Assembly: GCF_002105535.1 (NCBI RefSeq)
Contig: NZ_CP015848.1
Coordinates: 3,452,926 to 3,516,925, forward strand
Source: Magnetospirillum sp. ME-1
Lineage (GTDB): Bacteria; Pseudomonadota; Alphaproteobacteria; Rhodospirillales; Magnetospirillaceae
Length of the DNA: 64,000 nucleotides
Direction: 5' to 3'
This document shows, piece by piece, positions 1-64,000 of the stretch; the first letter of the stretch is position 1; each line of letters opens with the position of its first letter. Under the pieces are notes generated by a model, which was not told where the DNA came from, did not search any database, and saw nothing but the letters and a program-made list of their open reading frames with translations. The translations under genes were made by a program, and so were the position numbers.

Positions 1-153
1 TCTGGCGCTGCTGATCTGTTCGCGCTTCTTCTGAACGGAAGCAGCTTGCTTGAGCTTCTTGGCCTGATCGGCCTTGGCGTTGGCCTGTAGCTTCAGATTG
101 TCCGCGAAGCTGTTGGGCGTCGCCTCCTCGCTGATGAATTCCCACGCTCGCAT
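1..153 (-). CDS. hypothetical protein, N-terminal part (runs off the left edge)
   Basis: An ATG at 153 opens a frame that stays open to the edge, giving 51 residues that begin MRAWEFISEEATPNSF. A GGGAGA Shine-Dalgarno sequence lies just upstream. The visible part becomes strongly charged and Ala/Lys/Gln-rich and looks helical (repeated KAD, AKKLKQA, QKKREQ). I do not recognise a family. The first palindrome of the TGTCGGG set (168-184) sits about 15 bp upstream of its start, where an operator or attenuator could act. It belongs to the integrated element. Confidence 0.55.
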   Translation of the reverse strand, partial: MRAWEFISEEATPNSFADNLKLQANAKADQAKKLKQAASVQKKREQISSAR

Positions 154-167
154 CACCGTCTCCCTGT

Positions 168-315
168 TGTCGGGTTTCCCGACACTATTTATGGGCATGG
201 GCAAGTTGTCGGGTTTCCCGACAGGAAGCTGGCGTAGGGAAAACCGACAGATGGGCGACATGACCTCGCCTGAACGGTGCTGCTGGCCACAACTTGTCGG
301 GTTTCCCGACAAGTT
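168..315. repeat. three palindromes of the TGTCGGG / CCCGACA family
   Basis: Copies lie at 168-184, 207-223 and 291-315. Each is TGTCGGG, a TTT loop, then CCCGACA. The third is extended to perfect 11-bp arms (AACTTGTCGGG and its complement). A degenerate half (GGGAAAACCGACA) lies near 237-249. The copies sit between the leftward gene ending at the window edge and the rightward gene at 636, so they are in a divergent promoter region. A fourth, slightly imperfect copy is at 4174-4194. Confidence 0.85.
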
Positions 316-337
316 GGCGACGTGGGCACAGGCCATG

Positions 338-379
338 CGTAGGTTTAACCTACGGCAACGGATGTCGTGTAACACGACA
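338..379. repeat. two further short palindromes
   Basis: At 338-354 CGTAGGTT and AACCTACG form perfect 8-bp arms around one T. At 363-379 TGTCGTGT and ACACGACA form perfect 8-bp arms around one A. The second reappears in a longer form at 4206-4226. The one-base spacing favours protein-bound operators over RNA hairpins. Confidence 0.8.
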
Positions 380-578
380 ACGCGATAATTCTCTGAATTA
401 CATCAATATAGTCAATGACTTGCAAATGACGCGATTGCTGTCACGCAGCAATGTGGCTTGGCGTGACAAGCCGACAAAGATTATTTCCAAATTCGCATTC
501 GCAGCACCGTAGATCGGGATAAATACAATGCTGGGGCTTAACTGCATCCGACGGGAACAGTGACAGCCTCTTTCATCA

Positions 579-633
579 GCGTTTTCCAGGCCGCCCCAGC
601 GTTTCAACTGAAAACGCATTGGGAGGAAAACGC
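579..633 (+). promoter_or_regulatory. leader inverted repeat that can sequester a ribosome binding site
   Basis: GCGTTTTCC at 579-587 is complementary to GGAAAACGC at 625-633, which covers part of the GGGAGG Shine-Dalgarno region of the gene starting at 636. A competing smaller hairpin (GCGTTT at about 599-604 with AAACGC at about 612-617) lies between the arms. The arrangement could allow two alternative leader folds. Regulation is inferred from base pairing only. Confidence 0.4.
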
Positions 634-635
634 AA

Positions 636-1805
636 ATGGCACAAATTCAATGGAATAGACACATCAACAAGCTATGCGAGCATCAAGGCGGTCCGCGATA
701 TGACGACATGCTGATCGGCTGCATCGCGGCCTTCAACACGAAGGGGCGCTCGTCCGTGAAGCAGGGCGATTGGCTGGTCAGGCAGTTGGACATGCATTAC
801 GGCATTCAGGTGGCGCATCAGGGCGCAATACAGCTGACGAAGGAACAACGTCGGCCAATCAGGCAGGCCGTGGATTGGGCAAACGCCAATGCATCAAGTG
901 GCCGCATGGCCTATCTGCATGGGCGTTTCCCACATGCTTTCCACGCCGTTTCCACACGGTTCCCACACCGTTTCCACACCAAAGGCGGAAATACGTCTGC
1001 TTCTTCAACGACTTATCCAGTCGCTATTGCTAAACTATTGCTAAAACTAATCGATGCGCCTTTGGCTGTTTCGCGGCCTTCGGCCACGCCCAATGGCCTT
1101 TCAGCCGATTTCACCGATAGTGGCTCGCTTGTGGCTCGCCACTCGGAAGAAGGAAAGGCGATCTGCCCAATCGGAATGAACGACAATGTGATCGACGATG
1201 CGGCTGCGCCACTCCGTGGACTGGCCGCCCAATCGGACGAGCCATTGGGGGGAAAGCAAGAGCCACTTGGAGGTGCTGTGGATTTCGCCACGTGGGCGGC
1301 GAAGGCCAATCGGTCAACAGGTCAGGTGAAGGCCAATTCCAGCAAGGCCACTATATCGCTTTGGGTCGATGGTAGTTCGCGCAGCTATGTGCGCGGCCAA
1401 TTGGAAATAGGGAAGGAAAAGTACCGCCTGAATTTCCGCAGTCCACGCCGCTTGGAGGACTTGATCTATGTGGAGCGCGGACAGGACGCCGAAGCACGCC
1501 AGTGGTACGAGGCCGTCAGCAGCCAGGTCATTCCCAACTTGCAGGCCAAAGCGGACGCGGCCAGCGGCAGATTGCCCAGCAAGCACGTCGCCAGTGCCAT
1601 CCACGAATTCCACGACAGCAAATGTGAAGGGCGCGGCATGAGCGATGGTATTGCGATCTTGGGCTACAACAGCGAACTGCCCTCGTATTGCGTGGTGCAG
1701 ATTAACGGCAGGAACTGGAAATTTGATCTCCAGGCCACCCACAGCACGAACGCAAGAGCGCCGCAGTTCAAGGCAACCGCCGAGCGGTCATCCGAAGCAG
1801 CGTAG
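636..1805 (+). CDS. hypothetical element protein containing an iteron-like DNA array
   Basis: The frame encodes 389 residues and starts with ATG after a strong GGGAGG site 9 bp upstream. I recognise no domain. The N-terminal 100 residues are hydrophilic and look like an ordinary folded protein. Residues about 97-114 are Phe/His/Arg-rich because the DNA there is an 11-bp repeat array (924-980) read in shifting frames. Residues about 120-230 are low-complexity and match other short DNA repeats. The C-terminal 160 residues (from about FATWAAKANRSTGQVK) again look like a compact domain with WYEAVSSQVIPNLQ and CVVQINGRNWKFDL. The two ends may be real domains joined by a repeat-expanded linker. A replication or maintenance protein is possible but unproven. 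Confidence 0.5.
   Translation: MAQIQWNRHINKLCEHQGGPRYDDMLIGCIAAFNTKGRSSVKQGDWLVRQLDMHYGIQVAHQGAIQLTKEQRRPIRQAVDWANANASSGRMAYLHGRFPHAFHAVSTRFPHRFHTKGGNTSASSTTYPVAIAKLLLKLIDAPLAVSRPSATPNGLSADFTDSGSLVARHSEEGKAICPIGMNDNVIDDAAAPLRGLAAQSDEPLGGKQEPLGGAVDFATWAAKANRSTGQVKANSSKATISLWVDGSSRSYVRGQLEIGKEKYRLNFRSPRRLEDLIYVERGQDAEARQWYEAVSSQVIPNLQAKADAASGRLPSKHVASAIHEFHDSKCEGRGMSDGIAILGYNSELPSYCVVQINGRNWKFDLQATHSTNARAPQFKATAERSSEAA
924..980 (+). repeat. iteron-like array of five units, about 11 bp each
   Basis: The core TTTCC(C)ACA(C) recurs with TTTCC or TTCCC beginning at 926, 938, 949, 960 and 971, so successive spacings are 12, 11, 11 and 11 bp. The period is about one DNA helical turn and is not a multiple of three, so the array cannot be explained as a protein repeat. 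It is followed by a locally AT-rich stretch (1018-1053) with a duplicated CTATTGCTAAA. An array plus AT-rich block resembles a replication origin or partition site; this is an inference. Confidence 0.6.
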
Positions 1806-1902
1806 CGATGATGGCCTGATGCACGGCCTCCTCGATCAGCACGACTTCGTTGTCAAAGCCGATCTCGCAATAGCCCCTCGGCAAATAGGTCAGTCTGCTC
1901 AT
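1768..1902 (-). CDS. small hypothetical protein, 44 residues
   Basis: It starts with ATG at 1902 behind an exceptionally good Shine-Dalgarno sequence (AAGGAGGAG, 8 bp upstream), which is the main argument that it is real. The product (MSRLTYLPRGYCEIGFDNEV, then a hydrophobic helix VVLIEEAVHQAIIATLL and a basic tail) is not recognised. Its 3' end overlaps the end of the convergent gene 636-1805 by 38 bp. It is divergent from the gene at 2009, and both share an intergenic region with a perfect palindrome at 1955-1977. Confidence 0.55.
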   Translation of the reverse strand: MSRLTYLPRGYCEIGFDNEVVLIEEAVHQAIIATLLRMTARRLP

Positions 1903-1954
1903 GGCGTTTTCTCCTCCTTGCGTCAGCGTCCAGCGTGGCGCTGCTCCGCAAGCG

Positions 1955-1977
1955 TATTTAGCGCGGATGGCTAAATA
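1955..1977. promoter_or_regulatory. operator-like palindrome in a divergent promoter region
   Basis: TATTTAGC and GCTAAATA form perfect 8-bp arms separated by 7 bp, midway between the start codons at 1902 (minus) and 2009 (plus). The TTTAGC/GCTAAA half-sites recall plasmid partition-type operators, but the spacing differs from the classical site, so only a generic operator call is supported. Confidence 0.5.
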
Positions 1978-2008
1978 GCGGGTCGAAACACCTTGAGGAG
2001 GAACGGTC

Positions 2009-2314
2009 ATGCTGCTGGAAGAGGTCTATGGGGAATTGAGGGATATGTGGATGGTCGAGAGCCAATATGAATTCTCGCGGTTTTGGCTCGGCCAATCGCG
2101 CAGCTATATGTCCTGCGCCAAGGCGCGGAAGCGGCCACCGTCATTGCTGGTGCTGATGCGGCTGTCGCAACGGCTTGCGTCCATCTCGGCCAAATATGCC
2201 GCCGTGGCGACGACCGAGATGGAACTGGCCAACTGCCGCAGGTTGGCTATCATTAAAGAGCGGATTGGGAACGAGACTCTTCGTCTAGCAGTAATTGTTT
2301 CGCCGACGAGTTAA
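2009..2314 (+). CDS. small conserved-looking element protein, 101 residues
   Basis: ATG at 2009 follows a GAGGAGG Shine-Dalgarno sequence. The product has the pattern EVYGELRDMWMVESQYEFSR, then FWLGQSRSYMSCAKARKRPPSL and a helical LMRLSQRLASISAKYA tail. This resembles small proteins of unknown function found on alphaproteobacterial elements (possibly DUF6626; from memory, not searched), and the SQYEFSR..WLG..RSYMS core has a helix-turn-helix look. It could be the regulator that binds the adjacent palindrome. Its 3' end overlaps the convergent kinase gene by 62 bp. Confidence 0.6.
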   Translation: MLLEEVYGELRDMWMVESQYEFSRFWLGQSRSYMSCAKARKRPPSLLVLMRLSQRLASISAKYAAVATTEMELANCRRLAIIKERIGNETLRLAVIVSPTS

Positions 2315-3575
2315 CGGTAGCTTCACGAAGCGTAAACAGGAACTTTGTCCCGACGTTCGGAGTGGATTCAACCCAAATGTTGCCACCAAATCGATTGACG
2401 ATGCGTCGACAAATAGCCAGGCCAATACCTGTCCCAGGCAATTCAAGTGATGTTGCAAGTCTTTGAAACATAACAAATATTTTTTCAAAGTACTGGCCAT
2501 CAATTCCGATGCCATTATCCTCAATGATAAATTGATAAATGCCGCCCCCCATGTCCTGCGCATAAATATTTATGAAAATATCGCGGCAGCTACTTCTATA
2601 CTTTATTGAGTTTTCTATAAGGTTCTGAAATAGGCTGGTGAGATATAGTTTTTCTGCCATTACTTCAGGAAGGGGAGCAACATGAATATCGACCCCAGAC
2701 TCTTCAATCTCCAACTTCAAATTCGCCAATGCGGCGGAGACGGCTTGATTGGCGCTTGTTGGCTGAAGCACTTTACACTGATCGCTTGCGCGAGCGTATT
2801 CAAGCAAACCTTCAATTAGTGAAGACATTTGCCTTGAGTAGTTAACAATAAAATTAATAAAATCATCCGCATCACTATCAAGCTTTCCAGAAAACCTCCG
2901 CGATAGCAACTGAGAGTAACTAACAATATTGCGCAGAGGGGTTTGCAGATCGTGGGACGCCACATAGGCAAATTGCCTTAAGTCTTCGTTAGACTGTTTC
3001 AGCAAAATATTTCTATCTTCAAGCTTCTTTTCGCGCTCTACTACCTCTGTCAAATTGCTAACAATATAAAAATATAGATCAGCCCCAATGCTTCCCAGGC
3101 TTCCATATGAGAGCGAAAGATGCAGCGCATTTCCATTCATGCTTTCAACGGTCACAATATCGCGATCCATGCAGTATTTTATATCAGCGAGTGAACACGA
3201 CTCCTTTACGCATTCATTTCCGCAGAATAAAAATTTTACATGCCGTCCAGCCAAGCTTTGCGTTTTGCACTCAAACATTTTGTGTATTGCATTATTGGCA
3301 TTTACAATTTTACCGCTTTTATCAAATAGAATAATTCCATCGCTTACTGTTTCAAATATTTTTTTGAATTGCTCATCCGCATTCAGCTTAAGCATCTCAT
3401 ATGCTTTTAAGAGATCCTTTTCAGTTTCAAAATTTGATGTTTTTTCTCTCCGCAGATCGGCGTCATTTTGACAATAGGCTTGATCAACCAAATCAATTAG
3501 AACGTTTATGTCAACGACCCCACTCGCAGAATTTTTAGCTGCTCGCTTTAGCTGTTTTTCAAGAAGCTTGTGCAT
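2253..3575 (-). CDS. PAS-domain sensor histidine kinase
   Basis: The product is 440 residues, soluble, with no membrane segment. Residues about 70-180 form a PAS domain (FETVSDGIILFDKSGKIVNA). It contains a Cys cluster C118-x3-C122-x4-C127-x7-C135, which could bind a metal or act as a redox switch. A coiled linker (EVVEREKKLEDRNILLKQ) leads to the phosphoacceptor box ASHDLQTPLR with His208. The ATPase domain has NLIENSIKYR, DNGIGID and GTGIGLAI. No receiver domain or response regulator is adjacent. The gene is visibly more AT-rich than the chromosome to the right, which fits acquisition with the element. The next gene on the same strand side is a bacteriohemerythrin, so oxygen or redox sensing is a reasonable inference. 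Confidence 0.85.
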   Translation of the reverse strand: MHKLLEKQLKRAAKNSASGVVDINVLIDLVDQAYCQNDADLRREKTSNFETEKDLLKAYEMLKLNADEQFKKIFETVSDGIILFDKSGKIVNANNAIHKMFECKTQSLAGRHVKFLFCGNECVKESCSLADIKYCMDRDIVTVESMNGNALHLSLSYGSLGSIGADLYFYIVSNLTEVVEREKKLEDRNILLKQSNEDLRQFAYVASHDLQTPLRNIVSYSQLLSRRFSGKLDSDADDFINFIVNYSRQMSSLIEGLLEYARASDQCKVLQPTSANQAVSAALANLKLEIEESGVDIHVAPLPEVMAEKLYLTSLFQNLIENSIKYRSSCRDIFINIYAQDMGGGIYQFIIEDNGIGIDGQYFEKIFVMFQRLATSLELPGTGIGLAICRRIVNRFGGNIWVESTPNVGTKFLFTLREATVNSSAKQLLLDEESRSQSAL

Positions 3576-3675
3576 GGCTATTAGAATCCAGCGTTATATG
3601 TTTAAAAAAATACAACTGACTTGCGGCAAACATTTCGCTGTAATGCTTCTCCATGCGGACCAGCAAAGTCGCGCA

Positions 3676-4053
3676 TTATAGGCAGCAGATATATTCCTTA
3701 TCGTCATTCATAATATGATCGATTAAGCGATCCATTGTATCTGATAGCATTTTTGAAGTGGCAATGCTTTTGTTTGCATATATTGTCTGAACGCACTCTC
3801 GAAAAAACTCATGCTTTTTCTTGTGCTCGATCAGTCCTTTGTACGAATTTTTTGCCAATAGATCTTCCTCAAAATCGAGGTGATGCAGTATGTATTCAAC
3901 CACCTCATCAAGTGCGGCCTGAATGATCTCCGCGTCCTCATCGCCAGACAGGCCGCGAACCATATTGGCCGTATCAATCAGCCTTCTGTGCTGATGGTCC
4001 AGATCGGAATTTCCGACGGACATATCGTCGCGCCAGATTATTGTCCCTGTCAT
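3676..4053 (-). CDS. bacteriohemerythrin
   Basis: The product is 125 residues from the ATG at 4053, chosen because GAGGA lies 7 bp upstream; an in-frame ATG at 4080 lacks this. It is a single-domain hemerythrin, a non-heme di-iron oxygen-binding protein. All expected ligands can be placed: His22 (DHQHRRLID), His58 and Glu62 (HHLDFEEDLL), His77 and His81 (IEHKKKHEFF), His113 and Asp118 (HIMNDDKEY). The C-terminus ends in an unusual CCL. It lies 100 bp upstream of the sensor kinase on the same strand, suggesting co-transcription. It may deliver oxygen or serve as the oxygen-responsive partner. Confidence 0.9.
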   Translation of the reverse strand: MTGTIIWRDDMSVGNSDLDHQHRRLIDTANMVRGLSGDEDAEIIQAALDEVVEYILHHLDFEEDLLAKNSYKGLIEHKKKHEFFRECVQTIYANKSIATSKMLSDTMDRLIDHIMNDDKEYICCL

Positions 4054-4173
4054 TTTCTGTTCCTCTGCCCAACTTGGCATAATGCCAAAAGCATAGAGTA
4101 AGCTTATGACATGTTGATGGTGGCGAAGTCTCAAATCGGGCGTGAATGAGATGTAAAATTTCTGTATCGGGGG

Positions 4174-4226
4174 CTTGTTGGGTTTCCCGACAAGTTGTCC
4201 GTATCGCTGTCGTGTTACACGACAGC
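4174..4226. repeat. right-hand copies of the element palindromes
   Basis: At 4174-4194 CTTGTTGGG and CCCGACAAG flank TTT with one mismatch, matching the TGTCGGG family at 168-315. At 4206-4226 GCTGTCGTGT and ACACGACAGC form perfect 10-bp arms around one T, matching the palindrome at 363-379. The two types therefore occur in the same order on both sides of the block 636-4053. They lie upstream of the hemerythrin start. Confidence 0.8.
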
Positions 4227-4372
4227 CGACCGCCGCGTTCGGTGGTCAGACTTCCCATTATAGCATACGATAACGAGCAAACTCGGACAAGAACAAAGCA
4301 CGAACATCGCGCGTCGCAGTGATCTGCTGAAGCGTCTATGACGATGAAAACATTGAGAAAAGTGAAAATAAA

Positions 4373-4393
4373 TTAGCAGTTTCGTTAGCAGTT
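4373..4393 (+). repeat. 12-bp-spaced direct repeat near the integration site
   Basis: TTAGCAGTT occurs at 4373-4381 and 4385-4393 in an AT-rich stretch about 58 bp from the tRNA fragment. Paired direct repeats at this distance from a core site are typical of integrase or excisionase arm sites, but this is inferred from position alone. Confidence 0.45.
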
Positions 4394-4450
4394 ATTTTTT
4401 ATGTGTCATAACGCGTTGTTATTGCAGCTATTATTGAAAGTACCGACAAA

Positions 4451-4494
4451 CTCTGACTCCGCCAGTCTAGGTTCGAATCCTAGTCCCCCAGCCA
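4451..4494 (+). other. tRNA-Gln 3' fragment, attachment-site scar
   Basis: The stretch reads as a tRNA from the anticodon loop onward: CTCTGAC (anticodon CTG, glutamine), the anticodon-stem 3' strand TCCGC, variable CAGT, T-arm CTAGG-TTCGAAT-CCTAG, acceptor strand TCCCCCA, discriminator G and encoded CCA. The upstream sequence has no D-arm or 5' acceptor strand, so the gene is not complete. Identity starting inside the anticodon loop fits tyrosine-integrase crossover. Confidence 0.8.
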
Positions 4495-4802
4495 ATCTTT
4501 CCGCAGCCCCCTTGACAGTTCTGGACTTCGGCCATCGCCAGTGGTCACTGGTGCTGCGCTTGTGTCACAACGGCGTATCACAATGACCACCAGGCGGTGG
4601 TGGTGATCTGCTCTTCCGAAAAACTGCTCCCCTTCATCTCGTCCATCCTCCGATGGCCCGGACTCTACTTCAAACAGGAGGAGATTTCCCAAGGCACATC
4701 AGCGGCAAGCCATGGCGTTCGCGCAGGGAGCGGCACAACCGGTTATCGGTAATGTCGGCCTTCAAGGGGCCCACATCCGGTCTTCGGGAATGGAAAACGC
4801 CT
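4495..4802. other. 308-bp stretch without a recognisable gene
   Basis: This lies between the attachment scar and the NosL-family gene. Short open frames on both strands have no recognisable product and no good ribosome binding site. A Gly/Thr-poor stretch around 4585-4600 has GGTGGT/CCACCA runs. No promoter or terminator is called with confidence. It also serves as the 3' flank of the minus-strand copper cluster. Confidence 0.5.
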
Positions 4803-5291
4803 TCACTTCACCCCGCCCTTGTCGAGGTTTTTGAGCAATTCCGCCCCGATCTGATCGAAGGTCAGGATGCGCTTGCCCTTGTGATCGGCCATGAATTCGT
4901 CCGCATCGGCCTTCGACGCCAGCGGCACCAATTCGTGGCCCATGGGCCCCAGGACGTCCGAGCCCACCACGAAGAAGGCTCCTCGGGCGTCCAGGGTCTT
5001 GACCCCGTAATAATCGGTCACCGCCACGATGGCGATTTCGCCGGAACCATGGCCGGGGGCATAACCGGCGATGTCGCGCATGAACTTGAACAGATCCTTG
5101 GCGCCGTCGAAATAGTGGGTATGGCCGTCCTTGAACACCACGGCGGCAACCCATTCGGGATATTTGGCCACGAACATGCCGCAGACCGGGCAGACGCTGG
5201 TGGGACCGGGCGGCGCGACCACCACTTCGCCCGCCTCCACCTTGGCGGCAAGCAGGACCAGCGACAGCAGCAGGACGGCGATCAGGCGCAT
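4803..5291 (-). CDS. NosL-family periplasmic copper-binding protein
   Basis: The product is 162 residues with an N-terminal signal peptide (MRLIAVLLLSLVLLAAKVEA) that has no lipobox Cys, unlike classical NosL lipoproteins. The NosL hallmark CPVCGM follows directly, then YFDGAKDLFKF, DYY and FVVGSDVLGPMGHELVP, which match the family. NosL proteins bind Cu(I) and help mature the copper centres of nitrous oxide reductase. No nosZ, nosR or nosDFY is present here, so another periplasmic copper target is likely. It is the last gene of the long minus-strand cluster, 53 bp after the second NosL gene. Confidence 0.85.
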   Translation of the reverse strand: MRLIAVLLLSLVLLAAKVEAGEVVVAPPGPTSVCPVCGMFVAKYPEWVAAVVFKDGHTHYFDGAKDLFKFMRDIAGYAPGHGSGEIAIVAVTDYYGVKTLDARGAFFVVGSDVLGPMGHELVPLASKADADEFMADHKGKRILTFDQIGAELLKNLDKGGVK

Positions 5292-5344
5292 GACGTTTTC
5301 CTGGAAAGAAAGGGGAGGCCATTGGCGGCCTCCCTCGTTGGATT

Positions 5345-5938
5345 TCAGCCCTTGTGCATCTCGCCCATGGCCTTGCGGCGGCGTTCGTCACGCTTCATGC
5401 GGATCATCTTGGTGTCCTCGGCCATGCCCATATAGGTGAGCATCAGGGCCTTGTCGAAATCGGCCAACTCGCCGCCGCCTTTGGCCGCTTCGGCAGCGAC
5501 TTTGGAGGCGAAGGAGGTCTTGGGCTTCTTGGTCATGACGCCCCGGTGCTCGCCGCCGATGACATAGGTGGCGGCCTCGGCATTGGTCAGGGGCTTGATG
5601 GCCTCGCCGGAACCGTTATCCGGGGCGTAGATGGCCTTGGGCATCCGATCCAGATTGACCGACAACGAAATGGCGGCGCAGTGAATCGAACAGGTGCCGT
5701 CCACCAGATCGTCGGAGTAATGCACAAGATGACGGCTGAAGTGGTACTCCTTGCGGTCCATGCCGCAATAGGGACACTTGGCGTACTTGGTCAGTTCGTC
5801 CACCAGCGGGGTCGGGTCCTTGGGCTTCTTCGGGATGAACTGCACCGGCGTGCCGTCGCCCTCGGCGGCCATGGCGGGAACGGCGGCGGCCACCAGGCCC
5901 AAAGTGGTACCGGCGGTCAGGAATTTACGACGGTTCAT
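5345..5938 (-). CDS. NosL-family protein with Tat signal
   Basis: The product is 197 residues from the ATG at 5938, chosen for a GAGGAGAG site 6-7 bp upstream and because it begins a Tat signal peptide (NRRKFLTAG, then hydrophobic core and AMA cleavage). The mature part carries the NosL-type CPYCGM motif, a HYSDDLVDGTCSIHC segment adding two Cys and His, and a basic C-terminal tail (MKRDERRRKAMGEMHKG). Twin-arginine export suggests folding or metal loading in the cytoplasm before translocation. It pairs with the Sec-type NosL downstream and follows the DsbD_2-like gene by 23 bp. Confidence 0.85.
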   Translation of the reverse strand: MNRRKFLTAGTTLGLVAAAVPAMAAEGDGTPVQFIPKKPKDPTPLVDELTKYAKCPYCGMDRKEYHFSRHLVHYSDDLVDGTCSIHCAAISLSVNLDRMPKAIYAPDNGSGEAIKPLTNAEAATYVIGGEHRGVMTKKPKTSFASKVAAEAAKGGGELADFDKALMLTYMGMAEDTKMIRMKRDERRRKAMGEMHKG

Positions 5939-5961
5939 TCTTCTCTCCTCTCCAAGACAAC

Positions 5962-6651
5962 TCACCAATTCGACAGATTCTTCATCACCGCGAAGAAGCG
6001 CAGACCCTGCATCAGGGTGGCGGCGCCCAGCGCGATGACCACTATGGCCGCGCCCTTCAGCAGCCAACCGCGCGCCCGCGCCCCCAGGCGCCCCAGCGCG
6101 AAACTCACAAACAGCATGGACGGCAAGGTCCCCAGTCCGAAGGCCAGCATCAGCAGGCCACCCTGCCAGACCGCCGGGGCAGTGCTGGCCTTGACCGCCA
6201 CCGCCAGAGTCAGGGCGCAGGGCATCAGCCCGTTCATCACCCCGGCCATGGCGGCCCCCTTGGCCGCTCCCTTGGAGGCGGCAGCGAAGTAGTATTTTCC
6301 GAACATCCGCATGGGGATGCCGATCACCGGCAGCCGCCGGGGCAGCAGCCCCAGGATATCGAGGCCGAGCAGGATGACCACCAGACCCGCCACGATCTGC
6401 AAGATGCCCTGAACCTTGCCGACCAAGCCGGTGGAGACCAGGGCAAGGCCCAGAGCGGCGGCCATGAATCCCACCAGCACGTAGATGGACACTCGTGCCC
6501 CGTGATAGGCCAGCGCCGGCACCGCCCCCCGGCCCGCCTCGCCCATGCGGACAAAGCAGGCCGACACCAGGGAGCCGCACATGCCGACGCAATGGCCGCT
6601 CCCCAGGATGCCCGCCATGAAGGCGAGGGTGTAGTCGAGTTCGCCTCCCAC
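5962..6651 (-). CDS. DsbD_2/TauE-like polytopic membrane protein
   Basis: The product is 229 residues with about six membrane helices. The N-terminal motif GSGHCVGMCGSL is typical of the cytochrome-biogenesis/UreH-like transmembrane family (DsbD_2), often found beside copper ATPases in cbb3-oxidase assembly clusters. A second signature NGLMPCALTL provides another membrane Cys. Such proteins are thought to move reducing equivalents or metal across the membrane. Start is a GTG that immediately follows the stop codon of the copper ATPase gene, so translation is probably coupled. Confidence 0.8.
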   Translation of the reverse strand: MGGELDYTLAFMAGILGSGHCVGMCGSLVSACFVRMGEAGRGAVPALAYHGARVSIYVLVGFMAAALGLALVSTGLVGKVQGILQIVAGLVVILLGLDILGLLPRRLPVIGIPMRMFGKYYFAAASKGAAKGAAMAGVMNGLMPCALTLAVAVKASTAPAVWQGGLLMLAFGLGTLPSMLFVSFALGRLGARARGWLLKGAAIVVIALGAATLMQGLRFFAVMKNLSNW

Positions 6652-9063
6652 TTAACGGTCCTTTTGCAGCCGCAGCGAGTTGCTCACCACCGAGACCGAG
6701 GACAGCGCCATGGCCGACGACGCCACCATGGGGCTGAGTTCGCCCAGGGCGGCGCCGGGAATGGCGACGGTGTTGTAGCCCATGGCCCACACCAGATTCT
6801 GGCGGATGATGCGCATGGTCTTGCGCGACAGTTCGATCATCTCGGCCACCTTGGCAATGTCGCCGTTGACCAACGTGACCGGCGCCGCCTCGATGGCCAC
6901 GTCGGTGCCGGTACCGATGGCAAAGCCCACATCGGCCGCCGCCAAAGCGGGGGCATCGTTGATGCCGTCGCCGATCATGCCCACGCATTCGCCCGCCGCC
7001 CGCAACCCGGCGACGATCTCCTGCTTGCGCGCCGGAGACGCCTGGGCCACCACTTCGGGAATGCCGATCTCGGCGGCGATATGATGGGCGGCGGCTGCCA
7101 CATCGCCGGTCACCATGATGGTGCGGATGCCAAGCTCGTGCAGGCGGGCGATGGCGGCGGCAGAGGTGGGACGCGGCCGGTCGGAGATGCCGAACAGGAC
7201 GGCGAATTTGCCGTCGATGGCCGCCAGCACCGGAGTCTGGCCGTCGAGGGACGGAGCCTCGACCGCCACGCCTTCCTCCGCCAGATAGGAGGCGCTGCCC
7301 ACCAGCACATCATGCGTGCCGATGCGGGCGCGGATGCCCTTGCCGATCTCGGCGGCGAAATCATCGGCCGGCTTGGCCTCGATACCGCGCGAGCGGGCGT
7401 AATCCACCACCGAGCGGCCGAGATGATGCTCGGACCCGGCTTCGGCGGCGGCAACCAGAGCCAAAACGGCGCTCGTGTCGAAGCCGGGCTGGACCGCGAA
7501 ATGAGAGACCACCGGACGGCCTTCGGTCACCGTGCCGGTCTTGTCGAACACCAGGACGGTCAGTCCCGAGGCGGTTTCCAGCGCCTCTCCATTACGGATA
7601 TAGATGCCACGCCGCGCCGCCTGTCCTGTGGCGGCCATGATGGCGGTGGGGGTGGCCAGCCCCAGAGCGCAGGGGCAGGCGATCAGCAGTACGGAAACCG
7701 CATTGCCCAGGGCGGCGGAGAAGCGCGCTCCCCCGGCGATCCAGGTGGCGAAGGTCACGCCTGCCACCGCCACCACGCCCGGCACGAAGACCGCCGACAC
7801 CCGGTCGGCCATCCGCTGTACCGGCAGCTTGGTAGCCTGGGCGTGATCGACCATGCGCACAATGCCGGCCAGCACGGTGTCCTGGCCCACGGCGGTGGCG
7901 CGCATGCGGAAGCTGCCCGCCCCGTTGATGCAGCCGCCGATCACCTGATCGCCCGGCCCCTTGACCACCGGCATGCTTTCGCCGGTGACCATGGATTCGT
8001 CCAAGGTGGTGCGGCCGCCAATCACGCTGCCGTCCACCGGCACCCGTTCGCCGGGACGCACCACCACAATGTCGCCCACCACCAGGTCATCGACCGGCAC
8101 CACCACTTCGATTTCGTCGCGAATCAGGGTGGCGGTGGGAGGTTGCAGGTCCAGCAGGCGGCGGATGGCGTCGCCGGCCTTGCCCTTGGCGCGCTCCTCC
8201 AGCCAGCGGCCCAGCAGCACGAAGAAGATGATGCCCGCCGCCGCCTCGAAATAGAGATGATGCCGGCCGGCCAGCAGGGAGGACACCGAATGGCCATAGG
8301 CCGACCCGGCGCCCAGGGCGATCAGGGTGTCCATGTTGGCGGTGCGGTTCTTGGCGAGCTTCACCGCGCGGGTGAAGAATTGCCGCCCCGCCCCCAGCAC
8401 CACCGGGGTGGTCAGCGCGAACTCCACCACATGCCAGAAGCGCGAGCGAGGCATGGCCATGCCGATCACCATCACCGGCAGGCTGAGCAGACAGGCCCCG
8501 ATGGCACGGCGCCGGGCCTCCCTCACATGCCGGCGCTCGCGCTCGACGATCAGGCGGCGCTGCGACAGCGTGTCCATGGGCCGGGCCTGATATCCCAGCG
8601 CCCCGATGCGCGCCTCCAGGGCCGGGCGGTCCAGCGCCCCTACCACCGTGGCGGTGCCGGTGCCGTAATTGACGCTGGCCGAGCGGATGGCGGGGTCGCG
8701 GTTCAGGCTCATCTGGATCAGGGCGGCGCAGGAGGCGCAGGTCATGCCCTCCACCGCCACCGAAACCTCGGCCAACTGGGTTTCGTCGCTGGCCGGCGCG
8801 GGCGGCGGCGCCTGTTTCGGCGCACGGGCCACGTTGCCGGCGACGGTATCGACCAGGCGCAGCAGGTTGTCCACCGGCAATGCCTTCGGGTCAAAGCGAA
8901 TGGCCAGCGAGGCCAGGGCCGGCACCAACCGCACCTCGCGGATGGCGGCGTGCTTGCGCAGCAGGATTTCCAGCAGGCACAAACGCTCGGCCTCGCCCTT
9001 CAAGGCCGGGACCAGCACCCGGACCCGGCGCCGTAAAAGGTGGACGACCTCGATGGTTTCCAT
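6652..9063 (-). CDS. copA: copper-translocating P1B-type ATPase
   Basis: The product is 803 residues. Residues 1-80 resemble an HMA ferredoxin fold without Cys; residues about 98-165 are a true HMA domain with GMTCASC (Cys109, Cys112). The core has the membrane metal site CPCALG, the TGES actuator loop, the phosphorylated DKTGT, the GSEHHLG nucleotide-binding His motif and GDGINDAP. This is the Cu(I) P1B-1 class. The direction is export to the periplasm, either for detoxification or, given the neighbours, to feed NosL/TlpA proteins. Start ATG at 9063 overlaps the upstream stop codon (TGATG). The gene symbol is by family; a CtpA/CcoI-type assembly ATPase is equally possible. Confidence 0.92.
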   Translation of the reverse strand: METIEVVHLLRRRVRVLVPALKGEAERLCLLEILLRKHAAIREVRLVPALASLAIRFDPKALPVDNLLRLVDTVAGNVARAPKQAPPPAPASDETQLAEVSVAVEGMTCASCAALIQMSLNRDPAIRSASVNYGTGTATVVGALDRPALEARIGALGYQARPMDTLSQRRLIVERERRHVREARRRAIGACLLSLPVMVIGMAMPRSRFWHVVEFALTTPVVLGAGRQFFTRAVKLAKNRTANMDTLIALGAGSAYGHSVSSLLAGRHHLYFEAAAGIIFFVLLGRWLEERAKGKAGDAIRRLLDLQPPTATLIRDEIEVVVPVDDLVVGDIVVVRPGERVPVDGSVIGGRTTLDESMVTGESMPVVKGPGDQVIGGCINGAGSFRMRATAVGQDTVLAGIVRMVDHAQATKLPVQRMADRVSAVFVPGVVAVAGVTFATWIAGGARFSAALGNAVSVLLIACPCALGLATPTAIMAATGQAARRGIYIRNGEALETASGLTVLVFDKTGTVTEGRPVVSHFAVQPGFDTSAVLALVAAAEAGSEHHLGRSVVDYARSRGIEAKPADDFAAEIGKGIRARIGTHDVLVGSASYLAEEGVAVEAPSLDGQTPVLAAIDGKFAVLFGISDRPRPTSAAAIARLHELGIRTIMVTGDVAAAAHHIAAEIGIPEVVAQASPARKQEIVAGLRAAGECVGMIGDGINDAPALAAADVGFAIGTGTDVAIEAAPVTLVNGDIAKVAEMIELSRKTMRIIRQNLVWAMGYNTVAIPGAALGELSPMVASSAMALSSVSVVSNSLRLQKDR

Positions 9064-9758
9064 CACTTCGCCACCTTCTTGGGCACCGCCCCCTTGCGAT
9101 ATCGGACCAGCAGAAAGGTGAGATAGACCACCGTCATCCACTGGTAGCGGTGCGCCCAGGGCCGGGGCAGCCACTGGCCGATGATGCGGTCCCAGTGCTG
9201 GCGGATCAGGTAGAAGGCCACCAGGTCGTTACAGAAATGGATCAGCCATTCCTGCACATCGACGCCACCGGGCAGCGGCTTGCCGGTCTTGATGGCGACG
9301 ATCCTGGTGACCACATCGACCTTGGCCCGAAGGTCGTCATAGCGCTGGCGGACCGCGCGGACCGGGGCGCTGGCCTTGATGCGGTCCAGCCAGCCCGGCG
9401 AACCCCTCTCGCCCTCGATGACCGTGGGAACCGCAGGTGGCGGCGTGGCCACGTCCATGTCCACCGCCTCGGTCACCAGGGCGGCCAGGGCCTTGGCGAT
9501 GTCGGCGATGCCGCAGACACCCTCCATGTAGCGGATGGAAAGCTTGCCCGCCCCCAGGAAGACATGAACGCGATATACGCCCTCGATTCGTCCCAGGCCG
9601 TCCTGAAGCACCAGGGCCGCCTGGGGCGTGCGAAGGTCTTCGGGCAGGTCGAAGCGGATATGCCCGTCCGAGCGATACCGCACGGCCATCGCCTGCCACA
9701 GCGCCTTGGCGCGGGCCTCACGGGCGGCCTTGGCCGCCTTCTCCCGTCCACCGATCAT
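9063..9758 (-). CDS. HMA-like domain protein with C-terminal membrane segment
   Basis: The product is 231 residues. Residues about 25-95 resemble the Cys-less HMA_2-type fold also present at the N-terminus of the neighbouring copper ATPase (RFDLPEDL, GIEGVYRVHVFLGAGKLSIRY). The middle is basic and helical. The end carries WLIHFCNDLVAFYLIRQHWD and a membrane-like YQWMTVVYLTFLLVRY. The shared fold and the TGATG overlap suggest it works with the ATPase as a membrane-proximal adaptor. The ATG at 9758 is preceded by GGAGGA and sits inside a tandem repeat that duplicates the start signal. Confidence 0.6.
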   Translation of the reverse strand: MIGGREKAAKAAREARAKALWQAMAVRYRSDGHIRFDLPEDLRTPQAALVLQDGLGRIEGVYRVHVFLGAGKLSIRYMEGVCGIADIAKALAALVTEAVDMDVATPPPAVPTVIEGERGSPGWLDRIKASAPVRAVRQRYDDLRAKVDVVTRIVAIKTGKPLPGGVDVQEWLIHFCNDLVAFYLIRQHWDRIIGQWLPRPWAHRYQWMTVVYLTFLLVRYRKGAVPKKVAK

Positions 9759-9793
9759 GCCATTCCTCCGATCATGCCATTCCTCCGATCATG
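9751..9793 (-). repeat. tandem 17-bp duplication of a ribosome binding site and start codon
   Basis: On the minus strand ATGATCGGAGGAATGGC occurs twice in tandem and is followed by a third ATGATCGG, which is the real start. Each upstream copy opens a six-codon frame (MIGGMA) whose TGA overlaps the next ATG as ATGA. The result is two coupled minicistrons in front of the HMA-like gene. Confidence 0.85.
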
Positions 9794-9807
9794 ACGGAGC
9801 CTCCCCG

Positions 9808-10101
9808 CTATTCCTTGGCCTTGGCTTCCTCGGCCTCGCGGTTTTCCTCGACCAGGTCGGCCAGGTTCTCCTTGGCGTTGAGCACCATGTCCTTGCCCAT
9901 GTCACTGGCCTTGGCCACCGCTGCGGTGATCTCTTTCCTGTACTTGAAGCCGAGATAGCCGATGGCGATTCCCGCCCCCAGCATCACCACCGGATGGCCC
10001 AACAGACGTCCGAACAGGCTCTTGCCCGCCACATATCCCACAGCCATGACAGCTCCCTTTCCAAGTTCATGTCCAAGATGGTTGGTTTCATTGCTCATCA
10101 T
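9808..10101 (-). CDS. small single-span membrane protein with glycine-rich helix
   Basis: The product is 97 residues. A helix about 18-50 is Gly/Ala-rich (GAVMAVGYVAGKSLFG, HPVVMLGAGIAIGYLG) and spaced like a glycine zipper, then a basic stop (KYRKE) and an amphipathic Ala/Glu-rich tail (NLADLVEENREAEEAKAKE). I recognise no family. A GGGGA site precedes the first of two adjacent ATGs. Its start overlaps the end of the metal-binding peptide gene by 14 bp. It may help assemble or anchor other cluster products in the inner membrane. Confidence 0.6.
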   Translation of the reverse strand: MMSNETNHLGHELGKGAVMAVGYVAGKSLFGRLLGHPVVMLGAGIAIGYLGFKYRKEITAAVAKASDMGKDMVLNAKENLADLVEENREAEEAKAKE

Positions 10102-10270
10102 TTTTCTTCCCCTTGTCCTTGGCGGCGGCGTCCGGGTTCAGCATGACCCAGATGCCCCGGCAGCCTTCGCAGCAGAAGGCGAAATCCTTTTCCCCGGCCT
10201 TCAAGTGTAGGCCGTCCTTGAGGACCGGCAGACCGCAAAGGTCGCAGGTCAGGCCGGGCGCATTACTCAA
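10088..10270 (-). CDS. small metal-binding protein (ATPase-associated Cys-rich domain)
   Basis: The product is 60 residues, starting with TTG at 10270 that overlaps the TlpA-like stop codon (TTGA). It has CDLCGLPV followed by FCCEGCRGIW, the Cys pattern of the putative metal-binding domain found at the N-terminus of some copper-transporting ATPases (PF12156 type). Here it is a free-standing cytoplasmic peptide, so it may act as a soluble Cu carrier for the ATPase two genes on. The TTG start is the only in-frame candidate before the preceding gene ends; the nearby ATG is out of frame. Confidence 0.7.
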   Translation of the reverse strand: MSNAPGLTCDLCGLPVLKDGLHLKAGEKDFAFCCEGCRGIWVMLNPDAAAKDKGKKNDEQ

Positions 10271-10755
10271 AGCAGTTCCTCCAGCTTGCGCAGGAAGGTG
10301 GCCTCGTCGGTTTCGCCCAGGATGCGGCCCTTGATCTTGCCGTCGCGTCCCACGAACAGGGTCATGGGCAGGCCGGTGACGCCATACTGGCGGGTGACCT
10401 TGGAGCCGGGATCGAGCAGCACCGGATAGGCGACTCCCAGCTTGGCGACGAAGCCGTCGATATCGCCCTTGTCCTGGCCGGCATTGACCGCAAGCACCTC
10501 GAATCCCTTGTCGCGGGACTGGCTCCAGACGGCCTGGATCATCTTCATCTCGTCCTTGCAGAACGGACACCAGGTGGCCCAGAAGCGCAGCACCACCACC
10601 TTGCCGGACAGCTGGGCGGGATAATCCACCGCCGCTCCGTCCAGGGTCGAAAGCTTGAAGGCCGGCGGCGCATCCCCCACATGGGGGGCCTTGCCGCCCT
10701 CCTCACCGCATCCGGCCAGTACCAGCAGGACGGCCAACAGGCGCAATGTTCTCAT
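10267..10755 (-). CDS. TlpA-like thioredoxin lipoprotein
   Basis: The product is 162 residues with a lipoprotein signal (LLVLAGC, Cys16) and a thioredoxin fold carrying WATWCPFC. The insert and the cis-Pro region (GVTGLPMTLFVG) fit the TlpA/ResA group. These reduce periplasmic disulfides, including Cys ligands of copper centres before metal insertion. GGAGG precedes the ATG, which overlaps the stop of the membrane protein upstream (ATGA). Its presence between copper proteins is the clearest hint that the cluster matures a Cys-ligated copper site. Confidence 0.88.
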   Translation of the reverse strand: MRTLRLLAVLLVLAGCGEEGGKAPHVGDAPPAFKLSTLDGAAVDYPAQLSGKVVVLRFWATWCPFCKDEMKMIQAVWSQSRDKGFEVLAVNAGQDKGDIDGFVAKLGVAYPVLLDPGSKVTRQYGVTGLPMTLFVGRDGKIKGRILGETDEATFLRKLEELL

Positions 10756-11789
10756 GGCTGGCCTCCGGGCAGCAGGAACAGGAGCCGCTCGGGCTCCAGC
10801 AGGATCAGGTGGGAACGCCAGATCAGCCATAGGGTCACCGCCGTGAACAGACCAAATCCGGCCATGGACGAGCCGACGCAGCGGCGCATGATCCTGGGCG
10901 CCGCCTCGGCCAGGCTGGCCAGGCGGGCGGCAGGCTGGGCGATACCTCCGCCCAGGCCCAAGGCGGCGGCGGCGAACAGCGGCAGATAGAGGGCATAGCC
11001 CACATGGCCGTACTCGCCCTTCAAGATGCAAAACGGGCAATGATGGTGCGGCAGCTCGTAGACATAGACCGAGACGGCGGCCACCACCGCCTCCATGGCA
11101 ACCATGAAGGCGATCAGGGACAGCACGGCATAGGCCACCGCCCCCTTGCCGCTGACCAGGGTCCGGCGCCCGGCCGCCATCAGCAGCCCCAGCGCCACCG
11201 CCAGCCCGGCCAGCGAGGCTTCCGGCGCGATGGCCGCCAGCTTGTCGCTGGTCACCTGGGTCGCCCCGGAAAACAGGGTGGAACAGCACGACGCGATCAC
11301 GTCGGCGCGCAAGCCCAGGAAGTAGGCCAGTTGCACCCCCGCCGCCCCGGCCATCAGCGGCGCCAGGGCCATCAGGGCGCCGTACTTCACCCGCACCAGG
11401 GGATAGTCATGCCCGCGCGAATCCACATGGTTCAGCACCAGCCAGGCGCTGGCGGCGAAGAACACGATGATCTTTAGGTACAGGGCGGGAAAGCCGAACT
11501 CGTTGACGTTAAGCGTTCCCACCGCGCACATGGCCCCGACGAACAGCGAGGACATGCGGTCGGCGTTGAACACGAACAGAATCAGCGACGCCAATTCGGA
11601 CAGCAGCACCACCACCAGCAGGGTGGAAACCAGATAGGTGCGCTTTTCCATCGCCAGTTGGTCTTCCGACCCGCTGGCGGTATTCCAGCGGCGCATCACC
11701 CTGACCGCGAACGGCACCGAGGCGGTCACCATCAGGGTGCCCACCAGGGAGGCCAGCAGCAGGGCGATGATGGCCGGCTGGAACAGCAT
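10752..11789 (-). CDS. unrecognised polytopic membrane protein with CC and HHHCPFC motifs
   Basis: The product is 345 residues with about eight to nine predicted membrane helices. I do not recognise the family. Two features look functional: a CCSTLFSG segment around residue 168-175 and PHHHCPFCILKGEYGHVGY around residue 249-267, which places three His and a CxxC at a membrane edge. Such a CxxC could be a redox partner for TlpA or a metal-transfer site. It overlaps TlpA by ATGA and the ABC ATPase by TGATG, so it is made in fixed proportion with them. Confidence 0.75.
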   Translation of the reverse strand: MLFQPAIIALLLASLVGTLMVTASVPFAVRVMRRWNTASGSEDQLAMEKRTYLVSTLLVVVLLSELASLILFVFNADRMSSLFVGAMCAVGTLNVNEFGFPALYLKIIVFFAASAWLVLNHVDSRGHDYPLVRVKYGALMALAPLMAGAAGVQLAYFLGLRADVIASCCSTLFSGATQVTSDKLAAIAPEASLAGLAVALGLLMAAGRRTLVSGKGAVAYAVLSLIAFMVAMEAVVAAVSVYVYELPHHHCPFCILKGEYGHVGYALYLPLFAAAALGLGGGIAQPAARLASLAEAAPRIMRRCVGSSMAGFGLFTAVTLWLIWRSHLILLEPERLLFLLPGGQP

Positions 11790-12466
11790 CAGCGCGCCTC
11801 CACCAGTTCGCCGTCGCGCAGGGTGACGATGTGGTCGACGACCGCCGTGTCGCAGACCAGCGGGTCGTGACTGGTCATCAGCACCGTCTTGCCAGCGGCT
11901 TTCAGGGTCTCGACGATGCCGAGAAACTGCCGGGAGCGCTCGCTGTCCAGATTGGCGGTGGGCTCGTCGGCGATCACCACCTCGGGATCATTGATCAGGG
12001 CCCGCGCGATGGCCACCCGCTGTGCCTCGCCGCCCGACAGCCATTCGGCGTTGGACCGGGCCTTGGCTCCGATATCCAGGCGTTCGAGCAGCGCGTGGGC
12101 GCGCCGGAACAGTTCCACCCGGTCGACGCCGAGGGGGTAGGACGGAATCATCACGTTCTCGATGGCGCTGATGCCCTTCAGCAGGTTGAACTGCTGGAAC
12201 ACGAAGCCAAAGGTGGAACGGCGGATATCGGTCAGGAACCGCTCGGGCAGACCGGAGATATCGCGGTCCTTCAGCCGCACCCGGCCCGAGGTCGGCCGCG
12301 CCAGACACCCCACCAGGGTCAGCAGCGTGGTCTTGCCCGAGCCCGAGGGGCCGCGGAACACCGTCACCTTGCCCGCCTTGACCGAGAGATCAATGCCTTT
12401 CAGCGCCCAGAATTCGTTGGGCTTGCCCTGGTTGAAGGCTTTGCGCACGTCGGAGAGATGGATCAT
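11789..12466 (-). CDS. ABC transporter ATP-binding protein (LolD/MacB type)
   Basis: The product is 225 residues from the ATG at 12466, preceded by GGAGG. It has Walker A GPSGSGKTT, the Q-loop VFQQFNLL, signature LSGGEAQRVAIARAL, Walker B VVIADEPTANLD and H-loop MTSHD. This is the class that partners FtsX-fold permeases and usually drives periplasmic conformational work, not classical import. The cognate permease gene is upstream at 12606, separated by a large palindromic repeat. A NosF-like role in copper-centre assembly is an inference. Confidence 0.9.
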   Translation of the reverse strand: MIHLSDVRKAFNQGKPNEFWALKGIDLSVKAGKVTVFRGPSGSGKTTLLTLVGCLARPTSGRVRLKDRDISGLPERFLTDIRRSTFGFVFQQFNLLKGISAIENVMIPSYPLGVDRVELFRRAHALLERLDIGAKARSNAEWLSGGEAQRVAIARALINDPEVVIADEPTANLDSERSRQFLGIVETLKAAGKTVLMTSHDPLVCDTAVVDHIVTLRDGELVEAR

Positions 12467-12480
12467 CGCGAACCTCCGCC

Positions 12481-12586
12481 TGTCATCCCGACGACCATCG
12501 GGAGGAGGGATCTCGTCCTGATCCGGCTTTTCCATCGCGGCATAGCCGGAGCAGACGGAGATCCCTCGCTTGCGCTCGGGATGACA
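12481..12586. repeat. REP-like palindromic element between permease and ATPase genes
   Basis: TGTCATCCCGA (12481-12491) pairs with TCGGGATGACA (12576-12586), and GAGGGATCTC (12505-12514) pairs with GAGATCCCTC (12558-12567). The two nested stems make one long hairpin of about 106 bp. The termini match a sequence theme common in dispersed intergenic repeats of proteobacteria. It could stabilise or attenuate the mRNA between the two transporter genes. Confidence 0.8.
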
Positions 12587-12605
12587 ATGGGGCTTGTGGG
12601 GCGGC

Positions 12606-13739
12606 TCATCGCATCACCGTATCGGGATCGACAATCGCCGCCCGCCAGATGGGCACCACCGTGGCGATGGTGTAGGGAAACACCGTGAAGAAGAACAGGG
12701 TGGCGACCTGCAATTCATCGACGAAAGGCGTCAGCCTGTATTTCGGGTACAGCACCGCCCAGCCCTTCAGCACCGGCTCGAATAACCCGGCGCCGAAATG
12801 GAAAACATGGGCATAGCCCAGCAGATAGCCGACCAGGAAGGCCGACAGCGACACCACCAGCCCCTCCAGCATCTTGAGGCGGATGACGTCGCCGGTTTCC
12901 CAGCCCACCGCCTTGAGGATGCCGATCTCGCGCCGTTCCTCCGCCGACAGGCCGGATGCCTTCTCCCACGAGAAGATGGCGAAGGCCAGGATGGACCCGG
13001 CCAGCAGCACCAGCAGCATGCCCTCGCGCCAATCGAACACCGATTCGTAGGTGCGCAGGATCTCGTCCCTGAGAATGATGCGGGTGTCGGGCAGGGCAGC
13101 GTCGATCTTCTCGGCGATCTTGGCGACCTCGCGCGGATTGCGCACGGATATGGCCAGATCGGTGAACAGGCCCGGCGCGATGCCGAACAGGCGGCGGAAA
13201 TCCTCTTCCGCCACCAGGAACAGGTCTGCCGACACCAGGGCCGAGTCCCGCGAGATGGCGTGATCTACCTTGAACTGGACCAGGGATCCATCATGGGCAC
13301 GAAAGCTCATCAGGTCACCGGGATCGGCACTTCTCACCCGCACCACGCCGTCACCGATCACCACCTTGCCCGGCTCGATCCGCGGATTGGTTGGCACCAT
13401 CAGGGTGTAATTGGCGACGGCGGCGGGATCGAACAGATAGCCCCACAGCCGTCCCTCTGCCGACTGCACGCCCCTGATGCCTTTGATGGCGTCGAGATGG
13501 CGGGCGGGAATCAGATCGTGGCGCCCGGCAACCATGCGCTGGACCAGCACTTCCGGGCTTTTGGCCAGCACGGTGGCGGCTTCACGGCGGATGGCGTGGG
13601 AGAACAGCATGACCGAGGCCAGGACGAAGACGATGGCCGTATAGACAGCCATCATTCCAAGCGTCTTGCCCCGCCGCCGCGACAGCGACGACAAGGTGAA
13701 GTCCAATAGGTTGCGCTGCTTATGCAGCCATGTGTTCAT
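12606..13739 (-). CDS. FtsX-fold ABC permease
   Basis: The product is 377 residues. One membrane helix near residue 30-48 is followed by a large periplasmic domain (about 50-235) and three C-terminal helices. The FtsX region shows ERREIGILKAVGWETGDVIRLKMLEG, the typical coupling motif to a LolD/MacB-type ATPase. The periplasmic part (VLVQRMVAGRHDLIPARHLD) is MacB-like. It is upstream of the ATPase gene and downstream of the 100-residue membrane-anchored protein with an ATGA overlap. The complex probably handles a periplasmic protein or lipoprotein partner. Confidence 0.88.
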   Translation of the reverse strand: MNTWLHKQRNLLDFTLSSLSRRRGKTLGMMAVYTAIVFVLASVMLFSHAIRREAATVLAKSPEVLVQRMVAGRHDLIPARHLDAIKGIRGVQSAEGRLWGYLFDPAAVANYTLMVPTNPRIEPGKVVIGDGVVRVRSADPGDLMSFRAHDGSLVQFKVDHAISRDSALVSADLFLVAEEDFRRLFGIAPGLFTDLAISVRNPREVAKIAEKIDAALPDTRIILRDEILRTYESVFDWREGMLLVLLAGSILAFAIFSWEKASGLSAEERREIGILKAVGWETGDVIRLKMLEGLVVSLSAFLVGYLLGYAHVFHFGAGLFEPVLKGWAVLYPKYRLTPFVDELQVATLFFFTVFPYTIATVVPIWRAAIVDPDTVMR

Positions 13740-14038
13740 GACCGTGGCCTATTTGGCATGGGCGGCGGCAACAGCGATCCGCTGGGAAAGTGATCCATGG
13801 CGAAGGGATGATCCTGGAAGGCGGAGTGAAGATCGGCCTGGCTGGGATGGCGGGTGTAGCGGGCCTCGGTAAACAGCACCAGATCGGTCAGGCCCAACTG
13901 CTCCACCAGTTCGGCCTTGGCCGCCAGACTGCCGCGCGCGGCGGCAACACCGCGCGAGGAAACGGCGAAACTGCCGCCGAACAGGGCCAGCATCACCGCA
14001 ACCAGAACCAGGAACATATCGGACCTACGCATCGACAT
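13736..14038 (-). CDS. small membrane-anchored periplasmic protein, His-rich C-terminus
   Basis: The product is 100 residues with one N-terminal membrane anchor (MFLVLVAVMLALFGGSFAV). The C-terminal third has RHPSQADLHSAFQDHPFAMDHF and a Pro-rich end. Four His spaced along this segment could bind metal. I recognise no family. It starts with ATG in a TGATG overlap and ends in an ATGA overlap with the permease, so it is most likely a subunit or accessory of that transporter. Confidence 0.65.
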   Translation of the reverse strand: MSMRRSDMFLVLVAVMLALFGGSFAVSSRGVAAARGSLAAKAELVEQLGLTDLVLFTEARYTRHPSQADLHSAFQDHPFAMDHFPSGSLLPPPMPNRPRS

Positions 14039-14226
14039 CAGACCCGGGCCGCCGCCTTCATCAGCACTACGCGGAGCGCGCCGGTCAGGCTGGGGCCGAC
14101 TCCCAGGCTCTGGGACAGGGCGGGAACCAGAATCAGCGAAGCGACAGTCAAACCGGTGCCCAGCACCAGCGATCCCAGGCCGACCTCACTGGTCGTGGCC
14201 GTGCTTTTGACGGTGGAAGTGCTCAT
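14038..14226 (-). CDS. small hydrophobic membrane protein, 62 residues
   Basis: It starts with ATG at 14226 behind GGAGG. A Ser/Thr-rich N-terminus precedes a hydrophobic stretch (GLGSLVLGTGLTVASLILVPAL) and a short basic tail. I recognise no family. It overlaps the next gene by TGATG, which ties it to the transporter genes of the copper cluster. Confidence 0.55.
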   Translation of the reverse strand: MSTSTVKSTATTSEVGLGSLVLGTGLTVASLILVPALSQSLGVGPSLTGALRVVLMKAAARV

Positions 14227-14283
14227 ATCTCGTCCTCCATTCTCCATGACAGACGGAATCGGCCAAGGCCGACCCCATAGGGG

Positions 14284-14679
14284 TCAGGAGAAGGAGGGCG
14301 GACCTCGCTGGGTCTGGGGCTGGTGCACAGATTGGCTAGGCGCCGAGGGCGCGGCCTGTGGTCCCAGTGTCGGGCGAGGCGCTGCCTCAGGAGCGACCCA
14401 GGCGGTTGGCGTGGGTGGCAGGATCTTGGCGCCCATATGAATCTGGCAGAACGAACAGTGCTCGCCCTTGGCCTTGGCGGGAGCGCCGGTCTCGCCCGAA
14501 GTGTCGGAGGAATGGCAGATGGAAGCCGTAATGTCCTGGTCCAGCACCATGGCCGCTTGGACCGGCGCCAAAGGCACGATCACCTGCAGGAGGAGCGCCA
14601 AGGCGGCCAGCCACGCGCCGAACCGCCCGAGACGGCCCGACTGTCCGATGCTGTTGCGCTGTTCCCCCTGTGACGACAC
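14284..14679 (-). CDS. DUF2946-like secreted Cys/His protein
   Basis: The product is 131 residues from a GTG at 14679; a TTG at 14697 is the alternative and neither has a strong Shine-Dalgarno. A membrane/signal segment (WLAALALLLQVIVPLAPVQA) is followed by ICHSSD and HCSFCQIH, the spacing expected for DUF2946-type proteins often linked to copper. The end is Pro/Gln-rich. It is the first gene of the copper cluster, 57 bp ahead of the next. The gap contains the small stem GACCCC-ATA-GGGGTC. Confidence 0.6.
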   Translation of the reverse strand: MSSQGEQRNSIGQSGRLGRFGAWLAALALLLQVIVPLAPVQAAMVLDQDITASICHSSDTSGETGAPAKAKGEHCSFCQIHMGAKILPPTPTAWVAPEAAPRPTLGPQAAPSAPSQSVHQPQTQRGPPSFS

Positions 14680-14743
14680 GGGCTCTCTTTCGATCAAGTA
14701 GCGAAGCCTAATCTAACACGGTGGCCGCCCTGAGTCATCGCGC

Positions 14744-14974
14744 TTATCCCGAGCTCCTGCGCGGATCGTTGGCGTATAACGTGTGATGCCAATAGGACAG
14801 GCCCAATAGCGCCACTCCTGCCACCACATGGGAGAGGCGAGCGTTGCGCCCCTTGAGAAAGCCGGTCAGCACCAGCGCCCCCATGGCCGCCACCATACCG
14901 GTCTTGGCGAGGGATCGGTTGCGCCGAAGACGCTCACGCCGCGCTGGGGCTGATTTCGCAATAGCGTCGCCCAT
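14744..14974 (-). CDS. small membrane protein, 76 residues
   Basis: It starts with ATG at 14974 (GAGG about 9 bp upstream). A basic N-terminus (ARRERLRRNRS) precedes one or two membrane segments (GMVAAMGALVLTGFL and LSHVVAGVALLGLSYWHHTLY). I recognise no family. It is divergent from the small Cys-rich gene at 15078, and an FNR-like palindrome lies between them. Confidence 0.6.
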   Translation of the reverse strand: MGDAIAKSAPARRERLRRNRSLAKTGMVAAMGALVLTGFLKGRNARLSHVVAGVALLGLSYWHHTLYANDPRRSSG

Positions 14975-15031
14975 GAAGACCCTCGTCACCATTCCGATAC
15001 AATACCCTGAGTGTAATTCAATTTCAGGTCT

Positions 15032-15045
15032 TTGACCTTGGTCAT
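15032..15045. promoter_or_regulatory. FNR/NNR-type binding site
   Basis: TTGAC, CTTG, GTCAT matches the CRP/FNR-family pattern TTGAY-N4-RTCAA with one mismatch. It lies about 33 bp before the start codon at 15078 and about 58 bp before that at 14974, so it could serve either divergent gene under low oxygen or nitric oxide. The regulator itself is not in the window. Confidence 0.5.
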
Positions 15046-15077
15046 ATTGAAAAACGTCCTGCGGCATCGGAACCAAC

Positions 15078-15227
15078 ATGGTGAAGAACGGCGAGGTGAA
15101 CGGCACGCGTGAAGAGCTCATGGGCGCGATCAATGAAGCACTCGAGCAAGGCCGCGAGGAATGTCCGTGGTGCGCCAAGAACCGCGACCATGACTGGTGC
15201 GACAGTGATCCGGGATGGGAACAGTGA
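15078..15227 (+). CDS. small Cys-rich protein, 49 residues
   Basis: ATG at 15078 opens a frame with typical high-GC codon use. The helical N-terminus (TREELMGAINEALEQGREE) is followed by CPWCAKNRDHDWCDSDPG, a Cys/His/Asp motif that could bind zinc or iron. No family is recognised. The Shine-Dalgarno is weak (CGGAACC). Its stop codon lies inside the stem of the terminator at 15224-15251. The FNR-like site upstream suggests expression under low oxygen. Confidence 0.5.
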   Translation: MVKNGEVNGTREELMGAINEALEQGREECPWCAKNRDHDWCDSDPGWEQ

Positions 15228-15251
15228 GCCCCCCGCAATTTGGGGGCTCAC
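15224..15251. terminator. bidirectional terminator hairpin
   Basis: GTGAGCCCCC (15224-15233) and GGGGGCTCAC (15242-15251) form perfect 10-bp arms around an 8-base loop. It sits between the convergent Cys-rich gene and soeC and contains the former's stop codon. Confidence 0.75.
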
Positions 15252-15254
15252 CGT

Positions 15255-16196
15255 TTATCCCTTGGCCTGGTAGTACAGGCTTTGGACATGGGTTCCGGCG
15301 GCGAAGAAGACCCAGCGTTCGGCCAGCAGGCCCACGTACTGGCACAGGAAGGCCAGCACCGGCTGGCCCGCCAGCAGCAGCGCCGCCGGCACCACGAAGG
15401 CGGTGGCCAGGAAGAACACCGACAGGCCCTTCGTCGTCTCCGCCCCGCCGGGGGCGGCGAATTCGATGGTGTTGAACGAGCTGCCCATGAAGCCCTGGGT
15501 CACCTGGCGGATCTGGGAGTGGTGGATGCCGATGGCGCTCTTCATGGTGGAGAGCGGCTTGCCCGTGGCGTTCAGCCACAGCTGGAAGGCCCGCGCCGCC
15601 AGGGCCAGCAGGGTCAGCCACAGGGCGGTCCCCCCCATGAAACCGGCCAGGGCGTTGCCGCCGAGCTGGGCATAGGCGGCGGCCAGGGTGAAGCCCGAGG
15701 CCAGGCCCATCAGCAGGTAATTGACCACCGTCCAGCCCGAGGCCCACTGGCGGATGAAGCGCACGCAGGCATAGATCATGCCGGTGCACACGAACAGGGC
15801 CAGCGAGGCCAGGGTGGCGAGCAACCCAAGGACCAGGGGCAGGTCGATGGCGGCGCCGTTGCCGAGCCGCACCACCACCGGCGCCCAGCCGAAGGCGTGG
15901 ATCACGGCGTAGAGGAAGGCCAGTCCCGCGACCACGGGGATGAGGATCACTTCCCGGGACAGCCACGAGGTGCGCCAGCGCGTCGCCGCCCGCCAGCCCC
16001 GCTGGGGATTGGCCAGATGGAACACCGAGGCCACCAGTCCCAGGCAGAGCAGGGCCAGCGCCACGGCGCCACCCAGGGCGAAGAAGCCGCCGCTTTGGCC
16101 GCCGGAATAGATCTGGCCGAGGGTCAGCGCGATCAGCAGGCCCTGGGCCGCACCGATCAGGGTGGTGAGGAAGATCACGGAGAATGCGGGCTTCAT
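15255..16196 (-). CDS. soeC: DmsC-type membrane anchor, SoeC-like
   Basis: The product is 313 residues with eight or so membrane helices, of the DMSO-reductase anchor (DmsC) family. It binds quinone and passes electrons between the membrane pool and the iron-sulfur subunit. Conserved stretches include VASVFHLANPQRGWRAATRWRTSWLSREV and CTGMIYACVRFIRQW. It is the third gene of soeABC, 16 bp after soeB, with a GGGGGAG site before its ATG. In SoeABC the anchor is of DmsC type, which together with the subunit sequences supports a sulfite dehydrogenase over a DMSO reductase. Confidence 0.75.
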   Translation of the reverse strand: MKPAFSVIFLTTLIGAAQGLLIALTLGQIYSGGQSGGFFALGGAVALALLCLGLVASVFHLANPQRGWRAATRWRTSWLSREVILIPVVAGLAFLYAVIHAFGWAPVVVRLGNGAAIDLPLVLGLLATLASLALFVCTGMIYACVRFIRQWASGWTVVNYLLMGLASGFTLAAAYAQLGGNALAGFMGGTALWLTLLALAARAFQLWLNATGKPLSTMKSAIGIHHSQIRQVTQGFMGSSFNTIEFAAPGGAETTKGLSVFFLATAFVVPAALLLAGQPVLAFLCQYVGLLAERWVFFAAGTHVQSLYYQAKG

Positions 16197-16212
16197 GATG
16201 TGCTCTCCCCCC

Positions 16213-16953
16213 TTACCAGCTCGACACGCCGTCGATGGTGGGCGTGGTGAAGGCGGGGCGGGGCTTTTCGCCCTCGGCCTTCAGCGGGTTGTCGACGCGC
16301 ACCAGTTCGTCGGCGTGGAGCGTATTGGTGGTCTTGCGCCGGGGCAGATAATGGTTGGCCGGTTTGGTGCCCCATTCCGGCATCAGCTGGAAGCCGCCAT
16401 TGTCGCGGATGGCCCGGGCCGCTTCGGAATTGGGGTCGCTGACGTCGCCGAAGATGCGGGCGCTGGCCGGGCAGGCCAGGACGCAGGCGGGTTTCCTGCG
16501 GTCCTCCTCGATGGTCTGGTCGTAGATGCGGTCGACGCACAGCGTGCACTTCTTCATGACACCCTGGACGGGGTCGAACTCGCGCGCGCCATAGGGGCAC
16601 GACCACGAGCAGTACTTGCAGCCGATGCACTTGTCGTAATCCACCAGGACGATGCCGTCCTCTTCGCGCTTGTAGCTGGCGCCCGTCGGGCAGACCGGCA
16701 CGCAGGGCGGCTCCTCGCAATGGAGGCAGGATTTGGGGAAGTGGATGGTCTCGGTGTTGGGGAAGGTGCCGCATTCATAGGTCTGGACGCGGTTGAAGAA
16801 CACTCCGCAAGGATCGGCGCCGTAGGGGTTCTGGTCGGTCAGCGGACCGGCCCAGCCCGAGGTGTTCCATTCCTTGCACGAGGTCACGCAGGCATGGCAG
16901 CCGACGCAGACGTTGAGGTCGATGACCAGGGCCAATTGCTTCTTGTTGGACAT
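16213..16953 (-). CDS. soeB: four-cluster ferredoxin subunit, SoeB-like
   Basis: The product is 246 residues without a signal. Four ferredoxin-type Cys groups are visible: CVGCHACVTSC, CLHCEEPPCVPVC, CIGCKYCSWSC and CTLCVDRI with CVLAC. The insertion TSGWAGPLTDQNPYGADPCG and the C-terminal MPEWGTKPANHYLPRR resemble, from memory, SoeB of sulfite-oxidising phototrophs and roseobacters. It conducts electrons between the molybdenum subunit and the anchor. Its ATG is 2 bp past the soeA stop, with GGAGGG inside the end of soeA. Confidence 0.82.
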   Translation of the reverse strand: MSNKKQLALVIDLNVCVGCHACVTSCKEWNTSGWAGPLTDQNPYGADPCGVFFNRVQTYECGTFPNTETIHFPKSCLHCEEPPCVPVCPTGASYKREEDGIVLVDYDKCIGCKYCSWSCPYGAREFDPVQGVMKKCTLCVDRIYDQTIEEDRRKPACVLACPASARIFGDVSDPNSEAARAIRDNGGFQLMPEWGTKPANHYLPRRKTTNTLHADELVRVDNPLKAEGEKPRPAFTTPTIDGVSSW

Positions 16954-16955
16954 GA

Positions 16956-19850
16956 TCACTTCCCTCCGGCCAGGAAGGCGCGGACCTTCGATTTGAAGCC
17001 GATGGTCTGGCCGGGCAGCGGCTGCATGGGCTTGAACTGGGGCCAGCTTTCCCCTTCCTCGCCCGGCTTGCACTTGGTGACGCGGACCTTGAGGTCGTAC
17101 CACGCCGCCTGACCGGTGACCGGGTCCGAGTTGGAGACGTGGCGCTCGCCCACCATGCCCGGCAGTTCTTCGCTGATCAGGTGGTTGAGCAGGAAGCCCT
17201 TTTTCGACTCGTCGGAATCGGGGTCGAGGCCCCAGGCGCCCGACGCCTTGCCGATGGCGTTCCAGGTCCACACCGTGCCGGGTTCCACCGCCTCGGTGAA
17301 GCGGGCCTGACACTTGATCCTGCCCCACGGGCTTTCCACCCACACCCAGTCGGCATCGCCGAAATTGCCCAGCGCGCCCACCTTGGGGTGCATGAACAAG
17401 ACGTTGCTGGTGTGAATCTGGCGCAGCCAGGCGTTCTGGGAATCCCAGGAATGGTACATGGCCATGGGCCGCTGGGTCAGTGCCGACAGCGGGAAGGCAT
17501 GCCCGTCCGAGCACCGCCATTCCAAGGGCGTGTAGTAGAAGGGCAGGGGATCGAAGAAGGTCTTCACCCGGTCGCGCAGGCGATCCGGGGGCTGCTTGCC
17601 CTTCCACTTGCCCTCGGCGGCCAGCCTGAACTTCTGCAGTACCTCGGAATAGAGGTGCGGCATGATGGGGTCGGTGAAGCGCACCAGACGGTGGCGATAG
17701 GCCCAGTCCAGGTAGCCCTTGTTCCAGTTGCGCATGTACTGGAAGCTGGGCGGCAGCTCGTAGTGGAAGTGGTTGTTGTTGTGCGCGTACTGGTCCCACT
17801 GGTTGGGGTTGGGCTCGCCCACCAGGAACTTCTCGCCCGCCTTGCCGCGCCAGCCCGACAGAAAGCCGATTCCCGAGCCCGGCTCGGTCTCGAAATTGAC
17901 GATGAAGTCGGGATAGTCGCGGAACTTGCGGCTTCCGTCCTTGTTGGTGAAGGCCGGCAGCTTCAGGCGCGTGGCCAGCTCGATGATCACCTCCTGGAAC
18001 GGCTTGCTTTCCCCCATGGGCGGCAGGATCGGCACGCGCACCGAATCGACGGGGCCGTCGAATTCCGAGATGGGCCGGTCCAGGATGCTCATCACGTCGT
18101 GGCGTTCGAGATAGGTGGTGTCGGGCAGCACCAGATCGGCGAAGGCCACCGTCTCGGACTGGAAGGCGTCGCACACCACCAGGAAGGGGATCTTGTAATT
18201 CCCCTGCTCGTCCTTGTCGGTGAGCATCTGCCGAACGCCCGACGTATTCATGGTGGAGTTCCAGGCCATGTTGGCCATGAACAGCAGCAAGGTGTCGATG
18301 GGGTAGGGATCGCCCTTCCAGGCATTGGTTATGGCGTTGTGCATCATGCCGTGGACGGACAGCGGGTATTCCCAGGAGAAGCCCTTGTCCAGGCGGATGG
18401 GCTCGCCGTCGGCATCCACCGACAGATCATCCGGGTCGGCGGGCCAGCCCAAGGGCGTGCCCACCAGCGCCTCGCCCGCCTTGATGGCCTGGGGGCCCTT
18501 GGGCGGCTTGGGGCAGGGGGGGATGGGGCGCGGGAAGGGCGCCCGGTGACGGAACCCGCCCGGCCGGTCGATGGTGCCCAACAGCGTCATCAGGATTGCC
18601 AGGGCGCGGGTGGTGTGGAAGCCGTTGGAATGGGCGGCAAGACCGCGCATGGCGTGGAAGGCCACCGGGTTGCCGGTGATCTTGTCGTGCTCGGTGCCCC
18701 AGCAATCGGTCCAGGCGATGGGCAACTCGATGGTCTGGTCGCGCGCCGTGACGCCCATCTCGTGGGCCAGGCGGCGGATGGTGGCGGCCGGAATGCCGGT
18801 GATGCCCTCGGCCCATTCCGGGGTGTAGTCCTTGACCCGCTCTTTCAGGAGCTGCAGCGACGGCTTGACCGGGGTGCCGTCGTCCAGGGTGTAGGAACCG
18901 AACAGGCGGCCCTCGGTTCCCTTGCTCCGGGCGATGACCGGCTTGTTGGACTCGCGGTCCCACCACATCTTGTCCGGCGTCTCGAAGGTGTCGGGCCGCA
19001 CCGGCACGCTGCCCTCGCGCACGAACAGGCCGAAGGAATCGCTGTCGGCGTTCTGGTTCACCAGTTCGGCGGCGTTGGTGTAGCGGATCAGGAAGTCGCG
19101 GTCGAACAGACCCAGTTCCATGATTTCGCGCACCAAGGCCAGCAGCAGGGCGCCGTCGGTGCCGGGGCGGATGGGCACCCACTCGTCGGCGATGGCGGCA
19201 TAGCCGGTGCGCACCGGATTGATGGCGATGAAGCGCCCGCCGCCGCGCTTGAAGGCGGCCAGGTCGCGCTTCATGGGATTGGAGTGGTGGTCCTCGGCGG
19301 TGCCGATCATGATGAACAGCTTGGCCCGCTCGAGATCGGGGCCGCCGAATTCCCAGAAGCTGCCGCCGATGGTGTAGATCATGCCGGCCGCCATGTTGAC
19401 CGAGCAGAATCCGCCATGGGCGGCGTAATTGGGAGTGCCAAACTTGGCGGCGAACAGGCCGGTCAGCGCCTGCATCTGGTCGCGCCCCGTGAACAGCGCG
19501 AACTTCCTGGGGTCGGTGGCGCGCAGGTGCCCCAGGCGCTCGGCCAGGGTCGAGAAGGCTTCTTCCCACGAAATGGGTTCGAAGGCGCCTTCGCCCCGCT
19601 CGGTCCCCTCCTTGCGCTTCAAGGGCTTGGTCAGGCGGGCGGGCGAATACTGCTTCATGATGCCCGAGGCACCCTTGGCGCACATGATGCCCTTGTTCAG
19701 GGGATGATCGGGGTTGCCCTCGATGTAACGGACCTCGCCGTCGCGCAGGTGCACGCGGATGCCGCAGCGGCAGGCGCACATGTAGCACGTGGTGGTCTTC
19801 ACTTCCGATCGTCCGAGATCGGAATCCGGAATGGACGCGGGATCCCTCAT
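16956..19850 (-). CDS. soeA: molybdopterin oxidoreductase, SoeA-like sulfite dehydrogenase catalytic subunit
   Basis: The product is 964 residues from the ATG at 19850 (GGGGGAG upstream). It has no Tat signal, so it is cytoplasmic, as known for SoeA. The N-terminal [4Fe-4S] site is C22-x2-C25-x3-C29-x27-C57. HGGFCSVNMA places Cys149 where the molybdenum ligand lies in the PsrA/NapA-type subgroup, whereas DMSO reductases use Ser. The C-terminal molydopterin-binding domain includes HTSNVLFMHPKVGALGNFGDADWVWVE-type sequence. The likely reaction is sulfite to sulfate with electrons to quinone. A polysulfide/thiosulfate-type reductase is the main alternative. Twin operators lie upstream. Confidence 0.78.
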   Translation of the reverse strand: MRDPASIPDSDLGRSEVKTTTCYMCACRCGIRVHLRDGEVRYIEGNPDHPLNKGIMCAKGASGIMKQYSPARLTKPLKRKEGTERGEGAFEPISWEEAFSTLAERLGHLRATDPRKFALFTGRDQMQALTGLFAAKFGTPNYAAHGGFCSVNMAAGMIYTIGGSFWEFGGPDLERAKLFIMIGTAEDHHSNPMKRDLAAFKRGGGRFIAINPVRTGYAAIADEWVPIRPGTDGALLLALVREIMELGLFDRDFLIRYTNAAELVNQNADSDSFGLFVREGSVPVRPDTFETPDKMWWDRESNKPVIARSKGTEGRLFGSYTLDDGTPVKPSLQLLKERVKDYTPEWAEGITGIPAATIRRLAHEMGVTARDQTIELPIAWTDCWGTEHDKITGNPVAFHAMRGLAAHSNGFHTTRALAILMTLLGTIDRPGGFRHRAPFPRPIPPCPKPPKGPQAIKAGEALVGTPLGWPADPDDLSVDADGEPIRLDKGFSWEYPLSVHGMMHNAITNAWKGDPYPIDTLLLFMANMAWNSTMNTSGVRQMLTDKDEQGNYKIPFLVVCDAFQSETVAFADLVLPDTTYLERHDVMSILDRPISEFDGPVDSVRVPILPPMGESKPFQEVIIELATRLKLPAFTNKDGSRKFRDYPDFIVNFETEPGSGIGFLSGWRGKAGEKFLVGEPNPNQWDQYAHNNNHFHYELPPSFQYMRNWNKGYLDWAYRHRLVRFTDPIMPHLYSEVLQKFRLAAEGKWKGKQPPDRLRDRVKTFFDPLPFYYTPLEWRCSDGHAFPLSALTQRPMAMYHSWDSQNAWLRQIHTSNVLFMHPKVGALGNFGDADWVWVESPWGRIKCQARFTEAVEPGTVWTWNAIGKASGAWGLDPDSDESKKGFLLNHLISEELPGMVGERHVSNSDPVTGQAAWYDLKVRVTKCKPGEEGESWPQFKPMQPLPGQTIGFKSKVRAFLAGGK

Positions 19851-19902
19851 GCCGGCTTGCTCCCCCCTGGCATTGTTTTCGCCCTCGTTGACGGGGCTGC
19901 TT

Positions 19903-19931
19903 TTAGAGCACTCTACTTTAGAGCGCTCTAA
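19903..19931. promoter_or_regulatory. twin palindromic operators between soeA and the radical SAM gene
   Basis: TTAGAGCACTCTA (19903-19915) and the perfect palindrome TTAGAGCGCTCTAA (19918-19931) share half-site TTAGAGC and are centred 15 bp apart. They lie about 55 bp from the soeA start and about 105 bp from the divergent start at 20037. Such pairs are usual for a dimeric TetR/GntR-like repressor; none is encoded nearby. Confidence 0.6.
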
Positions 19932-20036
19932 TAAGGCAATCGTGAAAGACCCTATCCCGCATACGCCATTGTACCCTACCGGAGGGCGATATTTCGTGCT
20001 TGAATATGTGCGGGAGAGGCCGGTTTCGAGAGTGGG

Positions 20037-21155
20037 ATGGATCGCCGGGACGCCTTGGCCGACACGCTGGAGCGCTTCATCGCCGCCAAGGACAGGCTGG
20101 CGGACGAGCATCCGCTGCGCTACCTGTTCTGGGAATCGACGCTGCGCTGCAATCTCGCCTGCCGCCATTGCGGCAGCGACTGCCTGCGCGACAATTCCAC
20201 CCGCCACCGGGAATTGCCGCCGGAAACCGTCAAGCGGGAGCTGGCGGCCATCGCGCGGGCTTACGATCCCCATGCCATCACCTTCGCCATCATCGGCGGC
20301 GAGCCCTTGATCCGTGGCGATATCGAGGAGGTGGGGGCGTTTGCCGCCCATCTCGGCTTCGCCTGGGGGATCACCACCAACGGCATGCTGCTGGACGGGG
20401 CGCGGCTGGCCTCGCTCAAGGCGGCGGGGCTTTCGACCCTCTCGGTCAGCCTCGACGGGCTGGAAGCCGACCACGATGCCCTGCGCCAGTTCCCGGGCGC
20501 TTTCCGCAAGGTCTCGGGCGCGCTGGAGCTTCTGGTGGCCGATCCCTTCTACGACGCCTTCGACGTCATCTGCTGTGTCAGTTCGCTGAACATCGACCGG
20601 CTGGAGCCCTTCGTCGATCATCTCGCCACCCTGGGCGTGCCGCAGGTGCGCTTCACCCCGGTGTTCTCGCGCGGGCGGGCGGGGCGGGGGTCGGGGCTGA
20701 TGCTGTCGGGGGCGCAATACCGGCAATTGCTGGCCTTCGTCGCCGAGTCCCGCCAGCGGCGGAGCGACATCAAGGTGACGCTGAGCGAGGAAGGCTATTG
20801 GGGCCCCAACTGGGAATGCCGGGTGCGCGAAGGCCTGCATTATTGCGGTTCGGGCACGGTGATCGCCTCGATCCTGCATGACGGCGGCGTCACCGGCTGT
20901 CCCAGCGTCTCGCGCCGCTTTTCCGAAGGCTCCATCCGCGAAACCCCCTTTCTGGATCTGTGGCAAGGCGGGTTCGGGCGTTTCCGCCGGGGCCGCCGCC
21001 ACATGGCGCCCGCCGCCTGCGGGGCCTGCGACCACTGGGACCTGTGCGAAGGCGGCGGCTTTCATCTGTTCGACCCCGAGGATTCCCAGGTGCTCCATTG
21101 CGGCCTGGAAAAGATCGGCGAAAGGAGAGGGTGTGATGACCGACAGCCGACGTGA
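20037..21155 (+). CDS. radical SAM/SPASM-like enzyme
   Basis: The product is 372 residues. The SAM cluster motif is CNLACRHC (CxxxCxxC), followed by IIGGEPLIRGD, typical of the radical SAM barrel. The C-terminal part has CGSGTVIASILHDGGVTGCPSV and CGACDHWDLCEGGGFH, the Cys layout of a SPASM/twitch domain with auxiliary iron-sulfur clusters. Such enzymes mostly modify peptides or proteins. The next gene overlaps by 20 bp and encodes an exported OmpA-like lipoprotein, which is the nearest candidate substrate or partner. The gene diverges from soeABC and shares its control region. Confidence 0.85.
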   Translation: MDRRDALADTLERFIAAKDRLADEHPLRYLFWESTLRCNLACRHCGSDCLRDNSTRHRELPPETVKRELAAIARAYDPHAITFAIIGGEPLIRGDIEEVGAFAAHLGFAWGITTNGMLLDGARLASLKAAGLSTLSVSLDGLEADHDALRQFPGAFRKVSGALELLVADPFYDAFDVICCVSSLNIDRLEPFVDHLATLGVPQVRFTPVFSRGRAGRGSGLMLSGAQYRQLLAFVAESRQRRSDIKVTLSEEGYWGPNWECRVREGLHYCGSGTVIASILHDGGVTGCPSVSRRFSEGSIRETPFLDLWQGGFGRFRRGRRHMAPAACGACDHWDLCEGGGFHLFDPEDSQVLHCGLEKIGERRGCDDRQPT

Positions 21156-21639
21156 CTTCCTGCTGCGCTTCGCCGCCACCGCCCTGGCCGCCGCCGGGGC
21201 GGGATGCGACTCCCAGGTCGAGGCGGTGGACGAATCCCTGTCGGCGCGCGACCGTCCCCTGGTGGTCTACGGCCCGCCGCCCCGCCATGGGGGTCTGAAG
21301 GCTCCGCGCGAGGTCGAGATCAATTTCGCCAGCGGCAGCCTGGAGCTCGACGCCAAGGCCCGGGCCATCCTGGATGAACTGGCCGAGATGCTGCGGCGCG
21401 ACCTGGATCAGCCGGTCATTCTGGACGGGCATGCGGACCAGCAGGGCAGCCGGGAATACAATCTGGCGGTGAGCGAGCGCCGGCTCACGGTGGTTCAGAA
21501 CTATCTGATCGAGCGGGCGGGCGGGCCCAGGCGTTTCATCACCCGGGCCTTCGGCCGGGAGCGGCCCAAGGTCGCCGGGACCAGCAAGGCGGCCATGGCC
21601 GCCAACCGGCGGGTGGTGATCCGGCTGGAGCCCTATTGA
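21136..21639 (+). CDS. OmpA-like lipoprotein with Tat-type signal
   Basis: The product is 167 residues. The N-terminus SRRDFLLRFAATALAAAGAGC combines a twin-arginine motif with a lipobox Cys. A short linker with PLVVYGPPPRHGGLKAP precedes an OmpA C-terminal peptidoglycan-binding domain (INFASGSLELDAKA, LDGHADQQGSREYNLAVSERR, ANRRVVI). Start ATG lies within the end of the radical SAM gene with GGAGAGGG upstream. Tat export of an OmpA domain is unusual and suggests folding or modification in the cytoplasm first. Peptidoglycan association in the periplasm is expected. Confidence 0.82.
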   Translation: MTDSRRDFLLRFAATALAAAGAGCDSQVEAVDESLSARDRPLVVYGPPPRHGGLKAPREVEINFASGSLELDAKARAILDELAEMLRRDLDQPVILDGHADQQGSREYNLAVSERRLTVVQNYLIERAGGPRRFITRAFGRERPKVAGTSKAAMAANRRVVIRLEPY

Positions 21640-22109
21640 GCGCTGGGGCGATAGGTCCACCAGCCGCCGGGGATATGGGGCGGCGCCGATCCGGTCAGGG
21701 CCGTCCACAGGGCGGCGAGCGTGGTGCCCGGGGGAAATTGGCAGCGCCCGGCCTCGCGGTTGCCGAGCTGAACGGCCGCGCCGGTCAGGCAATGGCGCTG
21801 GGCATTGGGGGCGTCGGCCGGGCCGCAGGCGGTGACGCCGCCGGAAATCCAGGCCTGTTCCCCGCTGTCCCGGTCGGTCAGGGTCAGGCGCAAGGCGGGC
21901 ATGCCGGCGCAGGTGAAGCAGATCCCCCATTCCCGCAAGTCCAGCTGGCGCGCACCGTTGGCCGGGGCAAGGCGGATGGTGTTGTCGCCGGCCGGACCGG
22001 CACTCAACAGCGTCTCCTCGCCCGTCCGGCAGGCAATATCGCCTCCGGCGAAGGCCGCCGAGGACAGGCCGAAGGCCAGGATCGCGGCGAGTAGGGCGCG
22101 GTTCAGCAT
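21633..22109 (-). CDS. secreted Cys-containing protein of unknown function
   Basis: The product is 158 residues with a Sec signal peptide (MLNRALLAAILAFGLSSAAFAG). Seven Cys in the mature part (ACRTG, ICFTCAG, TACGP, RHCLTG, GRCQFP) suggest disulfide pairing. I recognise no domain. It overlaps the upstream gene by 7 bp and the convergent OmpA-like gene by 7 bp. The pair of secreted proteins here probably functions together. Confidence 0.7.
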   Translation of the reverse strand: MLNRALLAAILAFGLSSAAFAGGDIACRTGEETLLSAGPAGDNTIRLAPANGARQLDLREWGICFTCAGMPALRLTLTDRDSGEQAWISGGVTACGPADAPNAQRHCLTGAAVQLGNREAGRCQFPPGTTLAALWTALTGSAPPHIPGGWWTYRPSAQ

Positions 22110-22828
22110 TTGGGCACGCTGGAATCGACGATCAATTCGACCTCCACCGTTTCGGGGAACAGTCTCCAACCTTCGCCGCCCTCTTCCAGGGTGATGCGGG
22201 CCTTCTCTCCCTGGGGAACGAAGCGGAAGGCCCCGGTTTCCTCGGCCAGCGGCTCGACGGGCAGGGGCTGCCAGTCCTTGGCGGGGTAGGCGAGGAAGGC
22301 GGCCGCCGTCACCTGCCAGCGGCGGCCGGTGGGCAGCGGCAGGGCCATGCGCAGGATGGTTTCCCGTCCACCTCGGGCGTACCCCCGGTAGGGACTCCGC
22401 TCCACATTCACGATCCAGGGGCCGGGCGGCGGCGGCGGGGGCTCGACGATCACGATGTAGGGGACCAGGCTGCGATATCCGTCGGCGAAGACGTAGTGCA
22501 GGTCGAGCATGCTTTGTCCGCCCTCCGCCGCCGAGAAATGTAAGGTGAGGCCGCCTTCCTCCCGGGGGATGGCTTTCCAGCTTACCGGGCCGCGGGTTTC
22601 CTGGGTGGGGGGCAATTCCCAGCGGTCGCCCTTGGACAGCAGGCCCAGGTTCAGGAAAGCCGGCCATCCCGCCCGCATGTGGCCCACCGGGCTGGTCAAG
22701 GCATTGCGGCCATCGGGCATGAAGACCCGGCCCCTGGCGACGTCAACCGGTCCCGATGAGCAGGCCGAAGCCGGAACGGCGCCGGCCAGCAGAAGCAGGG
22801 CGGCACCGGCGACGGCGAGGCGCCGCAC
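22103..22828 (-). CDS. secreted protein of unknown function
   Basis: The product is 241 residues from a GTG at 22828, two bases after the chemoreceptor stop codon. That start gives a clean signal peptide (VRRLAVAGAALLLLAGAVPASAC). The mature part is beta-rich and has a Pro run (EPPPPPPG) in the middle. No catalytic motif is seen. Close coupling to the chemoreceptor upstream suggests read-through from its promoter. Confidence 0.68.
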   Translation of the reverse strand: MRRLAVAGAALLLLAGAVPASACSSGPVDVARGRVFMPDGRNALTSPVGHMRAGWPAFLNLGLLSKGDRWELPPTQETRGPVSWKAIPREEGGLTLHFSAAEGGQSMLDLHYVFADGYRSLVPYIVIVEPPPPPPGPWIVNVERSPYRGYARGGRETILRMALPLPTGRRWQVTAAAFLAYPAKDWQPLPVEPLAEETGAFRFVPQGEKARITLEEGGEGWRLFPETVEVELIVDSSVPKC

Positions 22829-22830
22829 GG

Positions 22831-25041
22831 CTAGACCGCGTAGCCCATGCGCAAGGCGCCCCAATGGCGGCCCCGGATCATGATGGGTGACGACACGTCG
22901 ATCATCAGCACGCTCTTGTCGCCCATCTGCCGCCGATAGGTCTGGACCAGGGACGGCTTGTCCGTATTGCGGGCGGCGGCCAGTCCGGTGGGATCGGTGA
23001 ACATGCGGCGGTTGCGGCAATTGGCGTCGTTCCACACCGGGTCGCTTCCCTGGGCTTGAGAGAACTTGGCGTTGTGGGTGGGAAGGTAGCCGTTGCGGTC
23101 CACGCCGACACAGAACACCGCCTTGGGGAACTGGGTCAGGGCCTTTTCCTGAATCTCCGGGAACAGGCGGTCGGTCAACTCGGTGAAGCGGGTGGTCACC
23201 TGCTGCGGCTTGGTGCCGGGGATGGGCTGGTAGGCCTCGTCGAACAGCTGGTCGTATTCGATCTCGCCCCTGCGCACCGCTTCTTCCAGGCGCTGAGCCA
23301 AGGTGGCGGCGCCGTCGCGCACATACTCGGCGTAGACCAGATCGTCGGAGTGGGAGTACTGCTCCTCGTCCTTGATGGCGGCCAGGAAGGAATCCACCTC
23401 GTGGTGGAGCGAATCGGCCTTGGCCGCCAGCTGGCGGGCGGAATCCAGCACGTCGGTGGCGATGCGGCCGCTGGACGAGGTGGCGGCGCTCACCGACTGG
23501 ATGGAATCGGTGACGGTCAGCGCGCCCACGGCGGCCTGCTGGACGTTGCGGGCGATTTCCTGGGTGGCGGCGTCTTGCTGGTCCACCGCCTGGGCGATCT
23601 CGGCGGCGATGGCGTCGATCTCGGTGATGGTGCCGCTGATATGGGCGATGGCCTCCACCGCCGAATTGGTGCGGCTCTGCACCACGGCGATCTGGCTGGC
23701 GATCTCGTCGGTGGCCCTGGCGGTCTGGCTGGCCAGGGTCTTGACCTCGCCCGCCACGACAGCAAAGCCTTTTCCGGCCTCGCCCGCCCTTGCCGCCTCG
23801 ATGGTGGCGTTAAGCGCCAGCAGGTTGGTCTGGGCGGCGATGGAGTTGATCAGGTCCACCACCTCGCCGATGCGGCTGGCCGCTTCGGCCAGGCCGCGCA
23901 CGATGTCGTTGGCTTGCTCGGATTCCTGGGCGGCGGTGCGCGCCATGGCGCTGGAATGGCTGACCCGGCGGCCGATCTCCTTGATGGAGGCCGACAGTTC
24001 CTCGGCTCCGGCCGCCACCGAATTGACGTTGTCGGACGCCTGGGCGGCGGCGTTGGACACCGCTTCGGACTGATGCTTCACCGTCTCGGAGGTGTCGGCC
24101 ATCTCGCCGGCGGTCTTTTGCATGTGGCCGCTGGCGGCGACTACCGCCTCCAGGGTGCCGGTGACGCTGGCCTCGAAACGGGCGGCGTGCTGTTCCAGCG
24201 AGATGCGGCGCTGCTCCTTGGCCTCCTGGTCGGCCCGCTGGGCCTGCTCCAACTCGTGGGCGCGGCGCTTGTTGGCCTTGAACACCTCGACGGCGGCGGC
24301 CATCTCGGCGATCTCGTCCTTCCGGTCGAGGAAGGGGACGGGAACCTCCAGGTCGTCGCCGGCCAGCCGGCCCATCACCTGGGTGATCTCGGTCACCGGT
24401 CCGGCGATCATGCGGCCCATGGCGAAGGTGGCCAGCGCCCCGACCAGCAGGAAGATGGCCAGCACCAGGGCGTAATCCACCTCGGTGGCGGCGGCCAGGG
24501 CCAAGGTGTCGCGGTAGTCTTCGGCGGCGCGGGTAGCGGCCTTGGTGGTCAGTCCCTGCAACTCGGCGCGCAGGCCGTCATACTCGAGTTCGGTGGCGCC
24601 CATCATGGACAGCGCGGTGATGTGGTCGCTGTCGTACATGCCCAGAACGTCGCCGGCCGCCAGGACGTAATCCTTGACCCGCTTGGCCATGGCCGGATCG
24701 GCCGACATGGCCTTGAGCAGGGCGTTGGCCTTGTCGCTGAAGGCCTTGACGTCGGCGTTCAGCTGCTTGTCCAGTTGGACGATCTTGTCCTTGTCCTCCT
24801 TGGCCGCCTTCCATCCCAGGATGCGGTAGAGGTTGGATTCGATGGTGGCCGCCATGCCGTCCAGTTCGGCGGCGGCGCGGCTGTTGGCGAACGAGGTGTT
24901 GACCATGCTGTCCATGGCCGCGTTCTGCCGCGCCATGGCGAAGTGGAAAACCACGCCCAGAACCAGCATCGATATGATCAGGATGGCCGGTGCGACGAAC
25001 ACCTTGATGAGAATCCGGGTGTTGGCGATCATCGCGAGCAT
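22831..25041 (-). CDS. transmembrane methyl-accepting chemotaxis protein with C-terminal sensor-like domain
   Basis: The product is 736 residues from the ATG at 25041 (GGGAGGG upstream); an ATG at 25068 with GAGGG is an alternative. A membrane helix at about 12-32, a helical periplasmic domain with no Cache fold visible, a second helix near 190-212, a HAMP region and the signalling hairpin core ([32 protein letters not shown]) follow. After the hairpin a C-terminal domain of about 150 residues has [25 protein letters not shown] and [12 protein letters not shown]. The same domain ends the soluble receptor at 39958-41370. Confidence 0.92.
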
Positions 25042-25482
25042 ACGTGTCCCTCCCAGGGCATTGACCATGTTGCCCTCTTCTCTTGCGGAAGGCCGCGTTC
25101 GAACGCGTTGGGGCAACCAGGATGATTTATGGCGAGCCTACATCTTTCACCCGATCACCGCCATAGCGCCGCGTCATTGGGGATGCCGATAACCGGCCTC
25201 TCCAAACTTTATCCGGCCCCGTGGTCCGGATGGGGGTCGCACGGCATCCAGTTCGGAAGGTGGCAACGCATTCCGGGGTGAAAGTGTCGATTTTCAGAAA
25301 TTTGCGGGGCACATCACTTCGCCCAGGGCTCTTACTTACAGCGGGATGAAAGTTCCACGGCAGGTCAGGGCTCCCCTGGCTAACAGCGGGGCGGACAGCA
25401 AGTTTTGCGCGTGTGGTGAAATGAATTTCCACCCACCCGCTAACAATCCGACTTCTTATGGGAAATATCGGGCCTGAGAGAG
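25042..25482. other. 441-bp stretch without a recognisable gene
   Basis: It lies between the chemoreceptor start and tRNA-Glu. It should hold the promoter of the chemoreceptor operon. I see no convincing coding frame, repeat or hairpin. A GGCTAACAGCGGGG / TTACAGCGGG near-repeat around 25334-25395 is too weak to annotate. Confidence 0.5.
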
Positions 25483-25558
<76 letters not shown>

Positions 25559-25628
25559 GTCGAGGCGCGAGGGCGACTTGATAGCCGCCCTTGGGGGGGA
25601 AATCAAGGCATAAAGCTGGAAAAATGCA

Positions 25629-27404
25629 TCAGCGGGCGATTGCCGCGTCATCGACGATCAATTGGACCGAGGAATTGCCCTGCCAGGTATCGACGCGGAG
25701 CGTTCCGGCCAGGTGGAAGGCGGCGCCGGCCGAGGACAGCAGGGCGTGACCCATCTCGGAATCGGCGGCGCGGAAGGCGATGGCTTTCAGGCGCTTGCCG
25801 CCGGCGCCCGCCAGCATCAGGCGCACATGGCCCGAGCCCACCACGTCGGCCTTGGCGATACGGGCGCCCGAGATGGCGAAGCGCGGTTCCGGGTTGCCCG
25901 AGCCGAAGGGACCGACTTGCGCCAGGGTCTCCACCAGTTCGATGCCCGCCGCGCCGGCGTCGAGTGCGCCGTCCAGTTCGAGGAGTGGCACCAGATCGCC
26001 TTCCAGCTGGGCCTGCAGGCGTTCGGCCAGGAAGTCGGACAGGGCGCCCAGCTTGTCGCGGGCCACGGTGAAGCCGGCGGCCATGGCGTGGCCGCCGCCG
26101 GCCAGCAACAGGCCCGCCTGGCGCGCCGCGATGATGGCCGAGCCCAGATCCAGGCCCGGTACCGAGCGGCCCGAGCCCTTGCCGCGGTCGCCTTCCAGGG
26201 CGACGACGCAGGCGACGCGGCCGTAGCGTTCCTTGAGCCGCCCGGCGACGATGCCGATGACACCCGGATGCCAGTTCTCGCCCGCCGCGACCAAAAGGGG
26301 GCGGCCGTCGTCGGGGCGGCCTTCCACCTGCTCGATGGCGTCGAGAAGCACGGCGGCCTCGATCTCCTGGCGGTCCTTGTTGTAGCCGTCCAGCCGGCGG
26401 GCGATCTCGGCGGCCTCGGCCGGGTCGTCGGTGGACATCAGCCGGGTGCCCAGCTCGGCCTCGCCCACCCGGCCGCCGGCATTGACCCGCGGCCCCAGGA
26501 CGTAGCCCAGGGTGTAGGAATCCGGGCGCTCCTTGACCCCGGCCACGTCGGCCAGGGCGGCGAGGCCCACATTGCCGCGCCTGGCCATCACTTTCAGCCC
26601 CTGCACCACCAAAGCGCGGTTGACCCCCACCAGGGGCACCACGTCGCAGACGGTGCCCAGCGCCACCAGATCGAGCCAGCGCATCAGATCGGGGGTGGGG
26701 CGGCTGGCGTACCAACCGGCCTGCTTCAGGCCGCGGTTGAGCCCCACCGCCAGCAGGAAGGCGACGCCCACGGCGGCCATGTGGCCGTGGGGGCTGGTCT
26801 CGTCCAGGCGGTTGGGGTTGATCACCGCCAGGGCGGCGGGTAGCGCCGCCTCGCCCACATGGTGGTCGACGACGATCATGTCGAGGCCGGCCTGGGTGGC
26901 GGCTTCCAGGGCGTCGAAGGCGGTGGTGCCGCAATCCACGGTGACCACCACGCCGACCCCTTCGTCCTTGAGGCGCAGCAAAGCGGGCGCGTTGGGGCCG
27001 TAGCCTTCCCTGATGCGGTCGGGGATATAGACCCGCGCCCGGGCGCCCATGCCGTCCAGCGCGTTCTTCAGCAGCGCCGACGAGGTGGCGCCGTCCACGT
27101 CGTAATCGCCGAAGATGCCGATGGTCTCGGCCCCGGTCACCGCCCGGACCAGCCGCTCCACCGCCTGATCCATGCCCTTCAGATGGGCGGGATCGGGCAA
27201 AAGGTCCTTGAGCGTCGGGTTGAGGAAGATTTCAGCCTCGTCCAGGCCCACGCCACGCGACGCCAGGACGCGGCCCACCAGTTCCGGCAGGCCGAGGCGC
27301 TGGGACAGCGCCAGGGCGAGGCGCTCGTCGCCGGACCGCGCCAGCCAGCGCCGCCCGGACAGCGAGCGCTCCACCCCCAGGAAGGCGGGCTGGCTGTGGC
27401 TCAT
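25629..27404 (-). CDS. recJ: single-stranded-DNA-specific exonuclease RecJ
   Basis: The product is 591 residues, the usual RecJ size. DHH motifs are visible: GDYDVDGATS, VVTVDCGT, VVDHHVGEA and the DHHA1-type GGGHAMAAGFTV. RecJ degrades single-stranded DNA 5' to 3' with Mg or Mn during recombination and mismatch repair. The ATG overlaps the stop of glpX (ATGA), so it is the last gene of the aminotransferase-hom-glpX-recJ operon. Confidence 0.95.
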   Translation of the reverse strand: MSHSQPAFLGVERSLSGRRWLARSGDERLALALSQRLGLPELVGRVLASRGVGLDEAEIFLNPTLKDLLPDPAHLKGMDQAVERLVRAVTGAETIGIFGDYDVDGATSSALLKNALDGMGARARVYIPDRIREGYGPNAPALLRLKDEGVGVVVTVDCGTTAFDALEAATQAGLDMIVVDHHVGEAALPAALAVINPNRLDETSPHGHMAAVGVAFLLAVGLNRGLKQAGWYASRPTPDLMRWLDLVALGTVCDVVPLVGVNRALVVQGLKVMARRGNVGLAALADVAGVKERPDSYTLGYVLGPRVNAGGRVGEAELGTRLMSTDDPAEAAEIARRLDGYNKDRQEIEAAVLLDAIEQVEGRPDDGRPLLVAAGENWHPGVIGIVAGRLKERYGRVACVVALEGDRGKGSGRSVPGLDLGSAIIAARQAGLLLAGGGHAMAAGFTVARDKLGALSDFLAERLQAQLEGDLVPLLELDGALDAGAAGIELVETLAQVGPFGSGNPEPRFAISGARIAKADVVGSGHVRLMLAGAGGKRLKAIAFRAADSEMGHALLSSAGAAFHLAGTLRVDTWQGNSSVQLIVDDAAIAR

Positions 27405-28393
27405 GCGGGCAGATGGCTTCGGTTGAGGTCGTGCTGGACGCTTAAGTAGCGGATGGTGCCGGTGGCCGAGCGCATGACCAGGGAATGGCTTTCCGCCCGG
27501 TTGCCGGGGAACAGGCGGGCCCCTTTCAGCACATGGCCGTCGGTGATGCCGGTGGCGGCGAACATCACTTCGCCCCTCACCATGTCGTCGATGTTCCACT
27601 TGCGCCGCGTGTCGGCGATGCCGACCCGGCGGGCGGCGGCGTGGTCGGCTTCCGAGCGGCACAGCAGGCGGGTCTGCATCTGGGCGCCCAGGCATTTCAG
27701 CCCGGCGGCGGCCAGCACGCCCTGGGCCGCCCCGCCCGATCCCATGTAGACGTCGACGCCCGAGCCGGGCAGGCCGGCGGCCAGCGCGCCCGACACGTCG
27801 CCGTCGTCGAACAGGGTGACCCGCACGCCGGCGGCGTAGAGGCGCTCGATCAATTCGCCGTGGCGGGGACGGTCGAGAACGCTGACGGTCAGTTCCGAGA
27901 TGGCGAGGCCCTTGGCCTCGGCCAGCCGCGACAGGTTCTCTTCCGGTGTGGCGTCCAGGTCCAGCAGGCCGGCGGGCAGGCCGGCGCCGATGACGATCTT
28001 TTCCATGTAGGAGTGCTGCGGCACCTTGAGGAAGCTGCCTTCCTCGGTCATGGCCACCACGGACAGCGCGTTGTGGGCGCCGCGCGCGCAGATGGAGCGG
28101 CCCTCCAGCGCGGTCAGCACGATATCGACCTTGGGGCCCTTGCCGGTGCCCACCTTCTCGCCGGTGTGCAGCGGCTGGTTGGAATCGTCGCCCTCGCCGT
28201 TGACGATGACGCCCTCCATGGCCAGGCCGTTGAGCGCATGCTGCATGGCCGAGCAGGCGGCCTGATCGGCGGCGCGCTCGTCGCCGCGTCCGGTCTGGCG
28301 GGCGGCGGCCAGCGCGCTGGCCTCGGTGACGCGCACGACCTCCAGCGCCAGATTACGGTCGAGAACGGGCAGGGTGGCGGAATAGATGGACAT
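27401..28393 (-). CDS. glpX: GlpX-like protein (class II fructose-1,6-bisphosphatase family), catalytic residues altered
   Basis: The product is 330 residues and aligns along its whole length with GlpX. Against E. coli GlpX, Asp33 and Glu57 are kept (Asp43, Glu67), as is Glu88 (Glu97). However, the metal ligand Asp85 is Thr94, the catalytic Thr90 is Arg99 (VDIVLTALEGRS in place of DPIEGT), and the metal ligand Glu213 is Gln224 (GSGGAAQG). Standard FBPase activity is therefore doubtful. The gene keeps its usual alphaproteobacterial place between hom and recJ and is overlapped at its 3' end by recJ (ATGA). A regulatory or different phosphatase role is possible. Confidence 0.85.
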   Translation of the reverse strand: MSIYSATLPVLDRNLALEVVRVTEASALAAARQTGRGDERAADQAACSAMQHALNGLAMEGVIVNGEGDDSNQPLHTGEKVGTGKGPKVDIVLTALEGRSICARGAHNALSVVAMTEEGSFLKVPQHSYMEKIVIGAGLPAGLLDLDATPEENLSRLAEAKGLAISELTVSVLDRPRHGELIERLYAAGVRVTLFDDGDVSGALAAGLPGSGVDVYMGSGGAAQGVLAAAGLKCLGAQMQTRLLCRSEADHAAARRVGIADTRRKWNIDDMVRGEVMFAATGITDGHVLKGARLFPGNRAESHSLVMRSATGTIRYLSVQHDLNRSHLPA

Positions 28394-28405
28394 GGCCCAA
28401 AGCCT

Positions 28406-29695
28406 TTACAGGGACTCGATGCGGATCAGCTGCAGGTCGGTGACCGAGACCAGCGCCCGGATGCGATCCACGGCGCGCAGCATGGAGGCTTCGTCTGTTT
28501 CGTGCACGGTCATCACCACGGGGACCACCTCGGACGGCGCGCGGCCGCGCTGGATGATCTGCTCCATGGAAACCTTCTCGGCCTTCAGCGCGGCGGCCAC
28601 GTCGGCGAACACGCCGGGCTCGTCCCTGACCATCAGGCGGATGTAATAGGCGCTGCGATGCGCCCCGGCCGGCGCGGCCGCGCGGGGCTTCAGCGCATCG
28701 ACCGCAAGGCCGAAGGTGGGCATGACCCGGCCGGTGGCCAGGTCCATCAGGTCGGCGACCACGGCCGACGCGGTGGGCCGCGCGCCGGCGCCCCGGCCTT
28801 CCAGCACGGTGCGGCCGACGAAGTCGCCTTCGGTGACGATGGCGTTGAAGGGGCCGCTCACATGGGCCAGCGGGAAGCTGAGCGGCACCATGGCGGGATA
28901 GACGCGGGTCTCGACGCCCTTGTCCGACGACGAGGCGACGCCCAAGAGCTTGATGCGGTAGCCAAGCTCGTCGGCATAGCGGATGTCGAGCGCCGAAACG
29001 TTGCGGATGCCCTCGCACGACACGGCGTCGATGTTGACCGGCATGGCGAAGGCGAGGCTGGCCAGGATGGCCAGCTTGTGGGCGGTGTCGGTGCCGTCGA
29101 TATCGAAGCTGGGGTCGGCCTCGGCATAGCCCAGCGCCTGGGCCTCGGCCAGCACGTCGGAAAAGTCGCGCCCCGAATCGCGCATGGTGGTGAGGATGTA
29201 GTTGCAGGTGCCGTTGAGGATGCCCATCACCTTAGTGACGCGGTTGCCGGCCAGGCCCTCGCGCAGGGACTTGATGACGGGGATGCCGCCGCCGACGCTG
29301 GCTTCGAAGCCGATATTGCCGCCCTTGGCCTCGGCCAGGCGGGCCAGCTCGATTCCGTGGTGGGCGATCATGGCCTTGTTGGCGGTGACCACGCTCTTGC
29401 CCCGCTCCAGCGCCGTCTTGACCACGTCGAGCGCGATGCCCTTGGCGCCGCCGATCAGTTCGACCAGCACGTCGTAGTCACAAGTCTTGGCCATGTCGCG
29501 GGCGTCGGCGAAGAAGGTCACCCCGTCCAGCGGCAGCCCGGCGGGCTTCTCCAGGGCGGCGGCGCCCACCAGGGCCAACGGGCGCCCGGCGCGGGCGGCC
29601 AGCACTTCGGCCTGATCGTGCAGCAGTTGCACGGTGCCGCCGCCGACGGTGCCCAGGCCGGCGATGGCGATCTTGAGGGGATTGGCTTTGGTCAT
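28406..29695 (-). CDS. hom: homoserine dehydrogenase
   Basis: The product is 429 residues. It has the N-terminal Rossmann motif GLGTVGGGTV, the catalytic region ASVGGGIPVIKSLREGLAGN and GILNGTCNYIL, GYAEADPSFDIDGTDTAHKL, and a C-terminal ACT domain (from about RSAYYIRLMVRDEPGVFADV) for feedback control by threonine. It reduces aspartate semialdehyde to homoserine, leading to threonine and methionine. Its ATG overlaps the aminotransferase stop (ATGA), and glpX follows after 12 bp. Confidence 0.95.
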   Translation of the reverse strand: MTKANPLKIAIAGLGTVGGGTVQLLHDQAEVLAARAGRPLALVGAAALEKPAGLPLDGVTFFADARDMAKTCDYDVLVELIGGAKGIALDVVKTALERGKSVVTANKAMIAHHGIELARLAEAKGGNIGFEASVGGGIPVIKSLREGLAGNRVTKVMGILNGTCNYILTTMRDSGRDFSDVLAEAQALGYAEADPSFDIDGTDTAHKLAILASLAFAMPVNIDAVSCEGIRNVSALDIRYADELGYRIKLLGVASSSDKGVETRVYPAMVPLSFPLAHVSGPFNAIVTEGDFVGRTVLEGRGAGARPTASAVVADLMDLATGRVMPTFGLAVDALKPRAAAPAGAHRSAYYIRLMVRDEPGVFADVAAALKAEKVSMEQIIQRGRAPSEVVPVVMTVHETDEASMLRAVDRIRALVSVTDLQLIRIESL

Positions 29696-30927
29696 CGTTG
29701 GGGTCCTGCCATGCGCTGTTTTTCGGAAGCCTCGAGCACCTGTCCGGTGTTGCCGAGGAAGGTCTTGATGTTGCGCACCGCCTGACGGGTGCGCTGGACG
29801 TTTTCCACCAATCCGATGCGGACGTGGGAATCGCCGTATTCGCCGAAGCCGATGCCCGGCGCCACCGCCACCTGGGCCTCGCGCATCAGGAGCTTGGAGA
29901 ATTCCAGCGATCCCAGATGGGCGAAGGCCTTGGGGATGGGGGCCCAGGCGAACATGGTGGCCGGCGGGCTGGGGATGTCCCAGCCGGCGGCGGCGAGGCC
30001 CTCGATCAGCGCGTCGCGGCGGCCCTTGTACAGCGCGCGGATCTCGTCGACGCAATCCTGCGGGCCGTTCAGCGCCGCCGTGGCCGCCACCTGGATGGGG
30101 GTGAAGGCGCCGTAATCGAGATAGCTCTTGATGCGCCCCAGGGCGGCGATCAGCGTCTTGTTGCCCGCCGCGAAACCGATGCGCCAGCCCGGCATGTTGT
30201 AGGTCTTGCTCATGGAGGTGAACTCGACCGCGATGTCCTTGGCGCCGGGAATCTGCAGGATCGAGGGCGGGGGCGCCACGTCGAAATAGATTTCCGAATA
30301 GGCCAGGTCCGACAGGATCCAGATGCCGTGATGGCGGCAGAACTCCACCACCTGGCCGTAGAAGTCGAGATCGGCCAGCAGCGCGGTGGGATTGCTGGGA
30401 TAGTTCAGCACCAGGGCGATGGGCTTGGGCACCGAATGGCGCACGGCGCGGTCCAGGGCCTTCAGGAATTCGGCGTCGGGGGTCACCGGCACGAAGCGGC
30501 ACGACCCGCCGGCGATGATGAAGCCGTAAGGGTGGATGGGATAGCTGGGATTGGGCACCAGCACGATGTCGCCGGGGCTGGTGATGGCGTTGGCCAGATT
30601 GGCCAGCCCCTCCTTGGAGCCCAGGGTCACGATGCACTCGGCCTCGGGGTCGATGTCCACGGCGAAGCGGCGCTGGTAATAGGCCGACAGCGCCTTCCTG
30701 AGGCCCGGAATGCCGCGGCTCATGGAATAGCGGTGGGCGCGGGGATTGCGGGCGGCCTCCACCAGCTTGTCGACGATGTGGGGCGGCGTCGGCTGATCGG
30801 GATTGCCCATGCCGAAATCGATGATGTCCTCGCCGGCGGCCCGGGCGCGGGCCTTCATGGCGTTCACTTCGGCGAACACATAGGGCGGAAGACGCTTGAT
30901 CCGATGGAAGTCGTGCTGGCTGCTCAT
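29692..30927 (-). CDS. class I/II PLP aminotransferase (AlaC/DapL-like)
   Basis: The product is 411 residues of the fold-type I aminotransferase family. Visible motifs are IDFGMGNPDQPTP, LNYPSNPT, DLAYSEIYFD and the PLP-lysine segment SMSKTYNMPGWRIGF. The group includes alanine (AlaC), aspartate and LL-diaminopimelate aminotransferases, and alphaproteobacterial operons with hom usually annotate it as one of these. First gene of the four-gene operon. The substrate cannot be decided from sequence alone. Confidence 0.88.
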   Translation of the reverse strand: MSSQHDFHRIKRLPPYVFAEVNAMKARARAAGEDIIDFGMGNPDQPTPPHIVDKLVEAARNPRAHRYSMSRGIPGLRKALSAYYQRRFAVDIDPEAECIVTLGSKEGLANLANAITSPGDIVLVPNPSYPIHPYGFIIAGGSCRFVPVTPDAEFLKALDRAVRHSVPKPIALVLNYPSNPTALLADLDFYGQVVEFCRHHGIWILSDLAYSEIYFDVAPPPSILQIPGAKDIAVEFTSMSKTYNMPGWRIGFAAGNKTLIAALGRIKSYLDYGAFTPIQVAATAALNGPQDCVDEIRALYKGRRDALIEGLAAAGWDIPSPPATMFAWAPIPKAFAHLGSLEFSKLLMREAQVAVAPGIGFGEYGDSHVRIGLVENVQRTRQAVRNIKTFLGNTGQVLEASEKQRMAGPQR

Positions 30928-31003
30928 GGGCCGAACCTAATCTGCTGCGAGGCCCCCCTCGACGGGGACCCTAATGCCGCAGCGGTTAAGAATCGATGGC
31001 TAT

Positions 31004-31042
31004 TTGAACGGACCCAGGCATGCAAGCCTGCAATCCGTTCAA
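31004..31042 (-). terminator. hairpin between OmpA-like and aminotransferase genes
   Basis: TTGAACGGA (31004-31012) pairs with TCCGTTCAA (31034-31042), with an inner CAGGC/GCCTG stem. It lies 14 bp past the stop of the OmpA-like gene. There is no clear U-run, so termination is only moderately supported. Confidence 0.5.
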
Positions 31043-31055
31043 GTCAGCCGGGCCA

Positions 31056-32189
31056 TCAATATTCGATGGAAACCTTGGCGCCGCTGTCGTCGAAGGCCGA
31101 CGGCGGCATGGGATCGGCGGCCACCATGATCTTGCGGGCCGGCACGCCCAGCGCGGTCAGCGACTTGGCCACCGCCCTGGCGCGGCCCATGGCGACGGAG
31201 GCGTCGTCCTGGCCGACGAAGGACACGGCGCCCGGCGAGGGATAGCCGACGATGCGGACCACGCCGCCCGTCTGCTTCTGCAAGGACGCCACTTCGCGCA
31301 GCTGGGCGCCGTCGGCGGCGGTGAGCCCGCCCGAGGGGCCGAACTGCAGCGAGGCCACCTCGAACTGGGCGGCGGGCCCCTTGGGGGCCACCATGCCCTT
31401 GGCGCCGCGCAGACCCTTGGGCGGCGTCAGGTTGACGCCCCGCTCGCCGGTATCGGCGGCGAAGGAAGGCGAGCGGCTCATGCCCACCGGCGGCTGGGCC
31501 GGCACGGCGTAGGTATGGGCCGGCTGGTTGTAGGACGCCTGGGTGCGGGGCGCCGGAACCCCGGTGAAGGGATCGCCCTTGTTGGTGGCCACGGCGGATT
31601 CGGCCAGACGCTTCTGGAAGTGCTCGGCCAGCAGGCCGCGCCGCGTCGGCACGGAATCGGGAATCTCGGCGCGGGCCGGCGGGCCGCCCGGCGCGGTGCG
31701 GGGCGGCGCGCTGGGGCCCTCGTCGCGGGCGGCCTGCATGCGGCGGTCCAGCGACGGCTGGTAGGAGCCCTTGCCCGACGCATCCTGAGCCTGAGCCTGA
31801 GCCTGAGCCGGCGCGGGGGCTTCGGCCACCTGGGTCTGGGCGGGCTGGGTCTTCTTGGCCAGCTGCTTGGTGGGGGCGGGCTCGCGCCGCACCGATTCGG
31901 CGTACTTGGCGTTGCTCTTGTCGCCGGCCAGGCCCTTGCCCGACGGGGAGGTCTTGGTCCCGGCCTCGTTGACGTTGGGGAACGAGCCTTCGGGCCGGCG
32001 GGGGGCGGCCACCACAGGGGGCTCGTCGCCTTCAAACACGCCGGCGACGCCCTTGTACCACTCGACGGGATTAAGAGCGTCGGGAACGTACGAGCAGCCG
32101 GCGATCAGAGCGGCGATGGCGACGCTCCGGCCCACGGCCAGGGTGCGGCGCTCGTGACGACGGCGCCAAGCCTCGATGCAATCGAACAT
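31056..32189 (-). CDS. OmpA-like lipoprotein with long low-complexity linker
   Basis: The product is 377 residues. The start has a basic stretch and a lipobox (AIAALIAGC). Residues about 40-270 are Pro/Ala/Gln-rich, including an APAQAQAQAQ run, and look disordered, long enough to span the periplasm. The last 110 residues form an OmpA C-like domain (LQFGPSGGLTAADGAQLREV, IVGYPSPG, MGRARAVAKSLTALGVPA, ADP). Divergent from phaC with a 217-bp gap. A cell-envelope tether to peptidoglycan is likely. Confidence 0.78.
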   Translation of the reverse strand: MFDCIEAWRRRHERRTLAVGRSVAIAALIAGCSYVPDALNPVEWYKGVAGVFEGDEPPVVAAPRRPEGSFPNVNEAGTKTSPSGKGLAGDKSNAKYAESVRREPAPTKQLAKKTQPAQTQVAEAPAPAQAQAQAQDASGKGSYQPSLDRRMQAARDEGPSAPPRTAPGGPPARAEIPDSVPTRRGLLAEHFQKRLAESAVATNKGDPFTGVPAPRTQASYNQPAHTYAVPAQPPVGMSRSPSFAADTGERGVNLTPPKGLRGAKGMVAPKGPAAQFEVASLQFGPSGGLTAADGAQLREVASLQKQTGGVVRIVGYPSPGAVSFVGQDDASVAMGRARAVAKSLTALGVPARKIMVAADPMPPSAFDDSGAKVSIEY

Positions 32190-32406
32190 GGACGAACTGC
32201 TGCCCCCGGTATCGAGAAACTATTTTTGTCTGGACCGATTTTTACGGCAAGTTCACGTTTATCAGGCCATGGTTCGAAAGTATATAGGTCTATGGAACGG
32301 GCGGAAAGGATGGGCGTGCATCCGCCGGACCGCCGGGCGACGGGACAAGGCTCCGATTGCCGTGTATGGTTGCACTCTGGATGCACCGTAGATTAAGGGG
32401 AAGCTG

Positions 32407-34203
32407 ATGGCTGAGCAGACGGGCGCCGATTCCAAGATGATCGATCCGGCGGAACTCTCCAAGGCGATGACCAACATCGCCGAACGGTCCCAGCGCATCG
32501 TGACCGACTTTCTCACCCGTCAGGCGGCGGATCCTTCTGCGGCCACGGCCGATCCGCTGAACATCGGCAACGCCTTCATGGAGATGACGGCCAAGCTGAT
32601 GAGCGACCCGGCCAAGCTGGTCGAGGCCAATCTCAACCTGTGGCAGGACTACATGTCGCTGTGGCAGAACACGGCGCGCCGCATGCTGGGCGAGGAAACC
32701 CAGCCGGTGGTGGCTCCCGATTCCGGCGACCGCCGCTTCAAGGACGAGATGTGGCAGGAGAATGAAATCTTCGACTTCATCAAGCAGTCCTACCTGCTGT
32801 CGGCCCGCTGGATGCAGGGCATGGTGAAGAACGTCGAGGGCCTGGACGACCACACCGCCAAGAAGGTGGACTTCTATACCCGCCAGTTCGTGGACGCCAT
32901 GGCGCCCAGCAATTTCGTGCTGACCAACCCGGAGGTGCTGCGCGCCACCGTGGAAAGCCGGGGCGAGAACCTGCTGAAGGGCCTGAACAACCTGCTGGAC
33001 GATCTCGAGCGCGGCAAGGGCAACCTGGCCATCAAGATGACCGATTACGACGCCTTCAAGGTGGGCGACAACATCGCCGTCACCCCCGGCAAGGTGGTGT
33101 TCCAGACCGACCTGATGCAGCTGATCCAGTACGACCCCACCACGGAACAGGTGCTGGAAAAGCCGCTGCTGATCCTGCCGCCGTGGATCAACAAGTTCTA
33201 CATCCTGGACCTGCGGCCCAAGAACTCGCTGATCAAGTGGGCGGTGGACCAGGGGCACACGGTGTTCGTCATCTCCTGGGTCAACCCGGACGAGAAGCTG
33301 GCCCACAAGGGCTTCGGCGACTACATGCTGGAAGGTCCGCTGGCCGCCATCGACGCCATCGAGAAGGCCACCGGCTCCAAACAGGTCAACGCCGCCGGCT
33401 ACTGCCTGGGCGGCACGCTGCTGGCCTGCACCCTGGCCTATCTCGCCGCCAAGGGCGAGGACCGCATCGCCTCGGCCACCTTCTTCACCACCATGACCGA
33501 CTTCAAGGAGCCGGGCGAGCTGGGGGTGTTCATCGACGAGGAGCAACTGTCGGCCCTGGAAACCCGCATGAACCAGGCGGGCTACCTGGACGGCCGCGAC
33601 ATGGCCACCACCTTCAACATGATGCGCGCCAACGACCTGATCTGGTCGTTCGTGGTCAACAACTACCTGCTGGGCAAGGATCCGTTCCCGTTCGACCTGT
33701 TGTACTGGAACTCGGATTCCACCCGCATGCCGGCGGCCATGCACAGCTTCTACCTGCGCAAGATGTATCAGGAAAACAGGCTGATCGAGCCGGGCGGCAT
33801 CGAGCTCAACGGGGTCAAGATCGATCTCGGCAACATCAAGACCCCCATCTACATGCTGTCCACCCGCGAGGACCACATCGCGCCGTGGCAGAGCACCTAC
33901 GCGCTCACCCAGCATGTGTCCGGTCCCATCAAGTTCGTGCTGTCGGCCTCGGGCCACATCGCCGGCGTGGTCAATCCGCCGGCCGCCAACAAGTACTGCT
34001 ACTGGACCAACGCCAAGAAGCCCAAGAACCCCGAAGTCTGGCTGGCGGGCGCCACCCAGGTGGACGGCTCGTGGTGGACCGACTGGCAGAAGTGGGTCGA
34101 GAAGTTCGCCGGCAAGCAGGTTCCCGCCCGCGTGCCGGGCTCGGGCAAGCTCAAGGCCATCGAGGCCGCTCCGGGCTCCTATGTCCGGGTCAAGGCGGTG
34201 TAG
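32407..34203 (+). CDS. phaC: class I poly(3-hydroxyalkanoate) synthase
   Basis: The product is 598 residues, the usual class I length. It polymerises hydroxyacyl-CoA into PHA granules. The lipase-like box is GYCLGG with nucleophile Cys333; the other triad members lie in STREDHIAPW (Asp) and GHIAGVVNPP (His). The N-terminal region (PAKLVEANLNLWQDYMSLWQ) is the oligomerisation/granule part. AAGGGGA precedes the ATG. A rho-independent terminator follows. No phaA, phaB or phasin gene is adjacent. Confidence 0.96.
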   Translation: MAEQTGADSKMIDPAELSKAMTNIAERSQRIVTDFLTRQAADPSAATADPLNIGNAFMEMTAKLMSDPAKLVEANLNLWQDYMSLWQNTARRMLGEETQPVVAPDSGDRRFKDEMWQENEIFDFIKQSYLLSARWMQGMVKNVEGLDDHTAKKVDFYTRQFVDAMAPSNFVLTNPEVLRATVESRGENLLKGLNNLLDDLERGKGNLAIKMTDYDAFKVGDNIAVTPGKVVFQTDLMQLIQYDPTTEQVLEKPLLILPPWINKFYILDLRPKNSLIKWAVDQGHTVFVISWVNPDEKLAHKGFGDYMLEGPLAAIDAIEKATGSKQVNAAGYCLGGTLLACTLAYLAAKGEDRIASATFFTTMTDFKEPGELGVFIDEEQLSALETRMNQAGYLDGRDMATTFNMMRANDLIWSFVVNNYLLGKDPFPFDLLYWNSDSTRMPAAMHSFYLRKMYQENRLIEPGGIELNGVKIDLGNIKTPIYMLSTREDHIAPWQSTYALTQHVSGPIKFVLSASGHIAGVVNPPAANKYCYWTNAKKPKNPEVWLAGATQVDGSWWTDWQKWVEKFAGKQVPARVPGSGKLKAIEAAPGSYVRVKAV

Positions 34204-34213
34204 TTCCTTATAT

Positions 34214-34225
34214 CCGACCGGTCGG
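34214..34225. promoter_or_regulatory. CCGACCGGTCGG palindrome
   Basis: A perfect 12-bp palindrome lies 10 bp after the phaC stop and before the terminator. It looks like a TetR-family half-site pair but its place at a 3' end gives no clear role. Confidence 0.3.
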
Positions 34226-34230
34226 TCGAG

Positions 34231-34261
34231 AAAGGCGGCTCCTGCGGGGGCCGCCTTTTTT
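34231..34261 (+). terminator. rho-independent terminator of phaC
   Basis: AAAGGCGGC (34231-34239) and GCCGCCTTT (34250-34258) form perfect 9-bp arms, followed by a T-run. It separates phaC from the convergent kinase gene. Confidence 0.9.
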
Positions 34262-34278
34262 CTTGGCTTGCCGCCGGT

Positions 34279-37200
34279 TCAGGTTCCGAGGGCGGGCAGC
34301 GAAACGGTGAAGGTGCTGCCTTCCCCGGCGGTGGACTCCACCCGGATGGAGCCGCCATGGCGCTCGACGATCTTGCGGCACACCGCCAGGCCGATGCCGG
34401 TGCCCTCGAACTGCCCGCGGCCGTGCAGGCGCTGGAAGATCATGAAGATGCGCTCGAAATATTCGGGCTCGATGCCGATGCCGTTGTCGCGGATGGCGAT
34501 GTCCCAGACGTCGCCCGCCCGCGTGGCCGTCAGGGTCACCACCGGCTGCCGGTCGGCGGCCCGGTATTTCAGCGCGTTGCCGATCAGGTTCTGGAACAGG
34601 CGGACGAGTTCCATGCGGTTGCCGTGGGCGGTGGGCATGGGGGTGGCGCTGGTCACCGCGGCGCCGCTTTCGGCGATGGTGGCCGACAGGTTGGCCAGGG
34701 CGTCGGCGATGACCTCGCCCAGGTCCAGGTCCTCCATCTCGCGGTCCGCATGGCCGATGCGCGAGTAGTCCAGCAGGTCGCGGATCAGGGCGTCCATGCG
34801 CCGGGCGCCGTCCACGGCGAAATGCAGGGATTCGGCGGTGATCTCGTCCAGCTTGTCCTTCAGCTGGCGTTGCAGCAACTGCAGGTGCCCGGTGATGGCC
34901 CGCAGCGGCTCGCGCAGATCGTGTGAGGCCACATAGGCGAACTGCTCCAGCTCGGCGTTGGAGCGCGCCAGGTCGGCCAGGGCCTTTTCCACCGTCTTCT
35001 GGGCATTGCGCTGCAAGGTGACATCGCGGGAGAACACCGCGACCCGGCGGATGCCGCCGTCCGCATCGCTGATGGGGTAGACGCGGTTGTCGAGGATGGT
35101 GCCGTCCCGTTCGTCATGGGTGTGAAGGGGCGTCCTGTCGTCCAGCACTTGGCCGAACTGAGCGCGGCGGGCTTCGGCCAGGGCGGGCGGCAGCCAGTCG
35201 AAGAAGTTGGTTCCCGCCATGGCCGCCGGCGTGCTGGCGAAACGGGCGGCCAGCGCCTCGTTGGCCGCCAGGATGCGTCCCTGGGGGTCGAGCAGCAGGG
35301 CGCCGTCGATGGTGGCGTTGAGCAGGGTCTTGGACAGTTCCTCGCTGTCCCTCAGGGTCTGCTCGATCTGCTTGCGCCTGATGATGCCGGCCAGGGTGTC
35401 GGCGACCATCTTCAAAAAGCGCTCCTCTTCCGCCTGCTGCTGGTGGCCATGGCCCACATAGGTGTTGAGCACGCCGAGCAGGTCGTTGCCGTTCATGATG
35501 GGGACGCAGTAATGGCCATGCTCGTGCATGTCCGCTACCTGGGTGTGGTGGCGTTCGTCCACATGGGCGGCGAAGACCACCTCGCGCCGTTCGGCGGCGG
35601 TGCCGCACAGGCATTGACCGAGGTTGATGGTCGCGCAGCTGCGGATGATGCCCTGCGACAGATTGTGCTCGGCCGCCAGCCGCAGGGTCTGGCCTCCGGG
35701 CTCGCTGAGGAAGATGCTGCCCCGTTCCTCCAGGTTGAGCCAGGGCAGGTTGAGGATTTCCACCAGGGAATCATGGAGGATGTCGCCCAGCGGCCGGTCC
35801 TCGAGGGAATGGCGGAGCATGGCGCCCAGCGCGGTGGTCACCGCCAGATTGCGGGCGGCCTCGGTCTCGGCCCGAACGCGTCGGGCGATGTCGCGGAACA
35901 GGGTGACCGCGCCGGTGATGCGGCCGTTCTGGATGATGGGGGCGCTGGTGAACTCCACCGGAATGGGGGTGCCGTCGCGCCGCCAGTGGACGTCGCGGGG
36001 AATGTGGCGGGTGTTGCCGTCGTGCAGGGTCTGCCACACCGGGCAGGCGACCGCGGGGAATTCGCTGCCGTCCGCCCGGTGATGGTGGACCTCTTCATGC
36101 AGGTTGAGGCCGATTCCCTCGTTCTCGCCCCAGCCCAGCATGCGCCGCGCCGTCTGGTTGATGAAGGTGATCCGTCCTTCGGTGTCGACACCGCAGATCC
36201 CTTCGCCGGCCGAGCCGAGGATCAGCTCCAGGCGCCGGCGGGCCTCCTCGGTCTGGGCATGGGCGTCCTCGATGGCCAGGGCGGTGCGGTGACGGTTGTG
36301 CCAGCCGCGCAGGAACAATGCCGCCATGGCCAGGCTCAGCAGTGAAAAGGCGGCTGCCAGCGCCGTCAGAATGCGGATCTGCCGGTTCCAGTCGGCGAGA
36401 TAATCCTCCTCGGCCAAGCCGACGACGATCCACAGGGGCAGTTCGCCCACCCGGTTGACGTGGACGCTGCGCTTGATGTTGTCGATGCCGGAATGGGCGT
36501 GGTAGGCCGCCCTGTCCGCCCGGGATTCGATCACGGCGCGCAGTTCCGGCGATGGCTTGGGCGCCTTGGCCACCACGCCGCCGGGGCCGTCCAGGTCCGG
36601 GGTGCGGGCCAGGGCCGACGGCCCGTCATCCCACAGGCTGACCACGCCGTTGGGGCCGACATTGATGCTGCCGAAGCTCTGGGTCAGGCGATCCAGCGGC
36701 ACCGCCACATGCACGTCCCCGGCGAAGGATCCGTCCGGGTGGTCGAGGCGGCGGCTCAGCGTGATGATCCAGGTCTGGGCGGCGCGGCCCAGCACCGGCT
36801 TGGAGATCACCAGCCCGGCATTGGGATCGTCCCGCATCCTGATGAATTGTGGCCGGTCGGCGATGCTGGCCTGGGCCACCTTGATGCCGGTCACCCCGTG
36901 GCGGATGATCCCGGCCTCGTCCACCACCCGCAGGCCCAGCGCCTCGGGGAGGCGGGAATCGTGGCGGCGCAGGACCTCTTCCAACTGGGCGGCATCGATG
37001 CCGCCGGCCCGTTCCTGGCGGGCGATCTCGTCGGCCACCGCCAGAAGGGTGATGTCGATCTTGGTGATGGTGCCCAGCAGGCCGGCCCGCAGCACGGTGG
37101 ACAGGTTCTCGACCAGTTGGTCGGCCTCTTTCCTGTGCCGTTGCTGCCCGACATTGACGATGATTGCGATGGCGGCGGCGATGATGAGGTTGAGCGCCAG

Positions 37201-37326
37201 GAGCGCCGCAAGCAGGCGAAAGGCCATCTTCCGTGTCTGCAACACGATCTCGCCGGGCGATTTGTGCCCGGCATCGTGAACGTCAGGGTTTGGTCTGGAA
37301 GCGGTCGTCATTATGCCAAACGCCAT
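34279..37326 (-). CDS. membrane PAS/GAF hybrid sensor histidine kinase
   Basis: The product is about 1015 residues. A membrane helix at about 36-58 and another at about 320-342 enclose a dCache-like periplasmic sensor (residues about 60-310). A PAS domain (RRLELILGSAGEGICGVD), a GAF domain (about 500-640, with CATINLGQCLCGTA and HGHYCVPIMNGNDLLGVL), a second PAS, and a HisKA/HATPase core follow: ASHDLREPLR, NLIGNALKYR, DNGIGIE and GTGIGLAV. There is no receiver domain. No response regulator is adjacent, so the partner is unknown. Neither ATG (37326 or 37311) has a clear Shine-Dalgarno. Confidence 0.88.
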   Translation of the reverse strand: MAFGIMTTASRPNPDVHDAGHKSPGEIVLQTRKMAFRLLAALLALNLIIAAAIAIIVNVGQQRHRKEADQLVENLSTVLRAGLLGTITKIDITLLAVADEIARQERAGGIDAAQLEEVLRRHDSRLPEALGLRVVDEAGIIRHGVTGIKVAQASIADRPQFIRMRDDPNAGLVISKPVLGRAAQTWIITLSRRLDHPDGSFAGDVHVAVPLDRLTQSFGSINVGPNGVVSLWDDGPSALARTPDLDGPGGVVAKAPKPSPELRAVIESRADRAAYHAHSGIDNIKRSVHVNRVGELPLWIVVGLAEEDYLADWNRQIRILTALAAAFSLLSLAMAALFLRGWHNRHRTALAIEDAHAQTEEARRRLELILGSAGEGICGVDTEGRITFINQTARRMLGWGENEGIGLNLHEEVHHHRADGSEFPAVACPVWQTLHDGNTRHIPRDVHWRRDGTPIPVEFTSAPIIQNGRITGAVTLFRDIARRVRAETEAARNLAVTTALGAMLRHSLEDRPLGDILHDSLVEILNLPWLNLEERGSIFLSEPGGQTLRLAAEHNLSQGIIRSCATINLGQCLCGTAAERREVVFAAHVDERHHTQVADMHEHGHYCVPIMNGNDLLGVLNTYVGHGHQQQAEEERFLKMVADTLAGIIRRKQIEQTLRDSEELSKTLLNATIDGALLLDPQGRILAANEALAARFASTPAAMAGTNFFDWLPPALAEARRAQFGQVLDDRTPLHTHDERDGTILDNRVYPISDADGGIRRVAVFSRDVTLQRNAQKTVEKALADLARSNAELEQFAYVASHDLREPLRAITGHLQLLQRQLKDKLDEITAESLHFAVDGARRMDALIRDLLDYSRIGHADREMEDLDLGEVIADALANLSATIAESGAAVTSATPMPTAHGNRMELVRLFQNLIGNALKYRAADRQPVVTLTATRAGDVWDIAIRDNGIGIEPEYFERIFMIFQRLHGRGQFEGTGIGLAVCRKIVERHGGSIRVESTAGEGSTFTVSLPALGT

Positions 37327-37437
37327 ACGAAAGCTGATAAAAGGATAATGGGGCGCCGTGGCGCGGGCAAGGGATTATACGTATTTTCGGGCAAGTTGTT
37401 GCTGAAAGTGCGCCTGTTTGACGAAATGTGACCGGGG

Positions 37438-38430
37438 TCAATAATTGGCGATGGCGCAGGACTGGCCCTTGCCGCGCAAGCTTCGGCACAGGGTTTCGGC
37501 GTCGGCGCCCGACAGGGGGCCGGCCATCAGGCGGTAGGTGGTTCCCAGGTCGGGAATGTCGGTTTTGACCGCCTTGAACTCCAGGGGCGCCAGTTCCGGA
37601 TATTCCTTTTTCAGGGCCTCGACCGCCTTGTCGGTGGTGGTGGGCGACGCCATGGACAAAAGGTGCAGCCCCAGCGTGCCCTTGGGGTTGAACGGCACCG
37701 TGCCGCCGGGGATGTCGCCGGGCCTGGTGGCGCCGGGAACACCGCCATCGGGGGCGGCTCCGCCGGGCAGGGTCGGCTTCTTCCTGGGCTTCTTCTTGGG
37801 CGGCGGGGGCGGCGGCGGCGCATTGGCCAGGTTCCGTTCGGCGGCGATGATGGCGGCCATCTCCCGCTGGAACTCGTCGTGTTCCACCAGACCCAGGCGG
37901 CCCAGATCCTCGGCGCGGCGCCGCCCGGTGGCCAGGGCTTCCTTTTCCAGCCGGGCCGGCGGCGCCCGCAGCACGGGCTCGGCGGGCAGCAGGCTGTCCA
38001 TCAGGAAGTCGCGTTCGGCCTGGCGGACCGAGGCCGGCTGGCCCGCAGAGGGCACCGACAGGCGGGACAGGCGGTCGGCAAGGTCGCGCAGCGCCACCGG
38101 CCGGCCCAGGCCGGCGGCGGGCGGCGGGGCGGAAAAAGGCAGCAGGGCGCCGATATTGGCGGCGCGCCGGGTTCCGGCCTCCTCGGGCGTGACCAGCCCG
38201 GCCTCCACCAGCTGGCGCAGCAGCAGGAAGCGCTGGGCCTCGGGGTCGGCGGCGATGAAGGCGGGGACATTGAGGCGGATCTCGGGATAGCGGACCGGTT
38301 CGCGTGCCATTTCCTGCGGCGGCGACGGCCAGGATTCGGCGGGGGGCGGAACACCGACCACGCCGCCGCATGACGCCAGCGCCGACAGCATCGCCAGGAG
38401 CGAAGCGATACGCGATGCACCACGCGGCAT
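37438..38430 (-). CDS. SPOR-domain-like lipoprotein
   Basis: The product is 330 residues from the ATG at 38430, chosen for an AAGGGGA site upstream. It has a lipobox (MLSALASC), a helical middle region (residues about 50-215), a Pro/Lys linker (NAPPPPPPPKKKPRKKP) and a C-terminal 90-residue SPOR-like fold (LGLHLLSMASPTTTDKAVEALKKEYP, YRLMAGPLSGADAETLCRSLRGKGQSC). SPOR domains bind denuded peptidoglycan at the division site. The family of the middle region is unknown. Confidence 0.72.
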   Translation of the reverse strand: MPRGASRIASLLAMLSALASCGGVVGVPPPAESWPSPPQEMAREPVRYPEIRLNVPAFIAADPEAQRFLLLRQLVEAGLVTPEEAGTRRAANIGALLPFSAPPPAAGLGRPVALRDLADRLSRLSVPSAGQPASVRQAERDFLMDSLLPAEPVLRAPPARLEKEALATGRRRAEDLGRLGLVEHDEFQREMAAIIAAERNLANAPPPPPPPKKKPRKKPTLPGGAAPDGGVPGATRPGDIPGGTVPFNPKGTLGLHLLSMASPTTTDKAVEALKKEYPELAPLEFKAVKTDIPDLGTTYRLMAGPLSGADAETLCRSLRGKGQSCAIANY

Positions 38431-38543
38431 TACCGTTCCCCTTGAAATCCCATGCATGAAGGGTATGCGCTCGGCCGGCAATGTCAACCTCCGGTACGGC
38501 GTGCTAGGGTGGCCGGACCGTTGAATTGAGCTGGGGGCTTGGC

Positions 38544-39083
38544 ATGACCGGAACGGCTTCTGCCCGCTACGACGCCGTGGCGCGGATCCTTCATTGGGTG
38601 ATGGCGGCGGCCATCCTGGCCCTGTGGGTGATCGGGCACATGATCGACGTCCTGCCCAAGGGGCCGGTGCGGTCCGAGGTGATCGGCCTGCACAAGGCCA
38701 TCGGGGTGATTCTGCTGGTGATGGCGGTGGCGCGGCTGGCCTGGCGGCTGACCCGGCCCCAGCCGCCGCTGCCCGCCACCATGCCGGCGGTCGAGCGCCT
38801 GATGGCCTCGGCCGGGCATGTGGGTCTCTATGTGCTGATGGTGCTGATTCCCCTGGATGGAATCCTGCTCAGCCAGAGCGCCGGCCGCGAGGTCTCGGTG
38901 TTCGGCCTGGTGCTGCCCGTGCTGGTGGGCAAGGACGACGCCCTGAAGGGGATGCTGAAGGGCGGCCATGTGGCCTTGGGCTGGATTCTGGCCGTGGTGC
39001 TGGCCGGGCATGTGGCGGCGGCGCTGCGCCACCGTTTCATCCTCAAGGACGACATCATGGCCCGTATGCTGCCGGGACGCTGA
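38544..39083 (+). CDS. cytochrome b561
   Basis: The product is 179 residues with four membrane helices and the b561 heme-His positions: ARILHWVMA, IGLHKAIGV, HVGLYVLM and GGHVALGWIL. It shuttles electrons from quinol across the inner membrane to periplasmic acceptors such as superoxide. GGGGGC precedes the ATG at 38544; a TTG at 38526 is less likely. Confidence 0.9.
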   Translation: MTGTASARYDAVARILHWVMAAAILALWVIGHMIDVLPKGPVRSEVIGLHKAIGVILLVMAVARLAWRLTRPQPPLPATMPAVERLMASAGHVGLYVLMVLIPLDGILLSQSAGREVSVFGLVLPVLVGKDDALKGMLKGGHVALGWILAVVLAGHVAAALRHRFILKDDIMARMLPGR

Positions 39084-39089
39084 GGAGCG

Positions 39090-39119
39090 GCCGGGGCGGG
39101 GCGTTTTCCCCGCCCCGGC
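39090..39119. terminator. bidirectional terminator
   Basis: GCCGGGGCGGGG (39090-39101) and CCCCGCCCCGGC (39108-39119) form perfect 12-bp arms around CGTTTT, between the convergent cytochrome b561 and cytidylate-kinase-like genes. Confidence 0.85.
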
Positions 39120-39127
39120 TTCGCGCC

Positions 39128-39835
39128 TTACACCTGGGCGTGGGCGAGGTCGCCGCGCAGAACGCGGCCGGAATGGACGGCTTCGGCCATCACCACGATG
39201 GTCTCCACCACGTCCTCGAAATCATCCATGCGATCGGTGTTGATGGTCAGGTCGAACTGGCTGGCGTCGGACAGGCGCGAGCCGAACGCCTCCCACACGA
39301 ACTTGCCGCGCCGGTGGTTGAGGTCCTGGGCCTTGGCCAGCAGGTCGGCCTCGTTACCGTGGCCGGCGGCCGCCATGCGCTTGGCGCAGACTTCGGGGCT
39401 GCCCGCCACCCGGACCCGCAGCGCGCATTCGCCCGCCAGGATGATGTGGGCGCCGCGCCCGACGATGACGCCGCCCAGACGGCCCAGGCTCATCACCACC
39501 TTGATCAGGGTGTCGCGGTAGGCGTCGGGGCTGATGTCCTTGCCCGAGAACAGGCGGTAGAGCCACATGTCCTTGGCGCGGCCGAAGCCTTCGTCCAGCA
39601 GCCGCACGATGGCCGGGTCGTCGTTCAGGCGGCCCGACACCTCGCGCAGCAATTCCTCGTCGTAAAGGGGCAGTTTCAGGCGCTGGCACAGGCGGGTGGC
39701 GATGACGTCTCCACCCGAGCCGAAATCGCGCGACAGGGTGATCACCGGCTGGCGGGGGCGCAGGTGCTCGCCTTGGCGAGGTACGGTGGCGACCTCGGCC
39801 ATGGCGGAGATTACGGAAAGGATATTGGTCGTCAT
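39128..39835 (-). CDS. cytidylate kinase-like family protein
   Basis: The product is 235 residues. The nucleotide-binding loop is SRDFGSGGDVIATRL, a variant P-loop typical of the cytidylate-kinase-like (CMK-2) family. GGVIVGRGAHIIL and RVAGSPEVCAKRM match that family. It is not Cmk itself, and its substrate is unknown. GGGAGG precedes the ATG. Confidence 0.8.
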   Translation of the reverse strand: MTTNILSVISAMAEVATVPRQGEHLRPRQPVITLSRDFGSGGDVIATRLCQRLKLPLYDEELLREVSGRLNDDPAIVRLLDEGFGRAKDMWLYRLFSGKDISPDAYRDTLIKVVMSLGRLGGVIVGRGAHIILAGECALRVRVAGSPEVCAKRMAAAGHGNEADLLAKAQDLNHRRGKFVWEAFGSRLSDASQFDLTINTDRMDDFEDVVETIVVMAEAVHSGRVLRGDLAHAQV

Positions 39836-39957
39836 GGAAGCCTCCCTGCGGAATGCCTACCTATCGGCCATGATACGCCCAAGACGAAGGGGCCGCCATC
39901 CCCCGCGTGGAGAAGGCGGCCCCGGCAAAAACGCGGTTGCCCTGTCGTGGGCGGTGT

Positions 39958-41370
39958 CTAGATCCGGTAGCCCAGGCGGATGCCGCCCCAATGGCGCCCC
40001 TGTACCATGATGGGGGAGGAAACGTCCTTCATCATGATGAACTGCCCGCCGCCCATGTCGCGGCGATAGGTCTGCAGCAGGAAGGGCTTGGTGTTGCGTC
40101 CCGCCGACAGGCCGGTGCGGTCGTTGAACATGCGCCGGTTGCGGCAATTGGCGTTGTTCCACACGGGGTCGGCGCCCTGGGGGTGCGACACCTTCTTGTT
40201 GTGGGTGGCGATATAGCCGTTGCGGTCGATGGTGACGCAAAAGGCCACGCGCGAATCGAGGCCCAGCAGCGGTTCCTGGATGTCGGGCAGCACCTGGTCG
40301 GTGAAGGCGACATAGCGCGAGGTGTGCTGTTGCGGGTTGGTGCCGGCGATGGGCTGGTACGCCTCGTCGAACAGGTCGGAGATGGAAATGCGTCCGGAGG
40401 TGACGCCCTGCTCGAACAGGGCGGACACCTTGCGGGCGGCGTCCTGGATGGCCTCGATGAACGGTGTGTCGGCGGTGCGGAAGCCCGAGGCGGCGATATA
40501 GCCCATCAGCTCCTCGGAATTGCCCAGGAGCGAGGCGATGCGCTCGTCGGCCTTGCGCAGGCTTTCGCTGGTCATGGCGATGCCTTCGAAGAACTTGTCG
40601 ATCTCGCCGATCACGTCGCCGCACTGGGTGAGCGAGGCGGAGGCGGCCTGGGAGATGTCGCCCACCTTGCTTTCCACCGATTCGATGACGTTGCCGAACA
40701 CCGAGACCGCTTCGTTGATGACGCCGACGCCGGACCCTACCGAATCGGCCATCTTCAGGGTGTCGGTGGAGGTTTCGATCAGGTCGGTGACCGAGCCCGA
40801 CAGCTTGTGGACGGTGTCGTCGATGCCGCTGGTGACGTCGGCGGTCTGGCGCGCCAGGGTCTTGACCTCGGTGGCGACCACCGCGAAGCCCTTGCCCGCC
40901 TCGCCGGCGCGCGCCGCCTCGATGGTGGCGTTCAAGGCCAGGAGATTGGTCTGGCGCGCGATCTTCTGGATGTTGCGCGACATGGTGCTGACCTCGCCCA
41001 GCGCGCCTTCCAGGCCCTCCAGGCGTTCCTCGATGCCCTGGACCGCGCCCACCAGCTGGTTGACGCCCGACAGCGCCTCTTCCACCGTGCGCAGTGATTC
41101 CGAGGATTGGTGCCCGGCCTGAATGGTCATGTCGCGGGTCTCGCGCCCGGCGGTGTCGATCAGCCCGATGGTCTCGGCCATGGTGTGGGCGATCATCTTC
41201 AGGTGGCCGAACAGCTCTTCCTGATGTTTCACGAAGCGGGTCAGGCCGTCCATGGTGCCGGCGATGTCGGCGACCTCGAGGCTGAGACTGTCGATCTGCT
41301 TCAAAACCTCGGTGGCGAACGAATCAATACGCTCCGCCGTCGGGGAGGCCCCGTCGCGCTCAGCCGTCAT
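39958..41370 (-). CDS. soluble methyl-accepting chemotaxis protein
   Basis: The product is 470 residues from the ATG at 41370 (GGGAGA upstream). It has no membrane segment, no HAMP and no periplasmic domain. A helical N-terminus leads to the signalling hairpin ([31 protein letters not shown]). The C-terminal 150 residues match the chemoreceptor at 22831-25041: [47 protein letters not shown]. Since this is the only possible sensor, that domain is probably cytoplasmic and ligand- or redox-sensing. Confidence 0.9.
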   Translation of the reverse strand: MTAERDGASPTAERIDSFATEVLKQIDSLSLEVADIAGTMDGLTRFVKHQEELFGHLKMIAHTMAETIGLIDTAGRETRDMTIQAGHQSSESLRTVEEALSGVNQLVGAVQGIEERLEGLEGALGEVSTMSRNIQKIARQTNLLALNATIEAARAGEAGKGFAVVATEVKTLARQTADVTSGIDDTVHKLSGSVTDLIETSTDTLKMADSVGSGVGVINEAVSVFGNVIESVESKVGDISQAASASLTQCGDVIGEIDKFFEGIAMTSESLRKADERIASLLGNSEELMGYIAASGFRTADTPFIEAIQDAARKVSALFEQGVTSGRISISDLFDEAYQPIAGTNPQQHTSRYVAFTDQVLPDIQEPLLGLDSRVAFCVTIDRNGYIATHNKKVSHPQGADPVWNNANCRNRRMFNDRTGLSAGRNTKPFLLQTYRRDMGGGQFIMMKDVSSPIMVQGRHWGGIRLGYRI

Positions 41371-41519
41371 TCCGCTTTCTCCCAGAGTACAATTCACCCA
41401 TTTTACGGCGCCTCTTTTGGGCGCCTTTATTAATTGGGTTTCAATAAAACCTATTGCCAGGGTATGCGTCAACGCCTGCGTTCAGACAAAATCAGGCCAT
41501 TTGGTATGAGGCGTGGGCG

Positions 41520-41720
41520 CTAAGCGGATGAATCTCCGTCCTCATCGGCGAATTCGCCCGCCTGATCTTCGCCTTTGGATTTTACAGGCCTGTTCTTTAC
41601 CGGATTGGAAAAGCGGAAGCGTCCGGCCAGCACGCAGCCCTTCATGCCCGGATCGCAAGGCCGTCCGGCCACCCGCGTGCAGGTGCCGTGATCATCGTGG
41701 GGGCAGCCCCATCCGCTCAT
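41520..41720 (-). CDS. small Cys-rich protein
   Basis: The product is 66 residues, starting with ATG at 41720 behind GGAGG. Five Cys and three His lie in the first 35 residues (GCPHDDHGTC, GRPCDPGMKGCVLAG), a likely metal-binding or disulfide-linked knot; the rest is charged and acidic at the end. I recognise no family. It is preceded on the same strand by rsmA. Confidence 0.65.
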   Translation of the reverse strand: MSGWGCPHDDHGTCTRVAGRPCDPGMKGCVLAGRFRFSNPVKNRPVKSKGEDQAGEFADEDGDSSA

Positions 41721-41778
41721 GTGGCCTCCGTTTCGTTGCGCTCAGTGTAGCATGGCGGCGGTCAGGCGCGCTGACGCT

Positions 41779-41835
41779 CGTCAAGAGGTACGGGCGTCAA
41801 GAGGTACGGGCGTCAAGAGGTACGGGCGTCAAGGG
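41779..41835. repeat. tandem 16-bp repeat over the rsmA stop codon
   Basis: CGTCAAGAGGTACGGG occurs three times without interruption (41779-41826), followed by a truncated fourth copy. The unit contains the complement of the rsmA stop codon and its last codons. The 16-bp period shifts frame at each unit. Confidence 0.9.
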
Positions 41836-42640
41836 CCTGGGCCAGGGCGCAGAATCCCTCGACCGGGATTTCCTCGGCCCGGGCGGTGGGGGCAAGGCCG
41901 GTGCGTTCCAGAAGATCCTCGGGGTTCCCCAAGGATTTCAGGCTGGAGCGCAGCATCTTGCGCCGCTGGCCGAAGGCGGCGGCGGTGACCCGTTCCAGGG
42001 TGGCGAAGCGGGCCGGCGCCAGCGGTTCGGCGCGCGGCACCAGTTCCACCACCGTCGAGGTGACGGCGGGCGGCGGCGTGAAGGCCCGGCGATCCACGTT
42101 GAACAGCGGGCGCACCTCGCACAGCCACTGGGTGATCACCGACAGGCGGCCGTAATGGTCCGAGCGGGGCGGCGCGGCCAGGCGGTCCACCACTTCCTTC
42201 TGGAACATCAGGATCAGGCGCTCGAACGCCCCGGCGCGCTTCAGCCAGCCCAGCAGCAGGGCGGTGGAGATGTTGTAGGGCAGGTTGGCGACGATGCGGC
42301 GCGGCGCCTCGCCCAACTCGGCGGCGTCGATGGTCATGGCGTCGGCGGCCATGATCTCCAGGCGGCCGGGATAGGCTTCGGCGATTTCGTTCTGGATGGC
42401 GATGGCGCGGTCGTCGCGTTCGATGGCGACGACGTGGCGGGCCCCGGCATCCAGCAGGGCGCGGGTCAGGCCGCCGGGACCCGGCCCGATCTCGATCACC
42501 GTGCCCACCGAAAGGTCGCCGGCCGCCCGGGCGATGCGCCCGGTCAGGTTGAGGTCGAACAGGAAGTGCTGGCCCAGCGACTTGCGGGCATCGAGTCCGT
42601 GGCGGGCGATGACGTCCCTCAGCGGCGGCAGTTCAGCCAT
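41813..42640 (-). CDS. rsmA: 16S rRNA dimethyladenosine transferase RsmA/KsgA
   Basis: The product is 275 residues from the ATG at 42640. Motifs are LGQHFLFDLNL, VIEIGPGPGGLTRALL (SAM binding), NLPYNIST (catalytic NLPY) and FTPPPAVTSTVVEL. It dimethylates two adjacent adenosines near the 3' end of 16S rRNA. It overlaps pdxA by 8 bp and its stop lies inside a tandem repeat. Confidence 0.96.
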   Translation of the reverse strand: MAELPPLRDVIARHGLDARKSLGQHFLFDLNLTGRIARAAGDLSVGTVIEIGPGPGGLTRALLDAGARHVVAIERDDRAIAIQNEIAEAYPGRLEIMAADAMTIDAAELGEAPRRIVANLPYNISTALLLGWLKRAGAFERLILMFQKEVVDRLAAPPRSDHYGRLSVITQWLCEVRPLFNVDRRAFTPPPAVTSTVVELVPRAEPLAPARFATLERVTAAAFGQRRKMLRSSLKSLGNPEDLLERTGLAPTARAEEIPVEGFCALAQALDARTS

Positions 42641-43640
42641 GGCGCCTGGCCCGGTTGGCGGCGATGGCGGCGGCCATGGACAGGGCGGCCAGCAGGCTGC
42701 CGGCATTGGCCTTGCCCGTTCCCGCCAGGTCGAAGGCGGTGCCGTGATCGGGCGAGGTGCGCACCACCGGCAGACCCAGGGTGACGTTGACGCCGCCGTC
42801 GAAATCGATGGTCTTGATGGGGATCAGCGCCTGGTCGTGGTACATGCACAGCGCCGCGTCGTAGCCCTGGCGCGCCCGCGGGTGGAACAGGGTGTCGGAC
42901 GGCAGGGGGCCGAAGGCGTCGATTCCTGCGGCCCGCAACTCGGCCACGGCGGGGGCGACCATGTCCTCGTCCTCGCGGCCCATGGTGCCGCCTTCACCGG
43001 CATGGGGGTTGAGCCCGGCCACGGCGAGGCGCGGCCGGTCGATGCCGAAATCCACCTCCAGCGCCCGGGCGGTGACGCGGCCGATCTCGACGATATGGGC
43101 GCGGGTGAGCGTGCGGATGGCTTCGGCCAGTCCCAGATGGATGGTCACCGGCACCACCCGCAGTTGGGGGCAGGCCAGCATCATCACTTCCCGCAGGCCG
43201 GGGCGGCCCAGCAGGGCGGCCAGGAACTCGGTATGGCCGGGATAGGCGAAGCCGCCCTGATACATGACGTGCTTGTGGATGGGATTGGTGACCAGCCCCG
43301 CCACCTCGCCGGCCAGGGCCAGGGCGACGGCCCGCTCGATGGCTCCCTTGACCGCCGGAACATTGGCGGGGTCGGGCCTGCCCGGCTCGACCGCGACGGC
43401 CAGGGGCTGGTGCAGGACGGGAAGCGCCGTGGCGAAGACGGTTTCGGCCTGGGCGGGGGATGCCACTTCCTGAACGGGAACGTCGAGGCCCAGCCTCGCC
43501 GCCAGCCGCCGCAGCCGGCCGGCATCGTCGATCATGACGAAGGGCGGCACGCCGCCATCCGCCCGCCGGATCCAGGCCCCGAGCGCGATATCCCCTCCGA
43601 TCCCGGCGGGCTCGCCCATGGTCAGGGCGAGAATGCTCAC
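42633..43640 (-). CDS. pdxA: 4-hydroxythreonine-4-phosphate dehydrogenase
   Basis: The product is 335 residues. GEPAGIGGDIAL, VTNPIHKHVMYQGGFAYPGHTEFL, GLNPHAGEGGTMGREDEDMV and MYHDQALIPIKTIDFDGGVNVTLGLPVVRTSPDHGTAFD-type motifs identify PdxA of vitamin B6 synthesis, including the metal-binding His residues. Start GTG overlaps the surA stop (GTGA). Confidence 0.96.
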   Translation of the reverse strand: MSILALTMGEPAGIGGDIALGAWIRRADGGVPPFVMIDDAGRLRRLAARLGLDVPVQEVASPAQAETVFATALPVLHQPLAVAVEPGRPDPANVPAVKGAIERAVALALAGEVAGLVTNPIHKHVMYQGGFAYPGHTEFLAALLGRPGLREVMMLACPQLRVVPVTIHLGLAEAIRTLTRAHIVEIGRVTARALEVDFGIDRPRLAVAGLNPHAGEGGTMGREDEDMVAPAVAELRAAGIDAFGPLPSDTLFHPRARQGYDAALCMYHDQALIPIKTIDFDGGVNVTLGLPVVRTSPDHGTAFDLAGTGKANAGSLLAALSMAAAIAANRARRHG

Positions 43641-44902
43641 AGCCGGAAGTCGATGAAGGCGGCGCGGCGCAGGTCGCGGAGATAGCGGCGCGACATCATG
43701 TCCAGGCGCTCGTCCTCGATGATGTGCTTCATGGCCTCGCGGGTGGGCAGGCCACCCTCGGTGGCGCCTTCCTCGCGGGCGCAGACCATCACCACCAGCA
43801 GGGCGTCGCCAATATTCATGGGGGCGCTGACCTTATTGATGGGAAGTGCGCTCACCACGGGGCGCATGGCCGGCGGTAGAACGGACAGGGTCAGGCCTTC
43901 ACGCACACCGGAGCGCTCGGAATTGAGTTTGCGTCCCATATCCTCCATCTCGCGGCAGGACTTGATCGACGCGGTCAGTTCCGCTGCCTTGGCCGCCAGT
44001 TGCTGGATCGGCGGGGCGCCGGCGGGGACGGGGAAGAAAACCTGGGCCAGGCTGAATTTGGGGTCGGACGTGGTGGTCTGGCCTGCCACCCGCTTGTCGA
44101 TCATGGCCAGAATGGCGTAGCCGGAGCCGGTGCGGACCAGGGTGCTGACCTGTCCCTTGTCCAGGCGCATGGCCACGTCGCGGACGTCGTCATCGAGGGC
44201 CGAAGGCGCCATCCAGCCCAGTACGCCGCCATTGGCGGCCGAACCGCTTTGGGAGAACTGGCGGGCCAAGGCCTGGAAGGGGGCCCCGGCTCGCAATTGC
44301 TCGATCAGGCGTTCGCCCAGGCGCCGCGACTCCTCCTCCTGACGCGGGGATTCCACCGGCAGGAAGATTTCGGCCAGCATGAATTCCGGCTGGCCGAATT
44401 GCTGGCGGATATTCTCGATGCGCTCGGTGATCTCATCCTCGCCAACGCGAATGGTGGGCTGGAGCGAACGCATGATCAGCTTGACCCAGATGATGTCGGC
44501 CTTGACCTGATCCTTGACGGCGTCGGGATCGACACCGGCCTTGACCAGCGACGGCAGCAACGACCCTGGTGGCATCCGGTTCTGGTTCTCGATATTGGCC
44601 AGGCCGCGCATCACTTCCTCGGCGCCGACCCCGACCTTGAGGCGGGCGGCTTCCTGCGACTGCAGGCGCTCGTCGATCATCTTGCGCAGCACCTGGGGCA
44701 CGGCGCGCCGCCGGTTCTCGATATTGTCGGGCAGGCCCGAGACGGTGATGGCCAGCTTCATCCGGGCGTCAAGGTCGCGAAGCGAGATGATCTCGTCGTT
44801 GACCACGGCGGCGATGCGGTCCACGTCCTGAGCCGAGGCTTGGCCAAGCGGGAGATGCGAGATCAGGACAAGGGTCAGGACGATTGCGGCGCGGGCCAGC
44901 AT
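43637..44902 (-). CDS. surA: periplasmic chaperone/peptidyl-prolyl isomerase SurA
   Basis: The product is 421 residues from the ATG at 44902 (GGGAGG upstream) with a signal peptide (RAAIVLTLVLISHLPLGQASA). A SurA N-terminal chaperone domain (about 30-160) and one clear parvulin domain (FMLAEIFLPVESP, ALARQFSQSGSAANGGVLGWM) are visible; a second, more divergent one follows. It assists folding of outer membrane proteins such as LptD, encoded next to it. Confidence 0.92.
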   Translation of the reverse strand: MLARAAIVLTLVLISHLPLGQASAQDVDRIAAVVNDEIISLRDLDARMKLAITVSGLPDNIENRRRAVPQVLRKMIDERLQSQEAARLKVGVGAEEVMRGLANIENQNRMPPGSLLPSLVKAGVDPDAVKDQVKADIIWVKLIMRSLQPTIRVGEDEITERIENIRQQFGQPEFMLAEIFLPVESPRQEEESRRLGERLIEQLRAGAPFQALARQFSQSGSAANGGVLGWMAPSALDDDVRDVAMRLDKGQVSTLVRTGSGYAILAMIDKRVAGQTTTSDPKFSLAQVFFPVPAGAPPIQQLAAKAAELTASIKSCREMEDMGRKLNSERSGVREGLTLSVLPPAMRPVVSALPINKVSAPMNIGDALLVVMVCAREEGATEGGLPTREAMKHIIEDERLDMMSRRYLRDLRRAAFIDFRL

Positions 44903-44919
44903 TCTCGGGTTACCTCCCA

Positions 44920-47688
44920 CTAAAAGACGCTGACGGGCGCTTCGCCCAGCGACTTCAGGACCACGGTCAGACTCAGGTGATATCCGGACAACAGACCGCT
45001 GACGTCCGAGTGGTAGCGGTTGAAGGCCCCGATCACCGCGATGCATTCGTCGCTATACATGGAACTGGCGGTCCAGCTGACGGTACCGCCGTTGGCAGCC
45101 AGATCCTGCTGCAACAGGAACTGGTTCCGCCAATGCTGCGTCGTCGCCGAGCTCACGCCGTAGTTAATGTATTGGCGCTTGGGATAGATGTTGCTGGTGT
45201 TGCTGGCGCTGGGCGACAGCATGCCGTAATCGGTGCTGAAGGCCAAGGCGGGCGGACCGACGGACACTCCGGCCTCGTTACGCCGCACTTCCAGCGTATC
45301 CTTGTCGAGTCGAACCCGGTCGCGGATTCTGAAAAAGCCGACCGGCACGATATCGATCCGCCCCACATAGTCGGACAGGGTGTCCGCGAAGCCGCTGCCG
45401 GTACCGAATGTCGATGCCTTGTGCTGGCGCCATCCCTGTGCCGCCTGAGCGATGATGGCGCCGCCGCGGGTCGGGTAGGCCGCCCAGCGCAAGCCATACG
45501 CGCCGCGCACGCCGCCTTCCACCTGGTCGAGGCCGGGCAGGCGGTTGGGGCGCATGATGTTGGTTTCGTCCAGTTCGAAGCCGACGGAATCCTCGTTGGG
45601 GATGCGTTCATCCGTGCCGGAATTGGGGCTTGCCGCCACCATGGCCATGGGCTCGATGACCTGGGTCACGGTTTTGCCCGGACGGCTGAAGGGGTATCGC
45701 CAGTTGACGGCCACCTCGGGGATCGCGCGGCCGGTGCTGCCCGAATTCTTGCTGATTCCGGTCAGGTGATTGGCGTGATAGCCGTCGGCGCGCATGGAGG
45801 TGGATACGGTGTAGACTTGTCCGTCGGGAGAGATGAGCGGCAGATTCCATGCCACCTTGGTGGACAGGCGCTGGGCCTGGGTGCCGACATCGCGCGTGTA
45901 GGCGAGAACGTCGGAATCGGTGGACCAGTAGCTGCCCGCCCATCCCGGCGCGCTGATGGTGCTGTAGACCATGTGCGGTAGAACCACGGGGGACTTGCTG
46001 GAATCCTCGATGACTCTTTTGCCCTGGAAGGACATGGCTTCCATCATGGCGTAGCCGCGCCGGCTGAACCCCTCCACATAGGGGCGGTTCATCAGCCAGG
46101 GGCGGTCTTCCTCGGTCCGGACCCGGTAAAGCGAGCGGTAATTCAGGTCCGACTGATGCTGAATCTGCCACCCGGCCCGCCAGGTGCGGTCCAACTCCAC
46201 CAGGCCCTTGGATTCCAGGTGGCCGCGAATATCGCCGGTGCTCTTGTCGGCGGTGATGCTGCCCGTGGAGATCGCCTCGCCATGGACACCGCGCCAGCGG
46301 TGCTGGCCCGACAGATGCACGCGCCGCAGCACCGATCTCGGGACATCCTTGTCCGGCGAGTCGATCTTGCTGATCTGGTCGAGCATGAAGCGTGGGGTGA
46401 GCGTGAAGTCCTCGTTCTCCGAGACGACCTGATAGTAAGGCGTGGCGATGGATGGGCCGAGCGAGCTGTTCATGCCGAAAATCGGTGCCAGCATGCCGCT
46501 CTGGCGCTTGATGGTCGGATCGGGATGGGACATGTAGGGGGTATAGGCGACGGGGATGCCCTTGATCTCCAGCCAGGCGTCGCGGTACTCCACCTGCGCC
46601 TCGGCCTGGTTGTGGGTGACCCGCTGGGCCTTGACCTGCCACAGGGGCGTGGCGTCGGGCTTGTCCTTGCAGGGCTCGCAGGCGGTGTAGACGGCGCGGT
46701 CGAAATCCGTGCGGTCGCCGCCCACCCGCTGGGCGCTTTGCGCCGCCATGCGGGAGTTGTCGGCCAGGATGGTGCGGATATCCCGGGCGACGCCGTTCTT
46801 GAAGTCGCCGGTCAGCTCGAAATAGTCGGCGTGGGTGACCTCGCCCGAGGGCTCGGTCAGCACCACGTTGCCGGACGCGCCCATGACGTCCTGCTTCATG
46901 TTGTAGCTGACCGTGTCGGCGGTGATGGTCCGGCCGTCATGCATCATTTCGACGCGGCCCTTGGCGGTGACCACGTTGAACTCGCGGTCATAGATCACCT
47001 GGTCGGCCACCATGTGGACCGGCTCGACGCCGTCCTCGGTGGTCTTGAGGCCGCGCATGGCCCGGGGGATGACCCTGGGGGGGCGCTTCAGGCCGACGGC
47101 GTCGCCGCTTTCATCCTCGCCGCGCATGATGACCGAGGCGCGCTCCATGGCCCGCGAAGCGGACCGCTGGATGTTGGCCGCCGGGGTGGCGTCCGCCCGG
47201 ATGGCCGGTTGAGCCGCGGCCGGGGCGGGCTTCGGCGCGTTCTGGACGGTGGCGGGTTCGGCGGCGATCGTGGTCGGGGGAAGGGGGCGGCTGCGCGGCG
47301 GCGGCGGCGCGGCGGGCTCGTCGTCGCCCCAGGCCTGGCCCCACGACCCGGTTTCGGGATAGGCGGCGCCCATCTCGGTGACCGGCAAGGGCTGGGCGGC
47401 GCGGGTCGGAGCCGCGGCGGCGGGGGCCGCCGGGCGGCTGGGCAGGGCGGCGGCAGGCGGCGGCGGGACATAGCCCGGAGCCGCCTGGGGGACGGGGCGC
47501 GGACGCTGGGGTGCCGGGGCGCGGGCGGCGGCGGGGTCATCGTCGCCCCAGGCCTGTCCCCAGCTTCCCGCCTCGGGCCAGGCCTTCTGTTCGACGACCA
47601 CGTCGGCGCGCGCCGGCATGGTCAGCGCGGTGGAGGCCGACAGCAGGGAGATGAGGAGAAGATGGCGGGACGACGGCACGGTGGTCAC
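44920..47688 (-). CDS. lptD: LPS-assembly protein LptD
   Basis: The product is 922 residues, starting with GTG after a 12-bp gap from lptF. A signal peptide and a Pro/Ala-rich extension of about 200 residues precede the periplasmic jellyroll (VHMVADQVIYDREFNVVTAKGRVEM, GNVVLTEPSGEVTHADYFELTGDFKNG) and the large beta-barrel. It inserts LPS into the outer leaflet with LptE. The extension contains a duplicated GSWGQAWGDD motif. The Cys pair ACEPCKDKPD is visible in the barrel-proximal region. Confidence 0.93.
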   Translation of the reverse strand: MTTVPSSRHLLLISLLSASTALTMPARADVVVEQKAWPEAGSWGQAWGDDDPAAARAPAPQRPRPVPQAAPGYVPPPPAAALPSRPAAPAAAAPTRAAQPLPVTEMGAAYPETGSWGQAWGDDEPAAPPPPRSRPLPPTTIAAEPATVQNAPKPAPAAAQPAIRADATPAANIQRSASRAMERASVIMRGEDESGDAVGLKRPPRVIPRAMRGLKTTEDGVEPVHMVADQVIYDREFNVVTAKGRVEMMHDGRTITADTVSYNMKQDVMGASGNVVLTEPSGEVTHADYFELTGDFKNGVARDIRTILADNSRMAAQSAQRVGGDRTDFDRAVYTACEPCKDKPDATPLWQVKAQRVTHNQAEAQVEYRDAWLEIKGIPVAYTPYMSHPDPTIKRQSGMLAPIFGMNSSLGPSIATPYYQVVSENEDFTLTPRFMLDQISKIDSPDKDVPRSVLRRVHLSGQHRWRGVHGEAISTGSITADKSTGDIRGHLESKGLVELDRTWRAGWQIQHQSDLNYRSLYRVRTEEDRPWLMNRPYVEGFSRRGYAMMEAMSFQGKRVIEDSSKSPVVLPHMVYSTISAPGWAGSYWSTDSDVLAYTRDVGTQAQRLSTKVAWNLPLISPDGQVYTVSTSMRADGYHANHLTGISKNSGSTGRAIPEVAVNWRYPFSRPGKTVTQVIEPMAMVAASPNSGTDERIPNEDSVGFELDETNIMRPNRLPGLDQVEGGVRGAYGLRWAAYPTRGGAIIAQAAQGWRQHKASTFGTGSGFADTLSDYVGRIDIVPVGFFRIRDRVRLDKDTLEVRRNEAGVSVGPPALAFSTDYGMLSPSASNTSNIYPKRQYINYGVSSATTQHWRNQFLLQQDLAANGGTVSWTASSMYSDECIAVIGAFNRYHSDVSGLLSGYHLSLTVVLKSLGEAPVSVF

Positions 47689-47700
47689 TCTTTCGTCTCG

Positions 47701-48819
47701 TCACGCGGCGCTTGGGGCCGGCGCGGTCCGGCGGCGCGGCCACGGCGGGTGGGCCAGGACCCACAGGCCCAGCGCGATGGGAAGGGCGGCGTTGATGTAG
47801 ATGAACGGGACGAAGGCCAGATTGCCCGACGACAGGTTCGAGGCGCCCAGCGCCATGGCCTGGACGGCGACCATCAGGGCGGTGGCCACCATCACCTGCA
47901 TGGTCTGGCCGCGCCGGTCGAATCCCGAGGTCAGCAGCACGGCGGCGGCCAGCAGCGGAAAGGCCAGGCTGTAGAGCGGCGAGGCGAGGCGGGAATGCAG
48001 CTCCGACTTGAACCGGCGCAGGTCCCCCTTGTTTTCCATGCTGTCATCCATGGCCAGCAATTCCAGGGTCGAGCGCTCGCGGGCATCGCGGAAGCGGTCG
48101 GGCTTGTTGCCGGTGGCGGTGTTGAAGTCCACGGTGTAGTTGTCGAAATAGAGCAGCGACAGCTTGCCGGTGCCCGGCGTCACTTCCTGGCGGTTGCCGT
48201 TGACCATCAGCACCCGGGGCCCCTGTTCGGTGTAGACCAGGGCGCCGCGCTCGGCCATCAGGGTGACCGGCTTGTTCGGGTGGCGCTTGTCGTGGACCAG
48301 GAGGCCGGTCAGCTCGCCGGAGGGCGTGCGCGCACGGACATAGATGGTCAGGCCCTCGCCGAACTTGTTGAACATGCCTTCCTGCAGCAGCACGTTGCCG
48401 ATGTCGTTGCGGATGGTCCACTGCATCTCGTGGAAGCTGCGCACCGTCATGGGGATGATCCAGCAGCTCAGCAGATACCCCACGGCGCTCACCGCCAGTC
48501 CGAGGAAGATCGCCGGCCGCGCCAGGGCCAGATGGCTGAGGCCCGCGGCGCGCAGGACCACCAGTTCCCGGTCCGCAATCAGCCGGTTGTAGGTGAAAAG
48601 CACTACGGCGAAAAGGGAAATCGGGATGATGACCACCAGGAAGCCCGGCATCAGAAGGATGGTGAGCTTGAGGAAGGCGCCGATGGACAGGCCCTTGTTG
48701 ACGATCATCTCGACGAAGCGCAGCGACTGGGTCAGCCACAGGACGCAAGCCAGCGCGGCGGAGACGAAAATCATCCCCACCAGCATCTGGCGCATCATGT
48801 ATCGCGTGATCCCCGACAT
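47701..48819 (-). CDS. lptF: LPS export permease, LptF-like
   Basis: The product is 372 residues with three N-terminal and three C-terminal membrane helices around a beta-jellyroll periplasmic domain. ITRYMMRQMLVGMIFVS and LPGFLVVIIPISLFAVVLFTYNRLIADRELVVLRAAGLS fit LptF more than LptG, but the pair is hard to separate by eye. It forms the LptB2FG transporter that extracts LPS. Usually lptG follows before lptD; here lptD follows after 12 bp. Confidence 0.85.
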   Translation of the reverse strand: MSGITRYMMRQMLVGMIFVSAALACVLWLTQSLRFVEMIVNKGLSIGAFLKLTILLMPGFLVVIIPISLFAVVLFTYNRLIADRELVVLRAAGLSHLALARPAIFLGLAVSAVGYLLSCWIIPMTVRSFHEMQWTIRNDIGNVLLQEGMFNKFGEGLTIYVRARTPSGELTGLLVHDKRHPNKPVTLMAERGALVYTEQGPRVLMVNGNRQEVTPGTGKLSLLYFDNYTVDFNTATGNKPDRFRDARERSTLELLAMDDSMENKGDLRRFKSELHSRLASPLYSLAFPLLAAAVLLTSGFDRRGQTMQVMVATALMVAVQAMALGASNLSSGNLAFVPFIYINAALPIALGLWVLAHPPWPRRRTAPAPSAA

Positions 48820-48893
48820 GGCGCGGGATTATAGACACGTGGCCTGCGGCGGAACAGCGAAAGGTGAGAGCTTGGGGCGATATTCGGCTGGGG

Positions 48894-50297
48894 TCAGCGC
48901 AGGATCTTGCCCGGGTTCATCAAACCCTCGGGATCGAGCGCGTTCTTGACGCGGGCCATCAGGTCCAGGTCGATGCCTGGCTTGTAGTGGGCCAGTTCCT
49001 CGACCTTGAGCCGCCCGATGCCGTGCTCGGCCGAGATGGAGCCCTCCATGCCCACCACGATGTCGTGGACGATGCGGTTCATCTCTTCCCAGCGGGCCAG
49101 GAAGGCCGCCTTGTCCGTACCTGCCGGCTGGGTCAGGTTGAAGTGGGTGTTGCCGTCGCCCAGATGGCCGAAGGGCACCACGCGCACGCCGGGCATGGCC
49201 GCCTCGACCGCGCTCGTGCAGCGGCGGATCATCTCGGGCACCCGCGAGGTGGCGACCGCGACGTCGTGCTTGATGGAGCCGCCTTCCTTTTTCTGGGCCT
49301 CGGGGATGGCTTCGCGGATGCGCCAGAAATCGGCGCGCTGGCTTTGGCTTTCGGCGATCACCGCGTCGGTCGCCAACCCGTCCTCGAAGGCCCGGGCCAG
49401 CACCTCCTCCAGGGTGTCGCGCAGGCCGCCCGGCCTGGACGACGACAGCTCCAGCAGCAGCATCCACTCATGGGGGGCGGCGAAGGGATCGCGGACGCCG
49501 GGCACGTGGCGCAGGCCCAGTTCCAGGCCGATGCGCGGCACCAGCTCGCAGGCGGTGACCGCATCGCCGCTGGCCGAACGCGCCCGGGCGAACAGGGGAA
49601 GTGCCGCCTCCAGGTCGGACAGCGCCACCATGGCGGTGGCCACCTCGCGCGGGCGGGGGAACAGCTTCAGCACGCAGGCGGTGATGATGCCGAGCGTCCC
49701 CTCGGCGCCGATGAACAGGTGTTGCAGCGCATAGCCGGTATTGTCCTTGCGCAGCCGCTTCAGGCCATTCCAGATCCGGCCGTCGGGCAGCACCACCTCC
49801 AGGCCCAGCACCAGATCGCGGGTGTTGCCGTAGCGCAGCACGTTGGTGCCCCCGGCATTGGTCGAGATGTTGCCGCCGATGCGGCACGACCCTTCCGCCC
49901 CCAGGCTCAAGGGGAACAGGCAATCGGCCTCCGCCGCCGCCTGCTGCAGGCTGGCCAGCACGCAGCCCGCCTCGGCGGTCAGCGTGAAATCCACGGGATC
50001 GACGGCCCGGATACGGGTCAGGCGCTCGGTGGAGATCACCACGCTTCGCCCGTCCTCGGCCGGCACGCCGCCGCCGCACAGCCCCGTGTTGCCGCCCTGG
50101 GGCACCATGGGAATGCCGGCGTTCGCGCAGGCCTTGACCGCCTCGGACACCTCGGCGGTGGAGCCGGGGCGGATCACGGCCAGCGCCGCGCCGCGATACA
50201 GGCCGCGCTCCTCCACCAGATAGGGCGCGAGGTCGGCGGCGTCGGTGATGACGTTGCCGGGGCCGACGATGGCGGCGAGGGCGGCGAGAATGCTCAC
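48894..50297 (-). CDS. FAD-linked 2-hydroxyacid oxidoreductase (GlcD/D2HGDH-like)
   Basis: The product is 467 residues from a GTG at 50297 overlapping the TsaC stop (GTGA). It has the FAD-binding PCMH motif (VPQGGNTGLCGG, GGNISTNAGGTNVLRYGNTRDLVLGLEVVLPDG) and the C-terminal FAD-oxidase signature HLGDGNTHFNL and SAEHGIGRLK. The group includes D-lactate, glycolate and D-2-hydroxyglutarate dehydrogenases. The substrate is undecided. Confidence 0.9.
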   Translation of the reverse strand: MSILAALAAIVGPGNVITDAADLAPYLVEERGLYRGAALAVIRPGSTAEVSEAVKACANAGIPMVPQGGNTGLCGGGVPAEDGRSVVISTERLTRIRAVDPVDFTLTAEAGCVLASLQQAAAEADCLFPLSLGAEGSCRIGGNISTNAGGTNVLRYGNTRDLVLGLEVVLPDGRIWNGLKRLRKDNTGYALQHLFIGAEGTLGIITACVLKLFPRPREVATAMVALSDLEAALPLFARARSASGDAVTACELVPRIGLELGLRHVPGVRDPFAAPHEWMLLLELSSSRPGGLRDTLEEVLARAFEDGLATDAVIAESQSQRADFWRIREAIPEAQKKEGGSIKHDVAVATSRVPEMIRRCTSAVEAAMPGVRVVPFGHLGDGNTHFNLTQPAGTDKAAFLARWEEMNRIVHDIVVGMEGSISAEHGIGRLKVEELAHYKPGIDLDLMARVKNALDPEGLMNPGKILR

Positions 50298-51262
50298 GAC
50301 GGGCTCCGTGGTGCGGCGGCGCGCCGCAGGCGGTCGTTGATGGCCAGGCCCAGGCCCTTTTCCGGGATGGGCATCACGGCGATGCCCCGGTAATCGGGGC
50401 GGTCCAGGGCGCGCAGCATGGCGAACAGATGGGCGGCGGCCTCGGACAGATCGCCCTTGGGCGACAGGTTCAGCACGCTGTCGGGGGCGGGGCCGAAGCC
50501 CAGCAACGCCTCGCCCGGCTCGGCCGCGTGGGCGTTGAGCCGGACGGGGAGGGCGGGGGCGTAATGGCTTTCCAACTGGCCGGGCGAGCGCGGCGCCTCC
50601 GGCGTCTCCAGGGCGCGGCGGATGGGATGGCCGAGTGCCGCCTCCAGCTCCTCGGCGGTGATGCCGCCGGGGCGCAGCAGGGTGGGGGGCTGTTCCGACA
50701 GGTCCAGCACGGTGGATTCGACGCCGACCCGGCAGGGGCCGCCGTCCAGCACCATGGCGATGCGGCCTTCCAGGCATTGGGCCACATGCTCGGGCCGGGT
50801 TGGGCTGACGCGGCCCGAGCGGTTGGCCGAGGGCGCCGCCAGGGGCCGCCCCGCCGCCTTGATCAGGGCCAGGGCGACGGGATGGTCGGGCATGCGCACC
50901 GCCACCGAATCGAGCCCGGCCGAGGCCAGTAGCGACACCGGCGAATCGGCGCGGCGCTTCAGCACCAGGGTCAGCGGACCGGGCCAGAAGCGCTCGGCCA
51001 GACGATGGGCGTCGGGGCAAAGCTCCACCAGGGCGGCGGCCTGCTCCAGGCTGCTCACATGGGCGATCAGCGGATTGAAGCTGGGGCGGCCCTTGGCCTT
51101 GAAGATGGCGGCCACCGCCGCATCGGACGTGGCGTCGCCGCCCAGGCCGTAGACCGTCTCGGTGGGAAAGGCCACCAGCCCGCCCTCGGCCAGCACGCGC
51201 CCGGCCCGGGCGATGGCGGCGGGGTCGGCGGGCAGGACGGAAACGGGCACGGGCTTGCTCAT
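50294..51262 (-). CDS. L-threonylcarbamoyladenylate synthase (Sua5 form of TsaC)
   Basis: The product is 322 residues. YrdC domain motifs are GGLVAFPTETVYGLGGDATS, KGRPSFNPLIAHV, RFWPGPLTLVL and SANRSGRVSPT. The C-terminal 100 residues form the Sua5 extension, so the protein is of Sua5 length, longer than TsaC. It makes the activated threonylcarbamoyl used for tRNA t6A37. ATG at 51262 is likely; an in-frame ATG at 51280 is possible. Confidence 0.92.
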   Translation of the reverse strand: MSKPVPVSVLPADPAAIARAGRVLAEGGLVAFPTETVYGLGGDATSDAAVAAIFKAKGRPSFNPLIAHVSSLEQAAALVELCPDAHRLAERFWPGPLTLVLKRRADSPVSLLASAGLDSVAVRMPDHPVALALIKAAGRPLAAPSANRSGRVSPTRPEHVAQCLEGRIAMVLDGGPCRVGVESTVLDLSEQPPTLLRPGGITAEELEAALGHPIRRALETPEAPRSPGQLESHYAPALPVRLNAHAAEPGEALLGFGPAPDSVLNLSPKGDLSEAAAHLFAMLRALDRPDYRGIAVMPIPEKGLGLAINDRLRRAAAPRSPS

Positions 51263-51306
51263 GCCCGGACCATAAGCCATTCCCGGCCCGGCGGGGAAGG
51301 GGGGCG

Positions 51307-52539
51307 TTACTGCCCCGCCACGGTGTTGAGCGCCCGGATGAAGGCGCCGAGGCCGGAGCGCCGCACCGGGACGAAGGGCTTTTCCCAACGGCGGCACAAA
51401 CGCTTGACCTCGTCGTGGGCGCCGTGGCTGACGCTGTCCACCGGGAACAGCACGGCGTCGGCGCGGCCGAACAGGGAATGCAGGCGGCCCATGCTTTCCT
51501 CGAAGCCGCCGTCGTGGTGGGCGAAGGTGCCGCCCGCCTCCTCCACCAGCCGGCGGAAGTGGGGCAGGTGCTGGTTGCGCCCGCCCACGAACAGGATGCA
51601 GCGGCCGCACAGATCCAGCCGCGCGCATTCCTCGCCGCATTGGCCCAGGCCATCGGTGGGGGCGGCCTGGGGCGCCAGGGTGTCGGCGAGCCGGGCTTCG
51701 GACAGGGCCAGTTCGTCCCGCATGTCGTTCAGTTCGCGGTTCAGGCGCTCGACCTCCTGCTCGCGATCGCGGGCCTGGGTCTGGACCCGGCGGGCCTCGT
51801 CCTCGGCCACATGGCGGAACGCGGTTTCCACGTCCAGCAGGTGGCGCAGCTCGCTGATCTGGCGATGAAGCTGTTCCATCTCTTGCGCCGCGCTGGCGGC
51901 ATGGGCGAGGCGGCGCGATTCCGACGCCTCCTGGTCGAGCAGATGGCGCAGGTCGCGGATTTCGGCGTTGCGCCGCCCGATCTCGGTCTTCAGGCGCTCC
52001 TGCTGACGGCCGACCTTGGCCTCCAGTTCGGCCTTCTCGCGCTCCAGCTGGTGGATGGATTTGAGGTCGGCCCTGGCCGCCGCGCCCACCTGATGGGATA
52101 GCATGTGGACGTCGCCGAAGATGCGGCCGCGCAAGCCGTCGGTGGCGTCGGGGTGGCTCATCACCGCCCAGCAGGCCGAGGCCACGTCGCCCTTGGCCAG
52201 GGAGTCCTCCCACAGCTCGGCCAACGCGTCCTCGCCGTCGAGCGTCCTGGCGCGGCTGATGGCGGCGGCGTGCTTGCGGTCCAGCAGCTTGGAAAGCGCC
52301 TTGCCCACCAGCCTTTCCCGTGACGCCAGATGGATCATGCCGGTGTGGATCTCGTAGGGGCTGGGCTTGGCCGAGCGCATCTGTACCTTAAGCCGCGCCG
52401 CCGCCCCCTTCAGCTCGCCCAGGCTGAGGCAGGTGCCGATGATGGTGCAATGCCACTGGCTGTCGATCTCCCACAGCCGGGCGCGGCGGCGGGGAAACTC
52501 GACGGGTTCGGCGAAGGCGGGGTGGCATTGCTCGCACAT
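51307..52539 (-). CDS. DUF2325 protein with central coiled coil
   Basis: The product is 410 residues from the ATG at 52539, with AGGAG upstream. The N-terminus starts MCEQCH and is basic. Residues about 150-290 form a long coiled coil (EKAELEAKVGRQQERLKTEI, REQEVERLNRELNDMRDEL). A CGEECARLDLCGRC motif leads into the C-terminal DUF2325 fold (ILFVGGRNQHLPHFRRLVEE, HHDGGFEESMGRLHSLF). Function of DUF2325 is unknown. The Fur-like box at 52561-52580, immediately upstream, suggests iron-controlled expression. Confidence 0.78.
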   Translation of the reverse strand: MCEQCHPAFAEPVEFPRRRARLWEIDSQWHCTIIGTCLSLGELKGAAARLKVQMRSAKPSPYEIHTGMIHLASRERLVGKALSKLLDRKHAAAISRARTLDGEDALAELWEDSLAKGDVASACWAVMSHPDATDGLRGRIFGDVHMLSHQVGAAARADLKSIHQLEREKAELEAKVGRQQERLKTEIGRRNAEIRDLRHLLDQEASESRRLAHAASAAQEMEQLHRQISELRHLLDVETAFRHVAEDEARRVQTQARDREQEVERLNRELNDMRDELALSEARLADTLAPQAAPTDGLGQCGEECARLDLCGRCILFVGGRNQHLPHFRRLVEEAGGTFAHHDGGFEESMGRLHSLFGRADAVLFPVDSVSHGAHDEVKRLCRRWEKPFVPVRRSGLGAFIRALNTVAGQ

Positions 52540-52560
52540 GGGAAGGGCTCCTAAGATGCA

Positions 52561-52580
52561 AATGCGAATGACTCGCAATT
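52561..52580. promoter_or_regulatory. Fur-like operator
   Basis: AATGCGAATGACTCGCAATT has 5-bp inverted arms TGCGA/TCGCA and matches the TGCGAATNATTCGCA pattern common for Fur boxes in alpha- and gammaproteobacteria. It lies 22-41 bp before the DUF2325 start codon. Confidence 0.55.
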
Positions 52581-52602
52581 TGAGTCCTCGGGGACCTTCC
52601 TG

Positions 52603-53199
52603 TCAAGCGCTCTTTGCCAGGCCGGTCGCTTCCAGCAGAGGTTCGACCGCTGAATTTCCCACCAGCATGGTGCTGTAGGAATCCATCATCTCGGCCCAGT
52701 CGTGGAACACGGCGAACAGGCCGGTGCTGATTTCCTCGCTGACCGTCACCGGATCGGGGGGCGGCAGGTCGAGGAAGGCTTCGGCCTCGCCGCCCTCGAA
52801 ATGCACCTGCATGCCGCTGCGCCGCGCCAGGGCGACCATGGAGCGGTTGTCGGACAGGCACAGGGTGTACAGCTTCTCGGCCCGGCGGTTGCGGGCGAAG
52901 GCGGCGGCCTGGCGCAGCAGCTTGGAGCCGATGCCGTCGGTGCGGTGGCCCTCGTCAACGCTGACCCCCACCTCGGCCAGGGACCCGGTCAGCGCCACAT
53001 GGGCGGCGCCCACCAGGTCGTCCCCGGCAAAGGCGGCCAGGATCAGGTCGCCCACGGCGATGGCGGCGACATAGTCCTCGATCACCTGATCGCCCACACC
53101 GGAGCGGGCGAAGCGCAGGCGCCGGTCCTCGGCCGAAAGCCGTTTCAGGTGGGCGGCATAGGCGGGACGTTCGTGTAGATAAAGTCTGCGGATCAGCAT
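52603..53199 (-). CDS. GNAT-family N-acetyltransferase
   Basis: The product is 198 residues. The acetyl-CoA binding turn is DEGHRTDGIGSKLLRQAAAFAR, with GAAHVALTGSLAEVGVSV as beta4. The C-terminal 40 residues fall outside the GNAT fold. Substrate unknown. TGGAGG precedes the ATG. The gene is on the same strand as the DUF2325 gene, 63 bp upstream of its start. Confidence 0.85.
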   Translation of the reverse strand: MLIRRLYLHERPAYAAHLKRLSAEDRRLRFARSGVGDQVIEDYVAAIAVGDLILAAFAGDDLVGAAHVALTGSLAEVGVSVDEGHRTDGIGSKLLRQAAAFARNRRAEKLYTLCLSDNRSMVALARRSGMQVHFEGGEAEAFLDLPPPDPVTVSEEISTGLFAVFHDWAEMMDSYSTMLVGNSAVEPLLEATGLAKSA

Positions 53200-53338
53200 G
53201 GCCGACCTCCATCACATGGTCTGACCATGAGATGGGATGTTTATGCTGCGGTGCAACATAAACTTATGTGTCAAGGCCCGCATGGGGCCATGCGGATGGA
53301 CTGATTCACCACCAAGGCACCAAGGGGACCTTTCAGAT

Positions 53339-53455
53339 GTCGTCGTGCCCGGACTTGTTCCGGGCACCCACGCCCATCCGCAGGGACCATTGTTTCACAA
53401 GGTATCCCGGCGGATCCGCGTGGATGGCCGGGACGATGCCCGGCCATGACGGCGA
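53339..53455. repeat. alphaproteobacterial intergenic palindrome pair
   Basis: Two hairpins, GTGCCCGGA/TCCGGGCAC (53345-53353 and 53359-53367) and ATGGCCGGG/CCCGGCCAT (53424-53432 and 53439-53447), are arranged head to head with outer CCACGC/GCGTGG complementarity. The theme GCCCGGACTTGTTCCGGGCA is a common dispersed repeat type. Confidence 0.75.
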
Positions 53456-53558
53456 AGTTGGGCGGTGCGGCCGGCTCTATTCTCTTGATGTCTTGGTGGT
53501 CGGCCCGGTTTCTCCCTATCCTCGCGTCGGTGGAGTGCGGCTGAACATCGCCCCAAGC

Positions 53559-53591
53559 GAAAAGGCCGCCGGACGGACCGGCGGCCTTTTC
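53559..53591. terminator. strong GC-rich hairpin with A/T flanks
   Basis: GAAAAGGCCGCCGG (53559-53572) and CCGGCGGCCTTTTC (53578-53591) form perfect 14-bp arms around ACGGA, with a T-run or A-run on either strand. It fits a bidirectional terminator. Confidence 0.8.
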
Positions 53592-53805
53592 TGACGCTTC
53601 TTGCAGGGACGGTCCCGAGGGGCGGCGTCGCGCGCCGCCACAACCCCTTTGGGTTGTGAACCGTCTCCAAGTCACCGTACGTGCATTACGGCGGCTGTTA
53701 GGTGGCGGGAGTTCCCGTCACCCGAAAAGAATGGCGCAAAGCAGCCAAAAAAGCAAGGTGTTTTCCCTATGCCCATGGTTGGGCGAGGCTCCCTCATTGG
53801 GGGAA

Positions 53806-54582
53806 TTATCCCCTTCCCCTGGCGATGAAGTCGGGGTTGAGGAATTTGGGCGCCTTGCCATAGGCCATGGGGCGGCCGTCGAAGGTGGTGACACTGCCGC
53901 CCGCCGCCAGCAGCACGGCGCTGGCCGCCGCGATGTCCCACTCGCTGGTGGGGCCGAAGCGGGGGTAGAGATCGGCGGCGCCCTCGGCCACCAGGCAGAA
54001 TTTCAGCGACGAACCGGCGAAGCCCAGGGAAGCGCCGGGATAGCGCGCCATCCACTTGTCCAGGGCTTCCGGTTCGCGGTGGGAGCGCGACGTCATGACC
54101 ACGGCGCCGGAAGGGGGAATGGGTCGGCAGGCGATGGGGCGGCGGCCCTGGGCATCCTCCTTGAAGGCGGTGGTTCCGGTCCCCGACCACAGCTCGGCCC
54201 GTGCCGGGGCCAGCACCACGCCCAGGACCGGAACGCCGTCGCGGATCAGGCCGATGTTGACGGTGAACTCGCCGTTCCTCTTGATGAATTCCTTGGTGCC
54301 GTCCACGGGATCGACCAGCCAGAAGGGGCCGGAGCCGATCTCGGGAATGCGCCCGGCGGCCACGGATTCCTCGGCCACCACCGGAATGCCGGGGGTGAGT
54401 GCCGCGAGGCCGGGCAGGATGATGGCCTCGGCCTTCTCGTCGGCCAGGGTGACCGGCGAGGAATCGGTCTTGTCGCGGACGGTGAAGTCCGAGTTGTAGA
54501 CTTCCATGATCACCACGCCGGCCCGGCGGGCCAGGTCTTCCAGGGGGGCAAGCAGGGACGACAGGTCGGGGGGCAGGCTCAT
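53806..54582 (-). CDS. cysQ: 3'(2'),5'-bisphosphate nucleotidase CysQ
   Basis: The product is 258 residues from the ATG at 54582. Lithium-sensitive phosphatase motifs are visible: DSSPVTLADEKAE, VVAEES, WLVDPVDGTKEFIKRNGEFTVNI (metal-binding DPVDGT) and WDIAAASAVLLAAGG. It hydrolyses PAP from sulfate assimilation. It overlaps the molybdenum hydroxylase gene (ATGA). Confidence 0.92.
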   Translation of the reverse strand: MSLPPDLSSLLAPLEDLARRAGVVIMEVYNSDFTVRDKTDSSPVTLADEKAEAIILPGLAALTPGIPVVAEESVAAGRIPEIGSGPFWLVDPVDGTKEFIKRNGEFTVNIGLIRDGVPVLGVVLAPARAELWSGTGTTAFKEDAQGRRPIACRPIPPSGAVVMTSRSHREPEALDKWMARYPGASLGFAGSSLKFCLVAEGAADLYPRFGPTSEWDIAAASAVLLAAGGSVTTFDGRPMAYGKAPKFLNPDFIARGRG

Positions 54583-56777
54583 GCGCACGTTCCGGCAAGG
54601 ATGGTCCACACCGCCAGCGGCGTGGCGGGCATGTCCATATGGCGGATATCCAGCGCGTTGCATAGGGCGTTGATCACGGCGGGCGCCGCGCCGATGGTCC
54701 CTGCCTCGCCCGCTCCCTTCAGGCCCAGGGGATGGGTGCGGCAGGGCACCTCCACCGTGGAAAAGTCGATGTCGGGGATGTGGGCCGCCCGGGGCAGGGC
54801 GTAGTCGATCAGGCTCGACGTCAGCGGCTGGGCGCTTTCCGGGTCATAGACCGCGTGCTCCAGCAGCGCCTGGCCGATGCCCTGCACCGCGCCGCCGACG
54901 ATCTGGCCTTTCAGCAGCAGGGGGTTGAGCACCGTGCCCACGTCATCGACGATGGTGTAGCGGGCGATCTCCGTCTCGCCGGTGTCCGGGTCCACCTCAA
55001 CTTCACAGACATGGCAGCCGTTGGGAAAGGTCGAGGCGGGGGGCTTAAAGCGCAAGCTGGCCGACAGGGGCGTCCCGGCCTCGGCCAGCACCTGGGTGAA
55101 GGTGACGGAGCCGCCCGCCGAACGGTAATGGCCGGACTCGAACTCGGCCCGCTCGGATTGCAGCAGGCGGGACGCCACGGGGCGCAGATGCTCGATGAAG
55201 GATTCCACCGCCGAGGCGATGGCGCCGCCCTGTTGCGACAGCGAGCGCGAGCCGCCGGTGCCGCCGCCATCGGCGATGCGCCTGGTGTCGCCCTGGACCA
55301 CCCGGATGTTCGCCATCTCCAGGCCCAGCTCGGCGGCCACCATCTGGGCGTAGGCGGTCTCGTGCCCCTGGCCCGTGGATTGGGTGCCGACCAGGATTTC
55401 GGCCGTTCCGTCCGGCGCGATGGTCAGGGTTACGTCCTCGCCCGAGGTCCCGCCGCAGATCTCGATGTAATACGCCAGCCCGATGCCGCGACGCTTGCCC
55501 CTGTCTTCGCTTTCGGTTCTCCGGGTCTCGAACCCGGCCCAGTCGGACCGCTCCAGCGCCCGGTCCATCACCAGCGCGAACTCGCCGGAATCATAGGTGT
55601 GACGGCCGGGCGTGGCATAGGGGAAGGCATCGGGGGGAATGAAGTTGCGTTTCCTGATCTCCACCGGCGACAGGCCGCTGTCGCGCGCCGCCGCGTCCAC
55701 CAGCCGCTCGATCAGATAGGCGGCCTCGGGGCGTCCGGCGCCGCGATAGGCGTCCACCGGGGTGGAATGGGTGTGAATGCAGCGCACCCGGGCGTGGAAG
55801 GCGGGGATGTGGTAGACCCCGGTCAGCATGCCGGTCCCCGCCAGGGTGGGGACGAAGGCGCCGTAATTGGAAATATAGGCCCCCAGGTCGGCCACGGTCT
55901 CCACCTGCAGGCCGAGGAATTTCCCATCGGCGTCAAGCGCCAGGCGCGCGCTGCTCACATGCCCGCGCCCATGGGTGTCGGTGAGGAAGCTTTCCGTGCG
56001 GTCGGCGGTCCACTTGACCGGTCGGTCGAGAATGCGCGCCGCCACCAGGGCCATGGCCTGTTCGGCGAAGGGGCTGATTTTCAGGCCGAAGCCGCCGCCC
56101 ACGTCGGGCGTGATGACGTCGAGGCTTTCCGGCGCGATGCCCAGCACCGGGGCGAGGCGGTCCCTGATCTCGTGCACCCCCTGGCTTCCCGAAATCAGTT
56201 CCAGCCGTCCGCCCTCCAGCGGCCGGGCCAGGCAGGCGCGCGGCTCCATGGCGGTGGGCGCCAGGCGGTTGTTGACCAGGTCCAGCTCCACCACCCGGGC
56301 GGCGCGGGCCAAGGCCTCGGCCACTTGGGGAGCGTCGCCCATCTCCCAGACGAAGGCGTCGTGGGGCGTGGCTGGCAGCGGGTGGTAGTCCACCAGCACC
56401 GCCTCGGCGGCATCCTGGGCCTGGGCCAGGGTCTCGGCCACCACGAAGGCCACCGGCTCGCCGGCATGGCGCACCCTGGGGCCGGCGATGACGGGGCGGG
56501 GCGGCGGCGGGGGCGCGCCTTCGGGCAAGAAGCCGCAGACCATGGGGCCCACGCCCTGCTCCGCCATCTCGGCATGGGTGAGGACCAGCAGCACGCCGGG
56601 CATTTCGCGTGCGGCGGCCGCATCCACCGTGACGTCGGCGTGGGGCAGCAGTGAACGCACCACCATGCCGTATGACTGACCGGTCAGGTTGATGTCGTCG
56701 CCATAGCGTCCCCGCCCGGTGAGGAAGCGCTGGTCCTCGACCCGGGTACGGGATTGGCCGAAGCCGAAGCGCTTCAC
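54579..56777 (-). CDS. xanthine dehydrogenase/aldehyde oxidase family molybdenum-binding subunit, no FAD or FeS partner adjacent
   Basis: The product is 732 residues, starting with GTG that overlaps the stop of the Memo-AMMECR1 gene (GTGA). It is the large, molybdopterin-cytosine-dinucleotide subunit type: DVGGGFGLKISPFAEQAMAL, AYRGAGRPEAAYLIERLVD and the catalytic-Glu segment GLKGAGEAGTIGAAPAVINA. The AYRGAGR loop is the aldehyde-oxidase/form II type, not the CO dehydrogenase CSFR type. The [2Fe-2S] and FAD subunits normally encoded alongside are absent. Its place in an operon with the AmmeMemo gene and cysQ is unusual. Confidence 0.85.
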   Translation of the reverse strand: MKRFGFGQSRTRVEDQRFLTGRGRYGDDINLTGQSYGMVVRSLLPHADVTVDAAAAREMPGVLLVLTHAEMAEQGVGPMVCGFLPEGAPPPPPRPVIAGPRVRHAGEPVAFVVAETLAQAQDAAEAVLVDYHPLPATPHDAFVWEMGDAPQVAEALARAARVVELDLVNNRLAPTAMEPRACLARPLEGGRLELISGSQGVHEIRDRLAPVLGIAPESLDVITPDVGGGFGLKISPFAEQAMALVAARILDRPVKWTADRTESFLTDTHGRGHVSSARLALDADGKFLGLQVETVADLGAYISNYGAFVPTLAGTGMLTGVYHIPAFHARVRCIHTHSTPVDAYRGAGRPEAAYLIERLVDAAARDSGLSPVEIRKRNFIPPDAFPYATPGRHTYDSGEFALVMDRALERSDWAGFETRRTESEDRGKRRGIGLAYYIEICGGTSGEDVTLTIAPDGTAEILVGTQSTGQGHETAYAQMVAAELGLEMANIRVVQGDTRRIADGGGTGGSRSLSQQGGAIASAVESFIEHLRPVASRLLQSERAEFESGHYRSAGGSVTFTQVLAEAGTPLSASLRFKPPASTFPNGCHVCEVEVDPDTGETEIARYTIVDDVGTVLNPLLLKGQIVGGAVQGIGQALLEHAVYDPESAQPLTSSLIDYALPRAAHIPDIDFSTVEVPCRTHPLGLKGAGEAGTIGAAPAVINALCNALDIRHMDMPATPLAVWTILAGTCA

Positions 56778-58144
56778 TTGCCGATCTCCACCGCCTGGAA
56801 GCGCGACGCCTTGAAGCCGGGCGACCAGTGATCCTTGGGCATGCCGGCCTTGGCCTTGAGGTGGGCGAGGAACTGGTGTTTGTCGGGCAGTTGCTCCCAC
56901 ACCGAGGGCAGGAACAGGGCGCGCTTGGCCCCGTCCTCGATGATCAGGCCGTCGATGCGGGGACGAAGCTGTTCCAGCATGTCTTCCTGGTCCCTGAAGG
57001 CCATGGGAACGGGGGGCGTTAACACCGACAGCGACAGGGAAAGGCCCTCCAGCTCCTCGGGCGCCAAGGGCGGGAAGCGCGGGTCCTTGAAGGCCGACTT
57101 GAAGGCGTTGTCCACCACGTCCTCGGCCAGCGGCCGCCAGGCGATCACCGAGCCGATGCAGCCGCGCAAGCCACCCCCTCGGTTGAGCGTGACGAACACC
57201 GCGCCGGGACGGGCCAGGATGCCGGGCCGATCCGAAGGCGGGGCGGCGGGCGCGCCGGTGTCCAGCCCGTGGCGGATGGAGGCCCAGGCCAGCTCGGTCA
57301 GCGCCCGTCCGGCGGCCTTGATCTCGTCGGCCTCTGTCATGCTCTCCTCCGTCTCGAACAGCGCCCAGGAGCCGTAGCCCACCACCCGGTCCTTGGGTCC
57401 GGCGGTATCGCCGGAATTGCGCACGTCCAGGGTGACGATCTCCAGAGCCCGGCGTCTGGCCGTGGTCAGCAATCCGCCTACCGGCAGGCGGCCGCAGGCG
57501 CCTTCGCGGGAAATGGCGGCGGGGTCCATGTGCTCGATGGCCGCCACCGTCCGGGCATCGGTGCCCCTGCACTGGTCGTAGGGCAGATAGTGGGACAGGT
57601 CGGTGGAGATGACGATCAGGGTTTCCGGCCCGCCCCACAGGGCGTCCAGCAGCCCGGCCACCATGTCGGGGCTGGCGTCGCCGATCACCACCGGCAGCAG
57701 GGTGAAGTCGCCCAGGGTGGCCTGCAGGAAGGGGACGTGCACCTCCAGCGAATGCTCCTGGGCGTGGGCCTGGTCCAGCACGCCGACCCCCGCCACGCCC
57801 GCCAGCCGCGACCAGTCCTTGTCCAGCGGTACCGCGCCCAAGGGCGAGGCCCATTGGTCGGCCGAGGACAGCGCCATGCCCTGGAACGCCACCCGATGGC
57901 TGGGGCCCAGCAGCACCACGCGGGTCCAGCTGCCCCGGAAGGGCTTGAGCAGGGCATAGGCGGCGGCCGCCACCGGCCCGGAATAGACCCAGCCGGCATG
58001 GGGCGCGATCAGCGCCTTCGGCCTTCTGCCCGCGCAAGGCGGGTGCACCGCGCCGTCGAGAAAGGCGGTGAGCTGCCGGTTGGCCTCGGCGAAATCGGCG
58101 GGATAGAACTGTCCGGCCACGGCGGTGGGGCGGATGGCGGTCAT
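56774..58144 (-). CDS. AmmeMemoRadiSam proteins B and A fused (Memo-AMMECR1)
   Basis: The product is 456 residues. Residues 1-270 are a Memo domain: ALIAPHAGWVYSG, LLGPSHRVAFQ, HSLEVHVPFLQA, STDLSHYLPYD and ACGRLPVGGLLTTAR keep the His/His/Cys metal site of Memo1. Residues about 275-456 are AMMECR1: FVTLNRGGGLRGCIGS, DPRFPPLAPEELEGL and a conserved SVLTPPVPM stretch. GAGG precedes the ATG. It is divergent from the radical SAM gene of the same system at 58193. The function of this ancient trio is not established. Confidence 0.9.
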   Translation of the reverse strand: MTAIRPTAVAGQFYPADFAEANRQLTAFLDGAVHPPCAGRRPKALIAPHAGWVYSGPVAAAAYALLKPFRGSWTRVVLLGPSHRVAFQGMALSSADQWASPLGAVPLDKDWSRLAGVAGVGVLDQAHAQEHSLEVHVPFLQATLGDFTLLPVVIGDASPDMVAGLLDALWGGPETLIVISTDLSHYLPYDQCRGTDARTVAAIEHMDPAAISREGACGRLPVGGLLTTARRRALEIVTLDVRNSGDTAGPKDRVVGYGSWALFETEESMTEADEIKAAGRALTELAWASIRHGLDTGAPAAPPSDRPGILARPGAVFVTLNRGGGLRGCIGSVIAWRPLAEDVVDNAFKSAFKDPRFPPLAPEELEGLSLSLSVLTPPVPMAFRDQEDMLEQLRPRIDGLIIEDGAKRALFLPSVWEQLPDKHQFLAHLKAKAGMPKDHWSPGFKASRFQAVEIGK

Positions 58145-58192
58145 GACGGCCTCGGGCGCGAAAACGTGGTGGGGATATGGTACTCTTCCCCC

Positions 58193-59281
58193 ATGACCGA
58201 CGCCATCCAGGGTTCGCATTTTCCCGGACGCTACTGGCAGCGCCTGTCCGACGGGCGGGTGCAGTGCGACGTCTGCCCGCGCGAGTGCCGCTTGAACGAC
58301 GGGCAGCGGGGCCTGTGCTTCGTGCGGGCCAATGACGGCGGCCGGATGGTGCTGACCACCTATGGCCGCTCGTCGGGTTTTTGCGTCGATCCGGTGGAGA
58401 AGAAGCCGCTCAACCACTTTTTGCCCGGCACGCCGATCCTGTCCTTCGGCACGGCGGGCTGCAACCTGACCTGCAAGTTCTGCCAGAACTGGGACATCTC
58501 CAAGGCGAGGGAGATCGACCGGCTGAACGATTACGCCGACCCCGACATGATCGCGCGGGCCGCGGTACAGCTGGGCTGCCGCTCGGTGGCCTTCACCTAC
58601 AACGATCCCACCATCTTCCTGGAATACGCCGTGGACGTGGCCCGGGCCTGCCATGCCCGCGGATTGAAGACCGTGGCGGTGACGGCGGGCTACATCAAGC
58701 CCGAGGCGAGGCGGGAATTCTACGCCCACATGGACGCCGCCAACGTGGACTTGAAGGCCTTCACCGAGGATTTCTATCACCGCCTGTGCGGCGCCCATCT
58801 CGACGCGGTGAAGGACACCCTGGTCTACCTCAAGCACGAGACCAGGGTGTGGTTCGAGGTCACCACGCTCTTGATCCCCGGCGAGAACGACTCGCCCGAG
58901 GAGATCGACGCCCAGAGCCGGTGGATGATGGAGGCGCTGGGGCCCGACGTGCCGCTGCACTTTTCCGCCTTCCATCCCGACTGGAAAATGCGGGACCTGC
59001 CCCCCACGCCGCCCGCGACCCTCAGCCGGGCGCGCGCCATCGCCATGGGCAACGGCCTGAACTACGTCTACACCGGCAACGTCCACGATCCGGCGGGGGG
59101 CGGGACCTATTGCGCGGGCTGCGGCGCCCTGCTGATCGGGCGGGACTGGTACGAGCTGTCCACCTGGGCGCTGACCCCCGAAGGACATTGCCGCGCCTGC
59201 GGTACGCCCTTGCCCGGGCGTTTCGAGGGGGCGCCGGGCACCTGGGGCCGCAAGCGGCAGCCGGTCAGGTTCCAGCGCTGA
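58193..59281 (+). CDS. amrS: AmmeMemoRadiSam system radical SAM enzyme
   Basis: The product is 362 residues. The cluster motif is CNLTCKFCQNW, with an N-terminal CDVCPRECRL and FCV, and C-terminal Cys pairs (YCAGCGALL, HCRACGTPL) that likely bind zinc or an extra cluster. The family is related to pyruvate-formate-lyase-activating enzymes but works on an unknown substrate. Divergent from the Memo-AMMECR1 fusion with 48 bp between starts. An in-frame GTG at 58166 could extend it by nine residues. Confidence 0.9.
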   Translation: MTDAIQGSHFPGRYWQRLSDGRVQCDVCPRECRLNDGQRGLCFVRANDGGRMVLTTYGRSSGFCVDPVEKKPLNHFLPGTPILSFGTAGCNLTCKFCQNWDISKAREIDRLNDYADPDMIARAAVQLGCRSVAFTYNDPTIFLEYAVDVARACHARGLKTVAVTAGYIKPEARREFYAHMDAANVDLKAFTEDFYHRLCGAHLDAVKDTLVYLKHETRVWFEVTTLLIPGENDSPEEIDAQSRWMMEALGPDVPLHFSAFHPDWKMRDLPPTPPATLSRARAIAMGNGLNYVYTGNVHDPAGGGTYCAGCGALLIGRDWYELSTWALTPEGHCRACGTPLPGRFEGAPGTWGRKRQPVRFQR

Positions 59282-59347
59282 GGTATTCCCTTTCCCGCCG
59301 GATGTGGTAAAGCTTGCCGCCTCTCGTCCGCATGGGTTTCTGGACAT

Positions 59348-60337
59348 ATGGTGAAGCGCTGGTTGCCGTGGGTGCTCAAGGGGCTGCTCTCGGCCGGACT
59401 GATCTGGTTCGCATTCCGCAATATCGACTTGGCCGAGGCCTGGAGCCGGGCCAAGACCATCGATCCCATGATGCTGACCGTGGCCCTTGCCCTGGGCATC
59501 GGCCAGATCGTCATCGGCGCGGGGCGCTGGTGGTTGGTCCTGCGGGCGCTCAAGGCCAGCTTCTCGGTGATCCAGGCCCTGCCCGTGTTCTATATCGGCG
59601 TCTGCTTTTCCATCGTCACCCCGGTGCTGGGCGACGCGGTCCGCATGTGGAAGGCGCGCCATTCCGGCCTGTCGCTGAAAACCAGCGTCAATTCCGTGAT
59701 GCTGGAACGGATCACCACCATCCTGGGCCTGGTGCTGCTGGTCACCGCGCTCGAGCCCCTGCTGCTGGCCCGTGTTCCCGATGTTCCCGGCACCTGGGTC
59801 TTTCCGCTGCTGTCGGTGGCCGGTTTCGCCGGCATCGCCTTCATCAGCCAGCTGGACCGGCTTCCCGCCTCGCTGCACCGCTGGCGGGTGGTGCGCGGCC
59901 TGGTGCATCTGGCCGGTGACACCCGCCAGTTCGTGCGCCGTCTTCCGTTCAGCGTCGGCACGCTGGCCGTGGCCGTGTTCGGGCACGCCAACCTGGCCCT
60001 GATGGTCTATATCCTGGCGGTGGGGCTGAAGATCAACGTTTCGCTGCTCGATTGCCTGATCCTGTTCCCGCCGGTGATCCTGGCGCTGACCCTGCCCATC
60101 TCCATCGCCGGCTTCGGCCTGCGCGAGAACATCATGATCGTCGCCTTCGGCTGGGTGGGGGTCGAGGCGGGCTCGGCCGCCGTGCTGGGTCTGATGTTCG
60201 GCCTGACCAGCATCGTCACCGCCTTGCCCGGCGGCTTGATCTGGCTGATGTCGGGTGATCATCCCAAGCTGGATGAGATCGAGCACATCGAGGAAGAGGC
60301 CGAGATCGAGGCGGAAAAGGACGGAATGACGGGGTAA
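59348..60337 (+). CDS. lysylphosphatidylglycerol synthetase-like integral membrane protein (flippase-like UPF0104)
   Basis: The product is 329 residues with seven or eight membrane helices and the family motifs FRNIDLAEAWSRAK, NSVMLERITTILG and PPVILALTLPISIAGFGLREN. It lacks the soluble C-terminal catalytic domain of MprF, so it is of the flippase-only type. The C-terminal tail is acidic (DEIEHIEEEAEIEAEKDG). Substrate unknown; a membrane lipid is likely. It follows amrS by 66 bp. Confidence 0.82.
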   Translation: MVKRWLPWVLKGLLSAGLIWFAFRNIDLAEAWSRAKTIDPMMLTVALALGIGQIVIGAGRWWLVLRALKASFSVIQALPVFYIGVCFSIVTPVLGDAVRMWKARHSGLSLKTSVNSVMLERITTILGLVLLVTALEPLLLARVPDVPGTWVFPLLSVAGFAGIAFISQLDRLPASLHRWRVVRGLVHLAGDTRQFVRRLPFSVGTLAVAVFGHANLALMVYILAVGLKINVSLLDCLILFPPVILALTLPISIAGFGLRENIMIVAFGWVGVEAGSAAVLGLMFGLTSIVTALPGGLIWLMSGDHPKLDEIEHIEEEAEIEAEKDGMTG

Positions 60338-60417
60338 CCCCCTTTCCTTCCTGCTTGAGCGCGCTACATTGGGACAAGTGAATTCCGTCCCAATGTCCTT
60401 CAAGCGCGAGGATGTCC

Positions 60418-61926
60418 ATGAAGATCGCCTTTTCCAAGCCGTCGCAGCCCACCACCGGCGCCATCGCCGTCGGCATCCTTGAAGGCAAGGTGCTGACCGG
60501 CACCGCCCAGGCGCTGGATGCCCAGGCCAAGGGCGGCATAGCCCGCGCCATCGCCGCCTCGGGCCGCTTCGAGGGCAAGAAGGGCCAGACCCTGACGATC
60601 CTGGCTCCGGCCGGTCTGGAACTGTCCCGCGTGCTGCTGGTCGGCCTGGGCAAGGCCAAGGACCTGGATTGCCTGGCGGCGCAGGCCTTCGGCGGCACCG
60701 TGGTGGGGCAGTTGCAGACCTCGGGCGACGCGGACGTGGCCGTCGCGCTGGACGTCATTCCCGGCTCGCCGCTGTCGGCCGCCGAGTTCGCTGCCCAGGC
60801 GGCGCTGGGGGCGCGGCTGCGCTCGTACCGCTTCGACAAGTACTTCACCAAGCAGAAGAAGGAGGACAAGCCCTCCTTGAAGAAGCTGACCCTGATGACC
60901 GAGGCGGCTTCCGAGGCCAAGTCGGCCTTCGCTCCGCTCGACAAGGTGGCCGACGGGGTGTTCCTCACCCGCGACGTGGTTTCCGAGCCCGCCAACGTCA
61001 TCCACCCGGAATCCCTGGCCGAAAAGGCCGAGGGCCTGAAGGAGCTGGGCGTCGAGGTCGAGGTGCTGGGCGAAAAGCAGATGAAGAAGCTGGGCATGGG
61101 CTCGCTCTTAGGCGTCGGCCAGGGCTCGGAGCGCGAATCCAAACTGGTGGTCATGCGCTGGCAGGGCGCCAAGGATAAGGGCGAGGCCCCGGTGGCCTTC
61201 GTCGGCAAGGGCGTCACCTTCGATTCGGGCGGCATCTCCATCAAGCCGGGCGCCGGCATGGAGGACATGAAGTGGGACATGGCGGGCGCCGGCGCGGTGA
61301 TCGGCGCCCTGGCCGCCCTGGCGGGCCGGAAAGCGCGGGTCAACGCGGTGGGTGTGGTCGGGCTGGTGGAGAACATGCCGTCGGGCACCGCCCAGCGCCC
61401 CGGCGACGTGGTGACCTCCATGTCGGGGCAGACCATCGAGGTGATCAACACCGACGCCGAGGGCCGCCTCGTGCTGGCCGATGCGCTGTGGTACACCCAG
61501 GACCGCTTCAAGCCGAAATTCATGGTCGACCTCGCCACCCTGACCGGCGCCATCATCATCGCCTTGGGCAACGAATACGCCGGCCTGATGGCGTCCGACG
61601 ACAAGCTGGCCGATCGCCTCACCGCCGCCGGCAAGGCGGTGGACGAGAAGCTGTGGCGTCTGCCCTTGGGCGAGTCCTACGACAAGCAGATCAAGTCCGA
61701 CATCGCCGACATGAAGAACGTGGGCGGCCGCGAAGGCGGTTCCATCACCGCCGCCCAGTTCCTCAAGCGCTTCACCAACGACGTGGCCTGGGCCCATCTG
61801 GACATCGCCGGCATGGCCTGGAGCAAGAAGGACGCCGCCACCTGCCCGAAGGGTGCGACCGCCTTCGGCGTGCGCCTGCTGGACCGGCTGGTGGCCGATT
61901 TCTACGAGGAGAAGGGGGGCAAGTAG
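60418..61926 (+). CDS. pepA: leucyl aminopeptidase
   Basis: The product is 502 residues from the ATG at 60418 with GAGG 6 bp upstream; an ATG two codons earlier is possible. M17 metal-site motifs are complete: VGKGVTFDSGGISIK, MKWDMAGAGAV and NTDAEGRLVLADAL. It is a Zn or Mn aminopeptidase of peptide turnover, and PepA can also bind DNA. The paralogue follows after 3 bp. Confidence 0.95.
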   Translation: MKIAFSKPSQPTTGAIAVGILEGKVLTGTAQALDAQAKGGIARAIAASGRFEGKKGQTLTILAPAGLELSRVLLVGLGKAKDLDCLAAQAFGGTVVGQLQTSGDADVAVALDVIPGSPLSAAEFAAQAALGARLRSYRFDKYFTKQKKEDKPSLKKLTLMTEAASEAKSAFAPLDKVADGVFLTRDVVSEPANVIHPESLAEKAEGLKELGVEVEVLGEKQMKKLGMGSLLGVGQGSERESKLVVMRWQGAKDKGEAPVAFVGKGVTFDSGGISIKPGAGMEDMKWDMAGAGAVIGALAALAGRKARVNAVGVVGLVENMPSGTAQRPGDVVTSMSGQTIEVINTDAEGRLVLADALWYTQDRFKPKFMVDLATLTGAIIIALGNEYAGLMASDDKLADRLTAAGKAVDEKLWRLPLGESYDKQIKSDIADMKNVGGREGGSITAAQFLKRFTNDVAWAHLDIAGMAWSKKDAATCPKGATAFGVRLLDRLVADFYEEKGGK

Positions 61927-61929
61927 CCC

Positions 61930-63393
61930 TTGCGCATCACCTTCCGCTCTCCCCCCGCCACATTCGAAGGCGCCATCGCCGTCGGGTTGTGGCGGGGCCG
62001 CATCGCCACGCCATCGTTTGCCGCCCTGGACGGCGACGGTTGGCTGTCCCGGGCCTTGAAGCGCCTGGGCTTCGACGGCGATGCCGAGGAGACGGAGCTG
62101 CTGCTGGCCCCCAAGCCGCCGCTGACCACCCTGGTGGCGTTCGGGCTGGGCAAGGGGCGCAGGCTGAAGGCAAAGCGCCTGCGCCGCATCGGCGCCTGCC
62201 TGCTGGACGAACTGGACGAAAGCCGCGCCCGGTCGGCCACCGTCCTGCTCGACCTTCCCCCCGATCAGGTGGCCGAACTGGCCTACGGGCTGCGGCTCAA
62301 ATCCTATCGCCCTCTGTCCAAGTACCGCACCAAGTACGATCCCGACGACGAGGACGACATTCCGCCGGTGCTGGAGCACGTGGCGGTCTGCTGCGCCCAG
62401 CCCGACGAGGCCGAACGGCTGTTCGCGTCCCACGAGGCGGTGGCCAGGGGGGTGTTCCTGGCCCGCGACCTCACCGACGAGCCGGGCAATGCGCTGGGAC
62501 CCGACGAATTCGCCGGGCGGGCCCGCCTGCTGGGCAGCCTGGGCGTAGAGGTCACCGTGCTGGACGAGGACGCGATCGCCCGGCAGGGACTCAACCTGCT
62601 GGCGGGCGTGGGGCAGGGCAGCAAGCGGCCGCCGCGCCTGGTACTGCTGCGCTGGAAGGGGGCGGAGGGACGGCCGCTGGTGCTGGTGGGCAAGGGCATC
62701 ACCTTCGATACCGGCGGCATCACCATCAAGGACGCCGAGGACATGGAGCTGATGAAGGCCGACATGGCCGGGGCGGCGGCGGTCATGGGTGCGCTGTGCG
62801 CCGTGGCCGGGCGCAAAGCCCGCGCCCATGTGTGCGGCGTGCTGGCCCTGGCCGAGAACATGCCCTCGGGCTCCGCCCAGCGCCCCGGCGACGTGGTCAA
62901 ATCCTTTTCGGGCCGGACGGTGGAGGTGATCGACACCGACGCGGAAGGCCGCCTGGTGCTGGCCGACGCCCTGGCCTGGGCGGCGGAACGCCTGAAGCCC
63001 GCCGCCATGGTGGACATCGCCACGCTCACCGGCACCACCGAGGAATTGCTCGACGCCGAGTATGCCGGCCTCTACTGCAACGACGACGGACTGGCCCAGC
63101 GTCTGCTGCGGTACGCCAAGGCGGAGGAGGAACCGCTGTGGCGGCTGCCGCTGACCAAGGCCTGCGACGAGGACCTGAAGTCGGACATCGCCGATCTCAA
63201 GCACTGCGCCTGGGGTGACGTGCCCGACAACGACGACGCGGCCCGCTTCCTCGAGCATTTCGTGCCCGAAAGGCTGCCCTGGGCCCATATCGACATGGCC
63301 GGGCGCGAATTCGCCGACGAGGACGACCCGCTGTGCCCTGAGACGGCGACGGGGTATGGGGTCAGGCTGTTCGACGCCCTAGCGGGAGGCTGA
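61930..63393 (+). CDS. second leucyl aminopeptidase family protein
   Basis: The product is 487 residues from a TTG start, 3 bp after pepA; GGGGGG lies in the end of pepA. The M17 metal and catalytic residues are all present: VGKGITFDTGGITIK, MKADMAGAAAVMG and DTDAEGRLVLADAL. It is about 35-45% like its neighbour by eye, with a distinct N-terminal regulatory domain and a Cys pair (VCCAQPDE). Tandem duplication with divergence is likely. Its end overlaps the convergent glycosyltransferase by 15 bp. Confidence 0.88.
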   Translation: MRITFRSPPATFEGAIAVGLWRGRIATPSFAALDGDGWLSRALKRLGFDGDAEETELLLAPKPPLTTLVAFGLGKGRRLKAKRLRRIGACLLDELDESRARSATVLLDLPPDQVAELAYGLRLKSYRPLSKYRTKYDPDDEDDIPPVLEHVAVCCAQPDEAERLFASHEAVARGVFLARDLTDEPGNALGPDEFAGRARLLGSLGVEVTVLDEDAIARQGLNLLAGVGQGSKRPPRLVLLRWKGAEGRPLVLVGKGITFDTGGITIKDAEDMELMKADMAGAAAVMGALCAVAGRKARAHVCGVLALAENMPSGSAQRPGDVVKSFSGRTVEVIDTDAEGRLVLADALAWAAERLKPAAMVDIATLTGTTEELLDAEYAGLYCNDDGLAQRLLRYAKAEEEPLWRLPLTKACDEDLKSDIADLKHCAWGDVPDNDDAARFLEHFVPERLPWAHIDMAGREFADEDDPLCPETATGYGVRLFDALAGG

Positions 63394-64000
63394 GCGCGGC
63401 TTGGGCGCCGACTGGACGTCGTGGGCGATGGCCTGGAGCAGCAGCTGGAAGCCCAGGATGGTGGGCATGGCGGCCAGCATGACGGTGCCGGCGGTGCGCG
63501 GCACGCCCGAGGCCACCGAGGCGATCCACTGCGCCGTCCCTTCCACCATCCCGAAGACCAGCAGCGGCATGCCGATCAGCAGGTAGAGCGAGGCGATGGT
63601 GAAGTCGCTGATGAAATAGCGGAACAGCAGGCGCTTCAGGAATCCGCGCAGCAGCAGCGGCGGGAAGTCGCGCAGCACCTTGGCCACCGACAGCGACGAG
63701 ACCTCGTCGCCATAGCGCGCCGGCATGGGCACGTCCTCCACCGGCAACCCGGCCATGCCCAGCTGGATCAGCATGTCGCTTTCGAAGAAATAGCGCTCGG
63801 CCAGCCGGCCCAGGTCCAGCTCCTCCAGGGCGCGGCGGTGAATGGCGGTGTAGCCGTTGCTGGGGTCCATCACCCCCCATTGGCCCGACGCCGCCTTGAC
63901 CAGGAACGACAGGCCCGAATTACCGATCAGGCGGACCGGCGGCATGGCTTTCAGTTCCGGCAGATGGCGGAAGCGGTTGCCCTTGGTGTAGTCCACCCGG
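63379..64000 (-). CDS. family 2 glycosyltransferase (DPM1/ArnC type), C-terminal part
   Basis: The gene runs off the right edge, so only the last 207 residues are seen. The visible part has GVMDPSNGYTAIHRRALEEL, YFFESDMLIQLGMAG, VPMPARYGDEVSSLSV and two C-terminal membrane helices (FTIASLYLLIGMPLLVFGMV, AGTVMLAAMPTILGFQLLLQ). This fits a GT-A polyprenyl-phosphate glycosyltransferase of the DPM1/ArnC group. Substrate unknown. Confidence 0.82.
   Translation of the reverse strand, partial: RVDYTKGNRFRHLPELKAMPPVRLIGNSGLSFLVKAASGQWGVMDPSNGYTAIHRRALEELDLGRLAERYFFESDMLIQLGMAGLPVEDVPMPARYGDEVSSLSVAKVLRDFPPLLLRGFLKRLLFRYFISDFTIASLYLLIGMPLLVFGMVEGTAQWIASVASGVPRTAGTVMLAAMPTILGFQLLLQAIAHDVQSAPKPRSASR

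Follow-up and report, generated by a model that had tools for sequence, protein, structure and literature searches.

A molybdenum-hydroxylase large subunit gene that lies between AmmeMemoRadiSam genes and cysQ, with no gene for an FAD or [2Fe-2S] subunit beside it, raises two questions: where are its redox partners, and do its neighbours point to its substrate? We studied this gene in a stretch of 64,000 nucleotides (hereafter the window) that lies within the complete 4.55 Mb genome of Magnetospirillum sp. ME-1, which is assembled in one contig. Enzymes of this family hydroxylate their substrates at a molybdenum centre with oxygen taken from water and pass the electrons through two [2Fe-2S] clusters and then FAD; their cofactor and its sulfido ligand are provided by MocA and a cysteine desulfurase. 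We consider it probable that the window CoxL belongs to a split three-subunit hydroxylase together with a distant CoxS and CoxM, that its gene forms an old alphaproteobacterial pair with cysQ, and that AmmeMemo is a dispensable neighbour.

The locus and the class of its hydroxylase

The genes of the locus, in window positions, are as follows.

48894..50297 (start approximate), (-) strand: FAD-linked oxidase adjoining tsaC, named through its homologue in locus L047 (PF01565/PF02913) and its position; a member of the conserved block
50294..51262, (-) strand: tsaC/Sua5 (threonylcarbamoyl-AMP synthase), 322 aa; comes after cysQ in many relatives
53806..54582, (-) strand: cysQ, predicted 3'(2'),5'-bisphosphate nucleotidase, 258 aa; ATGA overlap with coxL; TIGR01331 272 bits against a cut-off of 228.8
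54579..56777, (-) strand: large, Moco-binding subunit of a coxL-type molybdenum hydroxylase, 732 aa with a GTG start; Ald_Xan_dh_C, MoCoBD_1, MoCoBD_2
56774..58144, (-) strand: fused Memo and AMMECR1 (proteins B and A of AmmeMemoRadiSam), 456 aa; overlaps coxL at GTGA; an optional neighbour
58193..59281, (+) strand: AmrS, AmmeMemoRadiSam radical SAM enzyme, 362 aa, CNLTCKFC (CxxxCxxC); 644 bits against a cut-off of 220
59348..60337, (+) strand: flippase-like membrane protein (LPG_synthase_TM); flanks AmrS in conserved synteny among many relatives
60412-61926 and 61930-63393: tandem leucyl aminopeptidase genes (M17), 3 bases apart, on the AmrS side beyond the flippase gene

The gene layout given in a preliminary description of this DNA holds up throughout. 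Both start-stop overlaps, GTGA between Memo-AMMECR1 and coxL and ATGA between coxL and cysQ, are present in the sequence; AmrS (58193-59281, +) is divergent from the fusion (58144-56774, -); AmmeMemoSam_B (246 bits, cut-off 26) and AmmeMemoSam_A (190 bits, cut-off 99) both match the single 456-aa frame; and profile searches show no FAD or [2Fe-2S] gene near the large subunit. The A, B and radical SAM components of AmmeMemoRadiSam all score above cut-off in the window, and the A-B fusion looks ordinary, with 130 of the 150 Memo matches listed sitting in open frames of at least 400 aa (counted by eye). Four CysQ matches occur in the ME-1 genome, and the window cysQ is the sole one above the TIGR01331 equivalog cut-off. 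Given that the four-gene arrangement recurs in many genomes, it is not due to chance. The aminopeptidase genes also recur on the AmrS side, beyond the flippase gene, in many relatives.

Matches to Ald_Xan_dh_C (80.9 bits), MoCoBD_1 (246.3 bits) and MoCoBD_2 (267.3 bits), all over cut-off, assign the predicted protein to the large subunits of xanthine oxidase family molybdenum hydroxylases. The initial label, xanthine-oxidase-type, needs a qualification: the protein is closer to CoxL and glyceraldehyde-oxidoreductase enzymes than to xanthine dehydrogenase. Near the C-terminus, GAGEAGTIG aligns with GIGESATVG of 8uem; the glutamate of this GxGE motif is an active-site residue in the family, and the pattern, searched leniently and anywhere in the sequence, is found in 92 of 92 CoxL rows. 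The loop AYRGAGR occupies the place of AYACSFR in 8uem, and 46 of the 48 cysQ-linked CoxL rows match the loop pattern, every one with AYRGAGR. According to the available part of PMC13240472, form I CO dehydrogenase has the Cys-containing loop AYXCSFR and form II has AYRGAGR, and the activity of form II CoxL is called unresolved there. By this motif the window CoxL is classified as form II.

An aerobic CO dehydrogenase of form I is ruled out by the AYRGAGR loop together with a TIGR02416 score of 416 bits against a cut-off of 991, and CO is not the expected substrate because the protein lacks the Cys-bearing loop found in CO dehydrogenase. The best NCBIfam relative is glyceraldehyde dehydrogenase alpha (NF041018), at 539 bits against an equivalog cut-off of 790; among the NCBIfam profiles scanned, NF041018 included, the protein exceeds no equivalog cut-off. 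Its closest named relatives come from Paramagnetospirillum/Magnetospirillum (86% identity to the P. caucaseum large subunit), and its solved relatives include 4zoh, which we take to be a glyceraldehyde oxidoreductase. Going by what is known of the family, the substrate is probably an aldehyde or an N-heterocycle, not CO.

Likely partner subunits elsewhere in the chromosome

Profile counts for the ME-1 genome give four large (MoCoBD_1), four [2Fe-2S] (Fer2_2) and two FAD (FAD_binding_5) subunits. A complete L-M-S set at 4.29 Mb has 4-hydroxybenzoyl-CoA reductase as its large subunit (1337 bits, cut-off 995), and the large subunits at 3.04 and 3.77 Mb each adjoin a [2Fe-2S] subunit only. Pairing these off leaves the window large subunit and an Fe-S/FAD pair at 4.2585-4.2596 Mb, 750 kb away. 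The pair has no large subunit beside it and opens a tight run coxS-coxM-mocA-sufS-sufU (locus L012), in which the names MocA, SufS and SufU are best matches below their own cut-offs. The three leftover subunits share their best subfamily: the large subunit matches glyceraldehyde dehydrogenase alpha, coxS the gamma subunit (207 bits, next best 165, cut-off 290) and coxM the beta subunit (182 bits, next best 86, cut-off 350). The hydroxylase had at first been called an orphan, a description now replaced by a likely partner pair, the coxS-coxM at 4.26 Mb that lacks a large subunit of its own.

The surroundings of such coxS-coxM pairs vary. In 13 genomes of the window's genus, its own included, sufS/sufU-like genes follow mocA in the coxS-coxM operon (L012:5361-8797), which suggests a dedicated sulfur supply for this operon in the genus; several loci of family f20 have xdhC at this place. 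A gene with a SocA/Panacea domain (PF13274; L172:7444-8019 and homologues, cluster f10 with 22 loci, of which only the L172 copy was scanned) is divergent from coxS, and both in the window's genus and in some genomes of f20 it adjoins coxS-coxM pairs that have no companion large-subunit gene.

The two unlinked loci occur together across genomes. We sampled 199 genomes of relatives for coxL (up to five scored candidates per genome), coxM and Memo, 55 of them from family f1, and in this family strong coxL and strong coxM fall in the same 19 genomes. One coxL among the 19 (G012) is a contig-end fragment (L151), and the count leaves out weak matches, which concern four genomes with weak coxM only, two of them also with weak coxL. 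A tree built from Memo, AMMECR1 and AmrS covers 32 of the 55 f1 genomes; in all 32 coxL and coxM are present or absent together, and each changes five times on the tree. The sign test for independent events within f1 is weak (three supported pairs, p 0.25). Distances for coxL and coxM, taken over 18 genomes, have a correlation of 0.919, and the partial correlation given a species proxy is 0.554, a value reached by 3 of 5000 permutations. At the order level, 20 of the 28 coxL-cysQ genomes have strong coxM away from any listed coxL, seven have it only beside another coxL, so that S/M would be shared, and one, the incomplete G160 (77%), has no strong coxM. At the class level, coxM of at least 199 bits is found in 39 of 39 coxL-cysQ genomes, and by coordinates none listed adjoins that coxL.

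These results bear on the idea that CoxL acts by itself, or is served by some unrelated electron carrier, and that the 4.26 Mb pair has no part in it. Such an arrangement would agree with the lack of physical linkage to S/M and with the 114 of 150 coxL matches listed that have no strong coxM (at least 200 bits) within 4 kb, a count made with 79 coxM rows of at least 200 bits, a 194.5-bit row and weaker ones being left out and compared by eye only. However, it leaves the leftover accounting, the identical f1 presence, the matching subfamily, the correlated distances and the class-wide presence of coxM unexplained, and we regard it as very improbable.

In the split enzyme that we favour, the window CoxL would be the catalytic part of an otherwise ordinary hydroxylase of the CoxL/glyceraldehyde-oxidoreductase group. 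It would bind molybdopterin cytosine dinucleotide and oxidize the substrate, and electrons would pass from CoxL to the two [2Fe-2S] clusters of CoxS and on to the FAD of CoxM. The MocA-like cytidylyltransferase of the coxS-coxM operon may serve the cofactor, and the SufS/SufU-like proteins probably supply its sulfur.

A bolder extension, which we put forward tentatively and hold to be doubtful, is that one unlinked CoxS-CoxM module serves several interchangeable CoxLs, each in its own operon, with the CysQ-linked CoxL as the one conserved in Alphaproteobacteria, acting on a metabolite that comes from adenylate/PAP or phosphatase chemistry. Hints of sharing come from the seven order-level genomes whose strong coxM lies only beside another coxL; from 15 f20 genomes with at least three to at least five CoxLs each among the matches listed and one to three strong coxM, in which several catalytic subunits possibly share one electron-transfer pair; and from the 39 class-level coxL-cysQ genomes, of which 34 have at least two CoxL matches and 38 a single coxM (E 1e-50 or better). 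If true, this extension would give form II CoxL its first testable physiological context. Seven mapped f20 loci (L189-L193, L195 and L196) have the order coxS-coxM-xdhC-mocA with no CoxL beside.

The coxL-cysQ pair and its AmmeMemo neighbour

The steadiest gene partner of coxL is cysQ. Within the order, the two genes overlap by four bases in 19 of 28 pairs. The 49 CoxL loci of relatives divide into 18 with cysQ and AmmeMemo, 10 with cysQ only, 12 with coxM beside, four with AmmeMemo and no adjacent cysQ, and five with none of these; the 18 show that the pairing extends beyond a single strain. The cysQ-linked CoxLs fall into the window clade (23 rows, G017 among them), a second clade of five and one long row (L071). 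G017 is a reverse case, in which AmmeMemo-coxL-tsaC is kept without cysQ, and counts against a coxL-cysQ unit. Among named loci, the best 80 of 575 matches, cysQ lies within 1.5 kb of coxL in 37, 11 of which have AmmeMemo too; coxS/coxM are nearby in 18, and none has both cysQ and coxS/M within 2 kb. Two more have AmmeMemo without cysQ, and 23 have no cysQ, AmmeMemo or coxS/M, some of them being cut by contig ends.

The pair extends across the class. A survey of 387 genomes, with up to two scored CoxL candidates taken from each, found Memo in 61 and CoxL (E up to 1e-150) in 202, and neighbourhoods were counted for 89 coxL rows from the 70 highest-scoring genomes of the 202. In 39 of these 70 genomes, representing 18 of 34 families, cysQ lies downstream of coxL on the same strand, within about 0.2 kb in 37 and at 1.5-1.6 kb in two; in the other 31 no cysQ adjoins any coxL row used. 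Simple arithmetic, with about one CysQ per genome and about 4000 genes, gives a chance expectation of well under one such adjacency.

In a tree of CoxLs (57 of 93 full-length sequences, thinned at 72% identity with coxS/M-linked rows limited to eight; a quick search without bootstrap), the cysQ-linked rows are scattered over several clades, and six of the seven coxS/M-linked rows fall in one starred group with three cysQ-linked rows and the f20 Memo-linked row. The backbones of both CoxL trees have open forks. Many relatives have Memo-AMMECR1 followed by cysQ, which was the source of the idea that coxL was inserted late between AMMECR1 and cysQ; we reject this because the cysQ-linked CoxLs span several clades and are paired class-wide. 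An old coxL-cysQ arrangement with repeated losses seems to fit these trees and neighbourhoods better than a recent insertion.

The pair may also be nothing more than inherited gene order, that is, an old block of amrS/Memo-AMMECR1/coxL/cysQ/tsaC/FAD oxidase in which coxL and cysQ stay together only because the coxL mRNA also serves for translation of cysQ. In the order, many genomes do carry a block of cysQ, tsaC/Sua5, the FAD oxidase and an LptF/G-type permease, with the flippase and aminopeptidases on the AmrS side, and this long synteny favours the idea, as do the four-base overlaps, which would make splitting costly. Yet the pair is held in the 18 families class-wide and stands apart from the rest of the block in L056, L060, L064 and L080, and where coxL is missing from this place Memo-AMMECR1 is still followed by cysQ, which shows that cysQ does not require coxL. 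We therefore rate inheritance alone as unlikely, although it deserves to be taken seriously.

On the reading that we prefer, an old gene pair, coxL and cysQ would be expressed from one transcript and their products may be linked in metabolism. We guess at a brief pathway in which a phosphorylated precursor would give an aldehyde and then an acid, and to which the block's FAD oxidase might add a further step. Against such a link, we know of no chemistry that connects PAP hydrolysis to a molybdenum hydroxylase.

The tight coupling to AmmeMemo proposed at the outset stands only in part: the two are found together in the 18 of 49 loci of relatives and the 11 of the best 80 given above, but each occurs without the other. 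Memo is present in 171 of the 199 relatives against coxL matches in 87, and at the class level 26 of the 39 coxL-cysQ genomes have no Memo match and 13 have one. In two genomes of genus g70 (G140 and G161) coxL-cysQ persists with no Memo match reported, and in G007, G031, G145, G159, G185 and G195 it is located away from AmmeMemo (G174, with coxL near a contig start, is not counted as separated). The survey of AmmeMemo loci for molybdenum hydroxylases that had been proposed found coxL in several families, but 23 of 40 Memo loci (read by eye) have cysQ downstream of AMMECR1 and no coxL. Presence and absence across genomes rule out AmmeMemo as an obligate partner of the hydroxylase. As a frequent but dispensable neighbour it does not identify the substrate, and the suggestion that it might do so gives way to CysQ as the steadier lead.

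A closer tie, with AmmeMemoRadiSam and the hydroxylase in one pathway and AmrS, Memo and AMMECR1 modifying the enzyme or a metabolite that the hydroxylase makes or uses, appears quite unlikely to us in view of these absences, the unequal counts and the separation in rearranged genomes. Of the 18 AmmeMemo-coxL-cysQ loci, moreover, just 4 show an overlap between AMMECR1 and coxL; the other 14 gaps range from 61 bases to 2.6 kb, and unrelated genes sometimes intervene. Genes seen at this junction encode a guanylate cyclase domain (L069:9015-10076), a GntR-aminotransferase (L059:5670-7061), and HSP20 and an M48 peptidase (L065:3767-5210).

In favour of one pathway, AmmeMemo-coxL-cysQ occurs in several families and beyond the order. 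Outside the order, 5 of the 39 Memo loci analysed (39 of 40 stretches, one shorter than 6 kb having been dropped, from 57 Memo-positive genomes) have a coxL at most 5 kb from Memo, and coordinates add G286, G511 and G572, with coxL and Memo within 8 kb. At the class level, 13 genomes have both genes, and in 9 of them (ME-1 included) Memo and coxL are no more than 8 kb apart, which exceeds what a pure bystander would suggest. In three genomes of genus g52 of f20 (L208, L209 and L211) the gene for a CoxL from a different clade separates amrS from memo. This may represent a second coupling to AmmeMemo that arose independently, but it is one genus in a CoxL-rich family. The g52 case and the 9 of 13 are the best remaining arguments for an AmmeMemo link, and a weaker link between AmmeMemo and the hydroxylase may exist. 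The same g52 loci have a cupin gene between AMMECR1 and cysQ.

Relation to known systems

Our literature searches found no work on AmmeMemo with a molybdenum hydroxylase, nor on coxL with cysQ; a 2019 paper on Memo-AMMECR1 systems is cited in the part of PMC7159879 available to us. The conserved coxL-cysQ unit and its separate likely redox partners offer a genetic handle, with one operon and one partner operon. They are also a reason not to label large subunits of this kind as CO dehydrogenase, as xanthine dehydrogenase or as lacking partners.

Compared with the AmmeMemoRadiSam system (TIGR04335, TIGR04336 and TIGR04337), the window has all three components but differs in that A and B are fused, as is common in the order, and in that cysQ and, in some genomes, coxL lie alongside. 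The glyceraldehyde oxidoreductase profiles (NF041018, NF041019 and NF041020) are the best relatives of all three hydroxylase subunits, yet all three score below the equivalog cut-offs. A large-subunit gene set apart from its partners is also seen in a nicotine cluster, where the gene list in the available part of PMC10494377 places KdhL apart from the KdhM/KdhS pair; the ketone dehydrogenase genes KdhL/KdhM/KdhS nevertheless share one cluster, unlike the loci described here, which are 750 kb apart, and cysQ is not named in that part of the source. The form II CoxL or aerobic CO-dehydrogenase-like hydroxylases have the same domain make-up, AYRGAGR loop and GAGE motif as the window large subunit. 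In contrast to the coxSLM operon of form II CoxL systems, the large subunit gene of the window stands alone and overlaps cysQ, and the Fe-S/FAD pair is unlinked.
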